Below are positions 1 to 64,000 of a stretch of DNA of 64,000 bases, in pieces. The notes under the pieces are model-generated. The model saw only the letters and a program-made list of their open reading frames with translations. It ran no database searches and was not told where the DNA came from. Position 1 is the first letter of the stretch; every line of letters starts with the position of its first letter. The DNA comes from Pseudomonadota bacterium. GTDB lineage: Bacteria; Pseudomonadota; Alphaproteobacteria; Caulobacterales; Caulobacteraceae. The position numbers and the translations under genes are program-made. The stretch is taken from NCBI GenBank assembly GCA_021808285.1, contig JAKBBV010000005.1, positions 1-64,000 of the forward strand, read 5' to 3'.

Positions 1-681
1 TGGCTGTCGGATCCGCTGAGTGTGATCGCGGTGGTGGGGGTTATCAACGCGGTGAATTGGTTCGACGGTATGGATGGGTTGGCCGGGGCCGTCAGCTTGG
101 CGTCGCTGTCGCTGATGGCCATCAGAGCCGTGGCGATCGGAAATGTAGGACTGGCGTCCGACCTTTTTGTGGTCATTGGCGCCGTCGCCGCGTTTCTGGT
201 TTTCAACCTTCGGGGACCTTGGCGTGCCAGGGCGTCAGTATTTATGGGCAACGCTGGTGCAGAATTGCTGGGCCTCACCATCGCCGCCGCCGCTTTCCGG
301 TTGACCCAGGACCCCGCCTATGTCGTCGCCCCAAAGTTCGCGCCGTTTGTTCTGGCCCCGCCGCTGATCGACTGCCTCGTCCTCGCAGGTAAGCGCATGC
401 TCAAGCGACAATCGCCCTTTCATGCTGATCGAGATCATATTCAGTATCTGATGCTGGATGCAGGTTTTACCCCGGTCGGGGTCACGATCATCCTCGCATC
501 GGCGACGCTCGCCCTGGGCGCATTGGCCTGGATAGGTGTCGATGTCGGTTTTCCAGGCTGGGCCTTCACGCTAACCTTCATCGGATTGTGCCTCGCTTAT
601 TTCCTGGCGACGCGGACTCGCGAGCGGGGCGTGAGCGTCTTGCGCCAGCTTCGCGCCCTGGTCGTTCCCCGCTCCGCCTGA
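1..681 (+). CDS. WecA/MraY-family undecaprenyl-phosphate glycosyl-1-phosphate transferase, 5' truncated
   Basis: Integral membrane enzyme of glycosyltransferase family 4 (WecA/TagO/MraY-like). These enzymes move a sugar-1-phosphate from a UDP-sugar onto undecaprenyl phosphate, starting O-antigen, exopolysaccharide or related glycans. The frame is open from base 1, so the N-terminus lies outside the window and the ORF-track GTG at 22 is internal. Seen: the NWFDGMDGLA motif (the Asp-rich NxxDGxDGLA signature), FMGNAGAELLG, and the cytoplasmic HADRDHIQY loop typical of the WecA branch, with several hydrophobic helices between and a final TM pair. The H-x-x-R-D-H loop favours WecA-like over MraY. 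The sugar substrate cannot be read from this fragment, and no glycan cluster follows it in the window. Confidence 0.85.
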   Translation, partial: WLSDPLSVIAVVGVINAVNWFDGMDGLAGAVSLASLSLMAIRAVAIGNVGLASDLFVVIGAVAAFLVFNLRGPWRARASVFMGNAGAELLGLTIAAAAFRLTQDPAYVVAPKFAPFVLAPPLIDCLVLAGKRMLKRQSPFHADRDHIQYLMLDAGFTPVGVTIILASATLALGALAWIGVDVGFPGWAFTLTFIGLCLAYFLATRTRERGVSVLRQLRALVVPRSA

Positions 682-685
682 GGCG

Positions 686-1930
686 TCAACCGCTCAGGGC
701 GGCATGGACCGCGTATTGCCACTGTCCGACGGCCAAGCGAGCCCCCATGCGTGTGCTCTGGCCCATATTGGCCACCGCCTCAGGGCCCAGCGGCATCGCG
801 TTCTGGATCATATAGATCAAGATCGTGTTCTTCGCCGGATCGGCCTGCCACCAGGTGCCGAAGGCCCCGGGCCAACTGAACGCCCCCTCTGATCCGGGAC
901 CCATCCAGGCGTTGGCGGCCGGATTGTCGATGACCGACAGGCCAAGGCCGAAGCCCTGTCCGAGCCAGAATGGCATGCCCATGAACGTCTTCTGGCGCTG
1001 ATCAGGGGTGAGGCGGTTGGTGCGCATCAGGCGCACCGTTTCGGGTTTCAGGAGTCGCACGCCATCCACCTCACCGTCATTGAGCAGCATGCGGGCGAAC
1101 TTCAGATAGTCGTCGACGGTGGAGAGTAGGGCGCCGCCCCCACCGCAGAAAGCCGGTGGCGCGTCGTGCGCAGGAAAGGCGACCGGGTTGAGCTGGTCGG
1201 CGACTTCGTCAAGCCGATAAACCACCGCTTGGCGATCGCGCTTTTCGGGCGGAGCGTAGAAATCGGTGTCGGTCATGCCCAGGGGTGTGAAGATCTTCTC
1301 CTTCAGCAGAGTGCGGAAATCCGTTCCGGCCACCCGCGCGGCGACGAAGCCGAGGACATCGGTGGCGTGGCTATAGTGGAAGCGCTCCCCTGGGGGGTAG
1401 GAGAGGGGAAGATTGGCTAGTGCGGCCATCCAGCTGTCCGGCGAGGTCGGCGTCGCGAGCACGTCCCCCAGGGCCCGCTGGTGGGCGTGGGCGATAGGCC
1501 CTACCGAGGTGAAGGCGTAGGCGAGTCCTGCGCGATGGGTCATGAGGTCGTCGAAGGTGATGGCGCGCGCGGCGGGATAGGTGTCGTCCAAAGGGCCTTC
1601 GGAGTCCCGGAGCACCTTCATGTGCGCGAACTCGGGCGCCCACTTCACGATCGGGTCCTCAAGCGAGAACAGACCCTCTTCCATCAGCATCAGTGCCGCC
1701 GCTGTGGTCACGGGCTTGGTCATGGATGCGATGCGGAAGATCGTATCGCGGGTCATGGGCCTGTCTCGGGCGATATCGCGCCGGCCCAGGCAGGCGACGT
1801 CGGCGATCACGCCGTTGCGCCAGATCAAGGTCACGGCGCCGGATATATCGCCCGAGGCGATGACCGCCTCCAGCGGCGCCTGGGCCGCCTTCAGTCCATC
1901 CGCATCGAACCCGCCCTTGGCTGCAGCCAT
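686..1930 (-). CDS. Serine hydrolase of the beta-lactamase/EstB family (penicillin-binding fold)
   Basis: A class C beta-lactamase-like serine hydrolase (PF00144), a family of esterases, D-aminopeptidases and beta-lactamases. The SxxK motif is in FRIASMTKPVTT (nucleophile Ser, general base Lys), and the second motif is a YSH variant in HYSHATDVLG. No signal peptide is visible, so a cytoplasmic esterase is more likely than a periplasmic lactamase. I chose the ATG at 1930 (414 aa) because GAGGAG lies about 6 nt upstream and the product begins near the usual family start; ATGs at 1990 and 2032 would add N-terminal residues unlike the family. It is divergent from metK across the 2030-2051 palindrome. 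It resembles the hydrolase at 41703 in both motifs. The substrate is unknown. Confidence 0.85.
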   Translation of the reverse strand: MAAAKGGFDADGLKAAQAPLEAVIASGDISGAVTLIWRNGVIADVACLGRRDIARDRPMTRDTIFRIASMTKPVTTAAALMLMEEGLFSLEDPIVKWAPEFAHMKVLRDSEGPLDDTYPAARAITFDDLMTHRAGLAYAFTSVGPIAHAHQRALGDVLATPTSPDSWMAALANLPLSYPPGERFHYSHATDVLGFVAARVAGTDFRTLLKEKIFTPLGMTDTDFYAPPEKRDRQAVVYRLDEVADQLNPVAFPAHDAPPAFCGGGGALLSTVDDYLKFARMLLNDGEVDGVRLLKPETVRLMRTNRLTPDQRQKTFMGMPFWLGQGFGLGLSVIDNPAANAWMGPGSEGAFSWPGAFGTWWQADPAKNTILIYMIQNAMPLGPEAVANMGQSTRMGARLAVGQWQYAVHAALSG

Positions 1931-2029
1931 GCCTCGCTCCTCTGCGACCGGTCTGGACGAGGCGATACCCGACGCCGGTTCTTGACCCATTAAATCCTCA
2001 CAGACGCCGCCGCCGCAAGCCGCCTTTCC

Positions 2030-2051
2030 CATATAAAGATAGCTTTATATG
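2030..2051. promoter_or_regulatory. Perfect 9-4-9 palindrome upstream of metK, probable SAM/SAH-linked ArsR-type operator
   Basis: The sequence CATATAAAG-atag-CTTTATATG is an exact inverted repeat between the divergent serine hydrolase and metK. It resembles, from memory, the ATAAAG/CTTTAT palindromes assigned to SahR/SamR (ArsR-family regulators of methionine and SAM-cycle genes) in proteobacteria. The regulator is not in this window. The ORF-track ATG at 2049 lies inside the right arm and is not a plausible metK start. Confidence 0.6.
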
Positions 2052-2129
2052 ATGGGAGAACCTGTGCTAGGTCCCCGCCATCGTCGCGACCTTCGCTACC
2101 CCGAACGCCTCCAGCCTGAAGAGACCCGC

Positions 2130-3299
2130 ATGCACGCTGACCGCTCCCGGTACCTTTTCACCAGTGAGAGCGTTTCCGAAGGCCACCCTGACAAGGTGGC
2201 CGACCGCATTTCCGATACCGTGGTCGACGCCTTTCTGGCGGCCGACGCCTATTCTCGGGTCGCGTGCGAGACTCTCGTGACGACCAACCGCGTCGTGCTT
2301 GCGGGCGAGGTTCGCGGACCAGCGGGGGTGATCGAGAGCCTCGAGTCCAAGGTGCGCGAGGCCATCGCCGACATCGGCTACGAGCAGGATGGCTTCCATT
2401 GGCGCCATGCCGACTATGCTTGCCACCTGCATGGACAGTCTGCCGACATCGCCATGGGCGTGGACTCCGCCGGCAATAAGGACGAAGGCGCCGGCGACCA
2501 GGGCATCATGTTCGGCTACGCCACGGCCGAGACGCCGGAGCTCATGCCGGCTCCCCTGCAATATTCGCACAATATCCTGCGCAATCTCGCCAAGGCGCGC
2601 CGGGCGGATCGGGGTCTCGGCCTGGAGCCGGACGCCAAGAGCCAGGTCACCTTGGTCTATGAGAACGGTGTTCCCGTGCGCGCCGACTCCATCGTGCTCT
2701 CGACCCAACATCGCGAGGGTCTGAGCCCCGCCGACATATTCGATATCGTCAAACCCTATATTCTGGCAGTGTTTCCGGAGGGCTTTGTCGACGACAAGAC
2801 CGCCTGGCACGTCAATCCCACCGGCAATTTCGTCATCGGCGGGCCGGATGGCGACTGCGGCCTCACGGGTCGCAAGATCATCGTCGACACCTATGGTGGC
2901 GCTGCGCCCCACGGCGGCGGCGCCTTTTCGGGCAAGGACCCCACCAAGGTCGATCGCTCGGCCGCTTATGCCTGCCGCTATCTGGCCAAGAACGTGGTCG
3001 CCGCGGGCCTCGCCAAGGCCTGTACGATCCAGATCGGCTACGCCATCGGCGTCTCCGCGCCTCTCAGCTTCTATGTCAATCTCGTGGACGGGGAGGTCGA
3101 TCCCGCCAGGCTTGAGGATATCTTGCCCCAACTCATCGGCGGGGCGACGCCTCGCGCCATTCGCGAGCATCTGAGCCTAAACCGACCCATCTATGCCCGC
3201 ACGACCGCCTATGGCCATTTTGGCCGGGCGCCGGAAGCCGACGGGGGCTTTTCCTGGGAGAAGACCGACCTGGTGGGGGCGTTGAAGCGGGCGTTCTGA
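2130..3299 (+). CDS. metK: S-adenosylmethionine synthetase
   Basis: Methionine adenosyltransferase, making SAM from ATP and methionine in the cytosol. At 389 aa it has the normal family length. Hallmarks: [13 protein letters not shown] at the N-terminus (ATP/metal site), [12 protein letters not shown] near residue 115, [19 protein letters not shown] in the C-terminal third, and the terminal YGHFGR segment. I chose ATG 2130 because the product starts [15 protein letters not shown], close to the usual start, with a GAAGAG ribosome-binding site just upstream. The longer ORF from 2049 would begin inside an operator-like palindrome. It is a single-gene unit followed by a short GC hairpin. Expression is probably controlled by the 2030-2051 palindrome. 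Confidence 0.97.
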
Positions 3300-3300
3300 C

Positions 3301-3318
3301 GGGCGAGTCGGGTCGCCC
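3301..3318 (+). terminator. Short GC hairpin right after metK, possible terminator
   Basis: GGGCGA-gtcggg-TCGCCC forms a 6-bp stem two bases after the metK stop. There is no T-tract, so intrinsic termination is only a weak inference; it may simply be a 3' stabilising stem. Confidence 0.3.
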
Positions 3319-3351
3319 TGACGGAGGCGAGCTTGGCGCTTGCGCTTCGTC

Positions 3352-3930
3352 CTAAGGGCCGGACGACCTGGCCTCGCTCAAGGCATCCGCCATGTCTGGA
3401 GCGGTGCTGGAGGCCGGCGAACGGCTCGCCAGGGGCGGCGGCGGGGGCTGGTTTAGGAGGGGCACAATCACGCTGTTGAGGGTGTCGAGGTCGAAGGCGC
3501 CCGCCCTGGAATAACGCACCACGCCATCGCGGCCGATCACATAATTGGTCGGAAACTCCCTCGGCGCATCATAGGCCCCCCTAAATCGCCAGGCCATGTC
3601 CAGGGCCACCACCTTGGACAGCGGCTTCAGCCGGCTCAGGGGAAGCGAGTTCTCGTCGGTAACGGCCAGGACCTTGAGGCCGCGGGCGCCCTGCTGTCGC
3701 AAATAGGAATCCAGTAGCGGCATTTCCTTGCGGCAGGGTCCGCACCAGGTCGCCCAATAGTTGATGATCAGAACCTGACCGCGATAGTCCGCCAGGCTCA
3801 CCTTTTGGCCATTGAAAGTCGTGGCCTGGAAGTTGGGCGCAGGCTTGCCGACCTCGATCTTCTCCAGCGCCCTGGTCGAGCCAGCTGCGAACAGCACGGC
3901 GAGACAGGCTGCGACGAACAGACGGGACAT
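3352..3930 (-). CDS. TlpA/ResA-like periplasmic thiol:disulfide oxidoreductase
   Basis: A thioredoxin-fold redox protein of the TlpA/ResA branch, likely exported and acting on cysteine pairs of envelope proteins or in cytochrome c maturation. With the ATG at 3930 (192 aa) it starts with an N-terminal export signal (MSRLFVAACLAVLFAAGSTRA), then the AhpC/TSA-Redoxin motif VGKPAPNF, the redox centre WATWCGPC near residue 65, and the cis-Pro region EFPTNYVI. The longer ORF start at 4005 lacks a signal at its N-terminus and is rejected. The last 35 residues are Pro/Ser/Ala-rich and look disordered. It is divergent from the MFS gene, with no ccm or dsb neighbour to fix its partner. Confidence 0.85.
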   Translation of the reverse strand: MSRLFVAACLAVLFAAGSTRALEKIEVGKPAPNFQATTFNGQKVSLADYRGQVLIINYWATWCGPCRKEMPLLDSYLRQQGARGLKVLAVTDENSLPLSRLKPLSKVVALDMAWRFRGAYDAPREFPTNYVIGRDGVVRYSRAGAFDLDTLNSVIVPLLNQPPPPPLASRSPASSTAPDMADALSEARSSGP

Positions 3931-4143
3931 GGGCGGTAATCTCCATGAACGGAGGGACAGGCAACCTAGTCCAGGGCGTTGTGGAGGTCGAGCAGGCGCT
4001 CCCAAGTCCTGGGACGCGCTCCCTGGTCAAGCGTCTCGAACGCGACTAAGAGGACTGCCCCTCAAGGAGAAAGCCAATGCGGAAGATGCGTTGCCGGTCG
4101 TGTGAACGACGCCCCACGCCCCTCCCGCATGCGCAGGTTCTCC

Positions 4144-5436
4144 ATGTCCCGACCTTCTCTCTCCCCCAACTCCACAGGCCACGCGCCTGAGCTTGTCCCA
4201 GGCCGCCAGGCGGCCCAGGCCTTCATCTTCGTTACCATATTGCTGGATTTCATGGCGATGGGAGTCATCGTCCCCGTCCTGCCGCGCCTGATCCAGACCT
4301 TGGGCGGGGGCACGGCAGGTCAGGTCGCCAAGATCTTTGGCGTCTTCGCTGCGATCTTCGCCCTGCTCCAGTTCATCGCCCAGCCAGTTCAGGGCGCCCT
4401 TTCCGACAGGTTCGGTCGGCGGCCGATCATCCTGGCCTCCAACTTTGGGCTTGGATTTGACTATATGCTGATGGCTCTGGCGCCTGGTCTGGGATGGCTG
4501 CTCCTGGGTCGGATCATCGCCGGAGCGGCGGCGGGCAGCCTGCCGGCGGCCAGCGCCTATATGGCGGACGTCTCGGGAGGAGAGGACCGGGCTGGAGGGT
4601 TCGGCCGAATCTGGGCCGCGGCGTCGGCCGGCATCGTGCTCGGTCCGCTGCTCGGCGGAGCGCTGAGCGGCGTCGACCTGCGGGCGCCGTTCTGGGCCGC
4701 CGCCGGCCTCAGCCTCGCCAACGGCCTTTATGGTCTGTTTGTACTGCCCGAGTCCCTGCGGCGGGAGCATCGCGCGCCGGTTCAGTTCAATCAGCTGAAC
4801 CCGGTCGGGGCTCTGGTCCATCTGGGACGCCGCTACCCGGGACTTCTGGGAATGATGCTTGTTAGCTTCCTGTCCGGCCTGACTTGGCAGGGGATCAACC
4901 CATTGTTCGTCGTCTACACGATCTTTCGCTATCATTGGACGCCGCTGGACATCAGCCTGCTTCTGGCGGTGCTGGGCGGCTGCAACTGTGTGCTGCAGAT
5001 CTGGATCACACCCCTGGCGGTGAAGTGGGCGGGCGAGCGGCGCGTGGCGCTGTTCGGCATAGCCGCCCAGGTCGCTGCGCTTTTGACCTTCGGCCTGGCG
5101 CAGAGCAGCGGTCGGTTCTGGCTGGGCGTGCCGCTGCTTTGCGCCGGCAATCTCGCGGGTCCGGCCTGGCAGGCCCTGATCTCCAATCGCGTCAGCGCCA
5201 CCGAACAGGGGCGGCTCTCGGGTGCGCTAAGCGGCCTCTTCGCCGTGGCCGGCATCGTTGCGCCGATCACCCTGACCAGCCTCTTCGCAATGGTGACGGG
5301 TGCAAAGTTCACCTCCCTCTGGCTGGGGGCGCCGTTCTTTGTCGCTTGCTTCACCTCGGCCCTGGCCTTCGCCGTCGCGGCTCTGACGAGCCGACAGCCG
5401 GGGAGGGGCCCGGAGGCTGTCGAGATGGGGGTTTGA
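4144..5436 (+). CDS. MFS transporter, TetA (DHA1, tetracycline-efflux-like) family
   Basis: A 12-TM drug:H+ antiporter-type MFS protein. The cytoplasmic loop 2-3 signature appears as GALSDRFGRRPIIL, TM1 carries an acidic residue (LLDFMAMG), and motif C-like GIVLGPLLGG occurs in TM5, which fits an exporter. At 430 aa it is slightly longer than TetA (about 400). I chose ATG 4144 (AGG 6-8 nt upstream); 4129 is also possible. The upstream extension in the ORF track runs into the tlpA-like promoter region. The family holds many non-tetracycline pumps, so resistance should not be assumed. A second member of this subfamily begins at 63558. Confidence 0.85.
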   Translation: MSRPSLSPNSTGHAPELVPGRQAAQAFIFVTILLDFMAMGVIVPVLPRLIQTLGGGTAGQVAKIFGVFAAIFALLQFIAQPVQGALSDRFGRRPIILASNFGLGFDYMLMALAPGLGWLLLGRIIAGAAAGSLPAASAYMADVSGGEDRAGGFGRIWAAASAGIVLGPLLGGALSGVDLRAPFWAAAGLSLANGLYGLFVLPESLRREHRAPVQFNQLNPVGALVHLGRRYPGLLGMMLVSFLSGLTWQGINPLFVVYTIFRYHWTPLDISLLLAVLGGCNCVLQIWITPLAVKWAGERRVALFGIAAQVAALLTFGLAQSSGRFWLGVPLLCAGNLAGPAWQALISNRVSATEQGRLSGALSGLFAVAGIVAPITLTSLFAMVTGAKFTSLWLGAPFFVACFTSALAFAVAALTSRQPGRGPEAVEMGV

Positions 5437-5472
5437 CGCCTGTCCGCGGGCGAAATCCCGGATCTGTGCGGG

Positions 5473-6894
5473 CTATCTCCTCATGCCCCCTGAGCCCTGG
5501 CGCATGCGGGTCTTCAGCGTGAATACGCCGTCCCCGGATAATATGCCCCCACGGGCGAGAAGCCGGCCGCCTTGCCAGTTCGCGAGGCCGAGCTCGGGGC
5601 GGCCCAGGGCGAACTGCCCATCCACCCATCGGGTGAAGCCATCGCCGACAAAGGCGGCGTCCAGGGCATCGAAAGCCTGATCGATGACCGCTTCGTCCCT
5701 GGCGATCACCGAGGCCACGAACCGTGGGCTTAAGCGGTTGAAGAGCGAAATCGCTTCATCGAGGTCCTCGACGATTTCCAGACTCAGCTCGGGAACTTCG
5801 TCCCACTCCCATTCGGTCCCCAAGTCCTCTCGGGCGATGGGCTCGGCGGGGGGATGCGCGGAGGGCAGAAGCGGCCAGGCTTGAGGGCCAGCATGCAGCC
5901 GGGGTCGGACGCCGCGTGCCGCGCCCGCCGCCTCCAGACCCGCCAGGACGGCGGGCAGGAGCTGCTCGGCTTGAGAGCGCGGCAAGAGGCAGACATTCAG
6001 CGTGTTGCACACCTTGCGGTCGAGGGAGGCGGCGATCAGCGCCTCCAGCCGCGCCGGGTCGGCGGTGTGGTGGGCCAGCAGCCACGCTCCACCGGTCCCG
6101 TGGAGGCTGACTGGCGTCCCGGCCTGGCGGGCGATTTGGCCGAGCTGGGCCACGGCGGGGCCTGAGCCCCGAGCGACGGCTAGCGACAGGCGGGAATCGT
6201 TGAACAGGGCCCATCCGGCGGCATGGGCTGGGCTCTCCAGAAGAAGGGCGGCAGCTTCGGGCAGGCCGGCCTCGGTCAGGGCGGGCCTAAGGGCGAGGCG
6301 CATCATGGCGCGCGCGGTCTCCAGGGCGTCGGAGCCGATGCGGAAGACGACGCTGTCGCCACTGCGGATCACCCCGGCGGCGTCGGCCAGAACATTGGGC
6401 CGCCCCTCGAACACGAAGCCCACGACACCCAGAGGCGCCGTGATGAGTTCGACGCTCCAGTTCCCGTGATTGAGGCGCTCGGCGACGCGGCCTCGGCCGG
6501 GCGCGGCGTCGCGCCAACTGCGTAGGCCGGCGATCATGTCCGCGCGCAGGGTCTCCGAGGCGATGAGCCGCGTTATGCTGCGGCCCGCCGCGCGGGCCCG
6601 GGCCACGTCGGCGGTGTTGATTTCGGCGATCTCGGCCCAGATGGCGCGGTCTTCCAGACGCTCTGCGAACCGCGCGAAGAAGCCGCTTATGGCGTCGTCA
6701 TCCGCCCTTTGCAGCGTCTCGAACGCCTCCCGCGCCCGCGTCACGGCCGTCTGGGCGATGATCTGCGCCTCGCGCGGGACATGCAGCAAACGCCCGTCGT
6801 TCTGGAGGACGATCAATCGGTCGCCAGCCGCGAATGTCGCCGCCAGCTCCGGCGGGACGCGTGTGATCCGATCCCCGCCATAGGGGATGGCCAT
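5473..6894 (-). CDS. ProA-like aldehyde dehydrogenase (glutamate-5-semialdehyde dehydrogenase family)
   Basis: Member of the ALDH superfamily closest by eye to gamma-glutamyl phosphate reductase, which reduces gamma-glutamyl phosphate to glutamate semialdehyde with NADPH in proline synthesis. Seen: APLGVVGFVFEGRPNV near residue 150 (the ProA-type cofactor segment), the catalytic-Cys segment DRKVCNTLNVCLLP near 290, and a C-terminal LLARGGI resembling the ProA LHARGP motif. At 473 aa it is longer than typical ProA (about 420). I chose ATG 6894 because GGAG lies 6 nt upstream; ATG 6927 has no visible Shine-Dalgarno. proB is not adjacent, so this may be a paralogue with another acyl-phosphate or aldehyde substrate rather than the proline enzyme; no symbol is assigned. 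Confidence 0.75.
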   Translation of the reverse strand: MAIPYGGDRITRVPPELAATFAAGDRLIVLQNDGRLLHVPREAQIIAQTAVTRAREAFETLQRADDDAISGFFARFAERLEDRAIWAEIAEINTADVARARAAGRSITRLIASETLRADMIAGLRSWRDAAPGRGRVAERLNHGNWSVELITAPLGVVGFVFEGRPNVLADAAGVIRSGDSVVFRIGSDALETARAMMRLALRPALTEAGLPEAAALLLESPAHAAGWALFNDSRLSLAVARGSGPAVAQLGQIARQAGTPVSLHGTGGAWLLAHHTADPARLEALIAASLDRKVCNTLNVCLLPRSQAEQLLPAVLAGLEAAGAARGVRPRLHAGPQAWPLLPSAHPPAEPIAREDLGTEWEWDEVPELSLEIVEDLDEAISLFNRLSPRFVASVIARDEAVIDQAFDALDAAFVGDGFTRWVDGQFALGRPELGLANWQGGRLLARGGILSGDGVFTLKTRMRQGSGGMRR

Positions 6895-7040
6895 GTGGGG
6901 CTCCAGGTGTTCCAGGCGCTCGCTCATAGGCCAGCCATAGCGCCGTTGAGGCTTTGACGCCTAGCATGCGTGTGAGGCCTTGGCGCAGGTCGCGTCGTCT
7001 GGCTAAAGCGTCGCCGAGCATCCGCGAGAAGGAAGATCCC

Positions 7041-8156
7041 ATGCAGACCCGCGCCGCCGTCGCCTGGAAAGCGGGTGCGCCGCTCTCGATCGAGACTGTC
7101 GAGCTGGAGGGCCCCCGCGCCGGCGAGGTATTGGTGGAGATCAAGGCCACCGGCGTCTGCCATACCGACGAGTTCACCCGCTCCGGCGCGGATCCCGAGG
7201 GTCTGTTCCCCGCCATTCTCGGCCATGAGGGCGCCGGCGTGGTGGTCGAGGTGGGCGAGGGCGTGACCTCGGTCCGGCCCGGCGACCATGTCATACCGCT
7301 CTACACACCCGAATGCCGCCAATGTAAGTCGTGCCTCTCCCGGCGCACAAATCTTTGCACCTCGATCCGCGCGACTCAGGGCCGCGGCCTCATGCCCGAC
7401 GGCTCAAGCCGCTTTTCGATCGGCGGCCAGAGCGTCATGCACTATATGGGCTGCTCCACCTTCGCCCATCATACTGTCTTGCCCGAGATCGCGCTGGCCA
7501 AGGTCCGTGAGGACGCTCCGTTCGACAAGATCTGCTATATCGGTTGCGGCGTGACCACGGGTGTGGGCGCGGTGATCTGGACGGCCAAGGTCTGGCCGGG
7601 CGCCAATGTCGTGGTGTTCGGCCTGGGCGGCATCGGGCTCAATGTCATCCAGGGCGCACGCATGGCCGGCGCCGACAAGGTCATCGGGGTCGATCTCAAT
7701 CCAGGGCGCGAGACCATCGCTCGGGCCTTCGGCATGACTCACTTCGTCAATCCCGACACGGTCGGCCGGGACAAGGTGGTTGAGGCTCTCCTAGATCTCA
7801 CGGGCGGCGGGGCGGACTTTTCGTTCGAGTGCATCGGCAATGTCACGACCATGCGCCAAGCCCTGGAATGCTGTCATCGCGGCTGGGGCGAGAGCATCAT
7901 CATCGGCGTCGCCGGCGCCGGGCAGGAGATCTCCACACGGCCGTTCCAGCTTGTCACCGGGCGGGTTTGGAAGGGTACGGCCTTCGGCGGCGCGCGCGGA
8001 CGCACGGACGTGCCGCGGATCGTCGACTGGTACATGGAGGGAAAGCTCCAGATCGATCCCTTGATCACTCATCTTCTGCCGCTCGAACGGATCAATGAGG
8101 CTTTCGACCTCATGCATGCCGGCGACAGCATCCGCGCCGTGGTGATGCATGACTGA
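7041..8156 (+). CDS. adhC: Class III alcohol dehydrogenase / S-(hydroxymethyl)glutathione dehydrogenase
   Basis: A zinc-dependent medium-chain dehydrogenase that oxidises S-hydroxymethylglutathione (formaldehyde plus glutathione) and usually also reduces S-nitrosoglutathione. Seen: catalytic-zinc motifs TGVCHTDEF and GHEGAG, the structural-zinc cysteines in CRQCKSCLSRRTNLC, and the NAD-binding Rossmann glycines FGLGGIGL near residue 195. At 371 aa it matches the family. ATG 7041 is preceded by AAGGAAG at good spacing; the ORF-track start 6954 is upstream non-coding. No S-formylglutathione hydrolase gene follows. The next gene, a ClC channel, starts 27 bp downstream and may share the transcript. 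The symbol frmA is a synonym for this family. Confidence 0.9.
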   Translation: MQTRAAVAWKAGAPLSIETVELEGPRAGEVLVEIKATGVCHTDEFTRSGADPEGLFPAILGHEGAGVVVEVGEGVTSVRPGDHVIPLYTPECRQCKSCLSRRTNLCTSIRATQGRGLMPDGSSRFSIGGQSVMHYMGCSTFAHHTVLPEIALAKVREDAPFDKICYIGCGVTTGVGAVIWTAKVWPGANVVVFGLGGIGLNVIQGARMAGADKVIGVDLNPGRETIARAFGMTHFVNPDTVGRDKVVEALLDLTGGGADFSFECIGNVTTMRQALECCHRGWGESIIIGVAGAGQEISTRPFQLVTGRVWKGTAFGGARGRTDVPRIVDWYMEGKLQIDPLITHLLPLERINEAFDLMHAGDSIRAVVMHD

Positions 8157-8183
8157 CGCGCCCGTCCTCTGGCGCCCCGCGCG

Positions 8184-9992
8184 GTGAACGCAGAGGCGGC
8201 CAGCTCTGATCGCTCCGGGCCCTCTCCGTCCGCGGCGGGGCGTCCGGCGCTCCTGCGCCTGTGGCTGCATCTGGTCGTCCTTCTGAGAACCCAGATCCGG
8301 GCCAGTGAGATCTGGTTGGCGGTGATATGCGCCGGGGTCGGGCTTGCCGCCGGCCTGGGCGCGGTGGCCACAGCGCTGTCCGCGCACCTGCTTCAGGGCC
8401 TGCTCTACGGAATTTCGCCGCTGCGGCGGCTTTCCACCATCCCCCTTGTCCCACTGGAGCGGCTGCCCATCCTGCCCCTGGGCGGCCTGAGTCTGGGCCT
8501 GATGACACTGTGGTGGGCGCGACGTCGCCCCGGAGTCATCGTTGACCCGGTCGAGGCCAACGCCCTGCACGGCGGTCGAATGTCCCTGCGCGACAGCCTG
8601 TTCGTGGTCGCCCAGTGTCTGTCATCCAACGGTTTTGGCGCTTCGGTGGGCCTGGAGGCGGCCTACGCCCAGCTGGGCGGGGCCTTCGCCTCGATCACCG
8701 GGCGCGCGCTCAACCTTCGCCGCACGGACCTTCGCACCTTCGTCGGCGCCGGCGCCGGCGCGGGCATAGCGGCGGCCTTCGGCGCCCCTCTCACCGGGGC
8801 GTTCTACGCTTTCGAGATCGTCATCGGCGCCTATACCACGGCCAATGTAGCGCCTGTGGTCATGGCCGCCCTGGCCGGGGCGCTGGTGAGCCGCCTCCTG
8901 GGTGTCGACAGCCTCGTGATCCGAATGCCCGCCACGGACATCGTCTCGGCGCTGCACTACCTGATCTTCGCCGGTCTGGGCCTGATCTGCGCGGTCTACG
9001 GGATCCTGATCATGCGCGCCGTGGCCCTGGTCGACCGGACGGTCTCGCTTCTGCCCCTGCCGCGTTGGGCGAGGCCGGCCCTGGGCGGCGTCCTCCTCGC
9101 GGCGATCGCCTTCTATGAGCCGCAGACGCTGTCCGCCGGCCACGGCGCCTTGCACCTGGGTCTGGAGCAGAGCCTCGGTCCGCGCGCCCTGGCGCTGCTT
9201 GTGGCGGCCAAGACCTGCGCCTCCATTCTGGCCCTGGGATTCAGTTTCCGCGGCGGCCTCTTCTTCGCCTCTCTCTACCTTGGGACCCTAGTGGGGCGGC
9301 TGTTCGTGGTGGTCCTGGCGGCGATCGGTCTGCATACGGGGATCGACCCGGTGGCCGCCTCGCTCGTGGGCATGGGCGCCATGGCCGTGGCCATCATCGG
9401 CGGCCCATTCACCATGAGCTTCCTGGTGCTGGAGACCACGGGCGATTTCGGTTTGGCGGCAGCGACCTTGGCCGCGGCGATTGTCGCCAGCCTGATGGTG
9501 CGGGAGACCTTCGGCTACTCTTTCTCCACCTGGCGGCTGCATCTGCGCGGCGAAACCATCCGCAGCGCCCATGATGTGGGCTGGCTGCGTTCACTGACGG
9601 CCGGGCGAATGATGCGGCGTGACCGCCCCACTGCGCCCGCCGACATGCGGGTCGAGGACTTCCGCTTGCAGTTCCCCCTCGGGTCGGTGCGAACAGTCTT
9701 CGTCGTCGACGGGCAGGGGGCCTATGCCGGGCTGGCGCCTGTCGCCGCGGTCCATGCGGAGAAGGATGGCGCCCGGCTCATTGGCGATCTGTCGGTGCTG
9801 AGAGACCGCGCTCTAATGCCTGATATGACGATCAAGGACTGTATGGCGGTATTCGACGCAACGGCCAGCGATGAGCTTGCGGTGCTGGATGAGGCGGGCA
9901 GGCCTCTGGGCGTCCTCTCGGAGGCCTATGCGACCCGACGCTATGCCGAGGAGCTCGAGAAGGCCCGCCGCGACCTCACCGGAGGCGACTGA
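8184..9992 (+). CDS. ClC-family chloride channel/antiporter with C-terminal CBS-like region
   Basis: Voltage-gated chloride channel family membrane protein of 602 aa. About 10 hydrophobic helices span residues 35-430. The gating-glutamate region is GASVGLEAAY (E retained where the canonical motif is GKEGP), followed by AFGAPLTGAFYAFE, a clear ClC pore signature. The canonical GSGIP segment is replaced by VDPVEANAL and the GGxFxPS segment reads GGLFFASL, so two anion-coordinating positions differ from ClC-ec1. Residues 480-590 look like a CBS pair (DMTIKDCMAVF, LAVLDEAGRPLGVLSE). The start is a GTG at 8184, the first start codon after the upstream stop in this frame. It converges on the GPH transporter with a 6-bp gap. 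Ion selectivity is unknown. Confidence 0.85.
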   Translation: MNAEAASSDRSGPSPSAAGRPALLRLWLHLVVLLRTQIRASEIWLAVICAGVGLAAGLGAVATALSAHLLQGLLYGISPLRRLSTIPLVPLERLPILPLGGLSLGLMTLWWARRRPGVIVDPVEANALHGGRMSLRDSLFVVAQCLSSNGFGASVGLEAAYAQLGGAFASITGRALNLRRTDLRTFVGAGAGAGIAAAFGAPLTGAFYAFEIVIGAYTTANVAPVVMAALAGALVSRLLGVDSLVIRMPATDIVSALHYLIFAGLGLICAVYGILIMRAVALVDRTVSLLPLPRWARPALGGVLLAAIAFYEPQTLSAGHGALHLGLEQSLGPRALALLVAAKTCASILALGFSFRGGLFFASLYLGTLVGRLFVVVLAAIGLHTGIDPVAASLVGMGAMAVAIIGGPFTMSFLVLETTGDFGLAAATLAAAIVASLMVRETFGYSFSTWRLHLRGETIRSAHDVGWLRSLTAGRMMRRDRPTAPADMRVEDFRLQFPLGSVRTVFVVDGQGAYAGLAPVAAVHAEKDGARLIGDLSVLRDRALMPDMTIKDCMAVFDATASDELAVLDEAGRPLGVLSEAYATRRYAEELEKARRDLTGGD

Positions 9993-9998
9993 GCCGTA

Positions 9999-11546
9999 TC
10001 AGGGGGCGGCGCCGTCCAGCGCCACTGCAGCGCCTGCCTCCTTCACGGCCTCGCGCCGCGCCGCCAGGGCCTGGAGCGTCTGGGCGTGGCTCTCACGGGT
10101 GATTTTATAGCCGGTGAGCAGCAGAAGGCCGGCGACATAGAGGCCCGCCAGCATGGGCGCGTAGACTAGAGCCATATCGCGGATGATAGGCGCCGGGACC
10201 TGGCCGGGCTTGGCTCCGGCTGGAAAGTGGATCAGGGCGAGGATCAGGCTGGCGGTGAATATGCCCACCCCCGAGACCGCCTTGGCCACCAGGCTCGATG
10301 CCGAGAAATAGAGACCTTCCGAGCGTCGCCCGGTCTTCAGCTCCCCGTCCTCCACCACGTCCGCGATCATGGCTGAGACCAGGGTCGAGGCGGCTATGCC
10401 CATGGCCACTGTAATGATGGACTGAACGAAGATGATATCGAACAGGGCCGGGCTGTGGTTGGGCGGCATCAGACCGGCCAGACGCAGGAGCATCGGAGCG
10501 AGACCGGTGGAGACCGACGCGATGATCAGGAGGATGGCGAGCGGACGCTTGCCGAACCGCCGTGACAGGGGGGCGACGACGAACAGGGCCAGGAAGGCCG
10601 AGGCGAAGACGCCAGCGACGAGGAGCGAGAACTGCCGGGAGCTGAACTCCCAGAAATAGGTGTTGAAATAGATGTTCATGGAGGCGCTCAGCCCCGTGGC
10701 CATGGCCGTCATCAGGCCCGACAGGGTGAGGAACAGGAAGGAACGGTTCGACCAGGTCTCGGCCATTTCCTTGAGCGTCTCCCACACGCTCTTTCGGGCC
10801 CTTGGCGGCGGGGTGAAGGCGAGGGCGCGCCTCTGCGTGCCGGCGGCCGAGATCAGGATGGTGACGAACATGATCGCCGCGGCGAGTTCGCCGTAACGAG
10901 CGAAGCCCGCCGGGTTGGTCTGGCCGGTCTTGTGGGTCGCATCCGGAACCAGCAAGAAAGTGAAGGTGATCAGATAGAGGAAGAGCCCGCCCACCCAGGC
11001 GAAGAAATAACGAAAGCTGAGTAAGGCCGTGCGCTCGTCATAGCCCTGCGTCAGCTCTGCGGCGAGGGCGGAGCTGGGCACCTCATAGAAGGTCAGGAAG
11101 GTGCGGATAACGACAGCCGTCCCCACCAGGTAGGAGAACGTGGCCGGCGTTGACCAGCCGCGCGGTGGACTCCACAGGGCGAGATAAGAAAGCGCCACAG
11201 GCAGGGCGGCAGCGTACATGAAGGGGTGTCGCCGCCCCAGTCGGGACCGCCAGGTGTCGGAGACCTGGCCGACGATCGGATCGAGGAAGGCGTCGCAGAC
11301 CATAGCCAGCATGATCGCCAGCCCGACCAGGGGAGCGGACAGCCCGACCACCTGATTGTAAAACAGCAGCAGCAGATAGCTGAAGCCGTTGTCCTTAATG
11401 CCGAAGGCCACTGAGCCCAGACCATAGAGCAGCTTCAGCGGGATCGGGAGCGCAGCGCTGCGATGCCGGAGCGAGGGGGCGCTAGGCGAGTGGGAGACGG
11501 GCGTGGGGGAGACGGGCGCGGGGGTCGGAGTCGCCTGAGCCGTCAT
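9999..11546 (-). CDS. GPH-family sugar/glycoside:cation symporter (MFS)
   Basis: A glycoside-pentoside-hexuronide:cation symporter related to MelB and XynB-type carriers, importing sugars or glycosides with H+ or Na+. The diagnostic N-terminal pattern is GLGSVAFGIKDNGFSYLLL, then FLDPIVGQVSDTWRSRLGRR (the GPH loop 2-3 signature) and twelve hydrophobic stretches over 515 aa. The first 30 residues are Pro/Ser/Thr-rich and probably disordered. It stands alone on this strand with no adjacent glycoside hydrolase, so the substrate cannot be inferred. A divergent small membrane protein gene begins 150 bp upstream. Confidence 0.85.
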   Translation of the reverse strand: MTAQATPTPAPVSPTPVSHSPSAPSLRHRSAALPIPLKLLYGLGSVAFGIKDNGFSYLLLLFYNQVVGLSAPLVGLAIMLAMVCDAFLDPIVGQVSDTWRSRLGRRHPFMYAAALPVALSYLALWSPPRGWSTPATFSYLVGTAVVIRTFLTFYEVPSSALAAELTQGYDERTALLSFRYFFAWVGGLFLYLITFTFLLVPDATHKTGQTNPAGFARYGELAAAIMFVTILISAAGTQRRALAFTPPPRARKSVWETLKEMAETWSNRSFLFLTLSGLMTAMATGLSASMNIYFNTYFWEFSSRQFSLLVAGVFASAFLALFVVAPLSRRFGKRPLAILLIIASVSTGLAPMLLRLAGLMPPNHSPALFDIIFVQSIITVAMGIAASTLVSAMIADVVEDGELKTGRRSEGLYFSASSLVAKAVSGVGIFTASLILALIHFPAGAKPGQVPAPIIRDMALVYAPMLAGLYVAGLLLLTGYKITRESHAQTLQALAARREAVKEAGAAVALDGAAP

Positions 11547-11695
11547 TCATTCACTCCGCCTGTCGCGTTCGCCCTCGCCTTGGGCCCAAGGGGTGCGCGA
11601 TTTGGGACGAGAGCGTCAAGGGGCGGCGCCGGTCTCGCTCTCGCCAAAAGTGATGGCTGTGGGGCATAGGTCAGGGCTTGGTGAGGCGAGGGGCG

Positions 11696-12172
11696 ATGTC
11701 GGACGATTCCCAAAGAGGAGCGGCAGGGTGGCGGTTGAACCTGTGGCGCGAAGGTCCGGCCTGGGTCGCCTCGGGTCTTCTCGCCCTGGCGGCGGCGGCG
11801 GCGTGGCTAATCGCGGGGCCGCTACGCACTGAGGCCATGAGTCTGGCTCTTGTCTGGGCTGGCGCGGTTCTCGCCTTTCAGGCCGGGGAGAGGCGGGGCC
11901 GAGCCCTCGCCGCCGAAGAGGGAGGCGCAGAGCAGGATCGCTCTCGTGTGGGGCGCGCCGCGCGGGTCTCGGCGCCCTGGCTATTCGCGCTCGCTGTAGG
12001 CTCCATGCTGGCTCTGCAGCCGCTCGAGTCCCTGGCCTTTCTGATGGCCGGCCAGGCCAGCCTCGCGATTACCGCCGCGCCCCAGCCCGACCCGCTGCGC
12101 CGTTTCGGCCCAGCCATGCTCGCCTTTGTCAGCCTGGCCCTGATCGGCTCGCGGCTGATGTTTGCGGTGTGA
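11696..12172 (+). CDS. Small membrane protein of unknown function, possibly DUF3429-like
   Basis: A 158-aa protein with four hydrophobic segments (roughly residues 22-42, 48-65, 92-115 and 135-155) joined by a charged cytoplasmic-type loop near residues 65-90. The segment SLALVWAGAVLAFQAG is loosely like the DUF3429 pattern, but I cannot confirm the family. ATG 11696 is chosen because GAGGCGAGGGG precedes it; the ORF-track start at 11678 adds six residues that overlap this ribosome-binding site. It lies tail-to-tail with phnX (8-bp gap) and is not part of the phosphonate operon. No function is assigned. Confidence 0.7.
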   Translation: MSDDSQRGAAGWRLNLWREGPAWVASGLLALAAAAAWLIAGPLRTEAMSLALVWAGAVLAFQAGERRGRALAAEEGGAEQDRSRVGRAARVSAPWLFALAVGSMLALQPLESLAFLMAGQASLAITAAPQPDPLRRFGPAMLAFVSLALIGSRLMFAV

Positions 12173-12180
12173 GGGGGGCC

Positions 12181-12981
12181 TCAGCCGTTCGCTCGAAGCC
12201 GCGCGGCGATGGCGTGGACCACTGGCAGGAGGTGCGAGACATCCTCAATGACAAAGTCGGCGCCTGCGGCGCGAAGGTCGGCCTCAGCGGCGGCGCGGCG
12301 GGCGGCCCGGTCGGTGTCGGATAGGGCGAGGTAGGTCTCGAGGTCCAGCCCGACCCCGTTGCCCGAGGCGGCGACGCCCACGGTCCAGCACCCGGCGAGA
12401 CGGCCCTCTTCGATGCCCACCGCCGCGTCGTCCACCTTGATGCAGGCGCGCGCCGGCCAGGCGTCCAGCTCCACCAAGGCTTTCCAGGTCATCAGAGGCG
12501 CGGGTCGGCCGCTCGGCGTCTCCCCGGCACAGACTACTGTCTCGGGTTCGTAGCCCGCCGCAGCCGCCGCAGGCAGTATCTCGGCCATCATCTCCCGCGT
12601 GTAGCCAGTCCCCGAGCCGATCTTGACGCCCAGCGCGCGCAGGGCGCTGGCGGTGTCCGCCGCCCCGGGGATCAAGCGAGCGCTGTTCGCTGCCGCTGTG
12701 CGCATGGCCGGCTCCAGTCGGGCGTAGAGACGCTCCACCGCCGCCTCATCCGGCGCGACGCCATATCGAGCGCTCCAGGCCTCGGCGATGTCGGGGGCGG
12801 CGAGGATCAGGCGCAGATGGTCGAGCTTGGCCCGTCCCATGTCGCGCCGGGCGATGGGCTCGGGAAGCACGATGCCGGCCTCGGCGAACACCCCTATCAA
12901 CGCCCGAATCGGCGCGGTGCAACCAAAGTCGATCATGGTGCCCGCCCAATCGAAGATCACCGCCTTGACGGGGAAGCTCAT
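12181..12981 (-). CDS. phnX: Phosphonoacetaldehyde hydrolase (phosphonatase)
   Basis: HAD-superfamily enzyme that cleaves the C-P bond of phosphonoacetaldehyde to acetaldehyde and phosphate. Seen: the HAD nucleophile segment AVIFDWAGTMIDFG (Asp nucleophile, with the PhnX-type Ala-Gly-Thr), the Schiff-base lysine segment MGRAKLDHLR in the cap domain near residue 50, GSGTGYTREMM (motif II) and KVDDAAVGIEEG (motif III acidic pair). At 266 aa it matches true phosphonatase (TIGR01422-like) rather than the shorter PhnX-like group. Its ATG overlaps the stop of the upstream FAD oxidoreductase by 4 nt (ATGA), so the two are translationally coupled. It is the last gene of the TBDR operon and makes that operon's chemistry explicit. 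No phnW transaminase is nearby. Confidence 0.93.
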   Translation of the reverse strand: MSFPVKAVIFDWAGTMIDFGCTAPIRALIGVFAEAGIVLPEPIARRDMGRAKLDHLRLILAAPDIAEAWSARYGVAPDEAAVERLYARLEPAMRTAAANSARLIPGAADTASALRALGVKIGSGTGYTREMMAEILPAAAAAGYEPETVVCAGETPSGRPAPLMTWKALVELDAWPARACIKVDDAAVGIEEGRLAGCWTVGVAASGNGVGLDLETYLALSDTDRAARRAAAEADLRAAGADFVIEDVSHLLPVVHAIAARLRANG

Positions 12982-14129
12982 GCGTCGGCTCCTGCGGGGA
13001 GGGACAGAAGGTCGGAAAGGACGGCTTCGGCCAGAGCAAAGCCGGTGGATGCGCCGGTTCCGCTGGTGACCATGACCAGCCTCACGACGTCTTCCGGCGC
13101 GTCGACGAAGAAGGTGCGATCCGCGCAGGAGGCGTAAACGCCGGTCCAGCGCTCGTTGACGGGCGGCGCCGGCCGGCCCAGAGCACGGGCATATTCGTCC
13201 AGGATGTCAGCCTCCGCCGAGGCTGGAGCGAAGGGCGTGGGCAAACGCCCATAGTGGTGGCTATCGCCGACGATGAGACCGCCGTCCGCATCCTGGACAA
13301 GGATCAGGTGCACACCGTTGTCGAAATGACGCGGCTGCTCGCGCCGCAACTTGGCTTCCAGAGATCGGGCCTCCGGCAAATCCGCGTAACCACGATAGCG
13401 CACCAGGCTGAGATCCGACATCAGCGCGCTGGGCAGACGAAAGCCGGGGTCGGCCAGCTTGAGCATGGATAGGCGGCATCGCTCCGGATCATAGGCGGCG
13501 ATCCGCTCCGGATAGAGTCCGGTGAAGTCATCGCCGGGACAGACCACCACAGCGGACGCCTCCAGGGGCCCGCGGGAGGTGAGGAGGCGGGGAGGGGCGA
13601 TTTCCAGAGCCGCAGTCTCCCAGAAAAAGGCGACGCCAAGATCGGCGCCCAGGTGGCGGGCCAGGGCCGGGAGCGCGAGGCGCGAATCTACACGCAGGTC
13701 GTGGGGGCTGAAGAGAGCGGCGACGAGATCGGGGCCTCCGAGGCCGCCGCTTGCATCACGGAACTGCGCCGGGGTTAAGAGCCTGCAGCCCTCGCCCATC
13801 TCGGTCGCGAGAAAGGCCTCCAGGACGGCCGCCGCCTCGGCGGACCGTGCCGTGACGTGCAGACCGCGATGGGCGATCGGGATGCCAGCGGCTGGCGCGA
13901 CGATGTCCCAGACCTCCCGCGTGCGCCGCGCAAGACGCCAGCTTTCGCCACGCGCCTGTCCGGTCACGGTGATGAAGCCGAAATTGCGGATCGAGGCTCC
14001 GTCAGCCCGGGGATGGCGCTCGATCACGGCTACCTTCAGTCCCGCCCTGGCCGCCACATAGGCGTGGGCGAGGCCTACGATTCCGGCGCCGACGACGGCG
14101 AGATCATAGCCCTTGGCGTCTGGCGTCAT
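12978..14129 (-). CDS. FAD-dependent amine oxidoreductase, TIGR03364-like (phosphonate-associated)
   Basis: A DAO-fold (glycine oxidase/D-amino-acid oxidase-like) flavoprotein of 383 aa. The FAD-binding Rossmann motif is VVGAGIVGLAHAYVAA at the N-terminus, followed by the acidic ribose-binding position in AVIERHP; the C-terminus carries the TSGTGASTGFALAEAV segment common to DAO enzymes. The TIGR03364 group is known to sit beside phosphonatase genes and is proposed to oxidatively deaminate an aminophosphonate. Coupling to phnX (ATGA overlap) supports a product of phosphonoacetaldehyde, from aminoethylphosphonate or an N-methylated or hydroxylated relative (inference). The start at 14129 has GAGGGAG upstream and overlaps the preceding sulfotransferase gene by 26 nt. 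Confidence 0.82.
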   Translation of the reverse strand: MTPDAKGYDLAVVGAGIVGLAHAYVAARAGLKVAVIERHPRADGASIRNFGFITVTGQARGESWRLARRTREVWDIVAPAAGIPIAHRGLHVTARSAEAAAVLEAFLATEMGEGCRLLTPAQFRDASGGLGGPDLVAALFSPHDLRVDSRLALPALARHLGADLGVAFFWETAALEIAPPRLLTSRGPLEASAVVVCPGDDFTGLYPERIAAYDPERCRLSMLKLADPGFRLPSALMSDLSLVRYRGYADLPEARSLEAKLRREQPRHFDNGVHLILVQDADGGLIVGDSHHYGRLPTPFAPASAEADILDEYARALGRPAPPVNERWTGVYASCADRTFFVDAPEDVVRLVMVTSGTGASTGFALAEAVLSDLLSLPAGADA

Positions 14130-16158
14130 CGGCGGCTCCCTCGTTGCCGTAACGGGTCAAGGCGTCGCCCAGCACCGCCTTCAGGGGGCCCAGGTGGCGC
14201 TCGAACGGACGCCATGGCTCCAGGCCATCGCGGAAGATCGGCTGGCGCACTTGTTCAGAGCTGGGCGTGCGGATGGCGCGCGGGGTCTTGTGAAAATCCA
14301 GACAGGCCGGTTCGAAGGGCAGCCCGCAATAATCCAGGAGGCGACGAACGCCACGCTCCAGATCCTCGACCAGATGCTCATAGTGCACGCGCAGCACTCG
14401 GCCGGGAAGGACCGTATCCCAATGAACCATCAGATCCAGATAGGTGCGGTAGTAGCGGGCGATGTCCTCTGGGCTGTAGGCGAACTCCTGGCCATGGGCG
14501 AAGAGCTGCTTTAGGTTGCTGAAACAGCAGGCCAGGGGCTCGCGCCGGGCGTCGATGATCTTCGCCTTGGGCAGCATCAGGTGGATCAGCCCGACATGGC
14601 GAAAATTATTAGGCATCTTGTCAATAAAGTGCGGTGCGTCCCTGCGGCGGTAGGCGCGGGTCTCCGCGAGATAACGCTCGCCCAGGCGGCGGACATCGGC
14701 CTCTGTCAGATCCGCAAGGGACCCGGGATATCGAGGGCGGTCGAGATCGAGATCACGACCTTGGAGCTCGAGGGCGATGGCGGGGATCTCGGATAGCTCC
14801 TGCGTGCCCTCCACCTGGCTGTGTGACGCCAGGATCTGCTCGATGAGCGTCGAGCCGGCCCGCGGCAAGCCGACCACAAAGATCGGATCCGGAGCGTCGA
14901 GCCCCCACCCCTCGCGCCTGGCGAAGAAGGCCGGGGTGCAGACGCGCGCCTGCTCGGCCGTGTTGGTCTCGAAGATCTCCGGCCGATAGCGGCTCTCTGC
15001 GCGTTTGAGGCCATTGCCGGCTTCGTACCACCGCCAGGCCGCGTCCGCCTGGCCGCGATCCTCGAACGCTTTGCCGAGCGCGAAGCAGAGATGCCAGCGA
15101 TCCTCGGGGAGGGTGGTGTCGCTCGCCTCGGCCGCGAGCATGGCGGCGATCTCGTCGTCCTCGAAGACGTAACGCTTGAGATTGGCGAGGCTCCAAAAGG
15201 CGTCGCCGAAATCCGGTCGGATGCGCGCGGCGGCGCGATAGGAGTCGATCGCGTCAGCCGTGCGGCCCACGGTCTTGAGCGCGTGGCCGCGCCAAAGCCG
15301 AATGTCCGCCTCCAGAGTCGAGCCTGGAGCAACCCGCTCCAGCATCGTTTCATAAAGGCCTATCGCCGTCTCGGTTTCCCCCAGACCCACCGCGGCGGTC
15401 GCCGCGACGCTGAGATAGTCCAGATTGTCAGGCTCAAAGGCGAGAAGGGTCCTGGACTCCTCCCAGGCGCGGGCGTGGCGGTGACGCTTGAGCAGGGCCT
15501 GGGCATAATCCAGCCGGGCTCCGCGATGTTCGGGGGCGAGCAGGAGGGCGCCTTCGAGCAGGGCCTCGGCGTCGTCGAGCACGTCCTGAGCGAGGCCGAT
15601 CCGGGCCAGGAGCCGCATGGCTTCGGGGTGATGCCCATGGGTCTGCAGGAACCGCCGCACGAGGGCCTCGGCGGCGAGACTTTCCCCATCGGCGAAGAGT
15701 GCCGTGGCGCGCACGACGTCGGCCGGAAGCGCCTGTAGCGTTCGGACGTGGTCGGCGGCCGTGGCGGCGTTGGCGCCCTCGCCGACGAGGCGATAGACGC
15801 CCTCAAGCATCCGCCAACTCAGGGGAAGGGCGGGGTTGAGGTGCACGGCCTGGAGCAGGGCGGCGATGGCCCCTTGCGCATCCTTCTGGGCGATCCGGCA
15901 AAGCCCGCGCTCCTGATGCAGAAGGCTCCAGCGCGGCTGCAGGGTCTCCAGGCGGTCGAGGATATCCAGCGCCTCCTCGATCCGGCCAAGGCCGCGCTGA
16001 GCCGATGCGGCGATCAGGAGCAGATCGCGGTTGTCCGGATAGGACTCAAGGAGCCCAAGAGCGCCGAGGAGAGCCTCATCATGAGCCCGCTCCGCCTGGC
16101 GCCGGCGCAACTCGGCCACCCGCCGCTCAACCTCCGAACTCGTCTGATCGTCGGCCAT
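14104..16158 (-). CDS. TPR-repeat protein with C-terminal sulfotransferase domain
   Basis: A 684-aa two-part protein. Residues 20-400 are tandem tetratricopeptide repeats (helix pairs with recurrent Leu/Ala-x3-Gly-x2-Ala patterns). Residues 410-680 are a PAPS-dependent sulfotransferase-like domain, with the 5'-phosphosulfate loop FVVGLPRAGSTLIEQILASH and later DKMPNNFRHVGLIHLMLPKA. Such TPR-sulfotransferases commonly accompany TonB-dependent receptor genes in Caulobacterales and Sphingomonadales, but their role is not established. It lies 65 bp downstream of the TBDR and overlaps the FAD oxidoreductase by 26 nt. ATG 16158 is chosen; a GTG at 16212 would add 18 residues and has no visible ribosome-binding site. 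No signal peptide is seen. Confidence 0.85.
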   Translation of the reverse strand: MADDQTSSEVERRVAELRRRQAERAHDEALLGALGLLESYPDNRDLLLIAASAQRGLGRIEEALDILDRLETLQPRWSLLHQERGLCRIAQKDAQGAIAALLQAVHLNPALPLSWRMLEGVYRLVGEGANAATAADHVRTLQALPADVVRATALFADGESLAAEALVRRFLQTHGHHPEAMRLLARIGLAQDVLDDAEALLEGALLLAPEHRGARLDYAQALLKRHRHARAWEESRTLLAFEPDNLDYLSVAATAAVGLGETETAIGLYETMLERVAPGSTLEADIRLWRGHALKTVGRTADAIDSYRAAARIRPDFGDAFWSLANLKRYVFEDDEIAAMLAAEASDTTLPEDRWHLCFALGKAFEDRGQADAAWRWYEAGNGLKRAESRYRPEIFETNTAEQARVCTPAFFARREGWGLDAPDPIFVVGLPRAGSTLIEQILASHSQVEGTQELSEIPAIALELQGRDLDLDRPRYPGSLADLTEADVRRLGERYLAETRAYRRRDAPHFIDKMPNNFRHVGLIHLMLPKAKIIDARREPLACCFSNLKQLFAHGQEFAYSPEDIARYYRTYLDLMVHWDTVLPGRVLRVHYEHLVEDLERGVRRLLDYCGLPFEPACLDFHKTPRAIRTPSSEQVRQPIFRDGLEPWRPFERHLGPLKAVLGDALTRYGNEGAADDARRQGL

Positions 16159-16223
16159 ATCCTGGGTTACGCGAGTGTCCGGGGCGGGGAAGAGGGCGTG
16201 AGCCCTCTTCACTATCAGATCGG

Positions 16224-18947
16224 TCAGAAGTTCGCTGTCACCTTCATCATGACCACGCGCGGCACCAGCGGAATGGTCGCCTTGATGAACTCGGCCGAAG
16301 TGATGAAGGTGTTCTTCTCGCTGTTGAGCAGGTTGGTGGCATAGATGCTGACGCTCCAGCGATCGGCATTCAGGCCCACCGCCGCATCCACCGTGGCGTA
16401 CCCAGGGATGAGATAGCGCAAGGTCGTTGTGCCAGGCACCAGGACCCCGGCGCCGGAGGGATAGGTGGCCGGCTCGTTATACTCGCTGCCGGTATAATTG
16501 GCCGCGACCTGGACATAGCCTGTGTAGGCCCCGACGGGATGCTCATAGCGCACCCGGACATTGCCCTGGAAGCTGGGCGAGAAAGGCAGGACCGCGCCCG
16601 GAGCCCCAAAGAGGTTCTGCACCGGTGTGACGCCCTGGCCCTTGATCAGGATCTGGCTGATCGGCTGGCCGTAGGCCGGCGTGCCCGGGATATTGTCCAG
16701 CAGGGCGGGATCGTTGCTTTGAACGGCATGATTGTAGGAGGCTGAGCCCTGGATGGTCAGGCCTTCATAGGGTTTGGCCACGGCCTGGGCCTCGATGCCC
16801 TTGATGTTGAAGTTCGGGCCGTTGGTCAGGAAGGTCGTATTGCCCAGTTCCTGGGGATTGAAGAAGGCGAACTGAACATTGTCCCAGTTCATCATGTAGG
16901 CGGAGAGGTTGAGCAGGAGGCGGCGGTCGAACATCTCCGTCTTCACCCCGACCTCGTAGTTGGTCAGGGTGTCCGGCGCGTAGCCGTTGGGCTTCTCGTA
17001 TTGCTTCTGGCCGTTCGGTCCGGGAGCCACAGCGCCGACGGTGCGGTTGAAGCCGCCTGGGCGGAAGCCCTGGGAGAACAGGAAATAGGCCAGGGTCTGA
17101 TCCGTGACGTGCCAGTTGACCGTCGCCCGGCTGGTGAAGCCGTGATAGTTGATGTGATCGCCATGACTGTCGATGTTGGCGTTGCCGCCGGCCCCCGTCG
17201 GGCCGCCGCACTGCCCGTTCGGGACATCCACGCAACTTGAGTCGGTGAAGTATTCCGAGCCGAGCTCGTACTCGTGATAATAGTAATATCTCGTCCCCCC
17301 GCTAATGGTCAGCTTGTTGGGGATCAGGTCGTAATCCACCGAGCCGTAGCCGGCGAACTGGTTGTAGCCGCGCTGAATATCCTCGCCGAATCCGACATTG
17401 TCGGCCCGGGTCCCGGGCTGGTTGGCGGTCGAGCCCGCCGCCGTCCCTGTATCGGCGACGCAGGTCGGTCCGCCGGCGAGGGCATTGGCGAGGTTGCTCG
17501 TCGTACAGGAGGGTATCGACTTGTAGTCGAAGTTCATCACGTCATAGATCTTGAACTCTTCGAAATACAGGCCGCCCTGGAAACGCAACCGCTTGTCGTC
17601 CGGGGTGGTGACCCGCACTTCGTTGGTCCAATGGGTGTTGCGGACCGTGTCCTCCCAATAGGCGGATGGGGAATAGCAGGTAAGCGGCGTCCCGGCGCCA
17701 AACAGACCGCTGTTTCCGCCGGTGCATTCATAATATATTCCGCCACCGGTGCGTGAATAGTTTGTGTAGTCCTGCTGCTGATGGATATTTCGCACCATGT
17801 AGGCGCCTGTATAGATGATATTCAGGCCGCCAAGTTTGCCCTTTAGGGTCCAGGACGTGTTCTCCCACTTGTCGACATCGTAGCTGGGGTTGAACTGCGT
17901 CGTCTGGAGCGGCTGCAGGGGCTGGAAATCGAGGCTGGTGGGATAGGCGTAAGCGCTGCCCTCGGCGTCGAGGTACTGGTAGCTCTCGGCCAGCAGCAGG
18001 CTCCAGTCGTCGTTGATGTTCCAAAGGGCCTCCACGCGGAACCCCTGGTAGGTCGTGGGGTTCTGGGCGTTGCGGGCGAGGGCGTAATTGTTGAGCCCAG
18101 GCCTGTTCGGCAGAGTGCAGTAGCCGTTGGCGCCGCCAGGTTGACCGTTGGGGCAAAGCCCGTTCGCTCCGGGGTGGATATTGAAGTAGTAGTTGCCCAG
18201 GTCGTTGTTGTTGGGCGTGAAGGTCGAGGGCACATTGTCGATATAGCCCCCTTCGCGGTCGTTATAGACCACGGCGCGGATGCCCAGCTTGTCCTTGATG
18301 ATAGGGATGTTGAGGACGACCTGCTCCTCGTTGTCCGGGTCGCCGTGGGCGGTGAAGCCGTAGCCGGCCTCGGCATAGCCGGAGAACTTGGTCAGGTCGG
18401 GCTTGTTGGTGATGTAGCGCAGGGCGCCGGCCTCGGCGCCGCCGCCGAACAGCACTCCCTGAGGCCCCTCATCAATCTCCAGGCGGCTCATGTCGGCCAT
18501 GTAGATGTCCACATTGCGGCCCGGGAACTGCATGGACTGGTCGTCCAGATAGACCGCGACATTGGGGAAGTTGCCGATGGAGGAACTGGACTGGTTGCCC
18601 GCCGAGCCCGAGCTCAGGCCGCGCATGAAGATGCTGCCCTGGCCCGGGCCGGTGCTCTCATAGGTCACGTTGGGCAGGAAATGCAGGGCGTCATTAAGAT
18701 TCTGGACGTTCAGAGCCTGCAGGGCCTCGCCGGAAAAGGCCTGAACGGTCATGGGCACGTTCTGAACGTTTTCGCTACGGCGTTGCGCCGTCACAACGAT
18801 CTCCTCGACGGTCGATGCGGAGGCTTCCGATGTGGTGTCGGCGGCGCTGGACGTGGCGGACGCTGCGGCGTCCTCGGCGTGGGCGAGGCCGGCCCCGCCC
18901 GCGATCAGCGCGGCGACAGCGCAGGTGGCGAGATAACGATGGCGCAT
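16224..18947 (-). CDS. TonB-dependent outer-membrane receptor, first gene of the phnX operon
   Basis: A 907-aa outer-membrane beta-barrel importer driven by TonB-ExbBD. Seen: Sec signal peptide MRHRYLATCAVAALIAGGAGLAHA, a TonB-box-like EEIVVTAQR at about residue 49, a plug domain (VQNVPMTVQAFSG, LPNVTYES, SIFMRGLSSG, VLFGGGAEAGALRYITNKP) to about residue 200, then a long barrel rich in aromatic/Gly strands, ending in the typical terminal Phe (VTANF). It is of the OAR/sphingomonad-caulobacter type rather than a classic siderophore receptor. Genes for a sulfotransferase, an aminophosphonate-type oxidoreductase and phosphonatase follow on the same strand with short gaps or overlaps, so its ligand is probably a phosphonate-bearing molecule (inference). 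No obvious Shine-Dalgarno precedes the ATG. Confidence 0.9.
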   Translation of the reverse strand: MRHRYLATCAVAALIAGGAGLAHAEDAAASATSSAADTTSEASASTVEEIVVTAQRRSENVQNVPMTVQAFSGEALQALNVQNLNDALHFLPNVTYESTGPGQGSIFMRGLSSGSAGNQSSSSIGNFPNVAVYLDDQSMQFPGRNVDIYMADMSRLEIDEGPQGVLFGGGAEAGALRYITNKPDLTKFSGYAEAGYGFTAHGDPDNEEQVVLNIPIIKDKLGIRAVVYNDREGGYIDNVPSTFTPNNNDLGNYYFNIHPGANGLCPNGQPGGANGYCTLPNRPGLNNYALARNAQNPTTYQGFRVEALWNINDDWSLLLAESYQYLDAEGSAYAYPTSLDFQPLQPLQTTQFNPSYDVDKWENTSWTLKGKLGGLNIIYTGAYMVRNIHQQQDYTNYSRTGGGIYYECTGGNSGLFGAGTPLTCYSPSAYWEDTVRNTHWTNEVRVTTPDDKRLRFQGGLYFEEFKIYDVMNFDYKSIPSCTTSNLANALAGGPTCVADTGTAAGSTANQPGTRADNVGFGEDIQRGYNQFAGYGSVDYDLIPNKLTISGGTRYYYYHEYELGSEYFTDSSCVDVPNGQCGGPTGAGGNANIDSHGDHINYHGFTSRATVNWHVTDQTLAYFLFSQGFRPGGFNRTVGAVAPGPNGQKQYEKPNGYAPDTLTNYEVGVKTEMFDRRLLLNLSAYMMNWDNVQFAFFNPQELGNTTFLTNGPNFNIKGIEAQAVAKPYEGLTIQGSASYNHAVQSNDPALLDNIPGTPAYGQPISQILIKGQGVTPVQNLFGAPGAVLPFSPSFQGNVRVRYEHPVGAYTGYVQVAANYTGSEYNEPATYPSGAGVLVPGTTTLRYLIPGYATVDAAVGLNADRWSVSIYATNLLNSEKNTFITSAEFIKATIPLVPRVVMMKVTANF

Positions 18948-19277
18948 CAGGTTTTGACCCCCAGGAATTTTGTCTTGACCGACCAGCGCACCGCACCGGG
19001 CCGCGTGCAGGCGCGTTTCCCGGTTTCAGCCCCAGCCAGGCCCGGCTGCCCCGCGTGAGGGATCGCCGAAACCCTGCGCAGAATGTCGAGGCTTCGCGAC
19101 GTTTCGGTAATGAGACGATGTAGCTTCCGCGAAGTTTTGACGTCGGTTTCGTGACGTTTGGAGGAGAGGCCGTCGGGGTGATTGGCCCTTGCTATTGCGA
19201 ATGCGTCGCATTAGTAGAATTGCAATATCGCTCGGACCGTCCTGTCGCACTGTGGCGTCCGTCTCCTGGAACCCGCC
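18948..19277. promoter_or_regulatory. 330-bp divergent intergenic region between two TonB-receptor genes
   Basis: This gene-free stretch must hold both divergent promoters. The right part contains the Fur-like element at 19195-19214. The middle part contains a direct repeat TGACGT-N8-TGACGT at 19138-19157 and scattered GTTTCG/CGAAAC hexamers (near 19077, 19110 and 19146) that could be half-sites for a regulator of the left-hand operon. I found no convincing Pho box (paired CTGTCAT with 4-nt spacing) for the phosphonate operon. No small ORF with coding character is visible. Confidence 0.5.
19195..19214. promoter_or_regulatory. Fur-like box upstream of the siderophore receptor
   Basis: TTGCGAATGCGTCGCATTAG contains a perfect AATGCG-T-CGCATT palindrome (19200-19212), flanked by an outer TATTGC...GCAATA pair (19193-19198 and 19222-19227). 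Alternating TGC/AAT-type inverted repeats of this kind are typical of alphaproteobacterial Fur sites. Its place 64-83 bp ahead of an iron-uptake cassette supports iron repression. Assignment is by pattern, not by matrix score. Confidence 0.6.
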
Positions 19278-21536
19278 ATGCCGCCTGATCGATCAGAGCC
19301 TTCCGTCTTTCTCGCCTTGCCGCTCCTGGGCGTGCTGCCTCTGCTGCCCCCCCTTGGCGCTGACTTGGTCGCCGGATCCGCCGCAGCATCGCCCTCGCCG
19401 GGCGCAGATCAGGCGGCCAGTCCGGGCGGGGGTGAAGCGGATCCGGATCGAGATGAGGCGACAGGGGTCGACGAGGTGGTGGTGAGTGGCCTTCGGCCGT
19501 TGCTTGGCGACAAGATCCCCCTGACCTTGGCCGAGACGCCTCAGTCCGTGAGGCTGATCTCCTCATCTCTGATGCGCGAGCAGTCCGCCGAGCGGCTGGA
19601 GGACGCGCTGCAGAATGCGCCCGGGGTGACCTTGAACGCCGGGGAGGGCGCCGCGCGCGGGGACACAATCGATATCCGGGGCTTCTCCGCCTACAATGAC
19701 CTCTTCCTCGACGGCGTGCGGGACGCGGCGGTCTATGTCCGGGATCCCTTCGATCTGGACTCCGTGGAGGTGATCGAGGGGCCCTCCGGGGCCCTGTTCG
19801 GACGGGGATCCACTGGCGGCGCGGTCAATCAGGTCAGCAAGACGCCCACCCTGGACTCAGGGGGAATCGTCGCGATCGAAGGCGGGACCAATGACGCGGT
19901 CCGCGGGACCCTGGACGCCGATACGCCCATCGGTCCCAACGCGGCGTTGCGATTGAACGTCATGGGCGAAAGCTCGGGCGTGGCGGGGCGTGAGTTCGTC
20001 CATAACGACCATTGGGGCCTGGCCCCAGCGGTGTCCTTCGGCATCGGCCAGCCGACGACCCTCACCCTGGCCTTCTCGCACCTGTCGGAGTTCGACCGCC
20101 CGGACACGGGCATCCCCTTCGTCGACGGGACCCCGGCCGATGTGCCGCGGGGCTCGTTTTACGGACTCATCTCCGATCACGCCAACTCTATCGTCAATAT
20201 CGGCACGCTTCGACTGAGGCGCCAGCTTGGCCCGGGGCTTTCGCTGGACGATACGCTCCGCTTCGCCCGCTACACCTTCAACTACCTTTTCGAGGCTCCA
20301 AATTACGGCAGCACGGCGGCCGGCGGACAGGGTCCGCCGACGCTGGGCGAGGCGCTCGATCAGATCGTGATTGGCCGCGACTCGCCTTCCAGCTTCGGGA
20401 CCTTGACCAATCTTGACGATCAGTTCGAGCTTACCTCCCACTTCGCCACGAGGGCCCTTGCGCATACCTTGGTCGCGGGGCTCGAGCTGTCGCGCCAGAC
20501 GGATCTGCTCGAGAACGTCACGAACCCGTTCAACACGGACAACGCCTGGATCCCAGAGACGCCGCTGCTTGACCCCAATGCCTTCCAGGGGCGGCCTTCC
20601 GAACCGGTCTCCAAAACGCAAGACAGCATCGCCGACGACGAGGCCGCCTATGTCTCCGACACTGTGAAACTTGGCGAGCATGTCGACCTGATCGGCAGCG
20701 TTCGGATCGATCGCTTTGACGTGAGCGAGGTGCAGACGGTCGTCGCCAGCGGCGCACAAGCCCAATTCGGACATGTCGATGTGGTCGCCAGCCGCCGTCT
20801 GGCCCTGGTCTATAAGCCGATCCCAGGTCAGAGCCTCTATATCACCTATGGAACCTCCTTCGATCCGTCGGCGGAGTCACTCACCTTCACGGCGTCCGAC
20901 GCCAGTCTGGGACCGGTGGAGGCCACCACGATCGAGGCGGGGATCAAGTCCCAACAGCTGAGCGGACGCCTGCTGCTGACCGGGGCGATCTTCCGCACCG
21001 CCGTCGACAACGCCCAGATCAACGATCCGGAGAACCCGACCACCACGCTACTCGAGGGCCGCGAGCGGGTCCGGGGGGTGGAGTTATCGGCGGATGGCCA
21101 CATGACCTCGCACCTGGAGCTCACGGCAGGCTATTCCTTCCTCGATGGCGTGACCTCCGGAACCCAGGGCTCGGTCGCCCCGGTGCTCACCTTCACCCGC
21201 GCCCCGGTCCCCAATCTGGCGCCCCATGCCGGTCATATCTGGATGGAGTATGACTTCGGCCACGGCTGGGAGGCCGGAGTCGGGGTCAACGCCCAGGGTC
21301 GCCGCGTCGGCAACGTGCTCACCACAGGCGCTTTGCCGGCCTATGTTCCGGCCTATGCCGTGAGCAGCGCCATGCTCAAGACCCAGATCGGCCCCCGGGC
21401 GACGCTGCAGCTCAATCTAATAAACCTTCTGAACACCTGGTATTTCACCAAGGTCTATTACGCCTCGCCCTCCGAGAATCACGTTCTGCCGGGACCGGGC
21501 CGTACGGCGCGGCTTAATTTGATCGTCGCCTTCTGA
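19278..21536 (+). CDS. TonB-dependent siderophore receptor, Fiu/PiuA-like
   Basis: A 752-aa outer-membrane siderophore importer. Seen: an N-terminal hydrophobic export signal, then a TonB-box-like VDEVVVSGLR near residue 60, plug motifs ETPQSVRLISSSLMREQ, LEDALQNAPGVTLN, DTIDIRGFSAYNDLFLDGVRD, VEVIEGPSGALFGRGSTGGAVNQVSKTP (the siderophore-receptor signature), then a 22-strand-type barrel ending LNLIVAF with terminal Phe. The neighbours match the fiu-ybiX and piuA-piuC arrangement seen in gammaproteobacteria: a Sel1 protein and a PiuC-like hydroxylase follow with 1-nt and 4-nt overlaps. A catecholate or monocatechol ligand is therefore likely (inference). Probably repressed by Fur through the 19195-19214 element. 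Confidence 0.9.
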   Translation: MPPDRSEPSVFLALPLLGVLPLLPPLGADLVAGSAAASPSPGADQAASPGGGEADPDRDEATGVDEVVVSGLRPLLGDKIPLTLAETPQSVRLISSSLMREQSAERLEDALQNAPGVTLNAGEGAARGDTIDIRGFSAYNDLFLDGVRDAAVYVRDPFDLDSVEVIEGPSGALFGRGSTGGAVNQVSKTPTLDSGGIVAIEGGTNDAVRGTLDADTPIGPNAALRLNVMGESSGVAGREFVHNDHWGLAPAVSFGIGQPTTLTLAFSHLSEFDRPDTGIPFVDGTPADVPRGSFYGLISDHANSIVNIGTLRLRRQLGPGLSLDDTLRFARYTFNYLFEAPNYGSTAAGGQGPPTLGEALDQIVIGRDSPSSFGTLTNLDDQFELTSHFATRALAHTLVAGLELSRQTDLLENVTNPFNTDNAWIPETPLLDPNAFQGRPSEPVSKTQDSIADDEAAYVSDTVKLGEHVDLIGSVRIDRFDVSEVQTVVASGAQAQFGHVDVVASRRLALVYKPIPGQSLYITYGTSFDPSAESLTFTASDASLGPVEATTIEAGIKSQQLSGRLLLTGAIFRTAVDNAQINDPENPTTTLLEGRERVRGVELSADGHMTSHLELTAGYSFLDGVTSGTQGSVAPVLTFTRAPVPNLAPHAGHIWMEYDFGHGWEAGVGVNAQGRRVGNVLTTGALPAYVPAYAVSSAMLKTQIGPRATLQLNLINLLNTWYFTKVYYASPSENHVLPGPGRTARLNLIVAF

Positions 21537-22348
21537 TGTGGCTTGGTCCAGCGCCAGGCGCTCAGATCGCCGCCGCGGACCGGGCCCAGGCCGACCTCGC
21601 GCGGCTTAGGCGACTGCGTGGGCTGTCGCGCCCCGCCCTGGCGGCCCTGATCGGCGGCGAGTCCGCCAAGGCGCGAGCCTATATCGAGTCGGCCGCAAGG
21701 GTGGGGGTCACGGCGGCGCAGTTGCGCCTTGGGCAGATGTGTCTCGACGGCGTCGATGGCGGCCGTGACGAGGTCCGGGCCATGGCCTGGTTCCGGCTCG
21801 CGGCGAAGGCGGGCGATCCCATGGGGCTCAACATGGTCGGCCGAGGATGTGAACTCGGCTGGGGCGGCCCGGTGGAGCCGGAGACGGCGGCGCGATGGTA
21901 TCGCCGCGCGGCCGAGGCCGGTTCGGCTTGGGGCGCCTACAATCTCGCCAATCTTCACTTCATCGGCCGCGGGGTGGCGCAAAACCTCGAGGCCTGCGTG
22001 AACTGGCTTCGGCGTGGTGTGGCTCTTGCCGAGCATGGCCAGGCGCTCAATCTCCTGGCGCGATGCCGCGAGGAGGGCTGGGGCACAGGGCGAGATCCGG
22101 AGGAGGCCTTCGATCTCTACAGGAGGTCCGCGCGGACCGGCTATTTCCGTGGGCGTTTCAACTATGCGACTCTGCTCTACTCGAAGGGCCAGACGGCCCT
22201 GGCTCTGGACGAGTTCGCCGGAGCCCTGGCGGATGCGCCGATGCTGACCCGCGGCTGCATGCTCGCCATTGTGCGCGCTTGTGGCGATCACGCGCTCGAC
22301 GACCTGGCGCGCCGCTTCGCCGATCGCGAGTCCAAGGAGGCGTCGTGA
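21536..22348 (+). CDS. Sel1-repeat protein in the siderophore-receptor operon
   Basis: A 270-aa protein made of Sel1-like (SLR) helical repeats of about 36 residues, for example AAQLRLGQMCLDG, AMAWFRLAAKAGDPMGLNMVG, AARWYRRAAEAGSAWGAYNLA and AFDLYRRSARTGYFRGRFNYA. No signal peptide is evident, so it is probably cytoplasmic and acts in protein-protein contacts. Its ATG overlaps the receptor stop (TGATG), and its TGA overlaps the next GTG start, so it lies inside a coupled three-gene operon. Sel1-type proteins are found next to piuC in pseudomonads as well. The exact role in iron handling is not established. Confidence 0.87.
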   Translation: MWLGPAPGAQIAAADRAQADLARLRRLRGLSRPALAALIGGESAKARAYIESAARVGVTAAQLRLGQMCLDGVDGGRDEVRAMAWFRLAAKAGDPMGLNMVGRGCELGWGGPVEPETAARWYRRAAEAGSAWGAYNLANLHFIGRGVAQNLEACVNWLRRGVALAEHGQALNLLARCREEGWGTGRDPEEAFDLYRRSARTGYFRGRFNYATLLYSKGQTALALDEFAGALADAPMLTRGCMLAIVRACGDHALDDLARRFADRESKEAS

Positions 22349-23028
22349 TCCTGCGCATTCCCCATGTGCTTTGCGCCGACCAGGTCGCCGACGTCCGGAG
22401 CCGTCTGCAGACCGCCTCCTGGGTGGACGGGCGGGTCACCGCCGGTGAGCAGTCGCGCCTTGCGAAGGCCAATCTCCAGCTGGCTGAGGACGACCCCCTG
22501 GCCCGCGGTCTGGGAGCGGAGGTTCTCCAGGCCCTCGCCGGCAACCGCCGCTTCATGTCGGCCGCCCTGCCGCTGCGCATCTTCCCGCCTCTGTTCAGCC
22601 TCTATTGCGACGGCATGGGATTCTCCGACCATGTGGACAACGCCATTCGCAGGCCGCCGCACGGTGGGCCGCCTTGCCGCACGGACCTTTCCGCCACCCT
22701 GTTCCTCAGCGATCCTGATGCCTATGACGGGGGCGAGTTGTGCTTTCGCGAAGGCCTTGAGGAGCGGCGGGTGAGGCTCCCTGCGGGGGATCTCGTTCTC
22801 TATCCGGCGACCACTGTGCACAGGGTCACGCCGGTCACCCGCGGCGTGCGCCTGGCCGGGGTCTTCTGGGTTCAGTCCCTGGTGGCGGAGACCGGTCGCC
22901 GCGACCTGTTGTTCGAGCTCGACTCTGCGGTGGCCGACGTCCGTCGCGATCTCGGCGACGCACACTCGGCCGCGGTGCGTCTGGTCGGAATCTATCACAA
23001 TCTGGTGCGCGGCTGGGCGCAAACCTGA
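22345..23028 (+). CDS. PKHD-type Fe(II)/2-oxoglutarate dioxygenase, PiuC/YbiX-like
   Basis: A 227-aa Fe(II)/2OG-dependent hydroxylase of the PiuC/YbiX family, which accompanies catecholate siderophore receptors. The iron-binding facial triad is visible as HVDNAI (His-x-Asp, near residue 97) and TVHRVTPVTRGVR (distal His near residue 157, then the 2OG-binding Arg). The ORF track begins far upstream at 21895 in a shadow frame. The real start is the GTG at 22345, with AGGAGG 4 nt before it, overlapping the Sel1 stop as GTGA; the product then begins MILRIPHVL as in the family. The substrate is unknown; an iron-dependent modification linked to siderophore use is the usual proposal. Confidence 0.93.
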   Translation: MILRIPHVLCADQVADVRSRLQTASWVDGRVTAGEQSRLAKANLQLAEDDPLARGLGAEVLQALAGNRRFMSAALPLRIFPPLFSLYCDGMGFSDHVDNAIRRPPHGGPPCRTDLSATLFLSDPDAYDGGELCFREGLEERRVRLPAGDLVLYPATTVHRVTPVTRGVRLAGVFWVQSLVAETGRRDLLFELDSAVADVRRDLGDAHSAAVRLVGIYHNLVRGWAQT

Positions 23029-23097
23029 GCGTTCCCCCATTTCGCTCCCTGGGCCGGGCGCCTAAATCTCGCCGTCCAATCCTTGCAAGGCTGCTCC

Positions 23098-23628
23098 ATG
23101 GACCTTTCCGCCATCTCCGCCGGGCCGAACCCGCCCAAAGACGTCTATGCCGTCATCGAGATCCCCCAGGGTGGGGCGCCGGTGAAATACGAGGTGGACA
23201 AGGCCTCAGGCGCCCTGTTCGTCGACCGCTTCCTGCACACGGCCATGTTCTACCCCGGCAATTACGGCTTCATTCCCCACACCCTGGCCGAAGATGGGGA
23301 CCCTATCGACATCATTCTGGTGGGCCCCACGCCGGTGGTCCCGGGGGCTATCGTCCGTTCACGCCCGATCGGGGTCCTGCTGATGTCCGACGAAAAGGGG
23401 CCGGACGAGAAAATCCTCGCCGTACCGGTGGACGATCTGCATCCCTTCTATGCGGGAGTGAAGGCCTGGACGGACTTGCCGCAAATCCTCACCGATCAGA
23501 TCGCTCACTTCTTCGCCCGGTACAAGGATCTGGAGCCAGGCAAGGAGACGATCATCGGCGGCTGGGCGGGGCCCGAGGATGCGGAACGCCTGATCCTGGC
23601 CGCCCTGGCTCGCGCGGCGCGCGCTTAG
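23098..23628 (+). CDS. ppa: Inorganic pyrophosphatase (family I)
   Basis: Soluble Mg2+-dependent pyrophosphatase that hydrolyses PPi to phosphate and drives biosynthetic reactions. At 176 aa it has the standard bacterial length. Seen: KYEVDKASGALFVDRFL (substrate-binding Lys and Arg), YPGNYGFIPHT, and the metal-binding signature EDGDPIDIILV. ATG 23098 is chosen over the upstream TTG of the ORF track because the family begins MDL-x-I and AAGG precedes it at 7 nt. It is a single-gene unit, followed by a GC hairpin. Confidence 0.96.
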   Translation: MDLSAISAGPNPPKDVYAVIEIPQGGAPVKYEVDKASGALFVDRFLHTAMFYPGNYGFIPHTLAEDGDPIDIILVGPTPVVPGAIVRSRPIGVLLMSDEKGPDEKILAVPVDDLHPFYAGVKAWTDLPQILTDQIAHFFARYKDLEPGKETIIGGWAGPEDAERLILAALARAARA

Positions 23629-23645
23629 AGGGCAAGCTGCGTTCA

Positions 23646-23663
23646 GCTCCCTCGATGGGGAGC
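23646..23663 (+). terminator. GC hairpin after ppa, possible terminator
   Basis: GCTCCC-tcgatg-GGGAGC forms a 6-bp perfect stem 17 bp after the ppa stop and ahead of eutB. It lacks a T-run, so intrinsic termination is uncertain. Confidence 0.35.
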
Positions 23664-23738
23664 CAGGGCCATTGAGGGCCGCGGGCGATTGCGGTCATAT
23701 CCGACGTCAGGATCATCCTGCGGTCGTCCTCAAGGGCC

Positions 23739-25124
23739 ATGTACGTCGCCACCCTCGCCGGAACGCGTTACGCCTTCGCAGACCTGCGCGCGGTCATGGC
23801 TGCGGCGACCCCCTTGCGCTCGGGAGACGTCCTGGCCGGTCTGGCCGCGGCGAGCCAGGTGGAGCGGGTGGCGGCGCGCTATGTGCTGGCGGATCTTCCC
23901 CTGAAGGCCTTCCTCGAGGAGCCGGTCGTCCCCTACGAGACGGACGAGGTGACGCGCCTGATCGTCGACGGCCATAACGCTGCAGCCTTTGCGCCGATCG
24001 CCTCGCTCACCGTGGGCGGTTTGCGCGAATGGCTCCTTGGCGATGACGCCGACACCCCGAGCCTCGCCGCGCTCGCGCCGGGTCTGACCCCGGAAATGGT
24101 CGCCGCCGTCTGCAAGCTGATGCGCAATCAGGATCTGATCGCAGTCGGGCGCAAGCCACGGCCCATCAGCGCCTTTCGCAGCACCATCGGCCTCGAACGC
24201 CGCCTGGCCGTGCGGCTTCAACCCAATCACCCCACGGACGATCCCCGCGGCGTTCTGGCGTCCATCCTCGATGGTCTCCTGTTAGGATGTGGCGACGCGG
24301 TCATCGGCATCAATCCGGCTACGGACAATCTGGAGACCGCGCGGCGCCTGCTCGATCTTATGGACGGCCTGCGCACCCGCCTGGAGATCCCCACCCAGAC
24401 CTGCGTACTCACCCATGTCACAAACAGTCTGGAGCTGATCGGGGCGGGGGCGCCGGTGGATCTCGCCTTCCAGTCCATCGCCGGGACACAAGACGCCAAT
24501 CGCAGTTTCGGGATAGATCTGGCTCTGCTGGCCGAGGCCCACGCCGCGACCCTGGGACAGAAGCGCTGGGTCCTGGCGCCCCACGTCATGTATTTCGAGA
24601 CCGGCCAGGGCTCGGCCCTCTCGGCCGGAGCCCATCACGGCGTGGATCAGCAGACGCTTGAGGCGCGCGCCTACGCTGTGGCGCGCCGGTTCGACCCCTT
24701 GCTCGTCAACACTGTCGTGGGCTTCATCGGCCCGGAATATCTCTATGACGGCAAGCAGATTCGGCGCGCCGCCCTTGAGGATCATTTCTGCGGCAAGCTT
24801 CTGGGCCTGCCCATGGGGGTGGATGTCTGCCACACCAATCACGCCGAGGCCGACCAGGATGATATGGACGACATTCTCACCCTGCTGGGGGTCGCGGGCG
24901 TGGCCTTCGTCATGGGCGTGCCCGGCGCCGACGACGTGATGCTGAATTATCAAAGCACCAGCTTTCACGACGCTCTCTATGCGCGTCAGACCCTAAACCT
25001 GAGACCGGCTCCAGAGTTCGAGGCGTGGCTGAGGCGCATGGGCCTTGCGGACGATCAGGGCCGCCTACTCGACCCCGCGCGCTCCGGTGGCGTCCCCCGG
25101 CTGCTGGCGGCATTGGACTTGTGA
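23739..25124 (+). CDS. eutB: Ethanolamine ammonia-lyase large subunit
   Basis: Catalytic TIM-barrel subunit of adenosylcobalamin-dependent ethanolamine ammonia-lyase, which converts ethanolamine to acetaldehyde and ammonia. It is 461 aa, close to the usual 453-465. Characteristic segments include QPNHPTDDPRGVLASI, GDAVIGINPATDN, AFQSIAGTQDANRSFG, the active-site region FETGQGSALSAGAHHGVDQ, and VCHTNHAEADQDDMDD near the C-terminus. ATG 23739 follows AAGGG at 3-5 nt. It is coupled to eutC by a 4-nt overlap. No eutA reactivase, shell protein or cobalamin adenosyltransferase gene is in the window, so it is a stand-alone, non-microcompartment system. Confidence 0.96.
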   Translation: MYVATLAGTRYAFADLRAVMAAATPLRSGDVLAGLAAASQVERVAARYVLADLPLKAFLEEPVVPYETDEVTRLIVDGHNAAAFAPIASLTVGGLREWLLGDDADTPSLAALAPGLTPEMVAAVCKLMRNQDLIAVGRKPRPISAFRSTIGLERRLAVRLQPNHPTDDPRGVLASILDGLLLGCGDAVIGINPATDNLETARRLLDLMDGLRTRLEIPTQTCVLTHVTNSLELIGAGAPVDLAFQSIAGTQDANRSFGIDLALLAEAHAATLGQKRWVLAPHVMYFETGQGSALSAGAHHGVDQQTLEARAYAVARRFDPLLVNTVVGFIGPEYLYDGKQIRRAALEDHFCGKLLGLPMGVDVCHTNHAEADQDDMDDILTLLGVAGVAFVMGVPGADDVMLNYQSTSFHDALYARQTLNLRPAPEFEAWLRRMGLADDQGRLLDPARSGGVPRLLAALDL

Positions 25125-25933
25125 GCCATAGGGCCGTCCCCTCGTCCGAACCGGATCGGCAGAGCGACGTCGAGGGCCTGCTGGGCGCCCTGCGCGCCGC
25201 CACGCCTGCGCGGGTGGGCCTGGGGCGGGCGGGCGCCGGTCTGCCCACCGCCGCCATGCTGGAGTTTCAGCTCGCCCACGCCAAGGCCCGCGACGCCGTC
25301 TGGGCCGAACTGGATACGGAGGCCCTGCGCGCGGCCTTGCCAGGGCCAAGCCTCGTGATCGCCAGCGCCGCTCCCGACCGCCGCACATTCCTTCTGGATC
25401 CCGAGCGCGGCCGTCGTCTCGACCCGCACGGAGCGCCCCTGCCGCAGACCCGGGCCGATCTCGCGATCCTGATCGCCGACGGGCTTTGCGCCGCCGCCGT
25501 GCAAGCCCAGGCCCCGCTGCTCCTGCGGGCCCTCCTGCCGCGCCTGGAGGGATGGCGCATGGCCCCCCTGGTGGTCGCCCGCCAGGGTCGGGTGGCCCTC
25601 GGCGACGCGGTGGGCGACGCCCTGGGCGCGCGGGCCGTGCTGGTGCTGCTGGGTGAGCGGCCGGGTCTGAGCGCCGCCGACAGCCTGGGCGCCTATCTCA
25701 CTTGGGACCCGCGACCGGGCCGCCGCGACCACGAGCGCAACTGCGTCTCCAATATCCGCGAGCCGGGCGGTCTCTCCCCGCCTCAGGCCGCCGAGAAGCT
25801 CGCCTGGCTTCTGCACGAGGCGCGGCGCCTTGGCTTCACCGGCGTCGATCTCAAGGACCGGCAGGACGCGGCGCCCCTGATGCCCCCCGCATCGCCTCAG
25901 ATCGCGCCCCCGACCCCGCATGGGGGGGATTGA
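25121..25933 (+). CDS. eutC: Ethanolamine ammonia-lyase small subunit
   Basis: Partner subunit that completes the cobalamin-binding site of EutBC. The GTG at 25121 overlaps the eutB stop (GTGA); the ORF-track start at 25025 is inside eutB and in a shadow frame. The 270-aa product has TPARVGLGRAGAGLPTAAMLEFQLAHAKARDAVW (typical EutC opening, shown by its parts), LAILIADGLCAAAV, LVVARQGRVALGDAVG, and LGAYLTWDPRPGRRDHERNC with ISN-type SNIREPGGL. The C-terminus after residue 250 is Pro-rich and not conserved by eye. It is the end of the two-gene operon; the amidase start lies 50 bp beyond. Confidence 0.95.
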   Translation: MSHRAVPSSEPDRQSDVEGLLGALRAATPARVGLGRAGAGLPTAAMLEFQLAHAKARDAVWAELDTEALRAALPGPSLVIASAAPDRRTFLLDPERGRRLDPHGAPLPQTRADLAILIADGLCAAAVQAQAPLLLRALLPRLEGWRMAPLVVARQGRVALGDAVGDALGARAVLVLLGERPGLSAADSLGAYLTWDPRPGRRDHERNCVSNIREPGGLSPPQAAEKLAWLLHEARRLGFTGVDLKDRQDAAPLMPPASPQIAPPTPHGGD

Positions 25934-25982
25934 TCCGGCGCTCCCGACATGGCCCGGTCTGGGTCCATTCAGGTCGGAGGGG

Positions 25983-27581
25983 ATGATGAGGGGCCACAAA
26001 GCGTTTGAAGCCGTTATGCCGATGGCGCTCGCACTCATGGCGAGCCTCGCCCTGGTCGGCTCCAGTCAGGCCGCGCCCACCACCGCGACGGCGCCCGGGT
26101 TCGAGGTGGAGGAGGCGACCATCGCCTCGGTCCATGCGGCCATGCGCGCCGGGCGGCTCAGCTGTCGCCAACTGGTCGACGCCTACCTCGATCGCATCGC
26201 CGCCTATGACAAGAACGGGCCGGCGGTAAACGCGATCATCTTGATCAACCCGCAGGCGGAGCAGGAGGCCGACGCCCTCGACCATCGCTATGCGGAGGGC
26301 GGCTTTGTAGGCCCGCTCCACTGCGTGCCCCTGATCGTGAAAGACAACTTCGAGACTCGGGGCCTGCAGACAACGGACGGCGCCCTGGCCTTCAAGGGCT
26401 ATGTCCCCGATGCCGACGCGACCATGGTGGCGCGAGCCAAGGCCGCCGGGGCCCTGGTGTTGGCCAAGTCCAACATGGCGGAGTGGGCCTTCAGCCCGGT
26501 GGAGACGGTCAGCTCCATCCTGCCGGGCTATACTCGCAACCCCTATGACACCGCGCGCGTGACGGCCGGTTCCAGCGGCGGTACGGCCGCCGCCATCGCC
26601 GCCAGCTTCGGCCTGGTGGGATTTGGCAGTGATACCGGGGATTCCATTCGCGGCCCCTCCTCGCATGACGCCCTGGTGGGCATCCGCTCGACTTTGGGCC
26701 TTACCAGCCGGGCCGGTATCTTCCCGCTCAGTCTGAGGGCGGATGTGGGCGGTCCCATGGCCCGCACCGTGGCTGACGCCGTGGCCGTCTATCAGGTGAT
26801 CCTTGGCCCCGACCCGCGCGACCCAGCCACCGCCGCAGCGGCGGCCCATCCCATGCCCGACCTCGCGGCCTCGCTGGACGCGGGCGGCCTCAGGGGCAAG
26901 CGCATTGGCGTCCTGCACGAAGCCTATGACCGGGCTAGCCTCGACCCGGAGATCGCCGCCCTGTTCGCCGCCGCCGTGGACGACCTGCGACGCCAGGGCG
27001 CGATCATCGTCGATCCGGCCAGGATCGAGGGCTATGTCGCCCCGACCTTCCCGCCGCCGGGTCAGGCCTGTGAGGGCTTCAAATACGACCTCAACCGTTT
27101 CCTCGCCGATCGTGTGGGCAAGGTCCCCAAGGCCAATCTCGACGCCATCATCGCCTCCGGAGAGTTCCACCCCTCCGTCGCCGAACGCCTTAAGGCCGCC
27201 GACGCCGCGCCGGTCAATCCGCCGGGCTCACCCGCCTGCGCGGCCGACGAAGCCCGCCGTCAGGCGCTTCGAGACGAGGTGATGAGGACCCTGGCGGACA
27301 TGAAGCTCGACGCCTTCGTCTATCCCACATGGTCCAACCCGCCGCGTCTGATCGGCGACCTCAACACCCCTTCCGGTGACAACAACCAGATCTTCTCGCC
27401 CTTTACCGGCTTTCCCGCGATCCAGGTCCCGATGGGCTATACGCGCGGCGACCGCCTGCCAGCCGGCATCACCTTCTTCGGCCCGGCCTGGTCGGACCCC
27501 GAGTTGATCACCCTCGCCTATGCCTACGAACAGGCGACCCATCATCGCCGCCCGCCGCCTCTGGCGCCGCCGTTGGACTAG
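25983..27581 (+). CDS. Secreted amidase-signature (AS) family hydrolase
   Basis: An amidase-signature enzyme of 532 aa. The Ser-cisSer-Lys triad is visible: Lys in PLIVKDNFETRG near residue 118, cis-Ser in VTAGSSGGTAAAIAASFG near 195, and nucleophilic Ser in SDTGDSIRGPSS near 220 (the canonical form is TGGSIRxP; here Gly-Asp-Ser). An N-terminal signal peptide (hydrophobic MALALMASLALVGSSQA) suggests a periplasmic enzyme. The start is ATG 25983 or 25986, both after GGAGG; the ORF-track 25920 start lies within the eutC 3' end. AS enzymes hydrolyse diverse amides, so the substrate is not assigned. The end overlaps the convergent permease gene by 4 nt. Confidence 0.88.
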   Translation: MMRGHKAFEAVMPMALALMASLALVGSSQAAPTTATAPGFEVEEATIASVHAAMRAGRLSCRQLVDAYLDRIAAYDKNGPAVNAIILINPQAEQEADALDHRYAEGGFVGPLHCVPLIVKDNFETRGLQTTDGALAFKGYVPDADATMVARAKAAGALVLAKSNMAEWAFSPVETVSSILPGYTRNPYDTARVTAGSSGGTAAAIAASFGLVGFGSDTGDSIRGPSSHDALVGIRSTLGLTSRAGIFPLSLRADVGGPMARTVADAVAVYQVILGPDPRDPATAAAAAHPMPDLAASLDAGGLRGKRIGVLHEAYDRASLDPEIAALFAAAVDDLRRQGAIIVDPARIEGYVAPTFPPPGQACEGFKYDLNRFLADRVGKVPKANLDAIIASGEFHPSVAERLKAADAAPVNPPGSPACAADEARRQALRDEVMRTLADMKLDAFVYPTWSNPPRLIGDLNTPSGDNNQIFSPFTGFPAIQVPMGYTRGDRLPAGITFFGPAWSDPELITLAYAYEQATHHRRPPPLAPPLD

Positions 27582-28633
27582 AATCTGAGCGCGATCGCCA
27601 GCGCGCCTCCGGCGAGGCCGAACAGCACCACCATCGCACCTACGGCGGCCAGGACTCGGGGAGGGAAGGCGCGGGCGAGCATGGCCATGGAGGGCAGGCT
27701 GATAGGCGGCAGGGTCATCAGGAGGGCGCCGGCCGGACCGGCGCGCACGCCGAGCGCCAGCATGGCCTGGATGATCGGGACCTCGCCGGCGGTGGGGATG
27801 ACGAAGACCGCGCCGGCTACGGCGAATGCCAGGACCCAGCCGGCGGTATTGCCGACCTCCGGGCCGATGACGGGGAAGAGCCAGGCCCGTGAAGCCCCGA
27901 GCAGGAGGACGAGCAGGGCGTATTCGGGGACCAGTCTGAGGCTCATGCCCGCCAGGAGGCGCAGCCAGCGACCGAACACCCCCTCGCGGGTCGACGCCTC
28001 GGGGTCGGCCAGGGCGGCGCGCGCGGCTTCCGCCTCGTTCGGACGGGTCAGACGATTGGCCAGATAGCCCAGGCCGAAGACCATGGGCAGGCCGAGCGCC
28101 AGGCGCAGCGCCGTCCACTTCCAGCCGAGCACGAAGCCGATGAAGACCAGGGTGGCGGGATTGAGGACTGAATTGCCGAGCCAGAAGGCGAGCGCCGCAC
28201 CGGCCGAGGCCTGCTGGCGGCGCAGCCCCGCCACCACCGGAGCCGCGCAGCAGGTGCACATCATGCCCGGAACGGCCAGGAGTCCGCCCGCCAGCGCCCC
28301 GCCGAAGCCTCGTCCTCCGAGGGCCTTGGCGATGGCGTTCGCCGGCAGCAGCGCCTGGACCCCAGATCCGACCAACAGACCGAGGACGAGCGCCTGCCAG
28401 ATCGCCTTGCCATAGGCGATGCCATAGGCCAGGGCCGCGCTCCAGGATGCCGCCGGCGGAAGCGCCGCCTTGCCGGTGAGGATCGAGGCGCCGAGGGCGT
28501 GATGGCCGGCGGCGAAGACCGCCTTGGTCCAGTAGGGCGACCACTTGACATAGTACAGGCCGCCCAGCGTCACGGCGGCCAGGAGCGCGACGTTCAGGGT
28601 TTGGCGGGCGGGGCTGAGGCGGACGGCGGTCAT
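27578..28633 (-). CDS. DUF318/ArsP-like permease (PF03773)
   Basis: A 351-aa membrane protein with 8-9 hydrophobic helices of the UPF0718/DUF318 permease family. The central signature is GMMCTCCAAPVVAGLRRQ (cysteine-containing, equivalent to the CSCG.IP motif of this family), then GNSVLNPATLVFIGFVLGW; the second half repeats the pattern with PTAGEVPIIQAMLALG. Some relatives (ArsP) export organoarsenicals and others are linked to metal or redox sensing. No arsR or metal genes are beside it, so the cargo is unknown. It is convergent with the amidase (4-nt overlap). Confidence 0.8.
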   Translation of the reverse strand: MTAVRLSPARQTLNVALLAAVTLGGLYYVKWSPYWTKAVFAAGHHALGASILTGKAALPPAASWSAALAYGIAYGKAIWQALVLGLLVGSGVQALLPANAIAKALGGRGFGGALAGGLLAVPGMMCTCCAAPVVAGLRRQQASAGAALAFWLGNSVLNPATLVFIGFVLGWKWTALRLALGLPMVFGLGYLANRLTRPNEAEAARAALADPEASTREGVFGRWLRLLAGMSLRLVPEYALLVLLLGASRAWLFPVIGPEVGNTAGWVLAFAVAGAVFVIPTAGEVPIIQAMLALGVRAGPAGALLMTLPPISLPSMAMLARAFPPRVLAAVGAMVVLFGLAGGALAIALRF

Positions 28634-28815
28634 AAGCGGTTCCGGGAGAAGCGGTCGGTTGCCGCCGCTATGAACCCAATATCAATCGCGACGGAAGCCC
28701 CCGACGGCGCTCAGGGGGGGGTCGACTAACCAAGTGACCTTCGCACCATAAGCCTGGGGCTCCTCGTAGACGGGAAGATGTCCCAATTCCGGGACACAGT
28801 TTGCAACGCCCCTTC

Positions 28816-31659
28816 TCAGAGCGTTCCTGGCTCGGCGTCGGACGCCTTCGACTCGGGGGGCGCCGCATCCGCCGCCGCGGTCGGGGCGCCCAGATCCAGC
28901 GAGCGGGAACTGAAGAGGGCGTTGTAGAGCATCCGGAACTCGCCGAAGTTCTGCCAGCGATAGACCGGATTGGTGGCGAACATCAGCACCCGGCCCTCGC
29001 CCAGCTTCTCATCAATCAGGGCCGGCCGGTCCTTGACGTCCTCCGCGCCGGACATGAGCCCGGAGAGCACGCCCTTTTTGCCGCCGGGAAAGGCCATCAG
29101 CTCCTCGTTACGCGCCCGGGCGGGCAGGGCGAAGAGGCTCGATGTGGCCCAGCGGACGGGTATTTCGCTGTTAGAATAGCCGTAGAAGAGCGGGTTGGAC
29201 GGGGCCAGAATCTTGGCCGTGACGATCGGACCCGGCGCATAGAAGCCGCTGGGCGCTGAGGACGTCTCGACATCCGGGGCAAGGCCGAAGGCGGGGGGCA
29301 TGGCGCTGGAGTCGCCCAGCGTGATGAGCAGGCCGCCAGCCTCGACAAAGGCCTTGAGCGCTTCGACCCCTTCAAGACCCATGCCGCCGCGGATGTCGGG
29401 TGAGGAGCCATAGGCGCCCAGGGAGGGGAACTTCGCCGACTTCTCGTAGGGCAGGGGCTTCCACCGCATGGGGATGTCGAACACGACATTCTTCGGCGAA
29501 CCCTGGGACGGGATGATGATGACGTCGTATTTCGCCCTCAGTCCGCCCTTGCGCACGTCGTCCTTAAGGATGAGATCATAGGGCGTGGCGAACTGGTCGA
29601 AGGCGTAGCGCACCCAGCCCACATTCTGGGTCGCGCCCCAGGTGGAATAGATCGCCACGCGCGGGGTCTCGGCCGGATGGGTCGGCCCCGCCACTCCGCC
29701 AGGCAGGGCCAGGGCCGTGAGGCCAAGCGGCACGACCGCGGCCTTGAGCCGGTCATAGGCTGAGCCCGGCACAAGGAACGTCCCCGCCGGCGCGGTGCGC
29801 TGGCCGATCTTGAACGGCTGCTCGGCGATGGCGAGCTTCACGTCCTTAAGGGCATAGGGCAGCCGCGCGAGGTTGATCGAACCTTCGTCCAGCACGGCAT
29901 AGGTCGCCGCGCCCGGCGCGTCGATGACACCCTGCGGCGCAAACTGGTCCACCGGCGTGGCGGCCAGATCCAGTGCCTTGGGGTCGGAGATCGCCGCGAT
30001 CGTCACATGCGCCATCAGGCCCATGGTCCAGGCGGAGTCGTCATAGGTATGAATCTTGGGGTCCGGATAGTCCTGCTTCTCCAGCAGGGTATGGGCGAGG
30101 CGACCATAGGGCTGGTCGCTCTTCACGATCAGGGAGCCGGCGGGGAAGGTCCCATCCTTCAGCGTCGCCGCCGCGTTCAGCCGCCCCACCTCGATACCCT
30201 GCTGGCGCAGCAGGTTCACCACCAGGGCCGCGCGCGTCATGTCCGGCTGGTCGCCAGGGATGATGTAGGCGTAAGGCGCCTGGGTCTGGCCCACGGTCAG
30301 GGCGTCGGCGCTTTTCTTGTAGAAGTTCTCCAGCACCTGGTCGGGGAAGGTGGAGGCGGTCTGAAGGGCGGTGAGAAGGCCCGTCTCCATGAAGTTGGTG
30401 TTGTCCCGCATCGACCATTCCACAGACTTGTAGGGCGGGTTGGGCCGGTACCATTCCCGCTTGGTCTGGTCGCGGGCGTGCAGGTCCTCGCCCGGTCCGT
30501 CCACCGGCGCCACATGGCGAAGCTCGGTCGTCGCCCCGCCATTGCCGAAGGTCTCGTAGAACCGGATCAGGCCGTTATGGTTGGACGACATGAAGGCGAC
30601 ATAGCCGGGCGACCAGGCGTCCACATAGCCGAAGTCCCAGACCCCAGGCATGCCGTACTTGCCGAGCTGCGCCATCTCGAAGTTCGAGAACCAGGGCAGC
30701 TCGGCATACATGATCGGGTCGAGATTGGGGTTCTGCGGCGGCTGGCCGCTATAGATGTAAAGAAACGGAACCGACTCGTGCAGGTCGTGGATCACCTGCG
30801 GATGCCACTCTAGATAGAACTTCAATAGATTTTTGGCGCTATAACCTGTATAGTTTATGTCCCTGTTGTTGTCGTGAAAGATATATTTGCCCCAATAGGG
30901 TGCGCCGGGAACCGGGTCGAGGTCGTTGGTGTCGTCGATCTTGTTGGCGTAATACCAGTCAGCATAGCGATCGCGACCGTCTGGGTCGCTGGCGGGATTG
31001 ATAGCTAGGATCACATTGTCGCGGATCTTGGCGATCATCGGATCGTCCTGGGTCACGATGCGATAGGCTAGCTCCATGAGCATTTCCGGGGGGCCGGTCT
31101 CGGCGCTGTGCAGGCCGCCGAGCGCCATATAGATCGGCTTGGTCTCGCCGATGATCCGATGGGCCTCGGCGTCGGAGAGGCCGCGTGGGTCGGCCAGCCG
31201 GGCGAGGTTCTGACGCTCCTGGTCGAGGCGGGCGATATTGGTCGCGGAGGAGATGAACACCACTACGGTGGGCCGGCCCTCCTCGGTGGCGCCGGTCTCG
31301 ACGATCTTCACGCGCGGCGACTTGGCGGCCAGGGCCCGGTAATAGCGGAGAATGTCCGCATAGTGGTCCAGCACTTTGGGCGCACCGATGTCATGTCCCA
31401 ACACATCTCTGGGCGACGGGACGCCTCCGGCCGCGGCGGGCAAGTGATCCACCAGGGGGCTGGAGAACTCCGGCTTGGTCGTCCAGGCCTTCTGATGGGC
31501 GGCGAAGATGGGGTCCATAGTCTGGGGTGCGGGCGCCTGAGGTGCAGGGACAGGGGCCGGGGCGTTTGCGCCCGCCGCCTGGGCCAGGGCGGCCCCGCCG
31601 CAGAACATGAGCGCGGTGCTCGCCAGGAGCGCCGACAGGCGCGCGCGCGATTTTTTCAT
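28816..31659 (-). CDS. Secreted M14-family zinc carboxypeptidase, large form
   Basis: A 947-aa metallocarboxypeptidase-like protein. Signal peptide MKKSRARLSALLASTALMFCGGAALAQA, then a Pro/Ala linker and the M14 catalytic domain (about residues 80-400). The zinc ligands are seen as GGLHSAETGPPE (HxxE, near residue 179) and VIHDLHESVPF (third His near residue 290), with NPASDPDGRDR (the M14 NP-x-DG-R segment) between. Residues 450-940 form a long extra region that looks like a glutamine-amidotransferase-type alpha/beta fold (IIIPSQGSPKNVV, GGLLITLGDSSAM), as known for other large bacterial M14 proteins. It stands alone between a 180-bp gap and the aldehyde dehydrogenase. Likely a periplasmic or secreted peptidase; the cleavage preference is unknown. 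Confidence 0.87.
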   Translation of the reverse strand: MKKSRARLSALLASTALMFCGGAALAQAAGANAPAPVPAPQAPAPQTMDPIFAAHQKAWTTKPEFSSPLVDHLPAAAGGVPSPRDVLGHDIGAPKVLDHYADILRYYRALAAKSPRVKIVETGATEEGRPTVVVFISSATNIARLDQERQNLARLADPRGLSDAEAHRIIGETKPIYMALGGLHSAETGPPEMLMELAYRIVTQDDPMIAKIRDNVILAINPASDPDGRDRYADWYYANKIDDTNDLDPVPGAPYWGKYIFHDNNRDINYTGYSAKNLLKFYLEWHPQVIHDLHESVPFLYIYSGQPPQNPNLDPIMYAELPWFSNFEMAQLGKYGMPGVWDFGYVDAWSPGYVAFMSSNHNGLIRFYETFGNGGATTELRHVAPVDGPGEDLHARDQTKREWYRPNPPYKSVEWSMRDNTNFMETGLLTALQTASTFPDQVLENFYKKSADALTVGQTQAPYAYIIPGDQPDMTRAALVVNLLRQQGIEVGRLNAAATLKDGTFPAGSLIVKSDQPYGRLAHTLLEKQDYPDPKIHTYDDSAWTMGLMAHVTIAAISDPKALDLAATPVDQFAPQGVIDAPGAATYAVLDEGSINLARLPYALKDVKLAIAEQPFKIGQRTAPAGTFLVPGSAYDRLKAAVVPLGLTALALPGGVAGPTHPAETPRVAIYSTWGATQNVGWVRYAFDQFATPYDLILKDDVRKGGLRAKYDVIIIPSQGSPKNVVFDIPMRWKPLPYEKSAKFPSLGAYGSSPDIRGGMGLEGVEALKAFVEAGGLLITLGDSSAMPPAFGLAPDVETSSAPSGFYAPGPIVTAKILAPSNPLFYGYSNSEIPVRWATSSLFALPARARNEELMAFPGGKKGVLSGLMSGAEDVKDRPALIDEKLGEGRVLMFATNPVYRWQNFGEFRMLYNALFSSRSLDLGAPTAAADAAPPESKASDAEPGTL

Positions 31660-31724
31660 TCCTGCATTCCCAATTCTCTAGCGAAGGGCTCCACGCCCTT
31701 GTGGCGTTCTATACTGTGCCGTCC

Positions 31725-33155
31725 TCAGGCCGCGACGGCGCGCTTGCGCCGGGTGATCGTCTGGGCGGCGGTATATTCCATCAGACCCTCGATCCCGCCC
31801 TCGGCGCCGACGCCCGACTGTTTGTGTCCGCCAAAGGCCGCGGTGGGTGAGACATGCTGGGTCTCATTGATCCATACAGTCCCGCTGGCGATGCGCTCAG
31901 CGATCTCCAAGGCCTTGTCCTCGTCCTCGCCCCAGACCGATCCACCCAGGCCGTAATCGGTGGCGTTGGCGCGAGCGATCACCTCCTCATAGTCGTCGAA
32001 TTTGAGCAGCGGCAGGACGGGGCCGAACTGCTCCTCCTGAACGATGCGCGAGGTCTCCGGCGGGTTGTCCAAAATGGTGATGGGCACGAAATAGCCCGGC
32101 GCCGATGAAGCCTCCCCGCCCATGAGGAAGGTATAGCCCTTGTCCTTGGCGTCGCGGATCAGGTCGAGCACCCGCTCATATTGCGGCTTGTTGTTGATCG
32201 GGCCGATCTGGGTTCCCTGCTCGGCGCCGTCGCCCACCTTGACCGTGCGCGCATAGGCCACCAGGGCGTCGCGCAGAGGCTCGTAGATGTCCTTGTGCAC
32301 ATACATGCGTTTAGTGGCGATGCAGATTTGGCCGTTGTTGCGGAAGGCGGCCCAGAACAACTCCTCCGCCACGGCGGCCACGTCCACATCCGGCATGACG
32401 ATGGCGGCGTCATTGCCCCCCAGCTCCAGGGTCAGTCGCTTGAGCGTCGGCGCCGCTGATTCCATCACCCGCCGTCCGGTGGCCGTCGAGCCGGTGAAGC
32501 TGATCTTGTCGAAGCCCGGATGTGAGGTCATCCAGGGACCCAAATCATCACCCCCGGAAACGATGTTGAGGACCCCGGGCGGCAGGAGATCGCGCGCCAT
32601 TTCGCCGAACTTGAGCGTTGTCAGGGGGGTGAAGGGCGAGGGCTTGAGCACCATGGTGTTGCCCGCGAGCAGGCCGGGGCCGACCTTGAACATGGCCAGA
32701 AGCAGGGGGAAGTTCCATGGCGCTATGGCCCCGACGACGCCCAGCGGCACGCGCCGAGTTTCGCTGTAGCGGACCTCCGAGTCCTCGTTCACCGTCACGG
32801 GAAGATCGAGCCCGGCGGCCGCCTTGAGCCAGAAGCCGGCGCCGCCGACCTCGCCCTCCGCTTCGGCATGAGGCTTGCCCTGTTCGCGGGTCAGGAGGCG
32901 CTTGAGAGGGTCGAGGTGGGCCAGAATGGCGTCGCCCAGGGCGTTCAGCCTCGCCTTGCGTTCGGCGATGGGCGTGGCCGCCCAGGCGGGAAAGGCCCGG
33001 CGCGCGGCGTCGATCGCCCGGTCCAGATCCTCGCGCGCGGCGTCGGGCGCCTGGCCGATCGGCGCCTCTGTGGCCGGATTGAGCACCTCGAACGTCCGCG
33101 CCGCACCCACCAGGGCGCCGTCGATGAGTAGGCGATAGTCGGCGTTGAAATTCAT
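31725..33155 (-). CDS. NAD(P)-dependent aldehyde dehydrogenase
   Basis: A 476-aa class 1/2-like aldehyde dehydrogenase that oxidises an aldehyde to its acid. Seen: APWNFPLLLAMFKVGPGLLAGNTMVLKPSP (cofactor site, by parts), FTGSTATGRRV (Rossmann Gly), the general-base Glu in LELGGNDAAIV near 250, and the catalytic Cys in FRNNGQICIATKR near 285. GGAGG lies 7 nt before the ATG at 33155. It is 100 bp downstream of an SDR on the same strand, so the pair could form an alcohol-to-aldehyde-to-acid unit (inference). Two acetaldehyde-producing systems, eutBC and phnX, are also in the window, but nothing in the protein proves acetaldehyde as substrate. Confidence 0.88.
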   Translation of the reverse strand: MNFNADYRLLIDGALVGAARTFEVLNPATEAPIGQAPDAAREDLDRAIDAARRAFPAWAATPIAERKARLNALGDAILAHLDPLKRLLTREQGKPHAEAEGEVGGAGFWLKAAAGLDLPVTVNEDSEVRYSETRRVPLGVVGAIAPWNFPLLLAMFKVGPGLLAGNTMVLKPSPFTPLTTLKFGEMARDLLPPGVLNIVSGGDDLGPWMTSHPGFDKISFTGSTATGRRVMESAAPTLKRLTLELGGNDAAIVMPDVDVAAVAEELFWAAFRNNGQICIATKRMYVHKDIYEPLRDALVAYARTVKVGDGAEQGTQIGPINNKPQYERVLDLIRDAKDKGYTFLMGGEASSAPGYFVPITILDNPPETSRIVQEEQFGPVLPLLKFDDYEEVIARANATDYGLGGSVWGEDEDKALEIAERIASGTVWINETQHVSPTAAFGGHKQSGVGAEGGIEGLMEYTAAQTITRRKRAVAA

Positions 33156-33253
33156 CTGCGTCCTCCAGGGGCGGTCCCTTCCTGTCTAATTCAGCCCAGC
33201 CGCGCCTACCGATCAAGTGAGTGGGGGCGAGGTCCCGCCCCGCGGCCCGCGCC

Positions 33254-34027
33254 TCACCAGCAGCTATAGCCGCCGTCGGTCAGCATGACCGTCCCGGTTA
33301 TCAGGCTGGAGGCGTCCGAGGCGAGGAAGAGGATGGCGGCTGCGACCTCCTCGGGCTCGCCCAGACGGCCCATGGGCGTGCCGTCGATCCAGCGGCGGTA
33401 CATCGGCGAGTCCGGATCGGCGAAGGCGTTGAGCGGGGTGCGGATATAGGTCGGGGCCACGGCGTTGACGCGCACGCCGCGCGAGGCCCACTCGGCGGCA
33501 AGGGACCGGGTCAGGTGGTGCACTGCGGCCTTGGAGGCGTTGTAGTGGGCCTGACCCTGGGGCCGGTTGACGATGAAGCCGGACATGGAGCCCACATTGA
33601 CGATGACGCCGCGACCTTCTGCCAGCATGTGGCGCCCCACAGCCCGCGCGCACCAGAAGGTCCCGTTGAGATTGACGTCGAGCACATTGAGCCAGCGCTC
33701 GTCCTCCATCTCCTCGGCGGCGATCTCGCTGCGGGCGATGCCTGCATTGTTGATGAGGATGTCGATACCCCCTAGATCGGCGGCCAGGGCGTCGGCGGCG
33801 GCCGTCACGGCCTGCGAGTCCGTCACCTCCAGCACCCGCGCATGAGCTCCATGGCCTTCCGCGGCGAGCGCCCGCACGGCGACCTCCAGCTCCGCCGCGT
33901 CGCGATCCCACAGCGTGACCCGCGCCCCCGCCTCGGCCAGGGCCTGGGCGGCGCAAAGGCCGATGCCGCGTGCACCTCCGGTGACCACGGCGACCCGGCC
34001 GTCCAGCCTGAAGCGTTCGAGATACAT
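33254..34027 (-). CDS. Short-chain dehydrogenase/reductase, polyol-dehydrogenase-like
   Basis: A 257-aa classical SDR. Seen: the cofactor motif VVTGGARGIG near residue 14, an acidic residue after beta-2 (LWDRD), NNAG in ILINNAGIAR, the catalytic Ser in NVGSMSGF, the Tyr-x3-Lys pair in AHYNASKAAVHH, and the C-terminal LTDGGYSCW ending seen in polyol and sugar-alcohol dehydrogenases. The D after beta-2 favours NAD. The ORF track lists a 723-codon ORF to 35425; the extra length is an open shadow frame through hutC and hutF. I chose ATG 34027 (GGAGG 9 nt upstream); ATG 34036 would sit directly on that ribosome-binding site. The substrate is unknown. Confidence 0.87.
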   Translation of the reverse strand: MYLERFRLDGRVAVVTGGARGIGLCAAQALAEAGARVTLWDRDAAELEVAVRALAAEGHGAHARVLEVTDSQAVTAAADALAADLGGIDILINNAGIARSEIAAEEMEDERWLNVLDVNLNGTFWCARAVGRHMLAEGRGVIVNVGSMSGFIVNRPQGQAHYNASKAAVHHLTRSLAAEWASRGVRVNAVAPTYIRTPLNAFADPDSPMYRRWIDGTPMGRLGEPEEVAAAILFLASDASSLITGTVMLTDGGYSCW

Positions 34028-34104
34028 GGCGGTCATCCTCCGGGGCGCAGGCGGGTGAGGGCCTCCGTCCTTACGCTTCCGCGCCTGTTCGGCGAAGGGC
34101 GCCT

Positions 34105-34809
34105 TCAGTTCCTGAACTCCGCGGTCAGCTCGTAGCGTTCGTGCGGGAAGATTTGGCGCACGAAGGTCACGCCCTGGCCCAGGCGAAAGGTCCAGCGCTC
34201 CACCATGAGGCAGGCATGGCCGGTTCTGATGTCCAGGGCGCGAGCCTCGGCCGGGCTGGCCGCAAGGGCGCCGATGCGATGCCGCGCTTCGGTCCAGGGC
34301 GCGTGCTTCAGCAGCCAGGAGCCCGGCGCCTGGCCGGAGAAGTCCGCCGATCGGGCGTCGGGGACGGCGGCCAGGTCGATCACCCGCTCCTCCAGGGCGA
34401 ACGGCGAACCTCCAGCCACATGCAGACCGCGCAGGTCCAGAAGGGGGCCGACGGGAGACAGCGCGGTCTCCCGGGCATCCTGCCCAACGGTCCCGCGCAC
34501 ACCGCGCGCCAGCAGACGAAAGGCATAGGTCTCGCCCAGGGCGGCGATGGTCTCGGCGATGTCCGGGATCTCGAGCACGGCGGTCTGCACATGGGGATGG
34601 GCGACCAGGGTGCCGGCGCGTCGGTTGCGCGTGACGAGGCCGGCGCCCGCGAGGGCGCCGATGGCCTTGCTGACCGTCATCCGGGCGCAGCCATATTCGG
34701 CCATCAGTGCCTGTTCCGTGGGCAGCCGGTCGCCGGGATTGAGGGCGCCGGACCGGATGCGGGCTTCGAGATCGGCGCGGATGCGGCGGGCGAGGCCGGG
34801 GGGCTTCAT
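34105..34809 (-). CDS. hutC: Histidine utilisation repressor, GntR/UTRA family
   Basis: A 234-aa HutC-type repressor. The N-terminal winged helix-turn-helix (residues 5-70: LARRIRADLEARIRSG, LPTEQALMAEYGCARMTVSKAIG) is of the GntR class, and residues 90-230 are a UTRA effector domain (ending VTFVRQIFPHERYELTAEF). HutC proteins bind urocanate, which releases the operator. It follows hutF with a 9-bp gap on the minus strand, so repressor and deiminase are co-transcribed. The operator candidate TGTCTAGACA lies in the 44-bp divergent region, which would also make hutC autoregulated. Confidence 0.93.
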   Translation of the reverse strand: MKPPGLARRIRADLEARIRSGALNPGDRLPTEQALMAEYGCARMTVSKAIGALAGAGLVTRNRRAGTLVAHPHVQTAVLEIPDIAETIAALGETYAFRLLARGVRGTVGQDARETALSPVGPLLDLRGLHVAGGSPFALEERVIDLAAVPDARSADFSGQAPGSWLLKHAPWTEARHRIGALAASPAEARALDIRTGHACLMVERWTFRLGQGVTFVRQIFPHERYELTAEFRN

Positions 34810-34818
34810 CGGCGGGGC

Positions 34819-36192
34819 TCAGGAGGCCAGAAGCCGGGTCACGCTGGCGCGAAAGGCTTCGGAGAGCTCGGTCCGCCGGCGATGGCGCCCGTCCTCCACC
34901 ACCAGGCTCCCGCGCCGCCACACCCGATCCACCGCCGTGCGGCCGGCGGCGAAGAGCCAGTGATCTAGGACGGCGTCGGGCCTCGCGCCTCTCGGCGGCG
35001 ATTCCTCTTCGTGCAGGCAGACGATATCGGCCGCCCTTCCAGGCGCCAGTCCGGCCGGGCCGCATGCCAAGGCCTGTGCGCCGCCGTGCAAGGCCGCCTC
35101 GAACAAGCGTCGACCCGTGGAGGCTCCCTGCGGCTCGGCCAGGACGTTGCGCGCCTTCCAGGCCAGGCGCTGGGCGTATTCGAGCTGGCGCAGCTCCTGG
35201 GCCGCGTCGATGGCGATATTCGAGTCCGTGCCCACACCCATGACGCCGCCATGATCGAGAAAGGCCCGGGCCGGGAAGACGCCGTCGCCCAGATTGGCCT
35301 CGGTGATCGGGCACAGCCCCGCCGCGGCGCCGCTGGCGGCCAGTCGCCGGGTCTCCTGCGCGGTGAGGTGGGTGGCGTGGATCAGGCACCAGCGCGCGTC
35401 GAGCCCGACCTCGTCTAGCAGCCATTCCACCGGACGCCGCCCGCTCCAGGCGAGGCAGTCCTCCACCTCCTTCACCTGCTCGGCGGCGTGGATGTGCACC
35501 GCTCCGGCGCCGGCCAGGGGCAGGATCTCGGCAAGATCCCGCGGGCTCACCGCACGCAGAGAATGGGGCGCCAGGCCCAGCCCGGCATCGGGCAGGGGAG
35601 CAATGGCGGCGCGGCTCGCCTCGACCAGGCGGGCGAAACGGTCGGGATCGTTGAGGAACCGGCGCTGGCCCGGCGCGGCCGGCGCACCGCCAAATCCGCC
35701 CTGGCGATAATAGACCGGCAGCAGGGTCAGGCCGATCCCGCTCGCCCCGGCGGCGGCGGCGATGCGCTGGGTCATCTCGCCCAGGGCCGCATAGGGCCGC
35801 CCCTGCGGATCGTGGTGCAGATAGTGGAACTCGCCCACGCGGGTGAATCCGCTCTCCAGCATCTCGGCGAAGGCCAGGGCGGAGATCGCCTCGACATCCT
35901 CCGGCGTCATCCGATCGAGAAACCGGTACATCAGCTCGCGCCAGGACCAGAAGTCGTCACGCCCGGCGCCGCGATACTCGGTCAGGCCGGCCATGCCGCG
36001 CTGAAAGGCATGGCTGTGCAGATTGGAAAGGCCCGCAAGCCCCACCGCGCCGCGCGTCTCGCCCGGGAAAGGGTCAACCCCCTCGGAGACCGTCGCGATC
36101 CGCCCCTCGCGCACCGTCAGCCGCACCCGGTCGGCCCAGCCGTCGGGCAGAAGGGCCCGTTCGAACCAAAGGGAGTCGGGGGCGGCGCTCAT
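34819..36192 (-). CDS. hutF: Formimidoylglutamate deiminase
   Basis: Zinc amidohydrolase that converts N-formimidoyl-glutamate to N-formyl-glutamate and ammonia, the first half of the two-step HutF/HutG branch of histidine degradation. At 457 aa it matches the family. Seen: the metal-binding GLSNLHSHAFQRGMAG (HxH) near residue 55, the HutF-typical FWSWRELMYRF, VHIHAAEQVKEVEDC, and MGVGTDSNIAID with the catalytic Asp near 320. It is divergent from hutI across 44 bp. Its stop lies 9 bp before hutC. Confidence 0.95.
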   Translation of the reverse strand: MSAAPDSLWFERALLPDGWADRVRLTVREGRIATVSEGVDPFPGETRGAVGLAGLSNLHSHAFQRGMAGLTEYRGAGRDDFWSWRELMYRFLDRMTPEDVEAISALAFAEMLESGFTRVGEFHYLHHDPQGRPYAALGEMTQRIAAAAGASGIGLTLLPVYYRQGGFGGAPAAPGQRRFLNDPDRFARLVEASRAAIAPLPDAGLGLAPHSLRAVSPRDLAEILPLAGAGAVHIHAAEQVKEVEDCLAWSGRRPVEWLLDEVGLDARWCLIHATHLTAQETRRLAASGAAAGLCPITEANLGDGVFPARAFLDHGGVMGVGTDSNIAIDAAQELRQLEYAQRLAWKARNVLAEPQGASTGRRLFEAALHGGAQALACGPAGLAPGRAADIVCLHEEESPPRGARPDAVLDHWLFAAGRTAVDRVWRRGSLVVEDGRHRRRTELSEAFRASVTRLLAS

Positions 36193-36198
36193 AAATAA

Positions 36199-36208
36199 TG
36201 TCTAGACA
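36199..36208. promoter_or_regulatory. HutC operator in the hutF/hutI divergent promoter
   Basis: TGTCTAGACA is a perfect 10-bp palindrome within the 44-bp space between the divergent starts of hutF and hutI. It matches the TGT-nnnn-ACA architecture of HutC operators. Placed here, one site can repress both transcripts. Confidence 0.8.
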
Positions 36209-36236
36209 ATAATGGGGATTTGGACAAGTCTGGGCC

Positions 36237-37442
36237 ATGCGTTGCGACCGCATCTGGACCCGGGCCCGTCTGGCCACGCTCGCTTCCGGCCGACCGGACC
36301 TCGGCGTGGTGGAAGAGGGCCTGGTGGCCTCCCGCGATGGGCGCATCCTCTATGCCGGGCCGGCGGCCGAGGCGCCGGATCTGCAGGCAGCGGAGATCGT
36401 CGACTGCGAAGGCCGCTGGATCACGCCGGGCCTGATCGATGCGCACACCCACCTCGTCCATGCCGGCGACCGCGCGGCGGAGTTCGAGCTGCGCCTCGCC
36501 GGCGCCAGCTATGAGGAGATCGCCCGTTCCGGCGGGGGCATCCTCTCCACAGTGCGCGCGACGCGCGCCGCCGCCGAGGCAGAGCTGGTCGCGGCCGCCC
36601 TGCCGCGTCTGGACGCCCTGATCGCCGAGGGCGCGACCACGGTGGAGATCAAGTCCGGCTATGGCCTCACCCTGGTCGACGAGATCAAATCCCTGCGCGT
36701 GGTCCGGTCCCTGACCGGGGCGCGTCCGGTGCGCCTGCGCGCCACCCTCCTGGCCGCCCATGCGGCGCCGCCAGAATATGCCGGCGATCCCGACGGCTAT
36801 ATCGATCTGATCTGCCGCGACATCCTGCCCGCCGCCGCGAGCGAGGGCCTGGCCGACGCCGTCGACGCCTTCTGCGAGAGCATCGCTTTCACGCCAGCCC
36901 AGGTCGAGCGGGTGTTTCGGGCCGCCCGCGCCCATGGCCTGCCGGTCAAGCTGCACGCCGAGCAGTTGTCCAACCAGGGGGGAGCGGCGCTCGCCGCCCG
37001 CTATGGCGCGCTCTCTGTCGATCATCTGGAACATCTGGACGCCGCCGGCGTCGCCGCCCTGGCCCGCGCTGGCTGTGTGGCAACCCTCCTGCCGGGCGCC
37101 TACCTCTTCTTGCGAGAGACTAAGACGCCGCCGGTGGAGGCCCTGCGCGCGGCGGGCGTCCCCATGGCGCTGGCCACCGACTGCAATCCGGGCACATCGC
37201 CCCTGACCTCGCTGCTCCTGGCCATGAATCTGGCCGCGACCCTGTTCCGCCTCACCGTGACGGAGTGCCTGGCGGGGGTGACGCGAGAGGCCGCCCGGGC
37301 GCTCGGCCTTCAGGATGAGACCGGCGCGCTGGAGGCCGGTAAGGCCTGCGACCTCGCCATTTGGGACATCGAGCGACCCGCCGAGCTTGTCTACCGGATG
37401 GGCTTCAACCCGCTTCATGCAAGGATCTGGGCCGGCCAATGA
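36237..37442 (+). CDS. hutI: Imidazolonepropionase
   Basis: Third enzyme of histidine degradation; it hydrolyses imidazolone-5-propionate to N-formimidoyl-glutamate. The 401-aa amidohydrolase has [18 protein letters not shown] (HxH metal site near residue 70), [26 protein letters not shown] and [13 protein letters not shown] (Asp ligand near 315). Its start is 29 bp beyond the HutC palindrome with no strong Shine-Dalgarno. The stop overlaps the hutH ATG (ATGA), so it leads a fully coupled hutIHGU operon. Confidence 0.95.
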
Positions 37443-38989
37443 CCCTCCTCACCCTCGCTCCCGGCGCCGTCACCCTGGCCGACTGGCGCGCCCTTTGGCT
37501 GGGGGCTTCGGCGCGGCTGGATCCCGCCGCCTGGCCCCGGATCGAAGCGAGCGCGGCGGCGGTGGGGCGCATCCTCGCCAAAGGTGAGCCGGTCTATGGC
37601 GTCAATACCGGCTTCGGGCGCCTGGCCAGCGTGCGCATCGCCGATGAGGACCTGGCCCGGCTGCAGCGCAACATCGTGCTCTCCCACGCCGCCGGAACCG
37701 GCGATCCGGCCCCCGCGGCCATCGTGCGCCTGATGATGGCGCTGAAGCTCGCCAGCTTCGGCCACGGCGCCTCGGGCGTGCGGCGCGAGACCGCCTCGCG
37801 CCTGGAGATGATGCTGGCGCGGGGCCTGATCCCCGTCGTCCCGGCCCAGGGCTCGGTGGGGGCCTCCGGCGACCTCGCTCCGCTGGCGCATATGGCCGCC
37901 GCCATGATCGGCGTGGGCGAGATCGAGATGCAGGGCGAGCGCCTGCCCGCCGCCGCCGCCCTGGCCCGCGCTGGGCTCGATCCCCTGACGTTGGGACCCA
38001 AGGAGGGTCTGGCCCTGCTCAACGGCACGCAATTCTCGACCGCGAACGCCCTGGCGGGCCTGTTCGAGGCCGACCGTCTGTTCGCCTCGGCCCTGATCTC
38101 CGGCGCTCTTTCCACCGAGGCGGCCAAGGGCTCTGACACCCCCTTCGATCCTCGCATCCACGCCCTGCGCCGCCACGGCGGCCAGATCGCCTGCGCCGAG
38201 GCCCTGCGAGAGCTGATGGCCGGCTCCGCGATCCGCGCCAGCCATCTCAAGGACGACGAGCGGGTCCAGGATCCCTATTGCCTGCGCTGCCAGCCCCAGG
38301 TCATGGGCGCGGCCCTGACCGTGCTGCGGCAAGCCGCCCGCACCCTGGCGGAGGAGGCCGACGGCGTTTCCGACAACCCGCTGATCTTCGCCGAGACGGA
38401 CGAGTGCCTGTCCGGCGGCAACTTCCACGCCGAGCCTGTGGCCTTCGCCGCCGACATGATCGCGCTGGCTCTGTGCGAGATCGGGGCCCTGGCCGAACGC
38501 CGCATCGCCATGCTGGTGGATGCGGACCTGTCGCGCCTGCCGCCCTTTCTGACGCCTGATCCAGGTCTCAATTCAGGTTTCATGATCCCCCAGGTCACGG
38601 CCGCGGCCCTGGTCTCGGAGAACAAGCAGGCCGCTTATCCGGCCAGCGTCGATTCCATCCCCACCTCGGCCAACCAGGAGGACCACGTGTCCATGGCCGC
38701 GCATGGCGCCCGGCGGCTCGCCCCCATGGCGCGAAACGCCGCCGCGGTGATCGGCATCGAGCTTCTGGTCGGGGCCCAGGGCTGCGACTTCCACGCCGGT
38801 CTCGCCTCCAGCGCGCCGCTGGAGCGGGTCCGGGCGGCGCTTCGCGCCGTCTCTCCGCGCCTGGAAGCCGACCGTCACCTGCACCCCGACATCGAAGCCG
38901 CCGCCCTCCTGGTCCGCAGCGGCGCGGTGGTGGAGGCCGCCGCCCTCGCCCTGCCGGGGGCGCTCCTGGAAGGGGAGCGGGCCGCGTGA
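37439..38989 (+). CDS. hutH: Histidine ammonia-lyase
   Basis: First enzyme of the pathway; it deaminates L-histidine to urocanate using the autocatalytic MIO prosthetic group. The MIO-forming Ala-Ser-Gly is in [15 protein letters not shown] near residue 145. Other conserved parts are [40 protein letters not shown] and [15 protein letters not shown]. The 516-aa product starts at ATG 37439, overlapping the hutI stop; the ORF-track start 37361 lies within hutI. The hutG GTG overlaps its stop. Confidence 0.97.
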
Positions 38990-39816
38990 CGCCTTCCTGG
39001 CTGGAGGTGCGTCAGGGTGCGGCGCCGCTGATCGTCAGTCTGCCGCATACGGGAACCGACCTTCCCGAGGACATCGAGACAGGCCTCGTCTCTCCCTGGC
39101 TCGCGCGCCGCGACGCGGACTGGTGGGTTGATCGGCTTTACGCCTTCGCCGAGGACCTGGACGCCACCTTCGTGCGCACGACGCTCAGCCGAAGCGTCAT
39201 CGACGTTAATCGCGACCCTTCCGGCGCCTCGCTCTATCCGGGCCAGGCGACCACCGAGCTTTGCCCCCTGACCACCTTCGACGGCGAGCCGCTCCATCGG
39301 CCCGGCTGCGCGCCTGACGCCGCTGAGATCTCGCGTCGCACCGCGCTCTATTTCGCTCCCTATCACGCGGCTCTGGAGGCGCAGATCGTCCGCCTGCGCG
39401 CCCGCTATTCCCGCGTCGTGCTCTATGACGCCCACTCCATCCGCTCGCGCATTCCGCGCCTGTTCGAGGGCGAGCTGGCGCAGTTCAACATCGGCGTGAA
39501 CGGCGGAGTGAGCTGCGATGGCGCTCTGACCGCGGCGGTGGCGGAGCTGTGCGCCGCCAGCTCTTTCAGCTGGGTGGTCGACGGCCGTTTCAAGGGCGGC
39601 TGGACGACCCGCCGTTATGGCCGCCCCTCCGACGGCGTTCACGCTCTGCAGATGGAGCTGGCCTGTCGCGGATACATGGACGAGCCGGACGGCCCGCCGA
39701 CGCCGGGCGCCTGGCCTCCCGCCTTCGAGGCCGCGCGCGCCGCGCCGCTCCTTGCTGTCCTTCGCCCCATCCTCGAAGCCTGCCTCGCCTTCGCCTCTTC
39801 CGGGAGCGCCCCATGA
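38986..39816 (+). CDS. hutG: N-formylglutamate deformylase
   Basis: Zinc amidohydrolase that hydrolyses N-formylglutamate to formate and glutamate, completing the HutF/HutG branch. The 276-aa product has [13 protein letters not shown] at the N-terminus, NRDPSG and GATTEL-like [24 protein letters not shown], and [13 protein letters not shown] near residue 200, all typical of the family. The start is a GTG overlapping the hutH stop (GTGA); the stop overlaps the hutU ATG (ATGA). Confidence 0.95.
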
Positions 39817-41477
39817 CCCGCCACGACCCGACCCGCATCATCCGCCCGGCTACGGGCTCCCGCCTGACCGCCCGAAGCTGGCTGACCGAGGCGCCGCTGC
39901 GCATGCTGATGAACAATCTCCATCCCGACGTGGCCGAGCGGCCGGAGGACCTGGTGGTCTATGGCGGGGTGGGCCGGGCCGCTCGAGACTGGGAGAGCTT
40001 CGACCGCATCGTCGAGACACTGCGCCGTCTGGAGGAGGACGAAACCCTGCTGGTCCAGTCCGGCAAGCCGGTGGGCGTCTTCCGCACCCACGCCGACGCG
40101 CCTCGGGTGCTGATCGCCAACTCCAATCTGGTGCCGCGCTGGGCCACCTGGGAGCATTTCCACGAACTCGACCGCAAGGGCCTGGCCATGTACGGCCAGA
40201 TGACCGCCGGATCGTGGATCTATATCGGCGCCCAGGGCATCGTTCAGGGCACCTATGAGACCCTGGTGGAGATGGGCCGCCAGCATTACGGCGGCGACCT
40301 TTCCGGCCGTTGGCTGCTCACCGCCGGGCTCGGCGGCATGGGCGGAGCCCAGCCCCTGGCCGCGGTCATGGCCGGGGCCTCGTGCCTGGCTATCGAGTGC
40401 CAGCCCAGTCGTATCGAGATGCGCCTGCGCACCGGCTATCTCGACCTGAGCGCCGCGGATCTGGACGAGGCCCTGACGATCATCGAACGCGCCTGCCGCG
40501 AGCGACGCGCCGTTTCGGTGGGTCTCCTGGGCAACGCCGCCGAGCTCCTGCCCGAGCTCTTCCGCCGCGGCGTGCGGCCGGACCTCCTCACCGACCAGAC
40601 CTCGGCCCATGATCCGGTCAACGGCTATCTGCCCAAGGGCTGGACGTTGGAACGCTGGGCCGCCATGCGCCATCAGGCCCCCGACCAGGTCGAGGCGGCG
40701 GCCCGGGCTTCCATGACCGAGCACGTCCGCGCCATGCTCGACTTCCAGGCCGCCGGCGTGCCGACGGTGGATTACGGCAACAATATCCGCCAGGTCGCCA
40801 AGGATGAGGGGGTGGAGAACGCCTTCGCCTTTCCGGGTTTCGTGCCGGCCTATATCCGGCCCCTGTTCTGTCGCGGGATCGGTCCGTTCCGCTGGGCCGC
40901 CCTCTCCGGCGATCCGGAGGATATCTACCGCACCGACGCCAAGGTGAAGGAGCTGATCCCCGACAATCCGCACCTGCACACCTGGCTCGACATGGCCAGG
41001 CGCCGCATCCGTTTCCAGGGCCTGCCGGCGCGCATCTGCTGGGTGGGGCTGGGCGATCGTCACCGCCTGGGTCTCGCCTTCAACGAGATGGTCGCCCGGG
41101 GCGAGCTTTCGGCCCCCGTGGTGATCGGCCGCGACCACCTGGATTCCGGCTCCGTCGCCTCGCCCAACCGCGAGACCGAGGCCATGCGCGACGGCTCTGA
41201 CGCCGTTTCGGACTGGCCCCTGCTCAATGCGCTGCTCAACACCGCCTCAGGCGCCACCTGGGTCTCGCTTCACCATGGCGGCGGGGTGGGCATGGGCTAT
41301 TCGCAGCATGCGGGCATGGTGGTGGTCTGCGATGGGACGGAGGCGGCGGCCCGGCGCATCGCGCGGGTGCTGTGGAACGACCCCGCCAGCGGCGTCATGC
41401 GCCACGCCGACGCCGGCTATCCCGACGCCATCGCCTGCGCCCGCGAGCACGGCCTGGACCTTCCCAGCCTGGGGTGA
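39813..41477 (+). CDS. hutU: Urocanate hydratase
   Basis: Second enzyme of the pathway; it hydrates urocanate to imidazolonepropionate with tightly bound NAD+. The 554-aa product has the expected length. Seen: [55 protein letters not shown] (NAD-binding), [33 protein letters not shown] and [18 protein letters not shown] chose ATG 39813, which overlaps the hutG stop and has GGGAG upstream; the longer ORF from 39549 is a shadow in hutG. It is the last gene of hutIHGU, followed by about 225 bp of GC-rich spacer with no gene seen. Confidence 0.97.
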
Positions 41478-41702
41478 AGGCAGGGGGAAGGCGGCTCCGG
41501 CGGCTGGCCGCAGAGGCGGGTAAGGGGCGCGGATTCCGGCGCCACGGGCCCGCTTGAGGCCGCGACCCGTGCCGCGCTTGGCTCGGGGCGGCTAGTCGTC
41601 AGTCCCGGCATTTCCGGTCCGTGGACCGCGGCCGTCGGCGGCCCACCGACCTACCTTGGCCAGACCGCCAAACCGCGCAGAGCGCCGACGCCGCCTCAGT
41701 CC

Positions 41703-42944
41703 TCAGGTCAGGGCCGAATAGATCAGGGTCTTGAGTTCACGCCGGATCGGATACAGCAGGGACGGGCTGAGCTGTGTCATGAACACCATGTGCAGTCGCT
41801 CCACGGGGTCGATGAAGAAGGCCGTGGTGAACATTCCACCCCAATAATATTCTCCCGCCGAACCGGAAATCATGGCGCGGGCTGGGTCCTGGGTGACGGC
41901 GAATCCCAAGCCGAAGCCGACTCCGGCATTCTGAGTTTCGCTGAACATGGAACGCGACAGACTCGCAAGGTCCAGGCGGCCCGGCAGATGATTGGTCGTC
42001 ATCAGTTCGAGGGTCTTGCGTCCCAGCAAGCGTACGCCGTCCAACGCGCCGCCTCCGGCGCACATCAAGCAGAATCGGTGGTAGTCGAGCGCGGTGGAGA
42101 CGAGGCCGCCGCCCCCAGATACCAGGCGCGGCGGGTTCAGCCAGATGCTCCCCTCCGCGCGATCGAACATCACGCGACCTTCCGCCGGGCTCTTCCAAAC
42201 ATAACAATCCGTCAGTCGAGGCGCCTTCTGCGGCGGAACGGAGAAGGCGGTGTCATTCATCTGCAGCGGCGCGAAGATCCTGTCTGAAAGGTAGCGGTCG
42301 AGCGGGAGACCGGAGACGCGTTGGATCACCGCCCCAAGGACATCGGTCGAAACCGAGTAGTTCCACGCCTCGCCGGGCGAAAACTCGAGCGGCAGTTTGG
42401 CGAGCGCGGCGACCGCCCCGTCGAGATCCAGGCCGGCATGCCAGTTTTCCACGGCGCCGGGGTCGAACCCGCCGGCCCGATAGGCCGCATCGATATGGGT
42501 GCGGTTCTGGAAGCCGTAGGTCAGGCCGGATGTGTGGCGCAGCAGATCGAGCATCCGCATCGGCTCGTTGGCGCGGCGGGTGACAAACGCGACACCGCCG
42601 CCGCCGGCGGCATAGACCCCGGTATCGGTGAACTCGGGCAGAACGTCCTGAACCAGCGTGTCGAGGCCGACCCGTCCTTCTTCCACAAGCATCATGAAGC
42701 CCACGGTCGTGATCGGCTTGGTCATGCTGGCGATGCGGAAGATGGATGTCTCATCGATCGGCGTGTCCGACCCGGCTCTCGCGGCGCCCTGACTGCTGAA
42801 ATGGACGATCTGACCGTCGCGGCTGATCAGGATCTGGGCGTGCGGCAGCCGCCCGGAATCGAGGTATTTCGCCTTCAGGAAGTCGTCGATGCGGTTCAGT
42901 CGCGAGGGGGCGAATCCCAGCCGTTCAGCGTGAGAATGCGTCAC
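41703..42944 (-). CDS. Serine hydrolase of the beta-lactamase/EstB family (second copy)
   Basis: A PF00144 serine hydrolase of 413 aa. SxxK is in IFRIASMTKPITT near residue 75, and the Tyr motif reads WNYSVSTDVLG near residue 190. Both closely resemble the 686-1930 protein, so the two are paralogues. No signal peptide is visible. The ORF track starts at a TTG (42953); the GTG at 42944 has GGGAGG about 10 nt upstream and is preferred. It is divergent from a GST gene, and their shared intergenic region carries the TGTCGTAC element also found before the TBDR at 45817. This suggests a role in the same catabolic unit, possibly hydrolysing an ester of the imported compound (inference). Confidence 0.86.
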   Translation of the reverse strand: MTHSHAERLGFAPSRLNRIDDFLKAKYLDSGRLPHAQILISRDGQIVHFSSQGAARAGSDTPIDETSIFRIASMTKPITTVGFMMLVEEGRVGLDTLVQDVLPEFTDTGVYAAGGGGVAFVTRRANEPMRMLDLLRHTSGLTYGFQNRTHIDAAYRAGGFDPGAVENWHAGLDLDGAVAALAKLPLEFSPGEAWNYSVSTDVLGAVIQRVSGLPLDRYLSDRIFAPLQMNDTAFSVPPQKAPRLTDCYVWKSPAEGRVMFDRAEGSIWLNPPRLVSGGGGLVSTALDYHRFCLMCAGGGALDGVRLLGRKTLELMTTNHLPGRLDLASLSRSMFSETQNAGVGFGLGFAVTQDPARAMISGSAGEYYWGGMFTTAFFIDPVERLHMVFMTQLSPSLLYPIRRELKTLIYSALT

Positions 42945-43005
42945 GGACCACAAGCCTCCCGCTCGACCAAGCGATGGAGCCTATTGGCCTCAAAAGCGCA
43001 GAGCA

Positions 43006-43042
43006 ACGACAATGTCGTACGTTATAGCCGAAAATGCCGTGC
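43006..43042. promoter_or_regulatory. Candidate GntR operator: two TGTCGTAC-type repeats 22 bp apart
   Basis: Between the divergent serine hydrolase and GST lies TGTCGTAC at 43013-43020, inside a perfect CGACA-A-TGTCG palindrome (43007-43017). A weaker copy, TGCCGTGC, lies exactly 22 bp further at 43035-43042. The same core and the same 22-bp period recur upstream of the TBDR at 45817. The nearby FCD-family GntR protein is the natural candidate to bind it. Confidence 0.55.
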
Positions 43043-43132
43043 AATTTTCACCCTTCCAGTCCTGCCGGCAGTGCGGATATCGAGGTGAGGGCGGCGTCCG
43101 TCATCTGCCGCACCTCAAGGGAACGGCCGCGT

Positions 43133-43762
43133 ATGATCGACCTCTACCACTGCGCAGATGCTCGCTCATTCCGCGCCCTCTGGGCGCTTGAGGAGCTTGG
43201 GCTGGCCTACAGGTTGCATGTCCTGCCGTTTCCCCCGCGCGTGCACAGGCCGCAATTCCTCCAGGACAACCCGCTGGGCACGATTCCCCTTCTGGTCGAC
43301 GGCGAGGTGCGCATGACGGAGTCCGCCGCCATCACCCACTACCTGGCCACACGCTATGGCCCGAGCGACCTGGCTGTAGGAGTGGAGGAGGCCGATTACG
43401 GTCTGTGGCTCGACTGGCTGCACAGGAGTGAGGCGACCCTGACCTTCCCGCAGACGATCATCCTGCGCTACACGCGCCTGGAGCCGGAGGAGCGCCGCCT
43501 CGCCCAGGCGGCCATGGATTACACCCAGTGGTTTCTCTCGCGCCTGCGGCATCTGACTCGCGCCCTCACTGATCGCCACTGGCTATGCGCGGACCGGTTC
43601 ACCATGGCCGATCTATGCGTCGGCTATGCTCTGCTCCTGGCGCTGGACCTTGGCCTGGGTCCGAAGTTCAGTCCTGAGATCGCCGGCTATTGGGAACGGC
43701 TGGCCTCCCGGCCCGCCTTCCTCGCCGCCAAGCGCGCCCAGAGCGAAAACGAACGCGCCTAG
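43133..43762 (+). CDS. Glutathione S-transferase family protein
   Basis: A 209-aa cytosolic GST. The N-terminal thioredoxin-like domain (residues 1-78) has YHCADARSFRALWALEE, the cis-Pro segment GTIPLLVDG and the glutathione-binding Glu-Ser in RMTESAAITHYLA. The C-terminal all-alpha domain carries RFTMADLCVGYALLLA (the N-capping box). ATG 43133 is chosen because the product then starts at the first beta strand (MIDLYH); the upstream extension is not family-like. It is divergent from the serine hydrolase and converges on the Tat-exported hydrolase (4-nt overlap). The substrate is unknown; the context links it to the GntR/TBDR cluster. Confidence 0.88.
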   Translation: MIDLYHCADARSFRALWALEELGLAYRLHVLPFPPRVHRPQFLQDNPLGTIPLLVDGEVRMTESAAITHYLATRYGPSDLAVGVEEADYGLWLDWLHRSEATLTFPQTIILRYTRLEPEERRLAQAAMDYTQWFLSRLRHLTRALTDRHWLCADRFTMADLCVGYALLLALDLGLGPKFSPEIAGYWERLASRPAFLAAKRAQSENERA

Positions 43763-44805
43763 GCGAGGGCCTTGGTGAGACGCAGCCAGAGTTGCTGATC
43801 GAAATCGAGATCGGTGGCGGCGCCCATGCGCACGACGATCAGCTTCTGGCTTGGCGCGATATAGAGCTTGCGATCCAGCGCCCCAAGCGCCGCCACAAGA
43901 TCCGCCGGCGCGGCTGGGATCAGGGGGCCGGGCTCCTTTTGTCCACGCCGGATGGAATAGGCCCCGCCATTGAGCCACCACAATCTGCCATAGGCCGGGT
44001 TGGCGGGGGAGCGTTGAAACATGGCCCCAAGGCTGGCCTGTGAAACCAGGCGCGTTCCGTCGGAGGCTAGTCCGCCGTCGAGCACGATCTGGCCGAACCG
44101 GACGGAGTCCCTTGGGCTCGTGACGAGCCCCATGGTGTTGCCGGCCGCCGTGAACAGGGGATTGGCGGGTCGATGGCGCCAGGCCGTCTGGGTCAGGCCA
44201 GCGGGCGCTGTGAGCCAGTCGCGCGTGAGCGTTTCCAGGGGTTGGCCCGCTGCGGCGCTCAGGATCTTCTGGGTGATGGCGTAGACGGGCGTGTTGTAGA
44301 AGAACATCGACCCTGGCGGGGCCTCGTAGGTGAAGGCCTCGGTCAGGCCCGAGCTCATGTTCAGGACATGGATGACGCGGATGGCGGCCTCGCGGTCCGT
44401 TTCCGCCTTGGACCAGCCCTTGCCGAGATAGTCCAGGACCGGCCGGTTCACATCGATCAGCCCCTTGTCGATGGCGATGGCGACAAGCATGGAGACCCAG
44501 CTCTTCTGCTGCGACGCGACGTCCTCCAGAAGCGCGCCCTCGGGCGTGGTCTCATAGGCAAAGGCCCTGAAGAGTGGGGTGTCCGGCGCCGGCCAGTTCC
44601 GTTCCACCAGGATTGTGCGATCCCGGACGGCCATGAAGCCGGTTGTGTGTTGCGACCTGGCGTAGGAGAGGGCCTCTTCCATGGCCTTGGCGACAGGCTC
44701 GGAGGAGCTCATGTCAGGCCCCGCGATTCCGGAAGAGGGCAGCGCCAAGGCGCCCAGACCTGCCGCGCGGGCCAGGACATTCCGGCGGGAGAGGGACAAG
44801 GGCAT
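43759..44805 (-). CDS. Tat-exported serine hydrolase, beta-lactamase-like
   Basis: A 348-aa PF00144-type protein with a twin-arginine signal (SRRNVLARAAGLGALAL, residues 6-22), which places it in the periplasm. The SxxK motif is in DVASQQKSWVSML near residue 98; the second motif is MFFYNTPVYAITQ near residue 170 (Tyr-Asn-Thr). It is shorter and more divergent than the other two serine hydrolases here. AGGAG precedes the ATG by 7 nt. It lies 35 bp downstream of the GntR gene on the same strand, so the two are probably one transcript. It may process a substrate entering through the TBDR at 45817 (inference). Confidence 0.85.
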   Translation of the reverse strand: MPLSLSRRNVLARAAGLGALALPSSGIAGPDMSSSEPVAKAMEEALSYARSQHTTGFMAVRDRTILVERNWPAPDTPLFRAFAYETTPEGALLEDVASQQKSWVSMLVAIAIDKGLIDVNRPVLDYLGKGWSKAETDREAAIRVIHVLNMSSGLTEAFTYEAPPGSMFFYNTPVYAITQKILSAAAGQPLETLTRDWLTAPAGLTQTAWRHRPANPLFTAAGNTMGLVTSPRDSVRFGQIVLDGGLASDGTRLVSQASLGAMFQRSPANPAYGRLWWLNGGAYSIRRGQKEPGPLIPAAPADLVAALGALDRKLYIAPSQKLIVVRMGAATDLDFDQQLWLRLTKALA

Positions 44806-44840
44806 GATATTTCTCCTTCACGGTCATGGGAGACGAAGGG

Positions 44841-45584
44841 TCAGCGCCTGCCGGCGACCCGACGGCGGGCGGGGCCAGCCGCGGCCGGTTCGCGCATGCC
44901 GAGGCCACGCGCCAGCATCAGCCGGGCGACTTCGGCCTGCATGAAATAGAGGATCTGCCGGGCGCCTTCCGCCGCCTTGGCCGCATCGCGCTCGGCGAGG
45001 CCGGCCCGCATGGTCTCCCAATGATCGAAAGGCCCCCTCACGGTCGAGCTTTCGGCCAGCCCCACATAGGACCAGTGCCATCGGGTCTTGCGCCGCACCG
45101 CCTCGATCATCTTTTGCGCGTCGAGGCTGGCCGTGCTCGCCATGAGACTGAAGATCACCTCGCTCTGGTGGATGAGATCCGCGGCGGTCGCACCGGTCTC
45201 CGAGGCGGCGAGCAAGGCATCGGATTTCTTCAGGATCTCCGCCATCAGAGCGGCTGAGGCGCGAATGCAGGCGAAGCGCGCGGCAACGCCGTAGAGACCC
45301 GCGCGAAGCTCATAGAGATCGAACACTTCCTGCAGCGTGGTTGCGGTGACGCTGGCGCCTCGATTGGGTTCGAGCATCACCAGGCCATCCTCCGCCAGGT
45401 TCGCCAGGGCCCGCCGCGCGATCGAACGGCCGACGCCGAATTCGGCGCAGAGGCGGGCCTCCCTCATCCACTCGCCCGCGGACCAAAGACCCTCCTGGAT
45501 CTGGTGACGCAGACGTTCCGTCACCTCCGCCGCGGACGGTCCCGCGCCTCGACTCGGGCGTGGGGCGGGTGCGGCTTTATCCAT
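44841..45584 (-). CDS. GntR-family regulator, FCD (FadR-like) subfamily
   Basis: A 247-aa transcription factor. The N-terminal winged helix (VTERLRHQIQEGLWSAGEWM, LCAEFGVGRSIARRALANL) is followed by an all-helical FCD effector domain (residues 95-225, with FDLYELRAGLYGVAARFA, LIHQSEVIFSLM and HWETMRAGLAERD). I chose ATG 45584 because GAGGA lies 5 nt upstream; ATG 45671 (276 aa) is possible, and 45872 would run through the promoter region of the divergent TBDR. It shares the intergenic region holding three TGTCG-type repeats, so it probably controls itself, the TBDR and the downstream serine hydrolase. The effector is unknown. Confidence 0.87.
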   Translation of the reverse strand: MDKAAPAPRPSRGAGPSAAEVTERLRHQIQEGLWSAGEWMREARLCAEFGVGRSIARRALANLAEDGLVMLEPNRGASVTATTLQEVFDLYELRAGLYGVAARFACIRASAALMAEILKKSDALLAASETGATAADLIHQSEVIFSLMASTASLDAQKMIEAVRRKTRWHWSYVGLAESSTVRGPFDHWETMRAGLAERDAAKAAEGARQILYFMQAEVARLMLARGLGMREPAAAGPARRRVAGRR

Positions 45585-45703
45585 CCGTGTCCTCGACTGC
45601 TCCGTATCCTCGAACGCCGAGGTCTCAGCGGCTGTCCGCGCCTCGCTGGGCGGAGGCTTGATTGCGACCATCCTGCGCGAAGGCGCACGCCGGAGCAAGC
45701 CGG

Positions 45704-45757
45704 CGTGTCGTTCATAGGGCGACAAATTGTCGTACAACTCAATTGACAAAGTCGCAC
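45704..45757. promoter_or_regulatory. Candidate GntR operator array: three TGTCG repeats with 22-bp period
   Basis: In the gntR/TBDR divergent region, TGTCGTTC (45706), TGTCGTAC (45728) and AGTCGCAC (45750) recur at exactly 22-bp steps, about two helical turns. The central copy is within a perfect CGACAA-A-TTGTCG palindrome (45720-45732) and also reads TTGT-cgt-ACAA, matching the TnGTnnnACnA shape of FCD-GntR operators. A TTGACA (-35-like) lies at 45743-45748. Confidence 0.6.
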
Positions 45758-45816
45758 GATTATTGGCAGCCTTGCCTCCAACCGGTCGAGTCAAACGCCG
45801 GGTTGGGGAGGAGTCC

Positions 45817-48216
45817 ATGCGCCAGGGAATTGGCCGCGCGGTCGCAGCCGCGCTCGGTTTCGTCAGCATCACGCCCGCCGCTGCGTTCGCTCAGGTCACA
45901 GCGACGCCGCCGGCCGCCAGCGCGGCCCCCGCCGCACCAGCGGCCCCGTCCGCCAGCGGGTCGGACACCGCGGCCCTCCTGGGTGAGGTCGTGGTGACCG
46001 CGCGCAAGACGGAGGAGCAGCTGCGCGACATTCCCGCCACCGTCTCGGCGGTGAGTTCAGCCCAGATCATGGATGAGGGACCGCTCGTGGGGACCGGCGA
46101 TCTTCTCCGCACAGTGCCTGGGGTGCGTTTCAACAATCTTGAGGCGCCCAATCTGAGCGAAATATCGATCAGGGGTTCAGGCACAGAGCGGGCGACGGGC
46201 GCGGATTCCGCCGTCGGCCTGTTCGTCAACGGCGCCTATGTGGGCTCCTCGACCCTGGGCGGCCGCAACTTCATGAATATCGACTATTTCGATCTCGACC
46301 GGGTCGAAGTCCTGCAGGGGCCGCAAGGCGCGCTCTATGGCCGCAATTCCGAATATGGCGCCGTCAACATCGTGCTGGCCAAACCACAATTCGATAACTC
46401 GGGCTATGTGGATGACTCCTACACAGGCGGCCTGGAACGCAATCAGCTCGACGCCGTGGCCAACTACGCCCTGAGCGACGACGTCGCGGTGCGTTTCGGC
46501 GCGGAGGCCATCGGGCAGACCAAGGGCCTGCAGTTCAATCCCGATCAGAACACCTATTACGACACGGAGTCCGGCTGGATCGGGCGGGGGCAGATCCGCT
46601 ATCGGCGCGGCCCGCTCGACGTCGATCTGCTGGTCGATGCGCAGGACATGACCCTGCCGGCCTTCGCCAATGTCTATAACCTGCCGCCGGGGGTGATCAG
46701 CACGATTCCCAAGGGCTTTGTCGGCAACCGCTTCACCGTTCCCAGCGACGGGCTCAACAACACCGAGCAGAAAATGCAGCGGATCATGCTCGATGGCAGC
46801 CTGGATCTCGGCTGGGGCGAGCTGACCTCGACGACGATGGTGACGGCGTCACAATCGCTCCAGCATTACGGTTCATCGATCGACCTCGCCCAGGAGGCGT
46901 CGTTCCAGTCGCAAGGCGAGATCGGCGCCTATCCTCTGGCTGACACCGCGACGCGCTCCACCGACAGGACCTTCTATCAGGACCTTCACCTGGACGGAAA
47001 AGCCCTCGACGGCCATTTCAAGTGGCTGGCCGGGGCGGAGTTCCTGCTCCAGCACGATGACAACGGTGTGCAGAACACCACCAGCCCGTGCGCATTGAAG
47101 GTCGGCGCCGGGATCTGCGGCGGCACGCCCAGCGCGCCCATCTGCGACCTCGTCCTGAAGACCTCGTCGCCCTGTCCCGCAACCTATCCGCTCGCCTTCG
47201 GGGCGATCAGCAATACGCCCGAGAAGTTCGTCTCCAAATCGCTCTACGGTTCGGTGAGCTACACTCTCCAGCGCTTCACCCTGGACGGAGAGCTGCGGTA
47301 CACGAACGATAACAAGACCGCGACCCAGTATGCCTACGCCCTCTATACCAACCTTCCCAGCGCAGCTCCGCAGGCCCACGCCTTCAGCGCTGGCAACCTG
47401 AGCTACAGCGCCACTCTCAGCTACAAGCTGCCCGGTGACTGGGACGATCTGCTCTATGCCAAGACCGGAAGCGGCTATCGCGCCGGGGGAATCAACGGCG
47501 GCATCGCTAATCCCAACGCGCCGACGCCCTTTCAGCCCACCTATGGCGATGAAATCACGACCAGCTACGAGATCGGCTTCAAGGGCGACCTGGGATCACA
47601 CCTCTATGTGACGCTGGACGGCTATCTGTCGCACACCGACAACGCCATCGCGGTGATAAATGACGGCTGCACGGTCCTCAACGCCTGCGGCACGGCTCCG
47701 ACGCAGTTCAACATCAACGGCGGCACGGTTCATGCCCGGGGCGTGGAGGCCGCCATCAATGGACGTTTCCGGATCCTCGATGGGACGCTGGAGGTCATGG
47801 TCAGCGGCGCCAACCAGCACGCCGACTATTCCAGCATTCCGAGCGGCTACTCAGGTCTGCCGATCCTCGGCTCTCTGGTCGCGCAGACGCCCACCTGGAC
47901 CGACGCGGCCACGGTGAACTACAGTCATCCCATCACCCAGACGGTGGATGGCTTCTTCAACCTGACCTATAACGGTCAGAGCGGCGGCGCGCAGGACACG
48001 ACCACGGCTCTCGCCCCGGAAATCAGTCTGTCCAGTTTCAGCGACGTGAGTCTGCGGACGGGCGCCAAGTGGCATAATCTGGAGCTGGCCCTGTTCATTC
48101 AGAACCTTACCAATGACACTGTCCAGCTGCTGAAGTTCGAACAGGGCGCCACGGTCTTTGCCGCGCGCTTCAACGAGCCCCGCACTTTCGGCGTTAACGC
48201 CGTCTTCCGCTGGTGA
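45817..48216 (+). CDS. TonB-dependent outer-membrane receptor of the GntR-linked cluster
   Basis: A 799-aa TBDR. The signal peptide (MRQGIGRAVAAALGFVSITPAAAFAQ) starts at ATG 45817, which has GGGGAGGAG 3-8 nt upstream; the ORF-track start 45727 lies in the operator array. After an Ala/Pro linker come a TonB-box-like EVVVTARKTEEQ near residue 65, plug motifs (IPATVSAVSS, LRTVPGVRFNN, EISIRGSG, VEVLQGPQGALYGRNSEYGAV), and a barrel ending NAVFRW with terminal Trp. It is not of the siderophore-signature type and there is no Fur-like box nearby. It is followed after 12 bp by the Tat-exported M28-like protein, so receptor and hydrolase are probably co-expressed. Confidence 0.9.
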   Translation: MRQGIGRAVAAALGFVSITPAAAFAQVTATPPAASAAPAAPAAPSASGSDTAALLGEVVVTARKTEEQLRDIPATVSAVSSAQIMDEGPLVGTGDLLRTVPGVRFNNLEAPNLSEISIRGSGTERATGADSAVGLFVNGAYVGSSTLGGRNFMNIDYFDLDRVEVLQGPQGALYGRNSEYGAVNIVLAKPQFDNSGYVDDSYTGGLERNQLDAVANYALSDDVAVRFGAEAIGQTKGLQFNPDQNTYYDTESGWIGRGQIRYRRGPLDVDLLVDAQDMTLPAFANVYNLPPGVISTIPKGFVGNRFTVPSDGLNNTEQKMQRIMLDGSLDLGWGELTSTTMVTASQSLQHYGSSIDLAQEASFQSQGEIGAYPLADTATRSTDRTFYQDLHLDGKALDGHFKWLAGAEFLLQHDDNGVQNTTSPCALKVGAGICGGTPSAPICDLVLKTSSPCPATYPLAFGAISNTPEKFVSKSLYGSVSYTLQRFTLDGELRYTNDNKTATQYAYALYTNLPSAAPQAHAFSAGNLSYSATLSYKLPGDWDDLLYAKTGSGYRAGGINGGIANPNAPTPFQPTYGDEITTSYEIGFKGDLGSHLYVTLDGYLSHTDNAIAVINDGCTVLNACGTAPTQFNINGGTVHARGVEAAINGRFRILDGTLEVMVSGANQHADYSSIPSGYSGLPILGSLVAQTPTWTDAATVNYSHPITQTVDGFFNLTYNGQSGGAQDTTTALAPEISLSSFSDVSLRTGAKWHNLELALFIQNLTNDTVQLLKFEQGATVFAARFNEPRTFGVNAVFRW

Positions 48217-48228
48217 ACGGCAAGGGCG

Positions 48229-49539
48229 ATGGCGCAGCTGACATCCTCCCGCAGGACTTTCCTCGGCGTTGCCGGTCTGGCGGGGCTGGGGGCGGCCGCC
48301 CCCGCGCCTGGCTCTTCGGACGAGGCCGATCTTGGCGTGATTGAGGGGACTCTTGAGCGATACGCCGGATTTGGCGTCAAAGCCTCCGGTGGTCCCGGCG
48401 ACCAGGCTTGCGGCGCCTGGCTTGAGGCTGAACTTGCGAGCCGAGGTTATGTCCCGCGCAGGCAGCTCTTTGAGGCGCCCTTTTTCGAGCCTCTCCAGGC
48501 GCGTCTGACCTGTGGCGACGCGGCCGCGACGCTTGTCCCGCAGGCCATCGTGGCCTTCACCGGGGCGGAGGGCCTCACTGCGCCCTTGAGGCTGGCGTCC
48601 GAACCCGGCGATCTTTCCGGAGCGATCGCGCTGATCGTCCTGCCCTACAGCCGCTGGATCACACTCCTTCAGCCGGAAATCGCGCAGTCCTTGACGGATG
48701 CGCGGCGCCGTGGCGCGGCTGCGGCGGTGATCGTGACGACGGGTCCGACCCGCGAAGCGGTGGCCCTGAACGTGTCCGCGGATGGCTCGGGCTTCGATCG
48801 CCCCACCGCGATCCTGGCGCCCAAGGATGCGGAGCCCTTCATCGCCGCGGCCAGGGCCGGCCGGACGGGAAACCTCATCCTCACAGGAAGGGGAGGGCGC
48901 AGAGGCGCCTTCAACCTGATCGCGCGACGCGACAGGGCGGCGCCCAAGACCCTCATCCTCTCAACCCCGCGATCTGGCTGGTTCAGTTGCGCGGCCGAGC
49001 GCGGCTCGGGCCTCGCCGTCTGGCTTTGGCTCGCCGAATGGCTCGCGACCGCCGAGGTGGATGTGAATGTGGAGCTGGTGGCGACGAGCGGACACGAATA
49101 CCAGTTTCTGGGCGGCGAGCTCTATCTGGCGCAGGCCGCGCCTTCACCCGACCGCACGCGGCTCTGGGTGCATATCGGGGCCAGCGCGGCGGCCCGGGAT
49201 TGGCAGGAGTTCGGGCCCCGGCTTCTGCCCCTGCCCAGCGCCGACGCCCAGCGCTTCCTCACGGCCACAGCCGACCTGCTCGAGTCGACCCGCCGCGCCT
49301 TCAAGGGCATCACGGGCCTGGAGGCGACCTACCTTGCCGACAAGGTCATGGCCGGCGGCGAACTGACCAATGTTCTGCACGCCGGTTATCGCTCGGCCAT
49401 CGGCCTGTACGGCGTCCACCGCTATTTCCACACCCAGGACGACGACCTCCGCTGCGTCTCAGGCGACCTTGTCCTGCCCGTCGCGCGCGCGTTCCAGACC
49501 GCCATCCTTGCGGCGCTTTCCACCTCGTCAGAGGGCTGA
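48229..49539 (+). CDS. Tat-exported M28-peptidase-like protein with degenerate metal site
   Basis: A 436-aa protein with a twin-arginine signal (SSRRTFLGVAGLAGLGAA). Residues 120-220 look like a PA-type insert (LASEPGDLSGAIALIVL, RRRGAAAAVIV). Residues 230-430 follow the M28 aminopeptidase order, but the metal residues are altered: the usual GAHxD segment reads LILSTPRSGWF, the DNxSG segment reads AERGSG, and the Glu-Glu pair reads SGHEYQFLGG. Only the final His (YFHTQDDDL) is clearly retained. It may be a non-peptidase relative or use another metal set. It is coupled in context to the TBDR upstream and ends 164 bp before a convergent DUF1330 gene. Function is unknown. Confidence 0.7.
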   Translation: MAQLTSSRRTFLGVAGLAGLGAAAPAPGSSDEADLGVIEGTLERYAGFGVKASGGPGDQACGAWLEAELASRGYVPRRQLFEAPFFEPLQARLTCGDAAATLVPQAIVAFTGAEGLTAPLRLASEPGDLSGAIALIVLPYSRWITLLQPEIAQSLTDARRRGAAAAVIVTTGPTREAVALNVSADGSGFDRPTAILAPKDAEPFIAAARAGRTGNLILTGRGGRRGAFNLIARRDRAAPKTLILSTPRSGWFSCAAERGSGLAVWLWLAEWLATAEVDVNVELVATSGHEYQFLGGELYLAQAAPSPDRTRLWVHIGASAAARDWQEFGPRLLPLPSADAQRFLTATADLLESTRRAFKGITGLEATYLADKVMAGGELTNVLHAGYRSAIGLYGVHRYFHTQDDDLRCVSGDLVLPVARAFQTAILAALSTSSEG

Positions 49540-49703
49540 GGAGCCGCTCTCCCCCGAGGCCACGCGCGCGGGCCGAGCCTGGGTGATGGGCGTTTCCGAA
49601 GGCGGATCGCGGGCCGCGCCCGACAATGATGCGCGCTCCGCCTGAGCTGTCGGGTGAAGGCGATGCCCGTCGGCTCGCGTTCCTCTGCCGGGGCGCAGCG
49701 ACC

Positions 49704-49994
49704 TCAGGGCTCGCCGTCGAGGAGGACGAGACGGCTTGTGGTCGAGCGATGGCGTCGCGCGAACAGGTCCTGGGCCTCCGGGTCCGCCAGGAAGGCTCGC
49801 GCCGCGCCGGGCGATGGGAATTCCAGGATCACGAGGCGTTGGGGCGACCAGTCGCCCTCTATGACCAGGGGATCCGCCCCCTTGGAGGCGTAGCGTCCGC
49901 CGTGCTTGGCGATGAACGCCGGAATGGCCTGCACATAGGGCAGAAACGACGCGAGGTCGTTCACCGTCAGGTCGAGCACGAGATAGGCGGTCAT
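49704..49994 (-). CDS. DUF1330 family protein (dimeric alpha/beta barrel)
   Basis: A 96-aa protein of the DUF1330/NIPSNAP-like ferredoxin-fold group. Conserved pattern: MTAYLVLDLTVND at the N-terminus, GGRYASKGADPLVIEGDW in the middle and RLVILEFPSPGAARAFL towards the C-terminus. I chose ATG 49994 because the family begins with this beta strand; the ORF-track start at 50060 would overlap the divergent HNH gene. Members are small cytosolic proteins without established activity. A 164-bp spacer on the left contains no gene. Confidence 0.85.
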   Translation of the reverse strand: MTAYLVLDLTVNDLASFLPYVQAIPAFIAKHGGRYASKGADPLVIEGDWSPQRLVILEFPSPGAARAFLADPEAQDLFARRHRSTTSRLVLLDGEP

Positions 49995-50037
49995 TTCCGC
50001 AATTGACCCATCGCCGAGGTGAGGCTCCATTGCCCCT

Positions 50038-50943
50038 ATGAAGGCCGTTTTCGACACCAAGCCAGGTTCGGGCTACGACGATCGCCAGAGCCACTATCAG
50101 TTCCCTAAACGCTATCTAGGGCTGGTCAAAGACGCGGTCGGGGACTGGGTGGTCCTGCGCCGCCCCCGCGCGGATGGCGGAAACCTCGCTTATTTCGCCG
50201 TGGCTCGGGTGGCCGCGCTTGAGCCGGATCCGAACGACCCTACGCTCACCTTCGCAAGGCTTGCCGACTATCTGGCCTTCGACGCCGGGGTCGGGTGGCG
50301 CCGCGAAGGCCGGTACGCGGAGCAGGCCTTACGGGACATGCCCGCGCAAGAGGTGGGGGTCTACCTTCGGGGCCGATCGGTGCGTCCACTCTCGGATGCG
50401 GATTTCGCCGCCATCGTCATTGCCGGACTGTCGCAAACCCTCGCGCCCGATAACGCCGTAAGACTGGGCCCCGGTGGCGTCGAGGAGTCGGCCACACCGT
50501 TCGATTTCGACCTCGTCCCCGGCGTCGATCACGTCCGCCGCATCGAACAGATGCTGGTGAACCGCAAAATCCGCGACGCCAATTTCCGTCGCCATATCTG
50601 CGAGGCCTATGACGACCGCTGCGCTGTCACCGGCCTTCGGATCATCAATGGCGGCGGCCGCTCGGAGGTCCAGGCCGCCCATATCTGGGGGGTTGGCGAG
50701 GGCGGCCCCGATGTCGTGCAAAACGGGATTGCCTTATCGGGAACGGTCCATTGGCTGTTCGATCGTCACCTGATCTCGCTGACCGACGACCACCGGCTGC
50801 TCGTGTCGCACAACAAGGTTCCCGCCGAGCTTCGCGCGCTCTTTGAGCGTCAACTGGATCGGATCCACCTGCCGAAGGACGAACGTCTCTGGCCGCACCT
50901 CGCCTATGTCGAGCGGCATCGCGAACGATTCATGGCCGCCTAG
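50038..50943 (+). CDS. HNH endonuclease-domain protein, possible modification-dependent nuclease
   Basis: A 301-aa protein. The C-terminal HNH_2-like nuclease domain (residues 180-270) has FRRHICEAYDDRCAVTGLR, the first His in VQAAHIWGV, Asn in VVQNGIALS and the last His pair in TVHWLFDRHLISL. The N-terminal 90 residues (YDDRQSHYQFPKRYLGL, DWVVLRRPR, YFAVARV) have the compact beta pattern of PUA/EVE/SRA-like reader domains, but I cannot confirm this. Reader plus HNH would suggest a type IV restriction enzyme for modified DNA. No methyltransferase or other restriction gene is next to it, which fits either type IV action or a solitary nuclease. The start lies 43 bp from the divergent DUF1330 gene. 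Confidence 0.8.
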   Translation: MKAVFDTKPGSGYDDRQSHYQFPKRYLGLVKDAVGDWVVLRRPRADGGNLAYFAVARVAALEPDPNDPTLTFARLADYLAFDAGVGWRREGRYAEQALRDMPAQEVGVYLRGRSVRPLSDADFAAIVIAGLSQTLAPDNAVRLGPGGVEESATPFDFDLVPGVDHVRRIEQMLVNRKIRDANFRRHICEAYDDRCAVTGLRIINGGGRSEVQAAHIWGVGEGGPDVVQNGIALSGTVHWLFDRHLISLTDDHRLLVSHNKVPAELRALFERQLDRIHLPKDERLWPHLAYVERHRERFMAA

Positions 50944-51151
50944 CGCAATCCCCCGGCCACTTGAGGGTCCAGTGGACCGGCAGGGCGTCTTCGGCCCTCG
51001 GCGTCTGCACGCGTGTCGGAGCCCGGCGGCGCCCGAGGCGGCGGCGGGCTTGGTCCGGGCGGCGCCTTGCAACTCTTCCCCGCGCCTTGGCGTTTAATCG
51101 TAAGGCGGCCTCCATCGAGGCCGGAACGTCTGTTGCGGAAAGGTCCTGGCC

Positions 51152-51355
51152 ATGTCCCTTCGGAAACTCTTCATCATCGGATGCCTGCTCGCCGCCAGCG
51201 CCGTCGTGACGGCCTGCGCCAGCGACGACGATGACGGCGGCTACGGCTATCGTGGCGGCTACGGTTATCATGGCGGCTACGGTTATCATGGCGGGTACGG
51301 CGGTTATGGCTATGGCGGCGATCAGGGCCGCTACGGCGACGACGGCCCCCGGTAG
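51152..51355 (+). CDS. Small Gly/Tyr-rich repeat lipoprotein
   Basis: A 67-aa predicted lipoprotein. The N-terminal signal MSLRKLFIIGCLLAASAVVTAC ends in a lipobox-like V-T-A-C, so the mature part would start at Cys22 and be anchored in the envelope. The mature chain is an acidic SDDDD stretch followed by three or four GYGY(R/H)GG units and a short GDQGRYGDDG tail. AAAGG lies 8-10 nt before the ATG. The function is unknown; the repeats look disordered or self-associating. About 210 bp upstream and 320 bp downstream contain no other clear gene. Confidence 0.7.
   Translation: MSLRKLFIIGCLLAASAVVTACASDDDDGGYGYRGGYGYHGGYGYHGGYGGYGYGGDQGRYGDDGPR
51235..51306 (+). repeat. 18-bp tandem repeats inside the lipoprotein gene
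   Basis: The unit TGGCGGCTACGGTTATCA occurs twice exactly (51253-51270 and 51271-51288), with a diverged copy on each side. It encodes the GGYGYH units. Such exact copies can change number by slippage. Confidence 0.8.
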
Positions 51356-51672
51356 ATAACGGACCCCGGTAGATCACGGCCGGCGGAAGGCCCTCACGGG
51401 CGTTCTTCGCGCCTCGGAGGCCTGCCTCAATGACGCGATGTCCCCGGAACCCCGGAGTCCGATGCCGCGCGACTCACCGGCTAGCTAGAGCGCCGTCCGC
51501 ACGCTCGCGGACATCGGGTGACAGTTCAGGCCGAAAAAGTCATGCGCGCGTCCTGAACCTGGAGCCGCCGATGACCCGCTTAGCCGCCAGCTTAAGCTGT
51601 TCTTCCGTCGCTGACTGATCGCCGAAGAAAACGCCCCGCTCGTCCAGGGTGCGGATGAAGAAAGGGAGGAAA
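51356..51672. other. 317-bp gap left of tRNA-Arg, with a possible ORF remnant
   Basis: The left end holds an 11-bp direct repeat CCCCGGTAGAT (51347-51357 and 51364-51374), whose first copy includes the lipoprotein stop codon. On the minus strand, just past the tRNA 3' end, 51540-51650 reads as an open stretch (LDERGVFFGDQSATEEQLKL and on) with amino-acid composition like a real helix, but it has no start codon of its own outside the tRNA. It may be a remnant of a gene or chance. No integrase or att pair is recognised. Confidence 0.35.
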
Positions 51673-51749
51673 TGGCGCGCTCGGAGCGATTCGAACGCCC
51701 GACCCTCAGATTCGTAGTCTGATGCTCTATCCAGCTGAGCTACGAGCGC
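51673..51749 (-). tRNA. tRNA-Arg (anticodon ACG), CCA encoded
   Basis: Read on the minus strand, a full 77-nt cloverleaf is visible: acceptor GCGCTCG/CGAGCGC, D-arm GCTC-AGCTGGATA-GAGC, anticodon arm TCAGA-CTACGAA-TCTGA with anticodon ACG, variable loop GGGTC, T-arm GGGCG-TTCGAAT-CGCTC, discriminator G and encoded CCA. The A34 is expected to be edited to inosine to read CGU, CGC and CGA. The ORF-track entry 51540-51803 is an antisense-style reading through this tRNA and is not a gene. Confidence 0.97.
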
Positions 51750-51963
51750 GCGCCGCCTGTCGGCGAAGGCGGAGGCTCTAGTCCGATCGGGCGGCGATTT
51801 CAAGCATCTGTCCGGGGCGCCAGTCCGGTCTTCGGTTACGGCGCGCAGCCCACCCGGTGGGGGGGCGCCCGTTGCGCCGGGAGAGGGGGGCGTATAGGCG
51901 GAAGGCTAAGGAAGAGAGCGGCGGTGCGGACGCAGGATGCTCGCCCAGGGAGATGAGACACAG

Positions 51964-53529
51964 ATGACGGCATCGGTTCGGGCCCTTTCGGCCCTGGCGG
52001 CGAGCGCGGGCGCGGCGCTCGTCCTGGCGGGTTCGGCCGGCTGGGCGGCGCCGGCGGTCAAGGGTGAGGCGGTGAAGAGCGAGGCCGGCGCCAAGGCCGA
52101 AGCGCCCGCCGCGGCGGCGAGCGACAAGGCGGGGCTCCCGCCGTTTCCGGCCGACGCCTCGATCACCCAGGTCACCCATGTGGGGGGCAAGACGCTGTCC
52201 TACACGGCCACCGTGGGGTCGCTGCCGGTGCGCGACGCAGAGGGCAAGATGATCGCCCAGGTGGTGTTCACCGCCTATGTCCTCGATGGCCCGCGCGATC
52301 CGGCCCGGCCCGTGACCTTCGCCTTCAATGGCGGCCCAGGCGCGGCCTCGGTGTTCCTGAACATGGGCGCCATCGGGCCCAAGCGGATCCAGTTCGGGGC
52401 CCAGGGCGACGCCCCCTCCGATCCGGTGGCGCTGCACGACAATCCCGGCACCTGGCTCGACTTCACCGACCTCGTCTTCATCGACCCGGTGGGCACGGGC
52501 TATTCACGCTCGCTCGCGGGAAAGGAGGAGACCGACAAGACCTTCTTCACCATCAAGGGCGACATCGCCTACCTCTCGCGCATCGCCTATGACTGGCTGG
52601 CCAGGAACAACCGCATGGCCTCGCCCAAATATGTGGTTGGCGAGAGCTATGGCGGCTATCGCGCCCCGGCGATCGCCCATCATCTGCAGGCGGTGGAAGG
52701 CGTGGGGGTCAGCGGCGTGATCATGGTCTCGCCGGCCCTGGATGGACGCATGATCGGCGACCCGGACGCCTCGCCCATGGCCTGGGTCGAGACCCTGCCC
52801 TCCATGACCGCGGCCCATTACGAGCGCGAGGGCAAGACCCTGACTCCGGCCCTGATGGCCGATGTCGAAAACTACGCCCGCACCGACTACATCGACGATC
52901 TGCTGCGCGGGGTGAACGACAAGGCGGCCATGGACCGCATCGTCGCCAAGGTCACCGCCTATACCGGCCTCGACGAGACCGATGTGCGCCAGATGGGCGG
53001 GCGGATCGAGAGCCGCGCCTTCCTGCGCATGCTCTATCGCGACCAGGGACGTCTGGGCAGCTGGTACGACTCCAATGTCACCGCCTATGACCCCTATCCC
53101 TACGCGCCTCAGGACCGGGCGGGCGATCCGATCCTCGTGGGCATTCTGGCTCCCACCACCTCGGCCATGGTCGACTGGGTCGGCCGCGTCGTCGGCTGGA
53201 AGCTCGACGCCCACTATGAGGCCCTCAATCCTGAGGTGAACCGCCGCTGGGAGAAGAACTGGTTTACCGACATCGAGTCGGCCTCCGACCTGCGCCAGGC
53301 CCTGGCGGTGGATCCAAAGATGAAGGCCCTGATCGTGCATGGCTATGACGATCTGTCCTGCCCCTATTTCGAGTCCGAGATGACGGTGGCCCAGATCCCG
53401 GTCATGGGCCCGCCCGACCGGCTTCAGGTGAAGGTCTATCCCGGCGGCCACATGTTCTATTCGCGCCCGGCCAGCCAGGCGGCCCTTCGCCGCGACGTCA
53501 TGGCGCTCTACGGGGTGAGCGGGGGCTGA
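51964..53529 (+). CDS. Secreted S10-family serine carboxypeptidase
   Basis: A 521-aa alpha/beta-hydrolase of peptidase family S10. Signal peptide MTASVRALSALAASAGAALVLAGSAGWA, a short Lys/Ala/Glu linker, then the catalytic domain. Triad: Ser in VVGESYGGYRAP near residue 228, Asp in VHGYDDLSCPY near 465, His in YPGGHMFYSRP near 500. The oxyanion segment FNGGPGAASV and the DPVGTGYS region are also typical. The start at ATG 51964 fits the signal peptide; ATG 51937 would place nine polar residues ahead of it. Likely a periplasmic or secreted exopeptidase. Its 3' end overlaps the convergent TPR-glycosyltransferase by 22 nt. Confidence 0.9.
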   Translation: MTASVRALSALAASAGAALVLAGSAGWAAPAVKGEAVKSEAGAKAEAPAAAASDKAGLPPFPADASITQVTHVGGKTLSYTATVGSLPVRDAEGKMIAQVVFTAYVLDGPRDPARPVTFAFNGGPGAASVFLNMGAIGPKRIQFGAQGDAPSDPVALHDNPGTWLDFTDLVFIDPVGTGYSRSLAGKEETDKTFFTIKGDIAYLSRIAYDWLARNNRMASPKYVVGESYGGYRAPAIAHHLQAVEGVGVSGVIMVSPALDGRMIGDPDASPMAWVETLPSMTAAHYEREGKTLTPALMADVENYARTDYIDDLLRGVNDKAAMDRIVAKVTAYTGLDETDVRQMGGRIESRAFLRMLYRDQGRLGSWYDSNVTAYDPYPYAPQDRAGDPILVGILAPTTSAMVDWVGRVVGWKLDAHYEALNPEVNRRWEKNWFTDIESASDLRQALAVDPKMKALIVHGYDDLSCPYFESEMTVAQIPVMGPPDRLQVKVYPGGHMFYSRPASQAALRRDVMALYGVSGG

Positions 53530-55166
53530 CTCTCCGCCAGAGGGGCCAGAGCCGCCATCCTGGCGAGGGCCTGACGCACCCCTGTCAGAGGCCCCTCCCA
53601 GTCGCCGCGCGTGCTCTGGCGAAAGATGCGCAGGGTGTTGGGGTACCAGTCGCTGTGCGCCTCATCGCCGGCCCAGCGCCAGCAATGGGCCCTGCGATCC
53701 AGCATCCAGGCCGGCCTCCCGAGCGCCCCGGCCAGATGGATAAGGGCGGAATCGACCCCGATCACCAGGTCCAGCCCGGCGATGATCCTCGCCGTGTCCA
53801 GCAGATCGGCGGGTGGGGACGCGGCGCCTGCGGCGAAGGGATCGGCCCAGTTCCGCACGCGCGCCCTCTCGTCCAGCCCGGCCGGCCGGCGGTCGCGCTG
53901 CAGGATCGTCCAGGCGACGCGGCCCTCCAGTTCCGGCGCCTCCAGGAGGGGCAGGACTTGATCCAGCTCCAGCGACCTCGCCGCATCCATGCGGCTGACC
54001 AGACGCGGCAGAGTCTTGAGTTCCCCAGCCCAGAACAGGCCCACGCGCAGGGGGGCGCCGGGCCCGGGTGAGTCAGAAGTCTCGACCTCCGACGGCTGGG
54101 GCAGCCGGATATAGGGCAGGCCGTGGGGCAGCAGCTCGCTGCGCCGATCCGGGGTCAGGCCGTGAAGGCCAGGGAGGCTCATGACCGAGGCCCATGCCTC
54201 GATGTCTTGGGGCAGGGCGTCGAGCGCGACCACCTCGTCCACCCCGTCGGCCAGGCTCAGGAGGCGCCGCAGCGGCTCCGCCGCCCCCAGCACGATCCGA
54301 CCCGCGCCGCGCCCCTTCAGCCACGGGGCGTAGCGCACGAACTGGATGACATCGCCCAGGCCCTGCTCGCCGACTAGCAGGAACGTCCCCCCGTTCAGCG
54401 GCCCGCCGTCCCAGATCGGCGCGTGCATGTTCCCCGACAGGCGGATGGCGCTGACCCGATGGGAGTAAAAAGGCCAGGCCTCGGCCCACTTTCCGGCGTG
54501 CAGCAGAGCGTCGCCCAGGTCGCGCAGGGCCCGAACCTCTCCGGGGTGGGCCGCCAGGGCCCGGCGGCAGACGGCTTCGGCCAGGTCGGGCCGGTCCTGC
54601 TCCAGGTGCGCCTTGCCGAGGTTCAGCAAGGCGTCGAGGCCGTCAGGCTGAAGGGCTGCCGCACGCTCCAGGACCTGCTGCGCCACCGCGAGGTCGTCGC
54701 GGACGATGGCGAAGGCGCCCAAATTGGCGAGAGCCTGGGCATCGTCGGGGCGACGGGCCAACACCCGCGCATTGGCCTCCTCCGCCTCCTCCAGCCGATC
54801 CTGGCGCGCCAGGGCGCTGGTCATGAGACCCCAGAGGCGGTCGTCATCCGGCGCCAACTCCAGAGCCCGCCCCAGGCTCGCCTCGGCGCCGGGCGCATCG
54901 CCCGCGGCCAGGAGGATCTCGCCCAGATTGCCCAGGACATAGGGGTGTTCGAGCCGCGCCGCCGCGGCCCCGGCAAGGTTCAACGCACGGTCAAGCCGGC
55001 CGGCCTCCATCTCGATGATCGCCAGAAGATTGAGCGCGTCCACATGGCCGGGATCGGCCGCGAGCAGGCGCTCATAGCCCCGCGCCGCGTCCTCCGCCCG
55101 CCCGGCGTTGTGGGCGGCCATGGCGGCCTGAAGCTCGGCGTCGGGGTCGAAGGCGGCGTCCGTCAC
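53508..55166 (-). CDS. TPR protein with C-terminal glycosyltransferase-like (GT9/FlmG-type) domain
   Basis: A 552-aa protein. Residues 5-240 are about six tetratricopeptide repeats (AAMAAHNAGRAEDAARGYERLL and similar). Residues 260-530 form a GT-B-like domain, with LLVGEQGLGDVIQFVRYAPWL at its start and the nucleotide-sugar segment DLVIGVDSALIHLAGALGRP near 470, as in heptosyltransferase-like GT9 proteins. This TPR-GT order is that of FlmG, the flagellin glycosyltransferase of Caulobacter, but many paralogues exist and no flagellar gene is nearby. The start is a GTG. The substrate protein or glycan is unknown. Confidence 0.8.
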   Translation of the reverse strand: MTDAAFDPDAELQAAMAAHNAGRAEDAARGYERLLAADPGHVDALNLLAIIEMEAGRLDRALNLAGAAAARLEHPYVLGNLGEILLAAGDAPGAEASLGRALELAPDDDRLWGLMTSALARQDRLEEAEEANARVLARRPDDAQALANLGAFAIVRDDLAVAQQVLERAAALQPDGLDALLNLGKAHLEQDRPDLAEAVCRRALAAHPGEVRALRDLGDALLHAGKWAEAWPFYSHRVSAIRLSGNMHAPIWDGGPLNGGTFLLVGEQGLGDVIQFVRYAPWLKGRGAGRIVLGAAEPLRRLLSLADGVDEVVALDALPQDIEAWASVMSLPGLHGLTPDRRSELLPHGLPYIRLPQPSEVETSDSPGPGAPLRVGLFWAGELKTLPRLVSRMDAARSLELDQVLPLLEAPELEGRVAWTILQRDRRPAGLDERARVRNWADPFAAGAASPPADLLDTARIIAGLDLVIGVDSALIHLAGALGRPAWMLDRRAHCWRWAGDEAHSDWYPNTLRIFRQSTRGDWEGPLTGVRQALARMAALAPLAESQPPLTP

Positions 55167-55230
55167 GGCGCCGGATCATCCGCCTCCCGTCGGGTTCCGC
55201 AAGACTGGGCGTCGAGAAACGCGCCCCGCC

Positions 55231-55830
55231 TCAGGCCGCGATCTTCGCCGCCAGCTTCGCCGCCAGCTCGCCCTGGTGCCGGGCGCCGGCAAGTTCGATC
55301 TCGCTCGGCTGGCGCGAGCCATCTCCGCCGGCGATGGTGGTAGCGCCATAGGGGCTGCCGCCCACGACTTCACTCAGGGTCATCTGCCCCTGGTGGCTGT
55401 AGGGCAGGCCGACGATCACCATGCCGAAATGCAGGAGGTTGGAGATCATTGAGAACAGGGTGTTCTCATTGCCCCCGTGCTGGGTCGCGCTGGAGGTGAA
55501 AGCGCCGCCCACCTTGCCGTTGAGGGCGCCGCGCGCCCACAGGCCCCCGGCCTGATCGAGGAAGGCGGCCATCTGCGAGGCCATGCGGCCGAAGCGGGTC
55601 GGGGCGCCGATGAGGATGGCGTCGTAATCCGCCAGCTCCTCGACCTTGGCCACCGGGGCGTCCTGCTCCAGCTTGAAATGGGCGGCCTGGGCCACCTCCT
55701 GCGGTGCAGTCTCGGGCACGCGCTTGAGGTCCACCTGCGCGCCGGCAGCCCTCGCTCCTTCGGCCACGGCCTTGGCCATGGCTTCGATATGTCCATAGGA
55801 CGAATAGTAGAGCACCAGAACCTTGGCCAT
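55231..55830 (-). CDS. wrbA: NAD(P)H:quinone oxidoreductase, WrbA family
   Basis: A 199-aa flavodoxin-like FMN protein that reduces quinones by two electrons and limits oxidative stress. Seen: the FMN phosphate loop [14 protein letters not shown], the WrbA motif [37 protein letters not shown], and GLPYSHQGQ with the [12 protein letters not shown] segment. ATG 55830 is chosen (GAGGAG 7 nt upstream); the ORF-track start at 55872 adds 14 atypical residues. It is divergent from a LysR gene, with a perfect palindrome about 96 bp upstream, so it is probably under that regulator's control. Confidence 0.95.
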
Positions 55831-55925
55831 CGTGCCTCTCCTCAAGTCTGAGCCCGCCCGTCTCGGGCGCAAACCTCATATGGCGCGCCGGAATCGCCTT
55901 GAAAACCCATCGAGAACCGGGTCTT

Positions 55926-55948
55926 TTTGTTCAAATAAATTGAACAAA
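55926..55948. promoter_or_regulatory. Perfect 9-5-9 palindrome between wrbA and lysR, candidate LysR-type operator
   Basis: TTTGTTCAA-ataaa-TTGAACAAA is an exact inverted repeat in the divergent wrbA/lysR region. It contains the T-N11-A geometry of LysR-type recognition sites and is an AT-rich island in otherwise GC-rich DNA. It probably binds the adjacent LysR protein. Confidence 0.7.
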
Positions 55949-56869
55949 TGGAGCCTCGTTCTGCCTAGACCTTCGGAGTTCCGTACTGCGCCGAGCTTGG
56001 ACCAGCTGGCCGTCTTCCTGGCCGTGGTCGAGGCGGGAGGGTTCGGCGCAGCCGCCCGGCGTCTGGGCCGCGCGGTCTCGGTCGTCAGCTATCAGATCGA
56101 GGGTTTGGAGCGGCGCCTGGGCCTCACCCTCTTCGCCCGCGGCGGAGCCCGACGTCCGGCGCTCACGCCCGCCGGCGCCGCCCTCGCCGCCGAGGCGCGC
56201 CAGATCGTTCAGGGACTGGACGCCCTGCTCGGCCGCGCCCAGGGCCTCAAGGATGGGCTGGAAGCCGAAGTGACCCTGGCCGTCGACCTTCTGCTCCCGC
56301 CGGAGCGCCTGGCCGAGGCGGCGCGCGCCTTTCAGGACGCCTTTCCCACGGTGCGCCTGCGCCTGATGGTGGAGGGCTTTGGGGCGGTGACGCGCCTGGT
56401 GGCTGAGCGGGAGGCGACGCTGGGGGTCTGTGGCGCCCAGGGCGAGATCCTTCCCGGCCTGGTGCGGGCGCCGGCCGGACATGTGGACCTGATTCCCGCG
56501 GCCGCGCCCGACCATCCCCTGGCTGGTCGGATCCCCTTGCGCGCCGGAGAGGCGCAAGACCATCTGCAGATCGTTGTCAGCGACCGATCGCGCCTTAGCG
56601 AGGGCCGGGATTTCGGGGTCCTGGCGCACGAAACCTGGCGCGTCGCCGATCTCTCCACCAAACGGGCCCTGCTGCTGGCGGGGGTCGGATGGGGGAGCCT
56701 GCCCGAGCCCATGATCGCCGAGGATCTCGTCGCCGGGCGCCTGGTCCGGCTCGATCCGCCGGAGCTGGGGCCTGTGGCCTATCCGTTCATGGTCGTCCGC
56801 CGAGCCGACATCCCACCAGGCCCCGCCGGCCAGTGGCTCGCGGGGCGCTTTGCCGGGACGGTGGGTTGA
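55940..56869 (+). CDS. LysR-family transcriptional regulator, divergent from wrbA
   Basis: A LysR-type regulator of about 300 aa. The N-terminal helix-turn-helix is LDQLAVFLAVVEAGGFGAAARRLG with SVVSYQIEGLERRLGLTLFAR, and the effector-binding domain follows from about residue 100 (VTLAVDLLLPPERLAEAA). The start is unclear: no ATG exists between the palindrome and the HTH in this frame. TTG 55940 gives a normal length (309 aa) but lies inside the palindrome; TTG 55997 would start directly at the HTH. The ORF-track ATGs (55823, 55880) overlap wrbA or its promoter. It probably controls wrbA and itself; the effector, perhaps a quinone or electrophile, is inference. Confidence 0.85.
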   Translation: MNKWSLVLPRPSEFRTAPSLDQLAVFLAVVEAGGFGAAARRLGRAVSVVSYQIEGLERRLGLTLFARGGARRPALTPAGAALAAEARQIVQGLDALLGRAQGLKDGLEAEVTLAVDLLLPPERLAEAARAFQDAFPTVRLRLMVEGFGAVTRLVAEREATLGVCGAQGEILPGLVRAPAGHVDLIPAAAPDHPLAGRIPLRAGEAQDHLQIVVSDRSRLSEGRDFGVLAHETWRVADLSTKRALLLAGVGWGSLPEPMIAEDLVAGRLVRLDPPELGPVAYPFMVVRRADIPPGPAGQWLAGRFAGTVG

Positions 56870-56992
56870 ACGCAAGACGGCCGAGTCTGCCCGGGGTTGG
56901 CCGATAGACGAAGGTGAGGGACAAGGCCTCATGATTGCCGCATGCGCCCGCATCGCACCTCGGCTCGCCCGTTCCGGCGAGACCCGCTGTTG

Positions 56993-58069
56993 ATGCGGCG
57001 ACGCTCGCTCCTGGCCGGCCTTGGCGCGGCGGCGGCGGGGATCTCCCTGGGAGGGCTCGACGGCTGCGAGGCGCCCGTGGGGCGGGGGCGCAATGGCGAG
57101 GAGGCCCGTCTCAACCTCTACAACTGGGATACCTATGTCGGGGCCACGACCCTGCGGGACTTCAGGGCGGCTACGGGCGTGGCCGTGAAGATGAGCCTTT
57201 ACGCCACCAATGACGAGCTGTTCGCCCGCCTGGCCGACGGCAATCCCGGCTTTGACGTGATCGTGCCCTCGAACGAATATGTCACCCGCCTGCGTCTCGC
57301 CGGGCTACTCCAGCCGCTCGACCTGGAGACGATCCCGAACCGGGTGAATATCCTGCCGACCTTCCAGAATCCCGCCTTCGATCCCGGCCGTCGCTGGTCC
57401 ATGCCCTATACCTGGCTGGTCCTGGGCCTGGGCTATCGCAAGTCGCGCATCGCCGGAGTTCCCGACAGCTGGAAATGGGTGTTCGACAGCGATCGCTATG
57501 CGGGGCGGATCGGCGTCTTTTCCGAGGCGGACGATCTGGTGCGCCTGGGGGCCATGTACCTGGGTCACGCGCCGCGAGACCTTCCCACGCCAGTGATCGA
57601 TCAGGTGGCGGCGATGCTCATCCACCAGAAGCCCGCCATCAAAGTTTTCCATCACGACGAGGGCCAGGACCTGCTGCTGGCGGGGGATATCGATATTGTG
57701 ATGGAGTATAATGGCGACATCGCCCAGGTCATGGCCGAGGATCCGGATCTCGACTTCGTCATCCCGCGGGAGGGCAGCCTGCTGGATTCCGATTGTCTCG
57801 CCATTCCGACCGGGGCCCCGCGGCCGGACAACGCCCACGCCTTCATCAATTTTGTCCTCGGCGCCAAGGCGGGGGCGGAGATCGCCCAGACCATCCGCTA
57901 TCCGACCCCCAACGGCGCGGCTCTTGAACTCATGGACGCCGCCTATCGCGACAATCCGGTGATCTTCCCTCCGCCCGCCGTCCTGGCGCGTTGCCAGTAT
58001 GGCGAGTTCGAGGGGCTGGCCCGCTCGCGTCTCTACGACGAGACCCTGACGCGGATTCTGGTCTCGTGA
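56993..58069 (+). CDS. potD: Polyamine ABC transporter substrate-binding protein (PotD/PotF-like)
   Basis: Periplasmic spermidine/putrescine-binding protein, first gene of a five-gene polyamine operon. The N-terminus MRRRSLLAGLGAAAAGISLGG has twin arginines followed by a Cys (LDGC), so Tat export and lipidation are possible. The mature part begins LNLYNWDTYVG (the PotD NWxxY pattern) and has FDVIVPSNEYVTRL, MPYTWLVLGLGY, and IVMEYNGDIAQVM near residue 235. At 358 aa it matches the family. ATG 56993 puts the signal at the N-terminus; ATG 56942 would add 17 residues. The stop overlaps the permease GTG. Confidence 0.92.
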   Translation: MRRRSLLAGLGAAAAGISLGGLDGCEAPVGRGRNGEEARLNLYNWDTYVGATTLRDFRAATGVAVKMSLYATNDELFARLADGNPGFDVIVPSNEYVTRLRLAGLLQPLDLETIPNRVNILPTFQNPAFDPGRRWSMPYTWLVLGLGYRKSRIAGVPDSWKWVFDSDRYAGRIGVFSEADDLVRLGAMYLGHAPRDLPTPVIDQVAAMLIHQKPAIKVFHHDEGQDLLLAGDIDIVMEYNGDIAQVMAEDPDLDFVIPREGSLLDSDCLAIPTGAPRPDNAHAFINFVLGAKAGAEIAQTIRYPTPNGAALELMDAAYRDNPVIFPPPAVLARCQYGEFEGLARSRLYDETLTRILVS

Positions 58070-58980
58070 GCGCCGCCGAGAGCTTCGTTGCGGAGAGCCC
58101 GGCGCGCCGGCCCCGCCTGTTCGTTGCGCTGGGCCTGCCGCCAATGGCCTGGCTGGCCGTATTTTTTCTGGTTCCCATGGCTCTGCCGAGCGCCTTGAGC
58201 TTTGGCCAGAATGTCACCCTGACCCGGATTGCGGTGACCGGGAGCCTGGCCAACTATGCCCATACCCTGCAGCCGCTCTATCTGCGCATCCTCGCCAAGT
58301 CCCTGGCCATCGCGGCGGCGACGACGCTCGTCTGCGTTCTCGCGGGCTTTCCCACGGCGCTGGCCATCGCCTTCGCGCCGGCGAGGCGCAAGCCCTGGCT
58401 GTTGGCGCTCATCATGCTGCCGTTCTGGACCAACCTCCTGGTGCGGACCTTCGCCCTTATGGCCGTGCTGCGTCCCGAGGGTTATCTGAACAAGGGGCTT
58501 GGGGTCCTCTGGCGCCTGATCCGCGCTCCGGCCGCTGCGCTCGGCTTCGCCGCGCCGCCGTTCCACCCCCTGGCCTTGATGAACACCGACGTCGCCGTCC
58601 TCATCGGCCTCGTCTATGTCAATCTGCCCTTCATGGTTCTGCCCCTCTATGCGGCGCTAGAGCGGATGGACCGGGGCCTGATCGAGGCGGCGCAGGACCT
58701 GGGGGCGCCCGCTCCGCGCGTCTTCGCCCGGGTCATCCTGCCCCTGGCCATGCCGGGCGTCGCCTCGGGCGTGATCCTCACCCTGATCCCGGCTCTGGGC
58801 AGCTATCTGACTCCCGATCTCCTGGGCGGACCCTCCAGTTTGATGATCGCCAATGTCATCGAGCGCCAGTTCCATGCCGCGGACGACTGGCCCTTCGGCG
58901 CGGCGCTCTCCTTCGTCCTGATCCTCCTGACCTTCGTCGCCCTGGCGGCGCGCGGCGCGATGCAGAGCCGACGCTCATGA
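58066..58980 (+). CDS. potB: Polyamine ABC transporter permease (PotB/PotH-like)
   Basis: Inner-membrane permease of 304 aa with six TM segments. The EAA loop that contacts the ATPase is IEAAQDLGAPAPRVFARVILPLAMPG near residue 205. PFWTNLLVRTFALMAVL and PALGSYLTPDLLGG are typical of PotB/PotH. The start is a GTG at 58066 overlapping the potD stop; the ORF-track start lies within potD. It is coupled to potC by ATGA. Confidence 0.93.
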   Translation: MSAAESFVAESPARRPRLFVALGLPPMAWLAVFFLVPMALPSALSFGQNVTLTRIAVTGSLANYAHTLQPLYLRILAKSLAIAAATTLVCVLAGFPTALAIAFAPARRKPWLLALIMLPFWTNLLVRTFALMAVLRPEGYLNKGLGVLWRLIRAPAAALGFAAPPFHPLALMNTDVAVLIGLVYVNLPFMVLPLYAALERMDRGLIEAAQDLGAPAPRVFARVILPLAMPGVASGVILTLIPALGSYLTPDLLGGPSSLMIANVIERQFHAADDWPFGAALSFVLILLTFVALAARGAMQSRRS

Positions 58981-59791
58981 GGGCCGCCCGTCTCGTTTCG
59001 GCCCTGTGGCTGGTCGTCGTGGCCGTCTTCCTCTATGCGCCGCTGGCCGTCCTTGTGGCCTTCAGCTTCAATGACAGCCGCCGTGACATCGTCTGGCGAG
59101 GCTTCACCCTGAAATACTACGCCCAGGCGCTGGGCGACGCCGACCTCATCGCCGCCTTCGTCAACTCCCTGACCATCGCTCTCGCCTCCACCCTGGCCAG
59201 TCTCATACTGGGGACCCTGGCGGCGTTCTGGCTCTGGCGGTTCCGCTTCAAGGGACGGGCGGTGGCGGAGGCGGCCCTCGCCCTGCCCATCGCCGCGCCG
59301 GAGATCTGCATGGGCGTGGCCATGATGATGTTCTTCGGCCGTGTCCTCCCCTGGCCTGCCGAGGCGCCCTGGCCGCTCAATCTGGGCGCCATCGCCCTGT
59401 CGCACATCACCTTCGCCTTCAGTTTCGTGGCGGTGGTGGTGCGTGCGCGGCTAGGGAGCTTCGATTCCGACCTGGAGGCGGTGGCGCGCGATCTTGGCGC
59501 CACGACCTGGCGGGTCTTCCGCGAGATCCTCATGCCGCACCTCACCCCTGCGCTTGTGGCCGGAGGCCTTTTGGCCTTCACCCTCAGCCTGGACGACTTC
59601 GTCATCACCTTCTTCACCTCGGGACCCGATACGGTGACGTTTCCGGTCAAGGTCTATTCCATGGTCCGCTTCGCGGTGTCGCCAGAGATCAACGCCGCCT
59701 CCACCGTGCTCATGGCGCTCACCCTCCTGCTCACCGCGCTCGCCCTGCGCGTGCAGGGAGCCTCCGCACGCCTGGTGGGAGCCGTGGGGGC

Positions 59792-59795
<4 letters not shown>
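58977..59795 (+). CDS. potC: Polyamine ABC transporter permease (PotC/PotI-like)
   Basis: Second inner-membrane permease, 272 aa, six TM segments. It begins with a PotC-like LYAPLAVLVAFSFNDS and has WRGFTLKYY, ALPIAAPEICMGVAMM, the EAA loop LEAVARDLGATTWRVFREILMPH and LDDFVITFF. It overlaps potB and potA by 4 nt each. Confidence 0.93.
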
Positions 59796-60831
<1,036 letters not shown>

Positions 60832-60835
<4 letters not shown>

Positions 60836-61590
60836 GCGGGACGATGCGACCTTTGATCGGCATCATCGCCTGCCATGTGCGCGCCGGCGCCGAGACCGCG
60901 CAGTCGGTAATCGATCGTTATGCCCAGGCGGCCATGCGCTTCGCCGACGCCGCTGCGGTTATCGTGCCCTCCGCTCCCGACGACCTCGATCCGCGCGAGG
61001 TCGCCGCGCGCCTGGACGGCCTGATGCTCACCGGCAGTCCTTCCAACGTCGATCCGCGCCGCTATGGCGAGGCCTTCGACCCCGACCACGGCCCGTATGA
61101 CGCCGACCGGGACGCCACGGCCTTGGGGCTCATCGCCGCGATGATCGATCGGGGCCGGCCGGTCCTTGGGGTCTGCCGCGGCTTTCAGGAGGTCAATGTG
61201 GCGTTTGGCGGGACGCTCGACCGGCGCGTCAGCTCGCGGCCAGGGCGGCTCAAGCATCACGCTCCGCCGGGCGCCGATCTGGACGCCCAGTTCAGCTTCG
61301 GCCACGAGGTCCATCTGACGCCGGGCGGCGTTCTGGCTAAGGCCTATGGACGTGAGACTCTGGCGGTGAATTCCGTGCATTTTCAGGGCGTGGAGCGGCT
61401 GGGCGAGGGGCTCACGGTGGAGGCGACGGCGCCCGACGGTGTCGTCGAGGCGGTCTTCGCCGCGCCCAACGGGGCCCAGGTCCTGGCCGTCCAGTGGCAT
61501 CCCGAATGGCGCCCGGACCTGCACCCGATCTCCCAAACCCTGTTCGCGCTGTTCGGTCGCGCCCTTCGTGGCGAGCCGCTGGCGAGGTGA
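60832..61590 (+). CDS. puuD: Gamma-glutamyl-gamma-aminobutyrate hydrolase
   Basis: Class I glutamine-amidotransferase-like peptidase C26 that releases GABA and glutamate from gamma-Glu-GABA at the end of the Puu putrescine pathway. The 252-aa product has the nucleophile elbow LGVCRGFQEVNVAFGG near residue 115, LTGSPSNVDP, VNSVHFQGV and the His-Glu pair in VQWHPEW near 222. It is the last gene of potDBCA-puuD, so import and catabolism are coupled. puuA, puuB and puuC are not in the window. Confidence 0.92.
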
Positions 61591-61774
61591 GGCGGCCTGT
61601 CGCCGTCGCCCGTCGACCGTAGGGACCCTTCGAGGCGGTTCGCGGAGCCCCTATCGACGAAAGCGCGGAGGTTCCGCGACGCCGTCCTGGCCGGATTGCC
61701 GCCGCCGCCGCCTTCCGGTAGACAGCCTCCCTTCCGGTCGCCATGGCCCTAATAGTGTGAACCCCAGCGCCTCC

Positions 61775-62569
61775 ATGTCTGAAACGACACAAACGCCCGA
61801 CGCCTCCATCAGTGGGGCGGCCTTGTTCTATTCGCGGCCAGAGCCCCTGAACGCCCAGATGCACAGCAAGATCGGGCTCCGTAGGGTCGACAAGCCCTTC
61901 GTCTTCGCCGCCGGCAGTCAGGCCGTCCCGCTGACGGTGGGTGAGTTCGTCCCCGCCTCTTTGAGCTTTCCGATCATCTTCGCGGGCGAGAAAAAGCAAC
62001 CGGTGGGCGTCATGGGTGTGCTCGCCAACGCCAACATGTTCATCAAGGAAGACGGTTTCTTCGAGCCGGGCTCCTATGTCCCCGCCTATATTCGGCGCTA
62101 TCCCTTCGTTCTGGCCGCGAACGCCTCGCGCGAGAGCATGGTGGTGTGCATTGATCGCGACGCGTCGATGCTGGGCGATCTTCCCGACCTTCCCTTCTTT
62201 GACGCCAAGGGCGAGGCGACGGAGTACACCAAGGGCTGCATCCAGTTCTGTAACGACTATGAGATCGAAATCCGCCGGACCGAGTCCTTTGTCGAGCTGC
62301 TCGAGTCTCTGGACCTGTTTGAGACGCGGCGTTCAACCTACAAGCCCATGACGGCCGAAGGGGTCGAAGGGCCGGAACAGATCCTCGCTGAGTTCTGGGG
62401 CGTGTCGGAAGACAAGCTGAAGGCGCTGCCTGACGCCAAGCTGCGCGAACTGATGGATAATGGCGCGCTGAAACAGATTTACGCGCATCTTCATTCCATC
62501 GGTCAGTTCGACAACCTGCTGTCTGTCGCCCTGCTCCGCCAGAACCAGGGCGTGACGGTTCGCCAATAG
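61775..62569 (+). CDS. SapC family protein
   Basis: A 264-aa protein of the SapC family (PF07277), widespread in TBDR-rich alphaproteobacteria. Conserved features: LSFPIIFAGEKKQPVGVMGV, the FIKEDGFFEPGSYVPAYIRRYPF block (quoted in part: GSYVPAYIRRYPFVLA), and a C-terminal helical part ending NLLSVALLRQNQ. No signal peptide or TM segment is seen. The name comes from an S-layer-associated homologue, but the molecular function is not known. ATG 61775 is chosen; the ORF-track start at 61439 overlaps puuD in another frame. The 184-bp space upstream and 211 bp downstream hold no gene I can support. Confidence 0.87.
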   Translation: MSETTQTPDASISGAALFYSRPEPLNAQMHSKIGLRRVDKPFVFAAGSQAVPLTVGEFVPASLSFPIIFAGEKKQPVGVMGVLANANMFIKEDGFFEPGSYVPAYIRRYPFVLAANASRESMVVCIDRDASMLGDLPDLPFFDAKGEATEYTKGCIQFCNDYEIEIRRTESFVELLESLDLFETRRSTYKPMTAEGVEGPEQILAEFWGVSEDKLKALPDAKLRELMDNGALKQIYAHLHSIGQFDNLLSVALLRQNQGVTVRQ

Positions 62570-62780
62570 GCCGTCGCGGCGGGGCTACTTGAGCGACCGT
62601 CGAACTAAGGTAGGCGTCACGGATGTCCCCACGCACTGTGGACTGACGCCGTCATACTCCCTCTGGATGCGCCTATTGGCCCCCCGGACAGCTCCCACCC
62701 GGCGGACGGCGTTCTAGGAGCCAAGGGTCCGCCGCTGCGGAGGCCGGGCGGAACTGCGTCTCAGCGGTCGACTGACCCGT

Positions 62781-63173
62781 TCAGCGTGCGAAGACGCTGC
62801 GCGTCAGACAGGAGAACACCAGCCGGCCGGCGCCGTCGAGAAGGTCGTGCTGGGCGATGACGATGCCCTTGCCCTCGCCGACGGGATCCTTGCCCATCAC
62901 CGTCACCCGGGCGCGCAGGGTCTCGCCCGCGGGGGGATTGCGCGCCCACCTCAGGGCATCCACACCCAGTCGCTTGGACTGCGGCCAGGCTTGATCCGCC
63001 TCGGACTCAAGCCGCGACCAGATGCTGAAAACCATGGCGTCCGGCGCGCCGTCGGCGGGGTCCCAGCCCGGCGCGAAGGCGGTCACGAAGGCGACCAGCT
63101 CGCGCTCAGAGACGACCATGGCGCCAAGGTGAGCCACGCGCCCGATCTCGATCTCATCAAATCCCCCGGGCAT
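62781..63173 (-). CDS. MaoC-like/hotdog-fold dehydratase-type protein
   Basis: A 130-aa protein with a single hotdog-fold pattern resembling MaoC-type acyl dehydratases: IGRVAHLGAMVVSERELVAF at the N-terminus, GVDALRWARNPPAGETLRARVTVM (the conserved R-x-P-x-x-P-G-x-T-L strand, quoted by part) and a final strand LLDGAGRLVFSCLTRSVF. The classical D-x-x-x-x-H catalytic pair is not clear, so catalysis is uncertain. ATG 63173 is chosen; the ORF-track extension to 63374 is not family-like. It stands alone with no acyl-CoA genes next to it. Confidence 0.65.
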   Translation of the reverse strand: MPGGFDEIEIGRVAHLGAMVVSERELVAFVTAFAPGWDPADGAPDAMVFSIWSRLESEADQAWPQSKRLGVDALRWARNPPAGETLRARVTVMGKDPVGEGKGIVIAQHDLLDGAGRLVFSCLTRSVFAR

Positions 63174-63557
63174 GTTTCCGCCTGTCCTCGTTGCGTGGGT
63201 CCTCGCGACATCAGGAAGAGCCTTGGGCCTAAAATCAAGCGCGGCGGGCGCACTTCTGACAGAAGCGGAACCGTCCGGGCGAGACTGGACGGGGCGCGGA
63301 TGTTCCCGCCGACGCGCGCCGTGGCGGCTCAGGGCCCAAGCGCGGTCGGCGTGACGGTGAGGGAGGCGTTGCAAGCCCTGCGAGAGGCGTTAGTCTTGTC
63401 AGACCATGACGGTTTGCGCACGCCTTAGAGTTTAGCGGCGGGCGCGGGGCGAAAGCCTGGCGCGCCCTGAGGCTTCACCCTCCACCCCGGGACTCCCGTG
63501 GTGGAACGCGATGTGTCGCGCCAGCGCCTTCAGGCGTGGCCTCCAAGGTCGTTCAGG
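63174..63557. other. 384-bp intergenic region, no gene seen
   Basis: The stretch between the divergent hotdog-fold gene and the terminal MFS gene contains several ORF-track entries, but none shows family features or a fitting ribosome-binding site. It presumably holds the promoters of both genes; no clear palindrome or riboswitch-like structure was found. Confidence 0.4.
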
Positions 63558-64000
63558 ATGCCCTTCCGCTCAACTGCGCCGAAGCCCGGCGCTTATCTGG
63601 CGTTCATTTGTCTGAGCTTGAGTCTCGATTCCCTCGCTCAATCGATCTCGTTTCCATTCCTGCCCCGTCTCGCCCAGAGTCTTGTCGGGGGGGATCCCGT
63701 TGCCGGGGCGGGCTGGGTCGGATGGCTCGAGGTGGGATGGGCCTTGCCCCAGCTCCTGGCCGCGCCCCTGCTCGGGGCTCTTTCCGACCGGTATGGCCGA
63801 CGTCCGGTTATCGTCGCCTCATTGTTCGGGGTCAGCGTTGAACTCCTCCTCAACGCCCTGGCGCCCGACATCGGATGGCTGCTCGTGGGGCGAATGCTGT
63901 GCGGAATGACATGCGGCGCCCAGGCCGCTTCGTTCGCCTATGTTGCGGACGTGACAGATTCGGTGGAGCGCGCTCAGGCCTATGCCCTGGCGGGCGCAGC
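63558..64000 (+). CDS. MFS transporter, TetA-like, 3' truncated by window end
   Basis: The frame from ATG 63558 is open to the last base (147 codons), so it is absent from the ORF track but clearly coding. The product is the first four TM segments of a DHA1/TetA-like exporter: acidic residue in TM1 (LSLDSLAQ), loop 2-3 motif GALSDRYGRRPVIVAS, LLVGRMLCGMTCGAQAASFAYVAD in TM4 (quoted by parts). It resembles the protein at 4144 across the same region (SDRFGRRPIILAS, LAPGLGWLLLGR), so they are paralogues. The C-terminal two thirds are outside the window. Confidence 0.85.
   Translation, partial: MPFRSTAPKPGAYLAFICLSLSLDSLAQSISFPFLPRLAQSLVGGDPVAGAGWVGWLEVGWALPQLLAAPLLGALSDRYGRRPVIVASLFGVSVELLLNALAPDIGWLLVGRMLCGMTCGAQAASFAYVADVTDSVERAQAYALAGA

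Follow-up and report, generated by a model that had tools for sequence, protein, structure and literature searches.

Evenly spaced candidate operators of a GntR-type regulator in the divergent gntR/TonB-receptor promoter of a Caulobacteraceae genome

The intergenic region between a gntR gene and a divergent gene for a TonB-dependent receptor (TBDR) carries short repeats at regular steps, which raises the question of whether they are binding sites of the adjacent regulator, and of what the even spacing stands for. The original prediction, made on the 64 kb stretch of Caulobacteraceae DNA analysed here (the window), described three TGTCG repeats 22 bp apart in this promoter, echoed in a second divergent region between the BlaB and GST genes. 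The start positions given for all five copies are correct: TGTCGTTC, TGTCGTAC and AGTCGCAC start at 45706, 45728 and 45750, and in the second region TGTCGTAC and TGCCGTGC start at 43013 and 43035. On both strands of the window, TGTCGTAC is found at 43013 and 45728 only. When the flanks were shuffled and the middle copy kept fixed, a comparable equally spaced triple (a flanking pair with up to 2 mismatches each, at any common step of 15-30 bp) arose in 0.02% of trials.

The TGTCG direct repeat is not what evolution has kept. The CGACA(A)/(T)TGTCG palindromes, to which the strongest copies had been assigned, are present as described, with CGACAAATTGTCG at 45720 and CGACAATGTCG at 43007, but they occur in just 1 of the 24 gntR sites and in 3 of the 8 BlaB/GST sites. 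Neither the direct repeat nor this palindrome being conserved, both were discarded as the repeat unit. The conserved unit is the palindrome TTGTNNNACAA, and the repeat is better described as an operator of the FadR/FCD type of GntR proteins, T-N-GT-NNN-AC-N-A. The consensus of the FadR subfamily, as given in the relevant passages of Suvorova et al. (2015, PMC4494728), is an A/T-rich palindrome with TKGT and ACMA boxes, usually with 3 nt between GT and AC. The middle copy, once extended, reads TTGTCGTACAA, a perfect palindrome of the form TNGTNNNACNA which, along with the orthologous sites, fits TKGT-N3-ACMA. It is very probable that the repeats serve as operators for the GntR encoded next to them; they are called O1, O2 and O3 below. 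The region is organized as follows.

43759 to 44805, reverse strand: BlaA, SxxK serine hydrolase gene (PF00144), downstream of gntR
44841 to 45584, reverse strand: gntR, presumed regulator, GntR winged HTH plus FCD-like domain (PF00392 hit, PF07729 borderline, VanR-like fold)
45670 to 45698, reverse strand: candidate gntR promoter TTGCTC-N17-CAGGAT; a TTGC(T/C)(C/A)-N17 pattern occurs in several orthologues
45705 to 45715, no strand: O1, GTGTCGTTCAT, weak operator with 3 of 4 GT..AC bases, at exactly 22 bp from O2 and directly next to the candidate gntR -35 box
45727 to 45737, no strand: O2, TTGTCGTACAA, strong operator, the sole TTGTNNNACAA in the window
45743 to 45748, forward strand: TTGACA, candidate -35 box for the receptor gene; the gap of 5 bp to O2 is shared by most main-clade orthologues
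45749 to 45759, no strand: O3, AAGTCGCACGA, intermediate operator, GTNNNAC intact, exactly 22 bp from O2, within the receptor promoter spacer
45817 to 48216, forward strand: TonB-dependent receptor gene, presumed target, with Plug domain
48229 to 49539, forward strand: gene for a protein of M28-aminopeptidase fold, presumed part of the receptor's operon

No clear -10 box of the receptor promoter could be read from the sequence.

Orthologues of the GntR protein, 54-81% identical, occur in genomes of Phenylobacterium, Caulobacter, Sphingomonas and relatives. The original prediction had staked itself on the intergenic regions of orthologues, and for the palindrome conservation holds there: one copy lies upstream of gntR in 25 of the 25 distinct orthologous loci examined, in the forms TTGTACGACAA, TTGTACGACGA, TTGTTGAACAA, TTGTTCGACAA and TTGTACAACAA, and once as TCGTAGTACGA. 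In at least 13 of the 25, gntR is divergent from a TBDR gene. The outer sites are weak, and some orthologues (L037, L040 and L042) lack one of them or both; the O1 position is filled at +22 in 12 of 24 orthologous sites and at +21 in 6, the O3 position in 8 of 24. In a sample of 15 genomes from the genus to which the window belongs, none has the regulator at E <= 1e-40, and the cluster is therefore patchily distributed. One Sphingomonadales MAG (G126) hosts, besides locus L043, a second gntR/BlaA/TBDR/MFS/M28/GST cluster (L130), each with its own operator.

The distance between sites is conserved as well. With orthologous loci aligned on the palindrome alone, a second GT..AC signal is strongest, among non-overlapping offsets, at +22 and -22, a maximum reached by 0 of 2000 circular-shift controls on the non-redundant set. 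In one subclade, in which the core is ACA, the distance is 21 bp instead of 22. Offsets 20 and 23, on either side, are filled in 0 of 38 sites, against 4.7% for a 3-of-4 match in the background. The peak next in height, at -12, stems from the receptor promoter, whose conserved -35 box reads GTCAA here (TTGAC on the opposite strand). A free-spacing pattern was also run over 299 genomes of the family; in these partial counts, regulon-type cores among the matches listed stand 22 bp apart in 12 cases, 21 bp in 4 and at other distances in 7, and 15 of the 16 listed sites at 21/22 bp fall in the 22 genomes which carry this GntR. Operator identity, conservation, the spacing rule and co-occurrence with the regulator are established at the level of sequence. 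As a side observation, TTGTGTGACGA and ATGTCGTATAA lie exactly 22 bp apart about 150 bp upstream of the gene for a 45%-identical GntR (L194; G262, C386), hinting that the spacing rule extends beyond close orthologues.

The strongest evidence comes from promoters which are not homologous to gntR/TBDR. There, at BlaB/GST, TBDR/MFS and BlaA/M28 promoters, the last in Caulobacter sp. 602-1, the palindrome is found again with a partner 22 bp away. The -22 position is filled in 6 of 8 BlaB/GST sites; all 6 TBDR/MFS sites have a partner at +22, and 3 of the 6 have one at -22. The folded offset profile of these non-homologous promoters reaches 3.75 at 22, against 2.14 at most elsewhere, and 0 of 5000 shifted controls attain the value at 22. 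The 22-bp step of the original prediction is accordingly conserved across orthologues and present at several promoters, and, because palindrome and partner recur at unrelated promoters of one gene set, the sequences mark the spacing as a property of the regulator. In locus L039 the gntR and BlaB/GST operators share a variant core (TTGTTGAACAA / TTGTTCAACAA), as expected if one regulator reads both. The second region of the window comprises the following features.

41703 to 42953, reverse strand: BlaB, family VIII esterase-like SxxK serine hydrolase gene, presumed target
43012 to 43022, no strand: ATGTCGTACGT, weakened operator between BlaB and GST
43034 to 43044, no strand: ATGCCGTGCAA, the partner originally claimed
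43133 to 43762, forward strand: GST gene, presumed target

The echo seen in this region survives in one of its two halves. The site at 43012-43022 has lost the outer T and A, and its conserved -22 partner is absent; it is very probably a real but weakened operator, since seven further BlaB/GST promoters have a perfect operator at the corresponding position. The 43035 copy retains 2 of the 4 invariant GT..AC bases, and the +22 position is filled in 0 of 8 BlaB/GST sites. It was rejected as an operator, not being conserved, and is probably a chance occurrence, because the conserved partner of BlaB/GST promoters sits on the other side of the main site. All genome scans were carried out by pattern matching. 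In the whole 2.9 Mb genome GTCGTAC-N15-GTNNNAC has a single match, at O2-O3. The same genome holds 7 perfect TTGTNNNACAA and 20 TGTCGTAC sites. No other GTCGTAC has a GTNNNAC partner at 22 bp, and no further regulon member could therefore be added in the window's genome.

The regulator belongs to the GntR family by virtue of its N-terminal winged HTH (PF00392, 55 bits against a cut-off of 27); the candidate FCD domain, in this subfamily an all-helical effector domain, scores 23.3 bits with PF07729, just under the Pfam cut-off of 24.3. The predicted structure, of moderate confidence (pLDDT 76.7), shows seven helices at residues 84-225, some of which possibly split, and no coiled-coil segment. 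Its closest folds are FCD/VanR structures (E 7e-6, TM under 0.6), the first being Atu1419, a VanR-type FCD regulator. The best hits are VanR members; their subgroup lacks an additional helix which follows the linker in FadR members (PMC7797058). The GntR may be a VanR-like FCD regulator. The three-His plus Asp/Asn site of metal-binding FCD domains was not found: a single histidine, H170, is invariant in 19 orthologues. E42, R53, S54 and R57 are invariant or nearly so in the same set, and plausibly match, by a constant offset of 8, the DNA-contact residues Glu34, Arg45, Thr46 and Arg49 of Atu1419 and FadR. A literature search retrieved no GntR with this operator for Caulobacter. HutC was also considered as the regulator, hut genes being adjacent, and was rejected, as HutC models score far below cut-offs. 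The histidine utilisation (hut) genes, at 34819-41477, adjoin the cluster without visible link to the GntR operators.

How the array works may be pictured as follows. A GntR dimer would bind the strong palindrome O2, beside the -35 box of the receptor promoter, and further dimers would occupy the weaker O3, between the -35 and -10 boxes of the receptor, and O1, abutting the -35 box of gntR. A distance of 22 bp amounts to two helical turns and would set neighbouring dimers on one face of DNA; cooperative binding, as the original prediction had it, fits this arrangement. The array would repress both divergent transcripts, the receptor operon and gntR itself (autoregulation), as is consistent with the placement of O1, O2 and O3 at -35 boxes and spacer. 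An inducer, probably derived from the imported substrate, would release repression. The BlaB/GST pair would be under the same regulator via the 43012 site and, in relatives, the regulator would also control a second receptor with an MFS transporter and the BlaA/M28 pair. GntR binding, cooperativity, repression and release by the inducer are what we infer from the layout. We assign a probability of roughly 0.78 to the whole reading, namely that O1-O2-O3 is a tandem operator array through which cooperating GntR dimers repress the receptor operon and gntR, within a wider regulon.

Much of this picture is known from other systems. In FadR-type divergons double sites at constant distance have been interpreted as cooperative (PMC4494728, passages on divergons), and double sites at constant distance are found here too, 22 bp (21 in one subclade), in several promoter classes. 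As described in those passages, which give no 22-bp figure, FadR/FCD divergons are alike in the TKGT-N3-ACMA palindrome, in the regulator divergent from its target and in pairs at fixed distance; here, in contrast, up to three sites occur, and the same spacing is found also at promoters without a regulator gene. NanR of E. coli is likewise a GntR-type repressor of an uptake and catabolic regulon, and three dimers sit on its repeated operator, but the latter consists of (GGTATA)3 direct repeats rather than of palindromes two turns apart (PMC8012715). Atu1419 of Agrobacterium fabrum, the best fold match, shares membership in the VanR subgroup, palindromic GT..AC sites and divergent autoregulation; unlike the window's GntR, it features short ATGTATACAT sites 190 bp apart, a tetramer, DNA looping and a three-His zinc site (PMC7797058). 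BusR is likewise a GntR-type winged-HTH protein, and strictly requires 22 bp between its two motifs, yet it belongs to a different subfamily, with an RCK_C effector domain, a coiled-coil ruler and c-di-AMP as corepressor, and its bipartite motif spans three turns (PMC8517857).

Alternative explanations fare unequally. Chance repetition in an A/T-rich intergenic stretch could be invoked, as lone TGTCG words are frequent (85 and 81 copies in the window), but conservation and the recurrence of the 22-bp step at unrelated promoters reduce its probability to practically nothing; chance is refuted for O2 and the 22-bp step, and stays likely for the 43035 copy. That the sites serve a different transcription factor, their place next to gntR being a coincidence, is very improbable. 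The palindrome is of a type common to many GntR proteins; against this stand the 15 of 16 regulon-type pairs which, among the matches listed, reside in genomes with this GntR, the fact that pairs always include GntR's own promoter region, and the match to the FadR-type consensus as reported in the passages of PMC4494728.

The mode of action leaves more room. The sites could be served by a single tetramer, or by dimers making no contact; the 22 bp would then be set by a ruler within the protein or by the geometry of the promoter, and not by cooperativity between dimers. We regard this as unlikely. In its favour, the closest fold, Atu1419, is a tetramer (PMC7797058), and the ruler of BusR serves sites 22 bp apart (PMC8517857). 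Yet, the sites of Atu1419 are 190 bp apart, the GntR model shows no coiled-coil segment, and the up to three equal-step sites of the window and of L036 fit side-by-side dimers better than one tetramer. It is also conceivable, but improbable, that GntR at O2 activates the receptor promoter, with the outer sites modulating: the centre of O2 lies about 13 bp upstream of that of the -35 hexamer, a location some activators use, but O3 sits in the -35/-10 spacer and O1 borders the -35 box of gntR, both of them typical repressor positions. Moreover, FCD regulators of uptake operons are mostly repressors. Repression by cooperating dimers remains the preferred reading.

The gene set looks like a system which takes up and hydrolyses a compound bearing ester or amide groups. 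In relatives it is joined by an MFS carrier, of which no orthologue was found in the window's genome (best 34% identity). The best PDB folds for the M28-fold protein are 2ek8 and 6hc6. In this protein and its orthologues (alignment A1), the usual zinc-ligand motifs are seemingly replaced by invariant TPRSGW, ER, GHEY and HxG; the protein may therefore bind metal differently, or not be a peptidase.

GntR repressors, palindromic operators and paired sites in divergent promoters are already known, and the arrangement is a fairly ordinary kind of gene switch. The sequence comparisons give good support to an array which is real, conserved and of a known kind; its strict spacing is interesting, the principle unsurprising. 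A broader view, tentative and held at somewhat less than even odds, is that this GntR clade follows one two-turn spacing rule throughout its regulon, neighbouring dimers stacking every 22 bp (every 21 bp where the core is ACA) and specificity thereby gaining a second layer, and that the clade controls an undescribed uptake/hydrolysis pathway made of TonB receptor, MFS carrier, two SxxK hydrolases, GST and an M28-fold protein whose metal site is altered. For an uncharacterised uptake cluster of Caulobacteraceae and sphingomonads, the analysis yields a regulator, an operator code and a spacing rule, all testable, and a clean natural set in which to study how GntR dimers may cooperate on adjacent sites.
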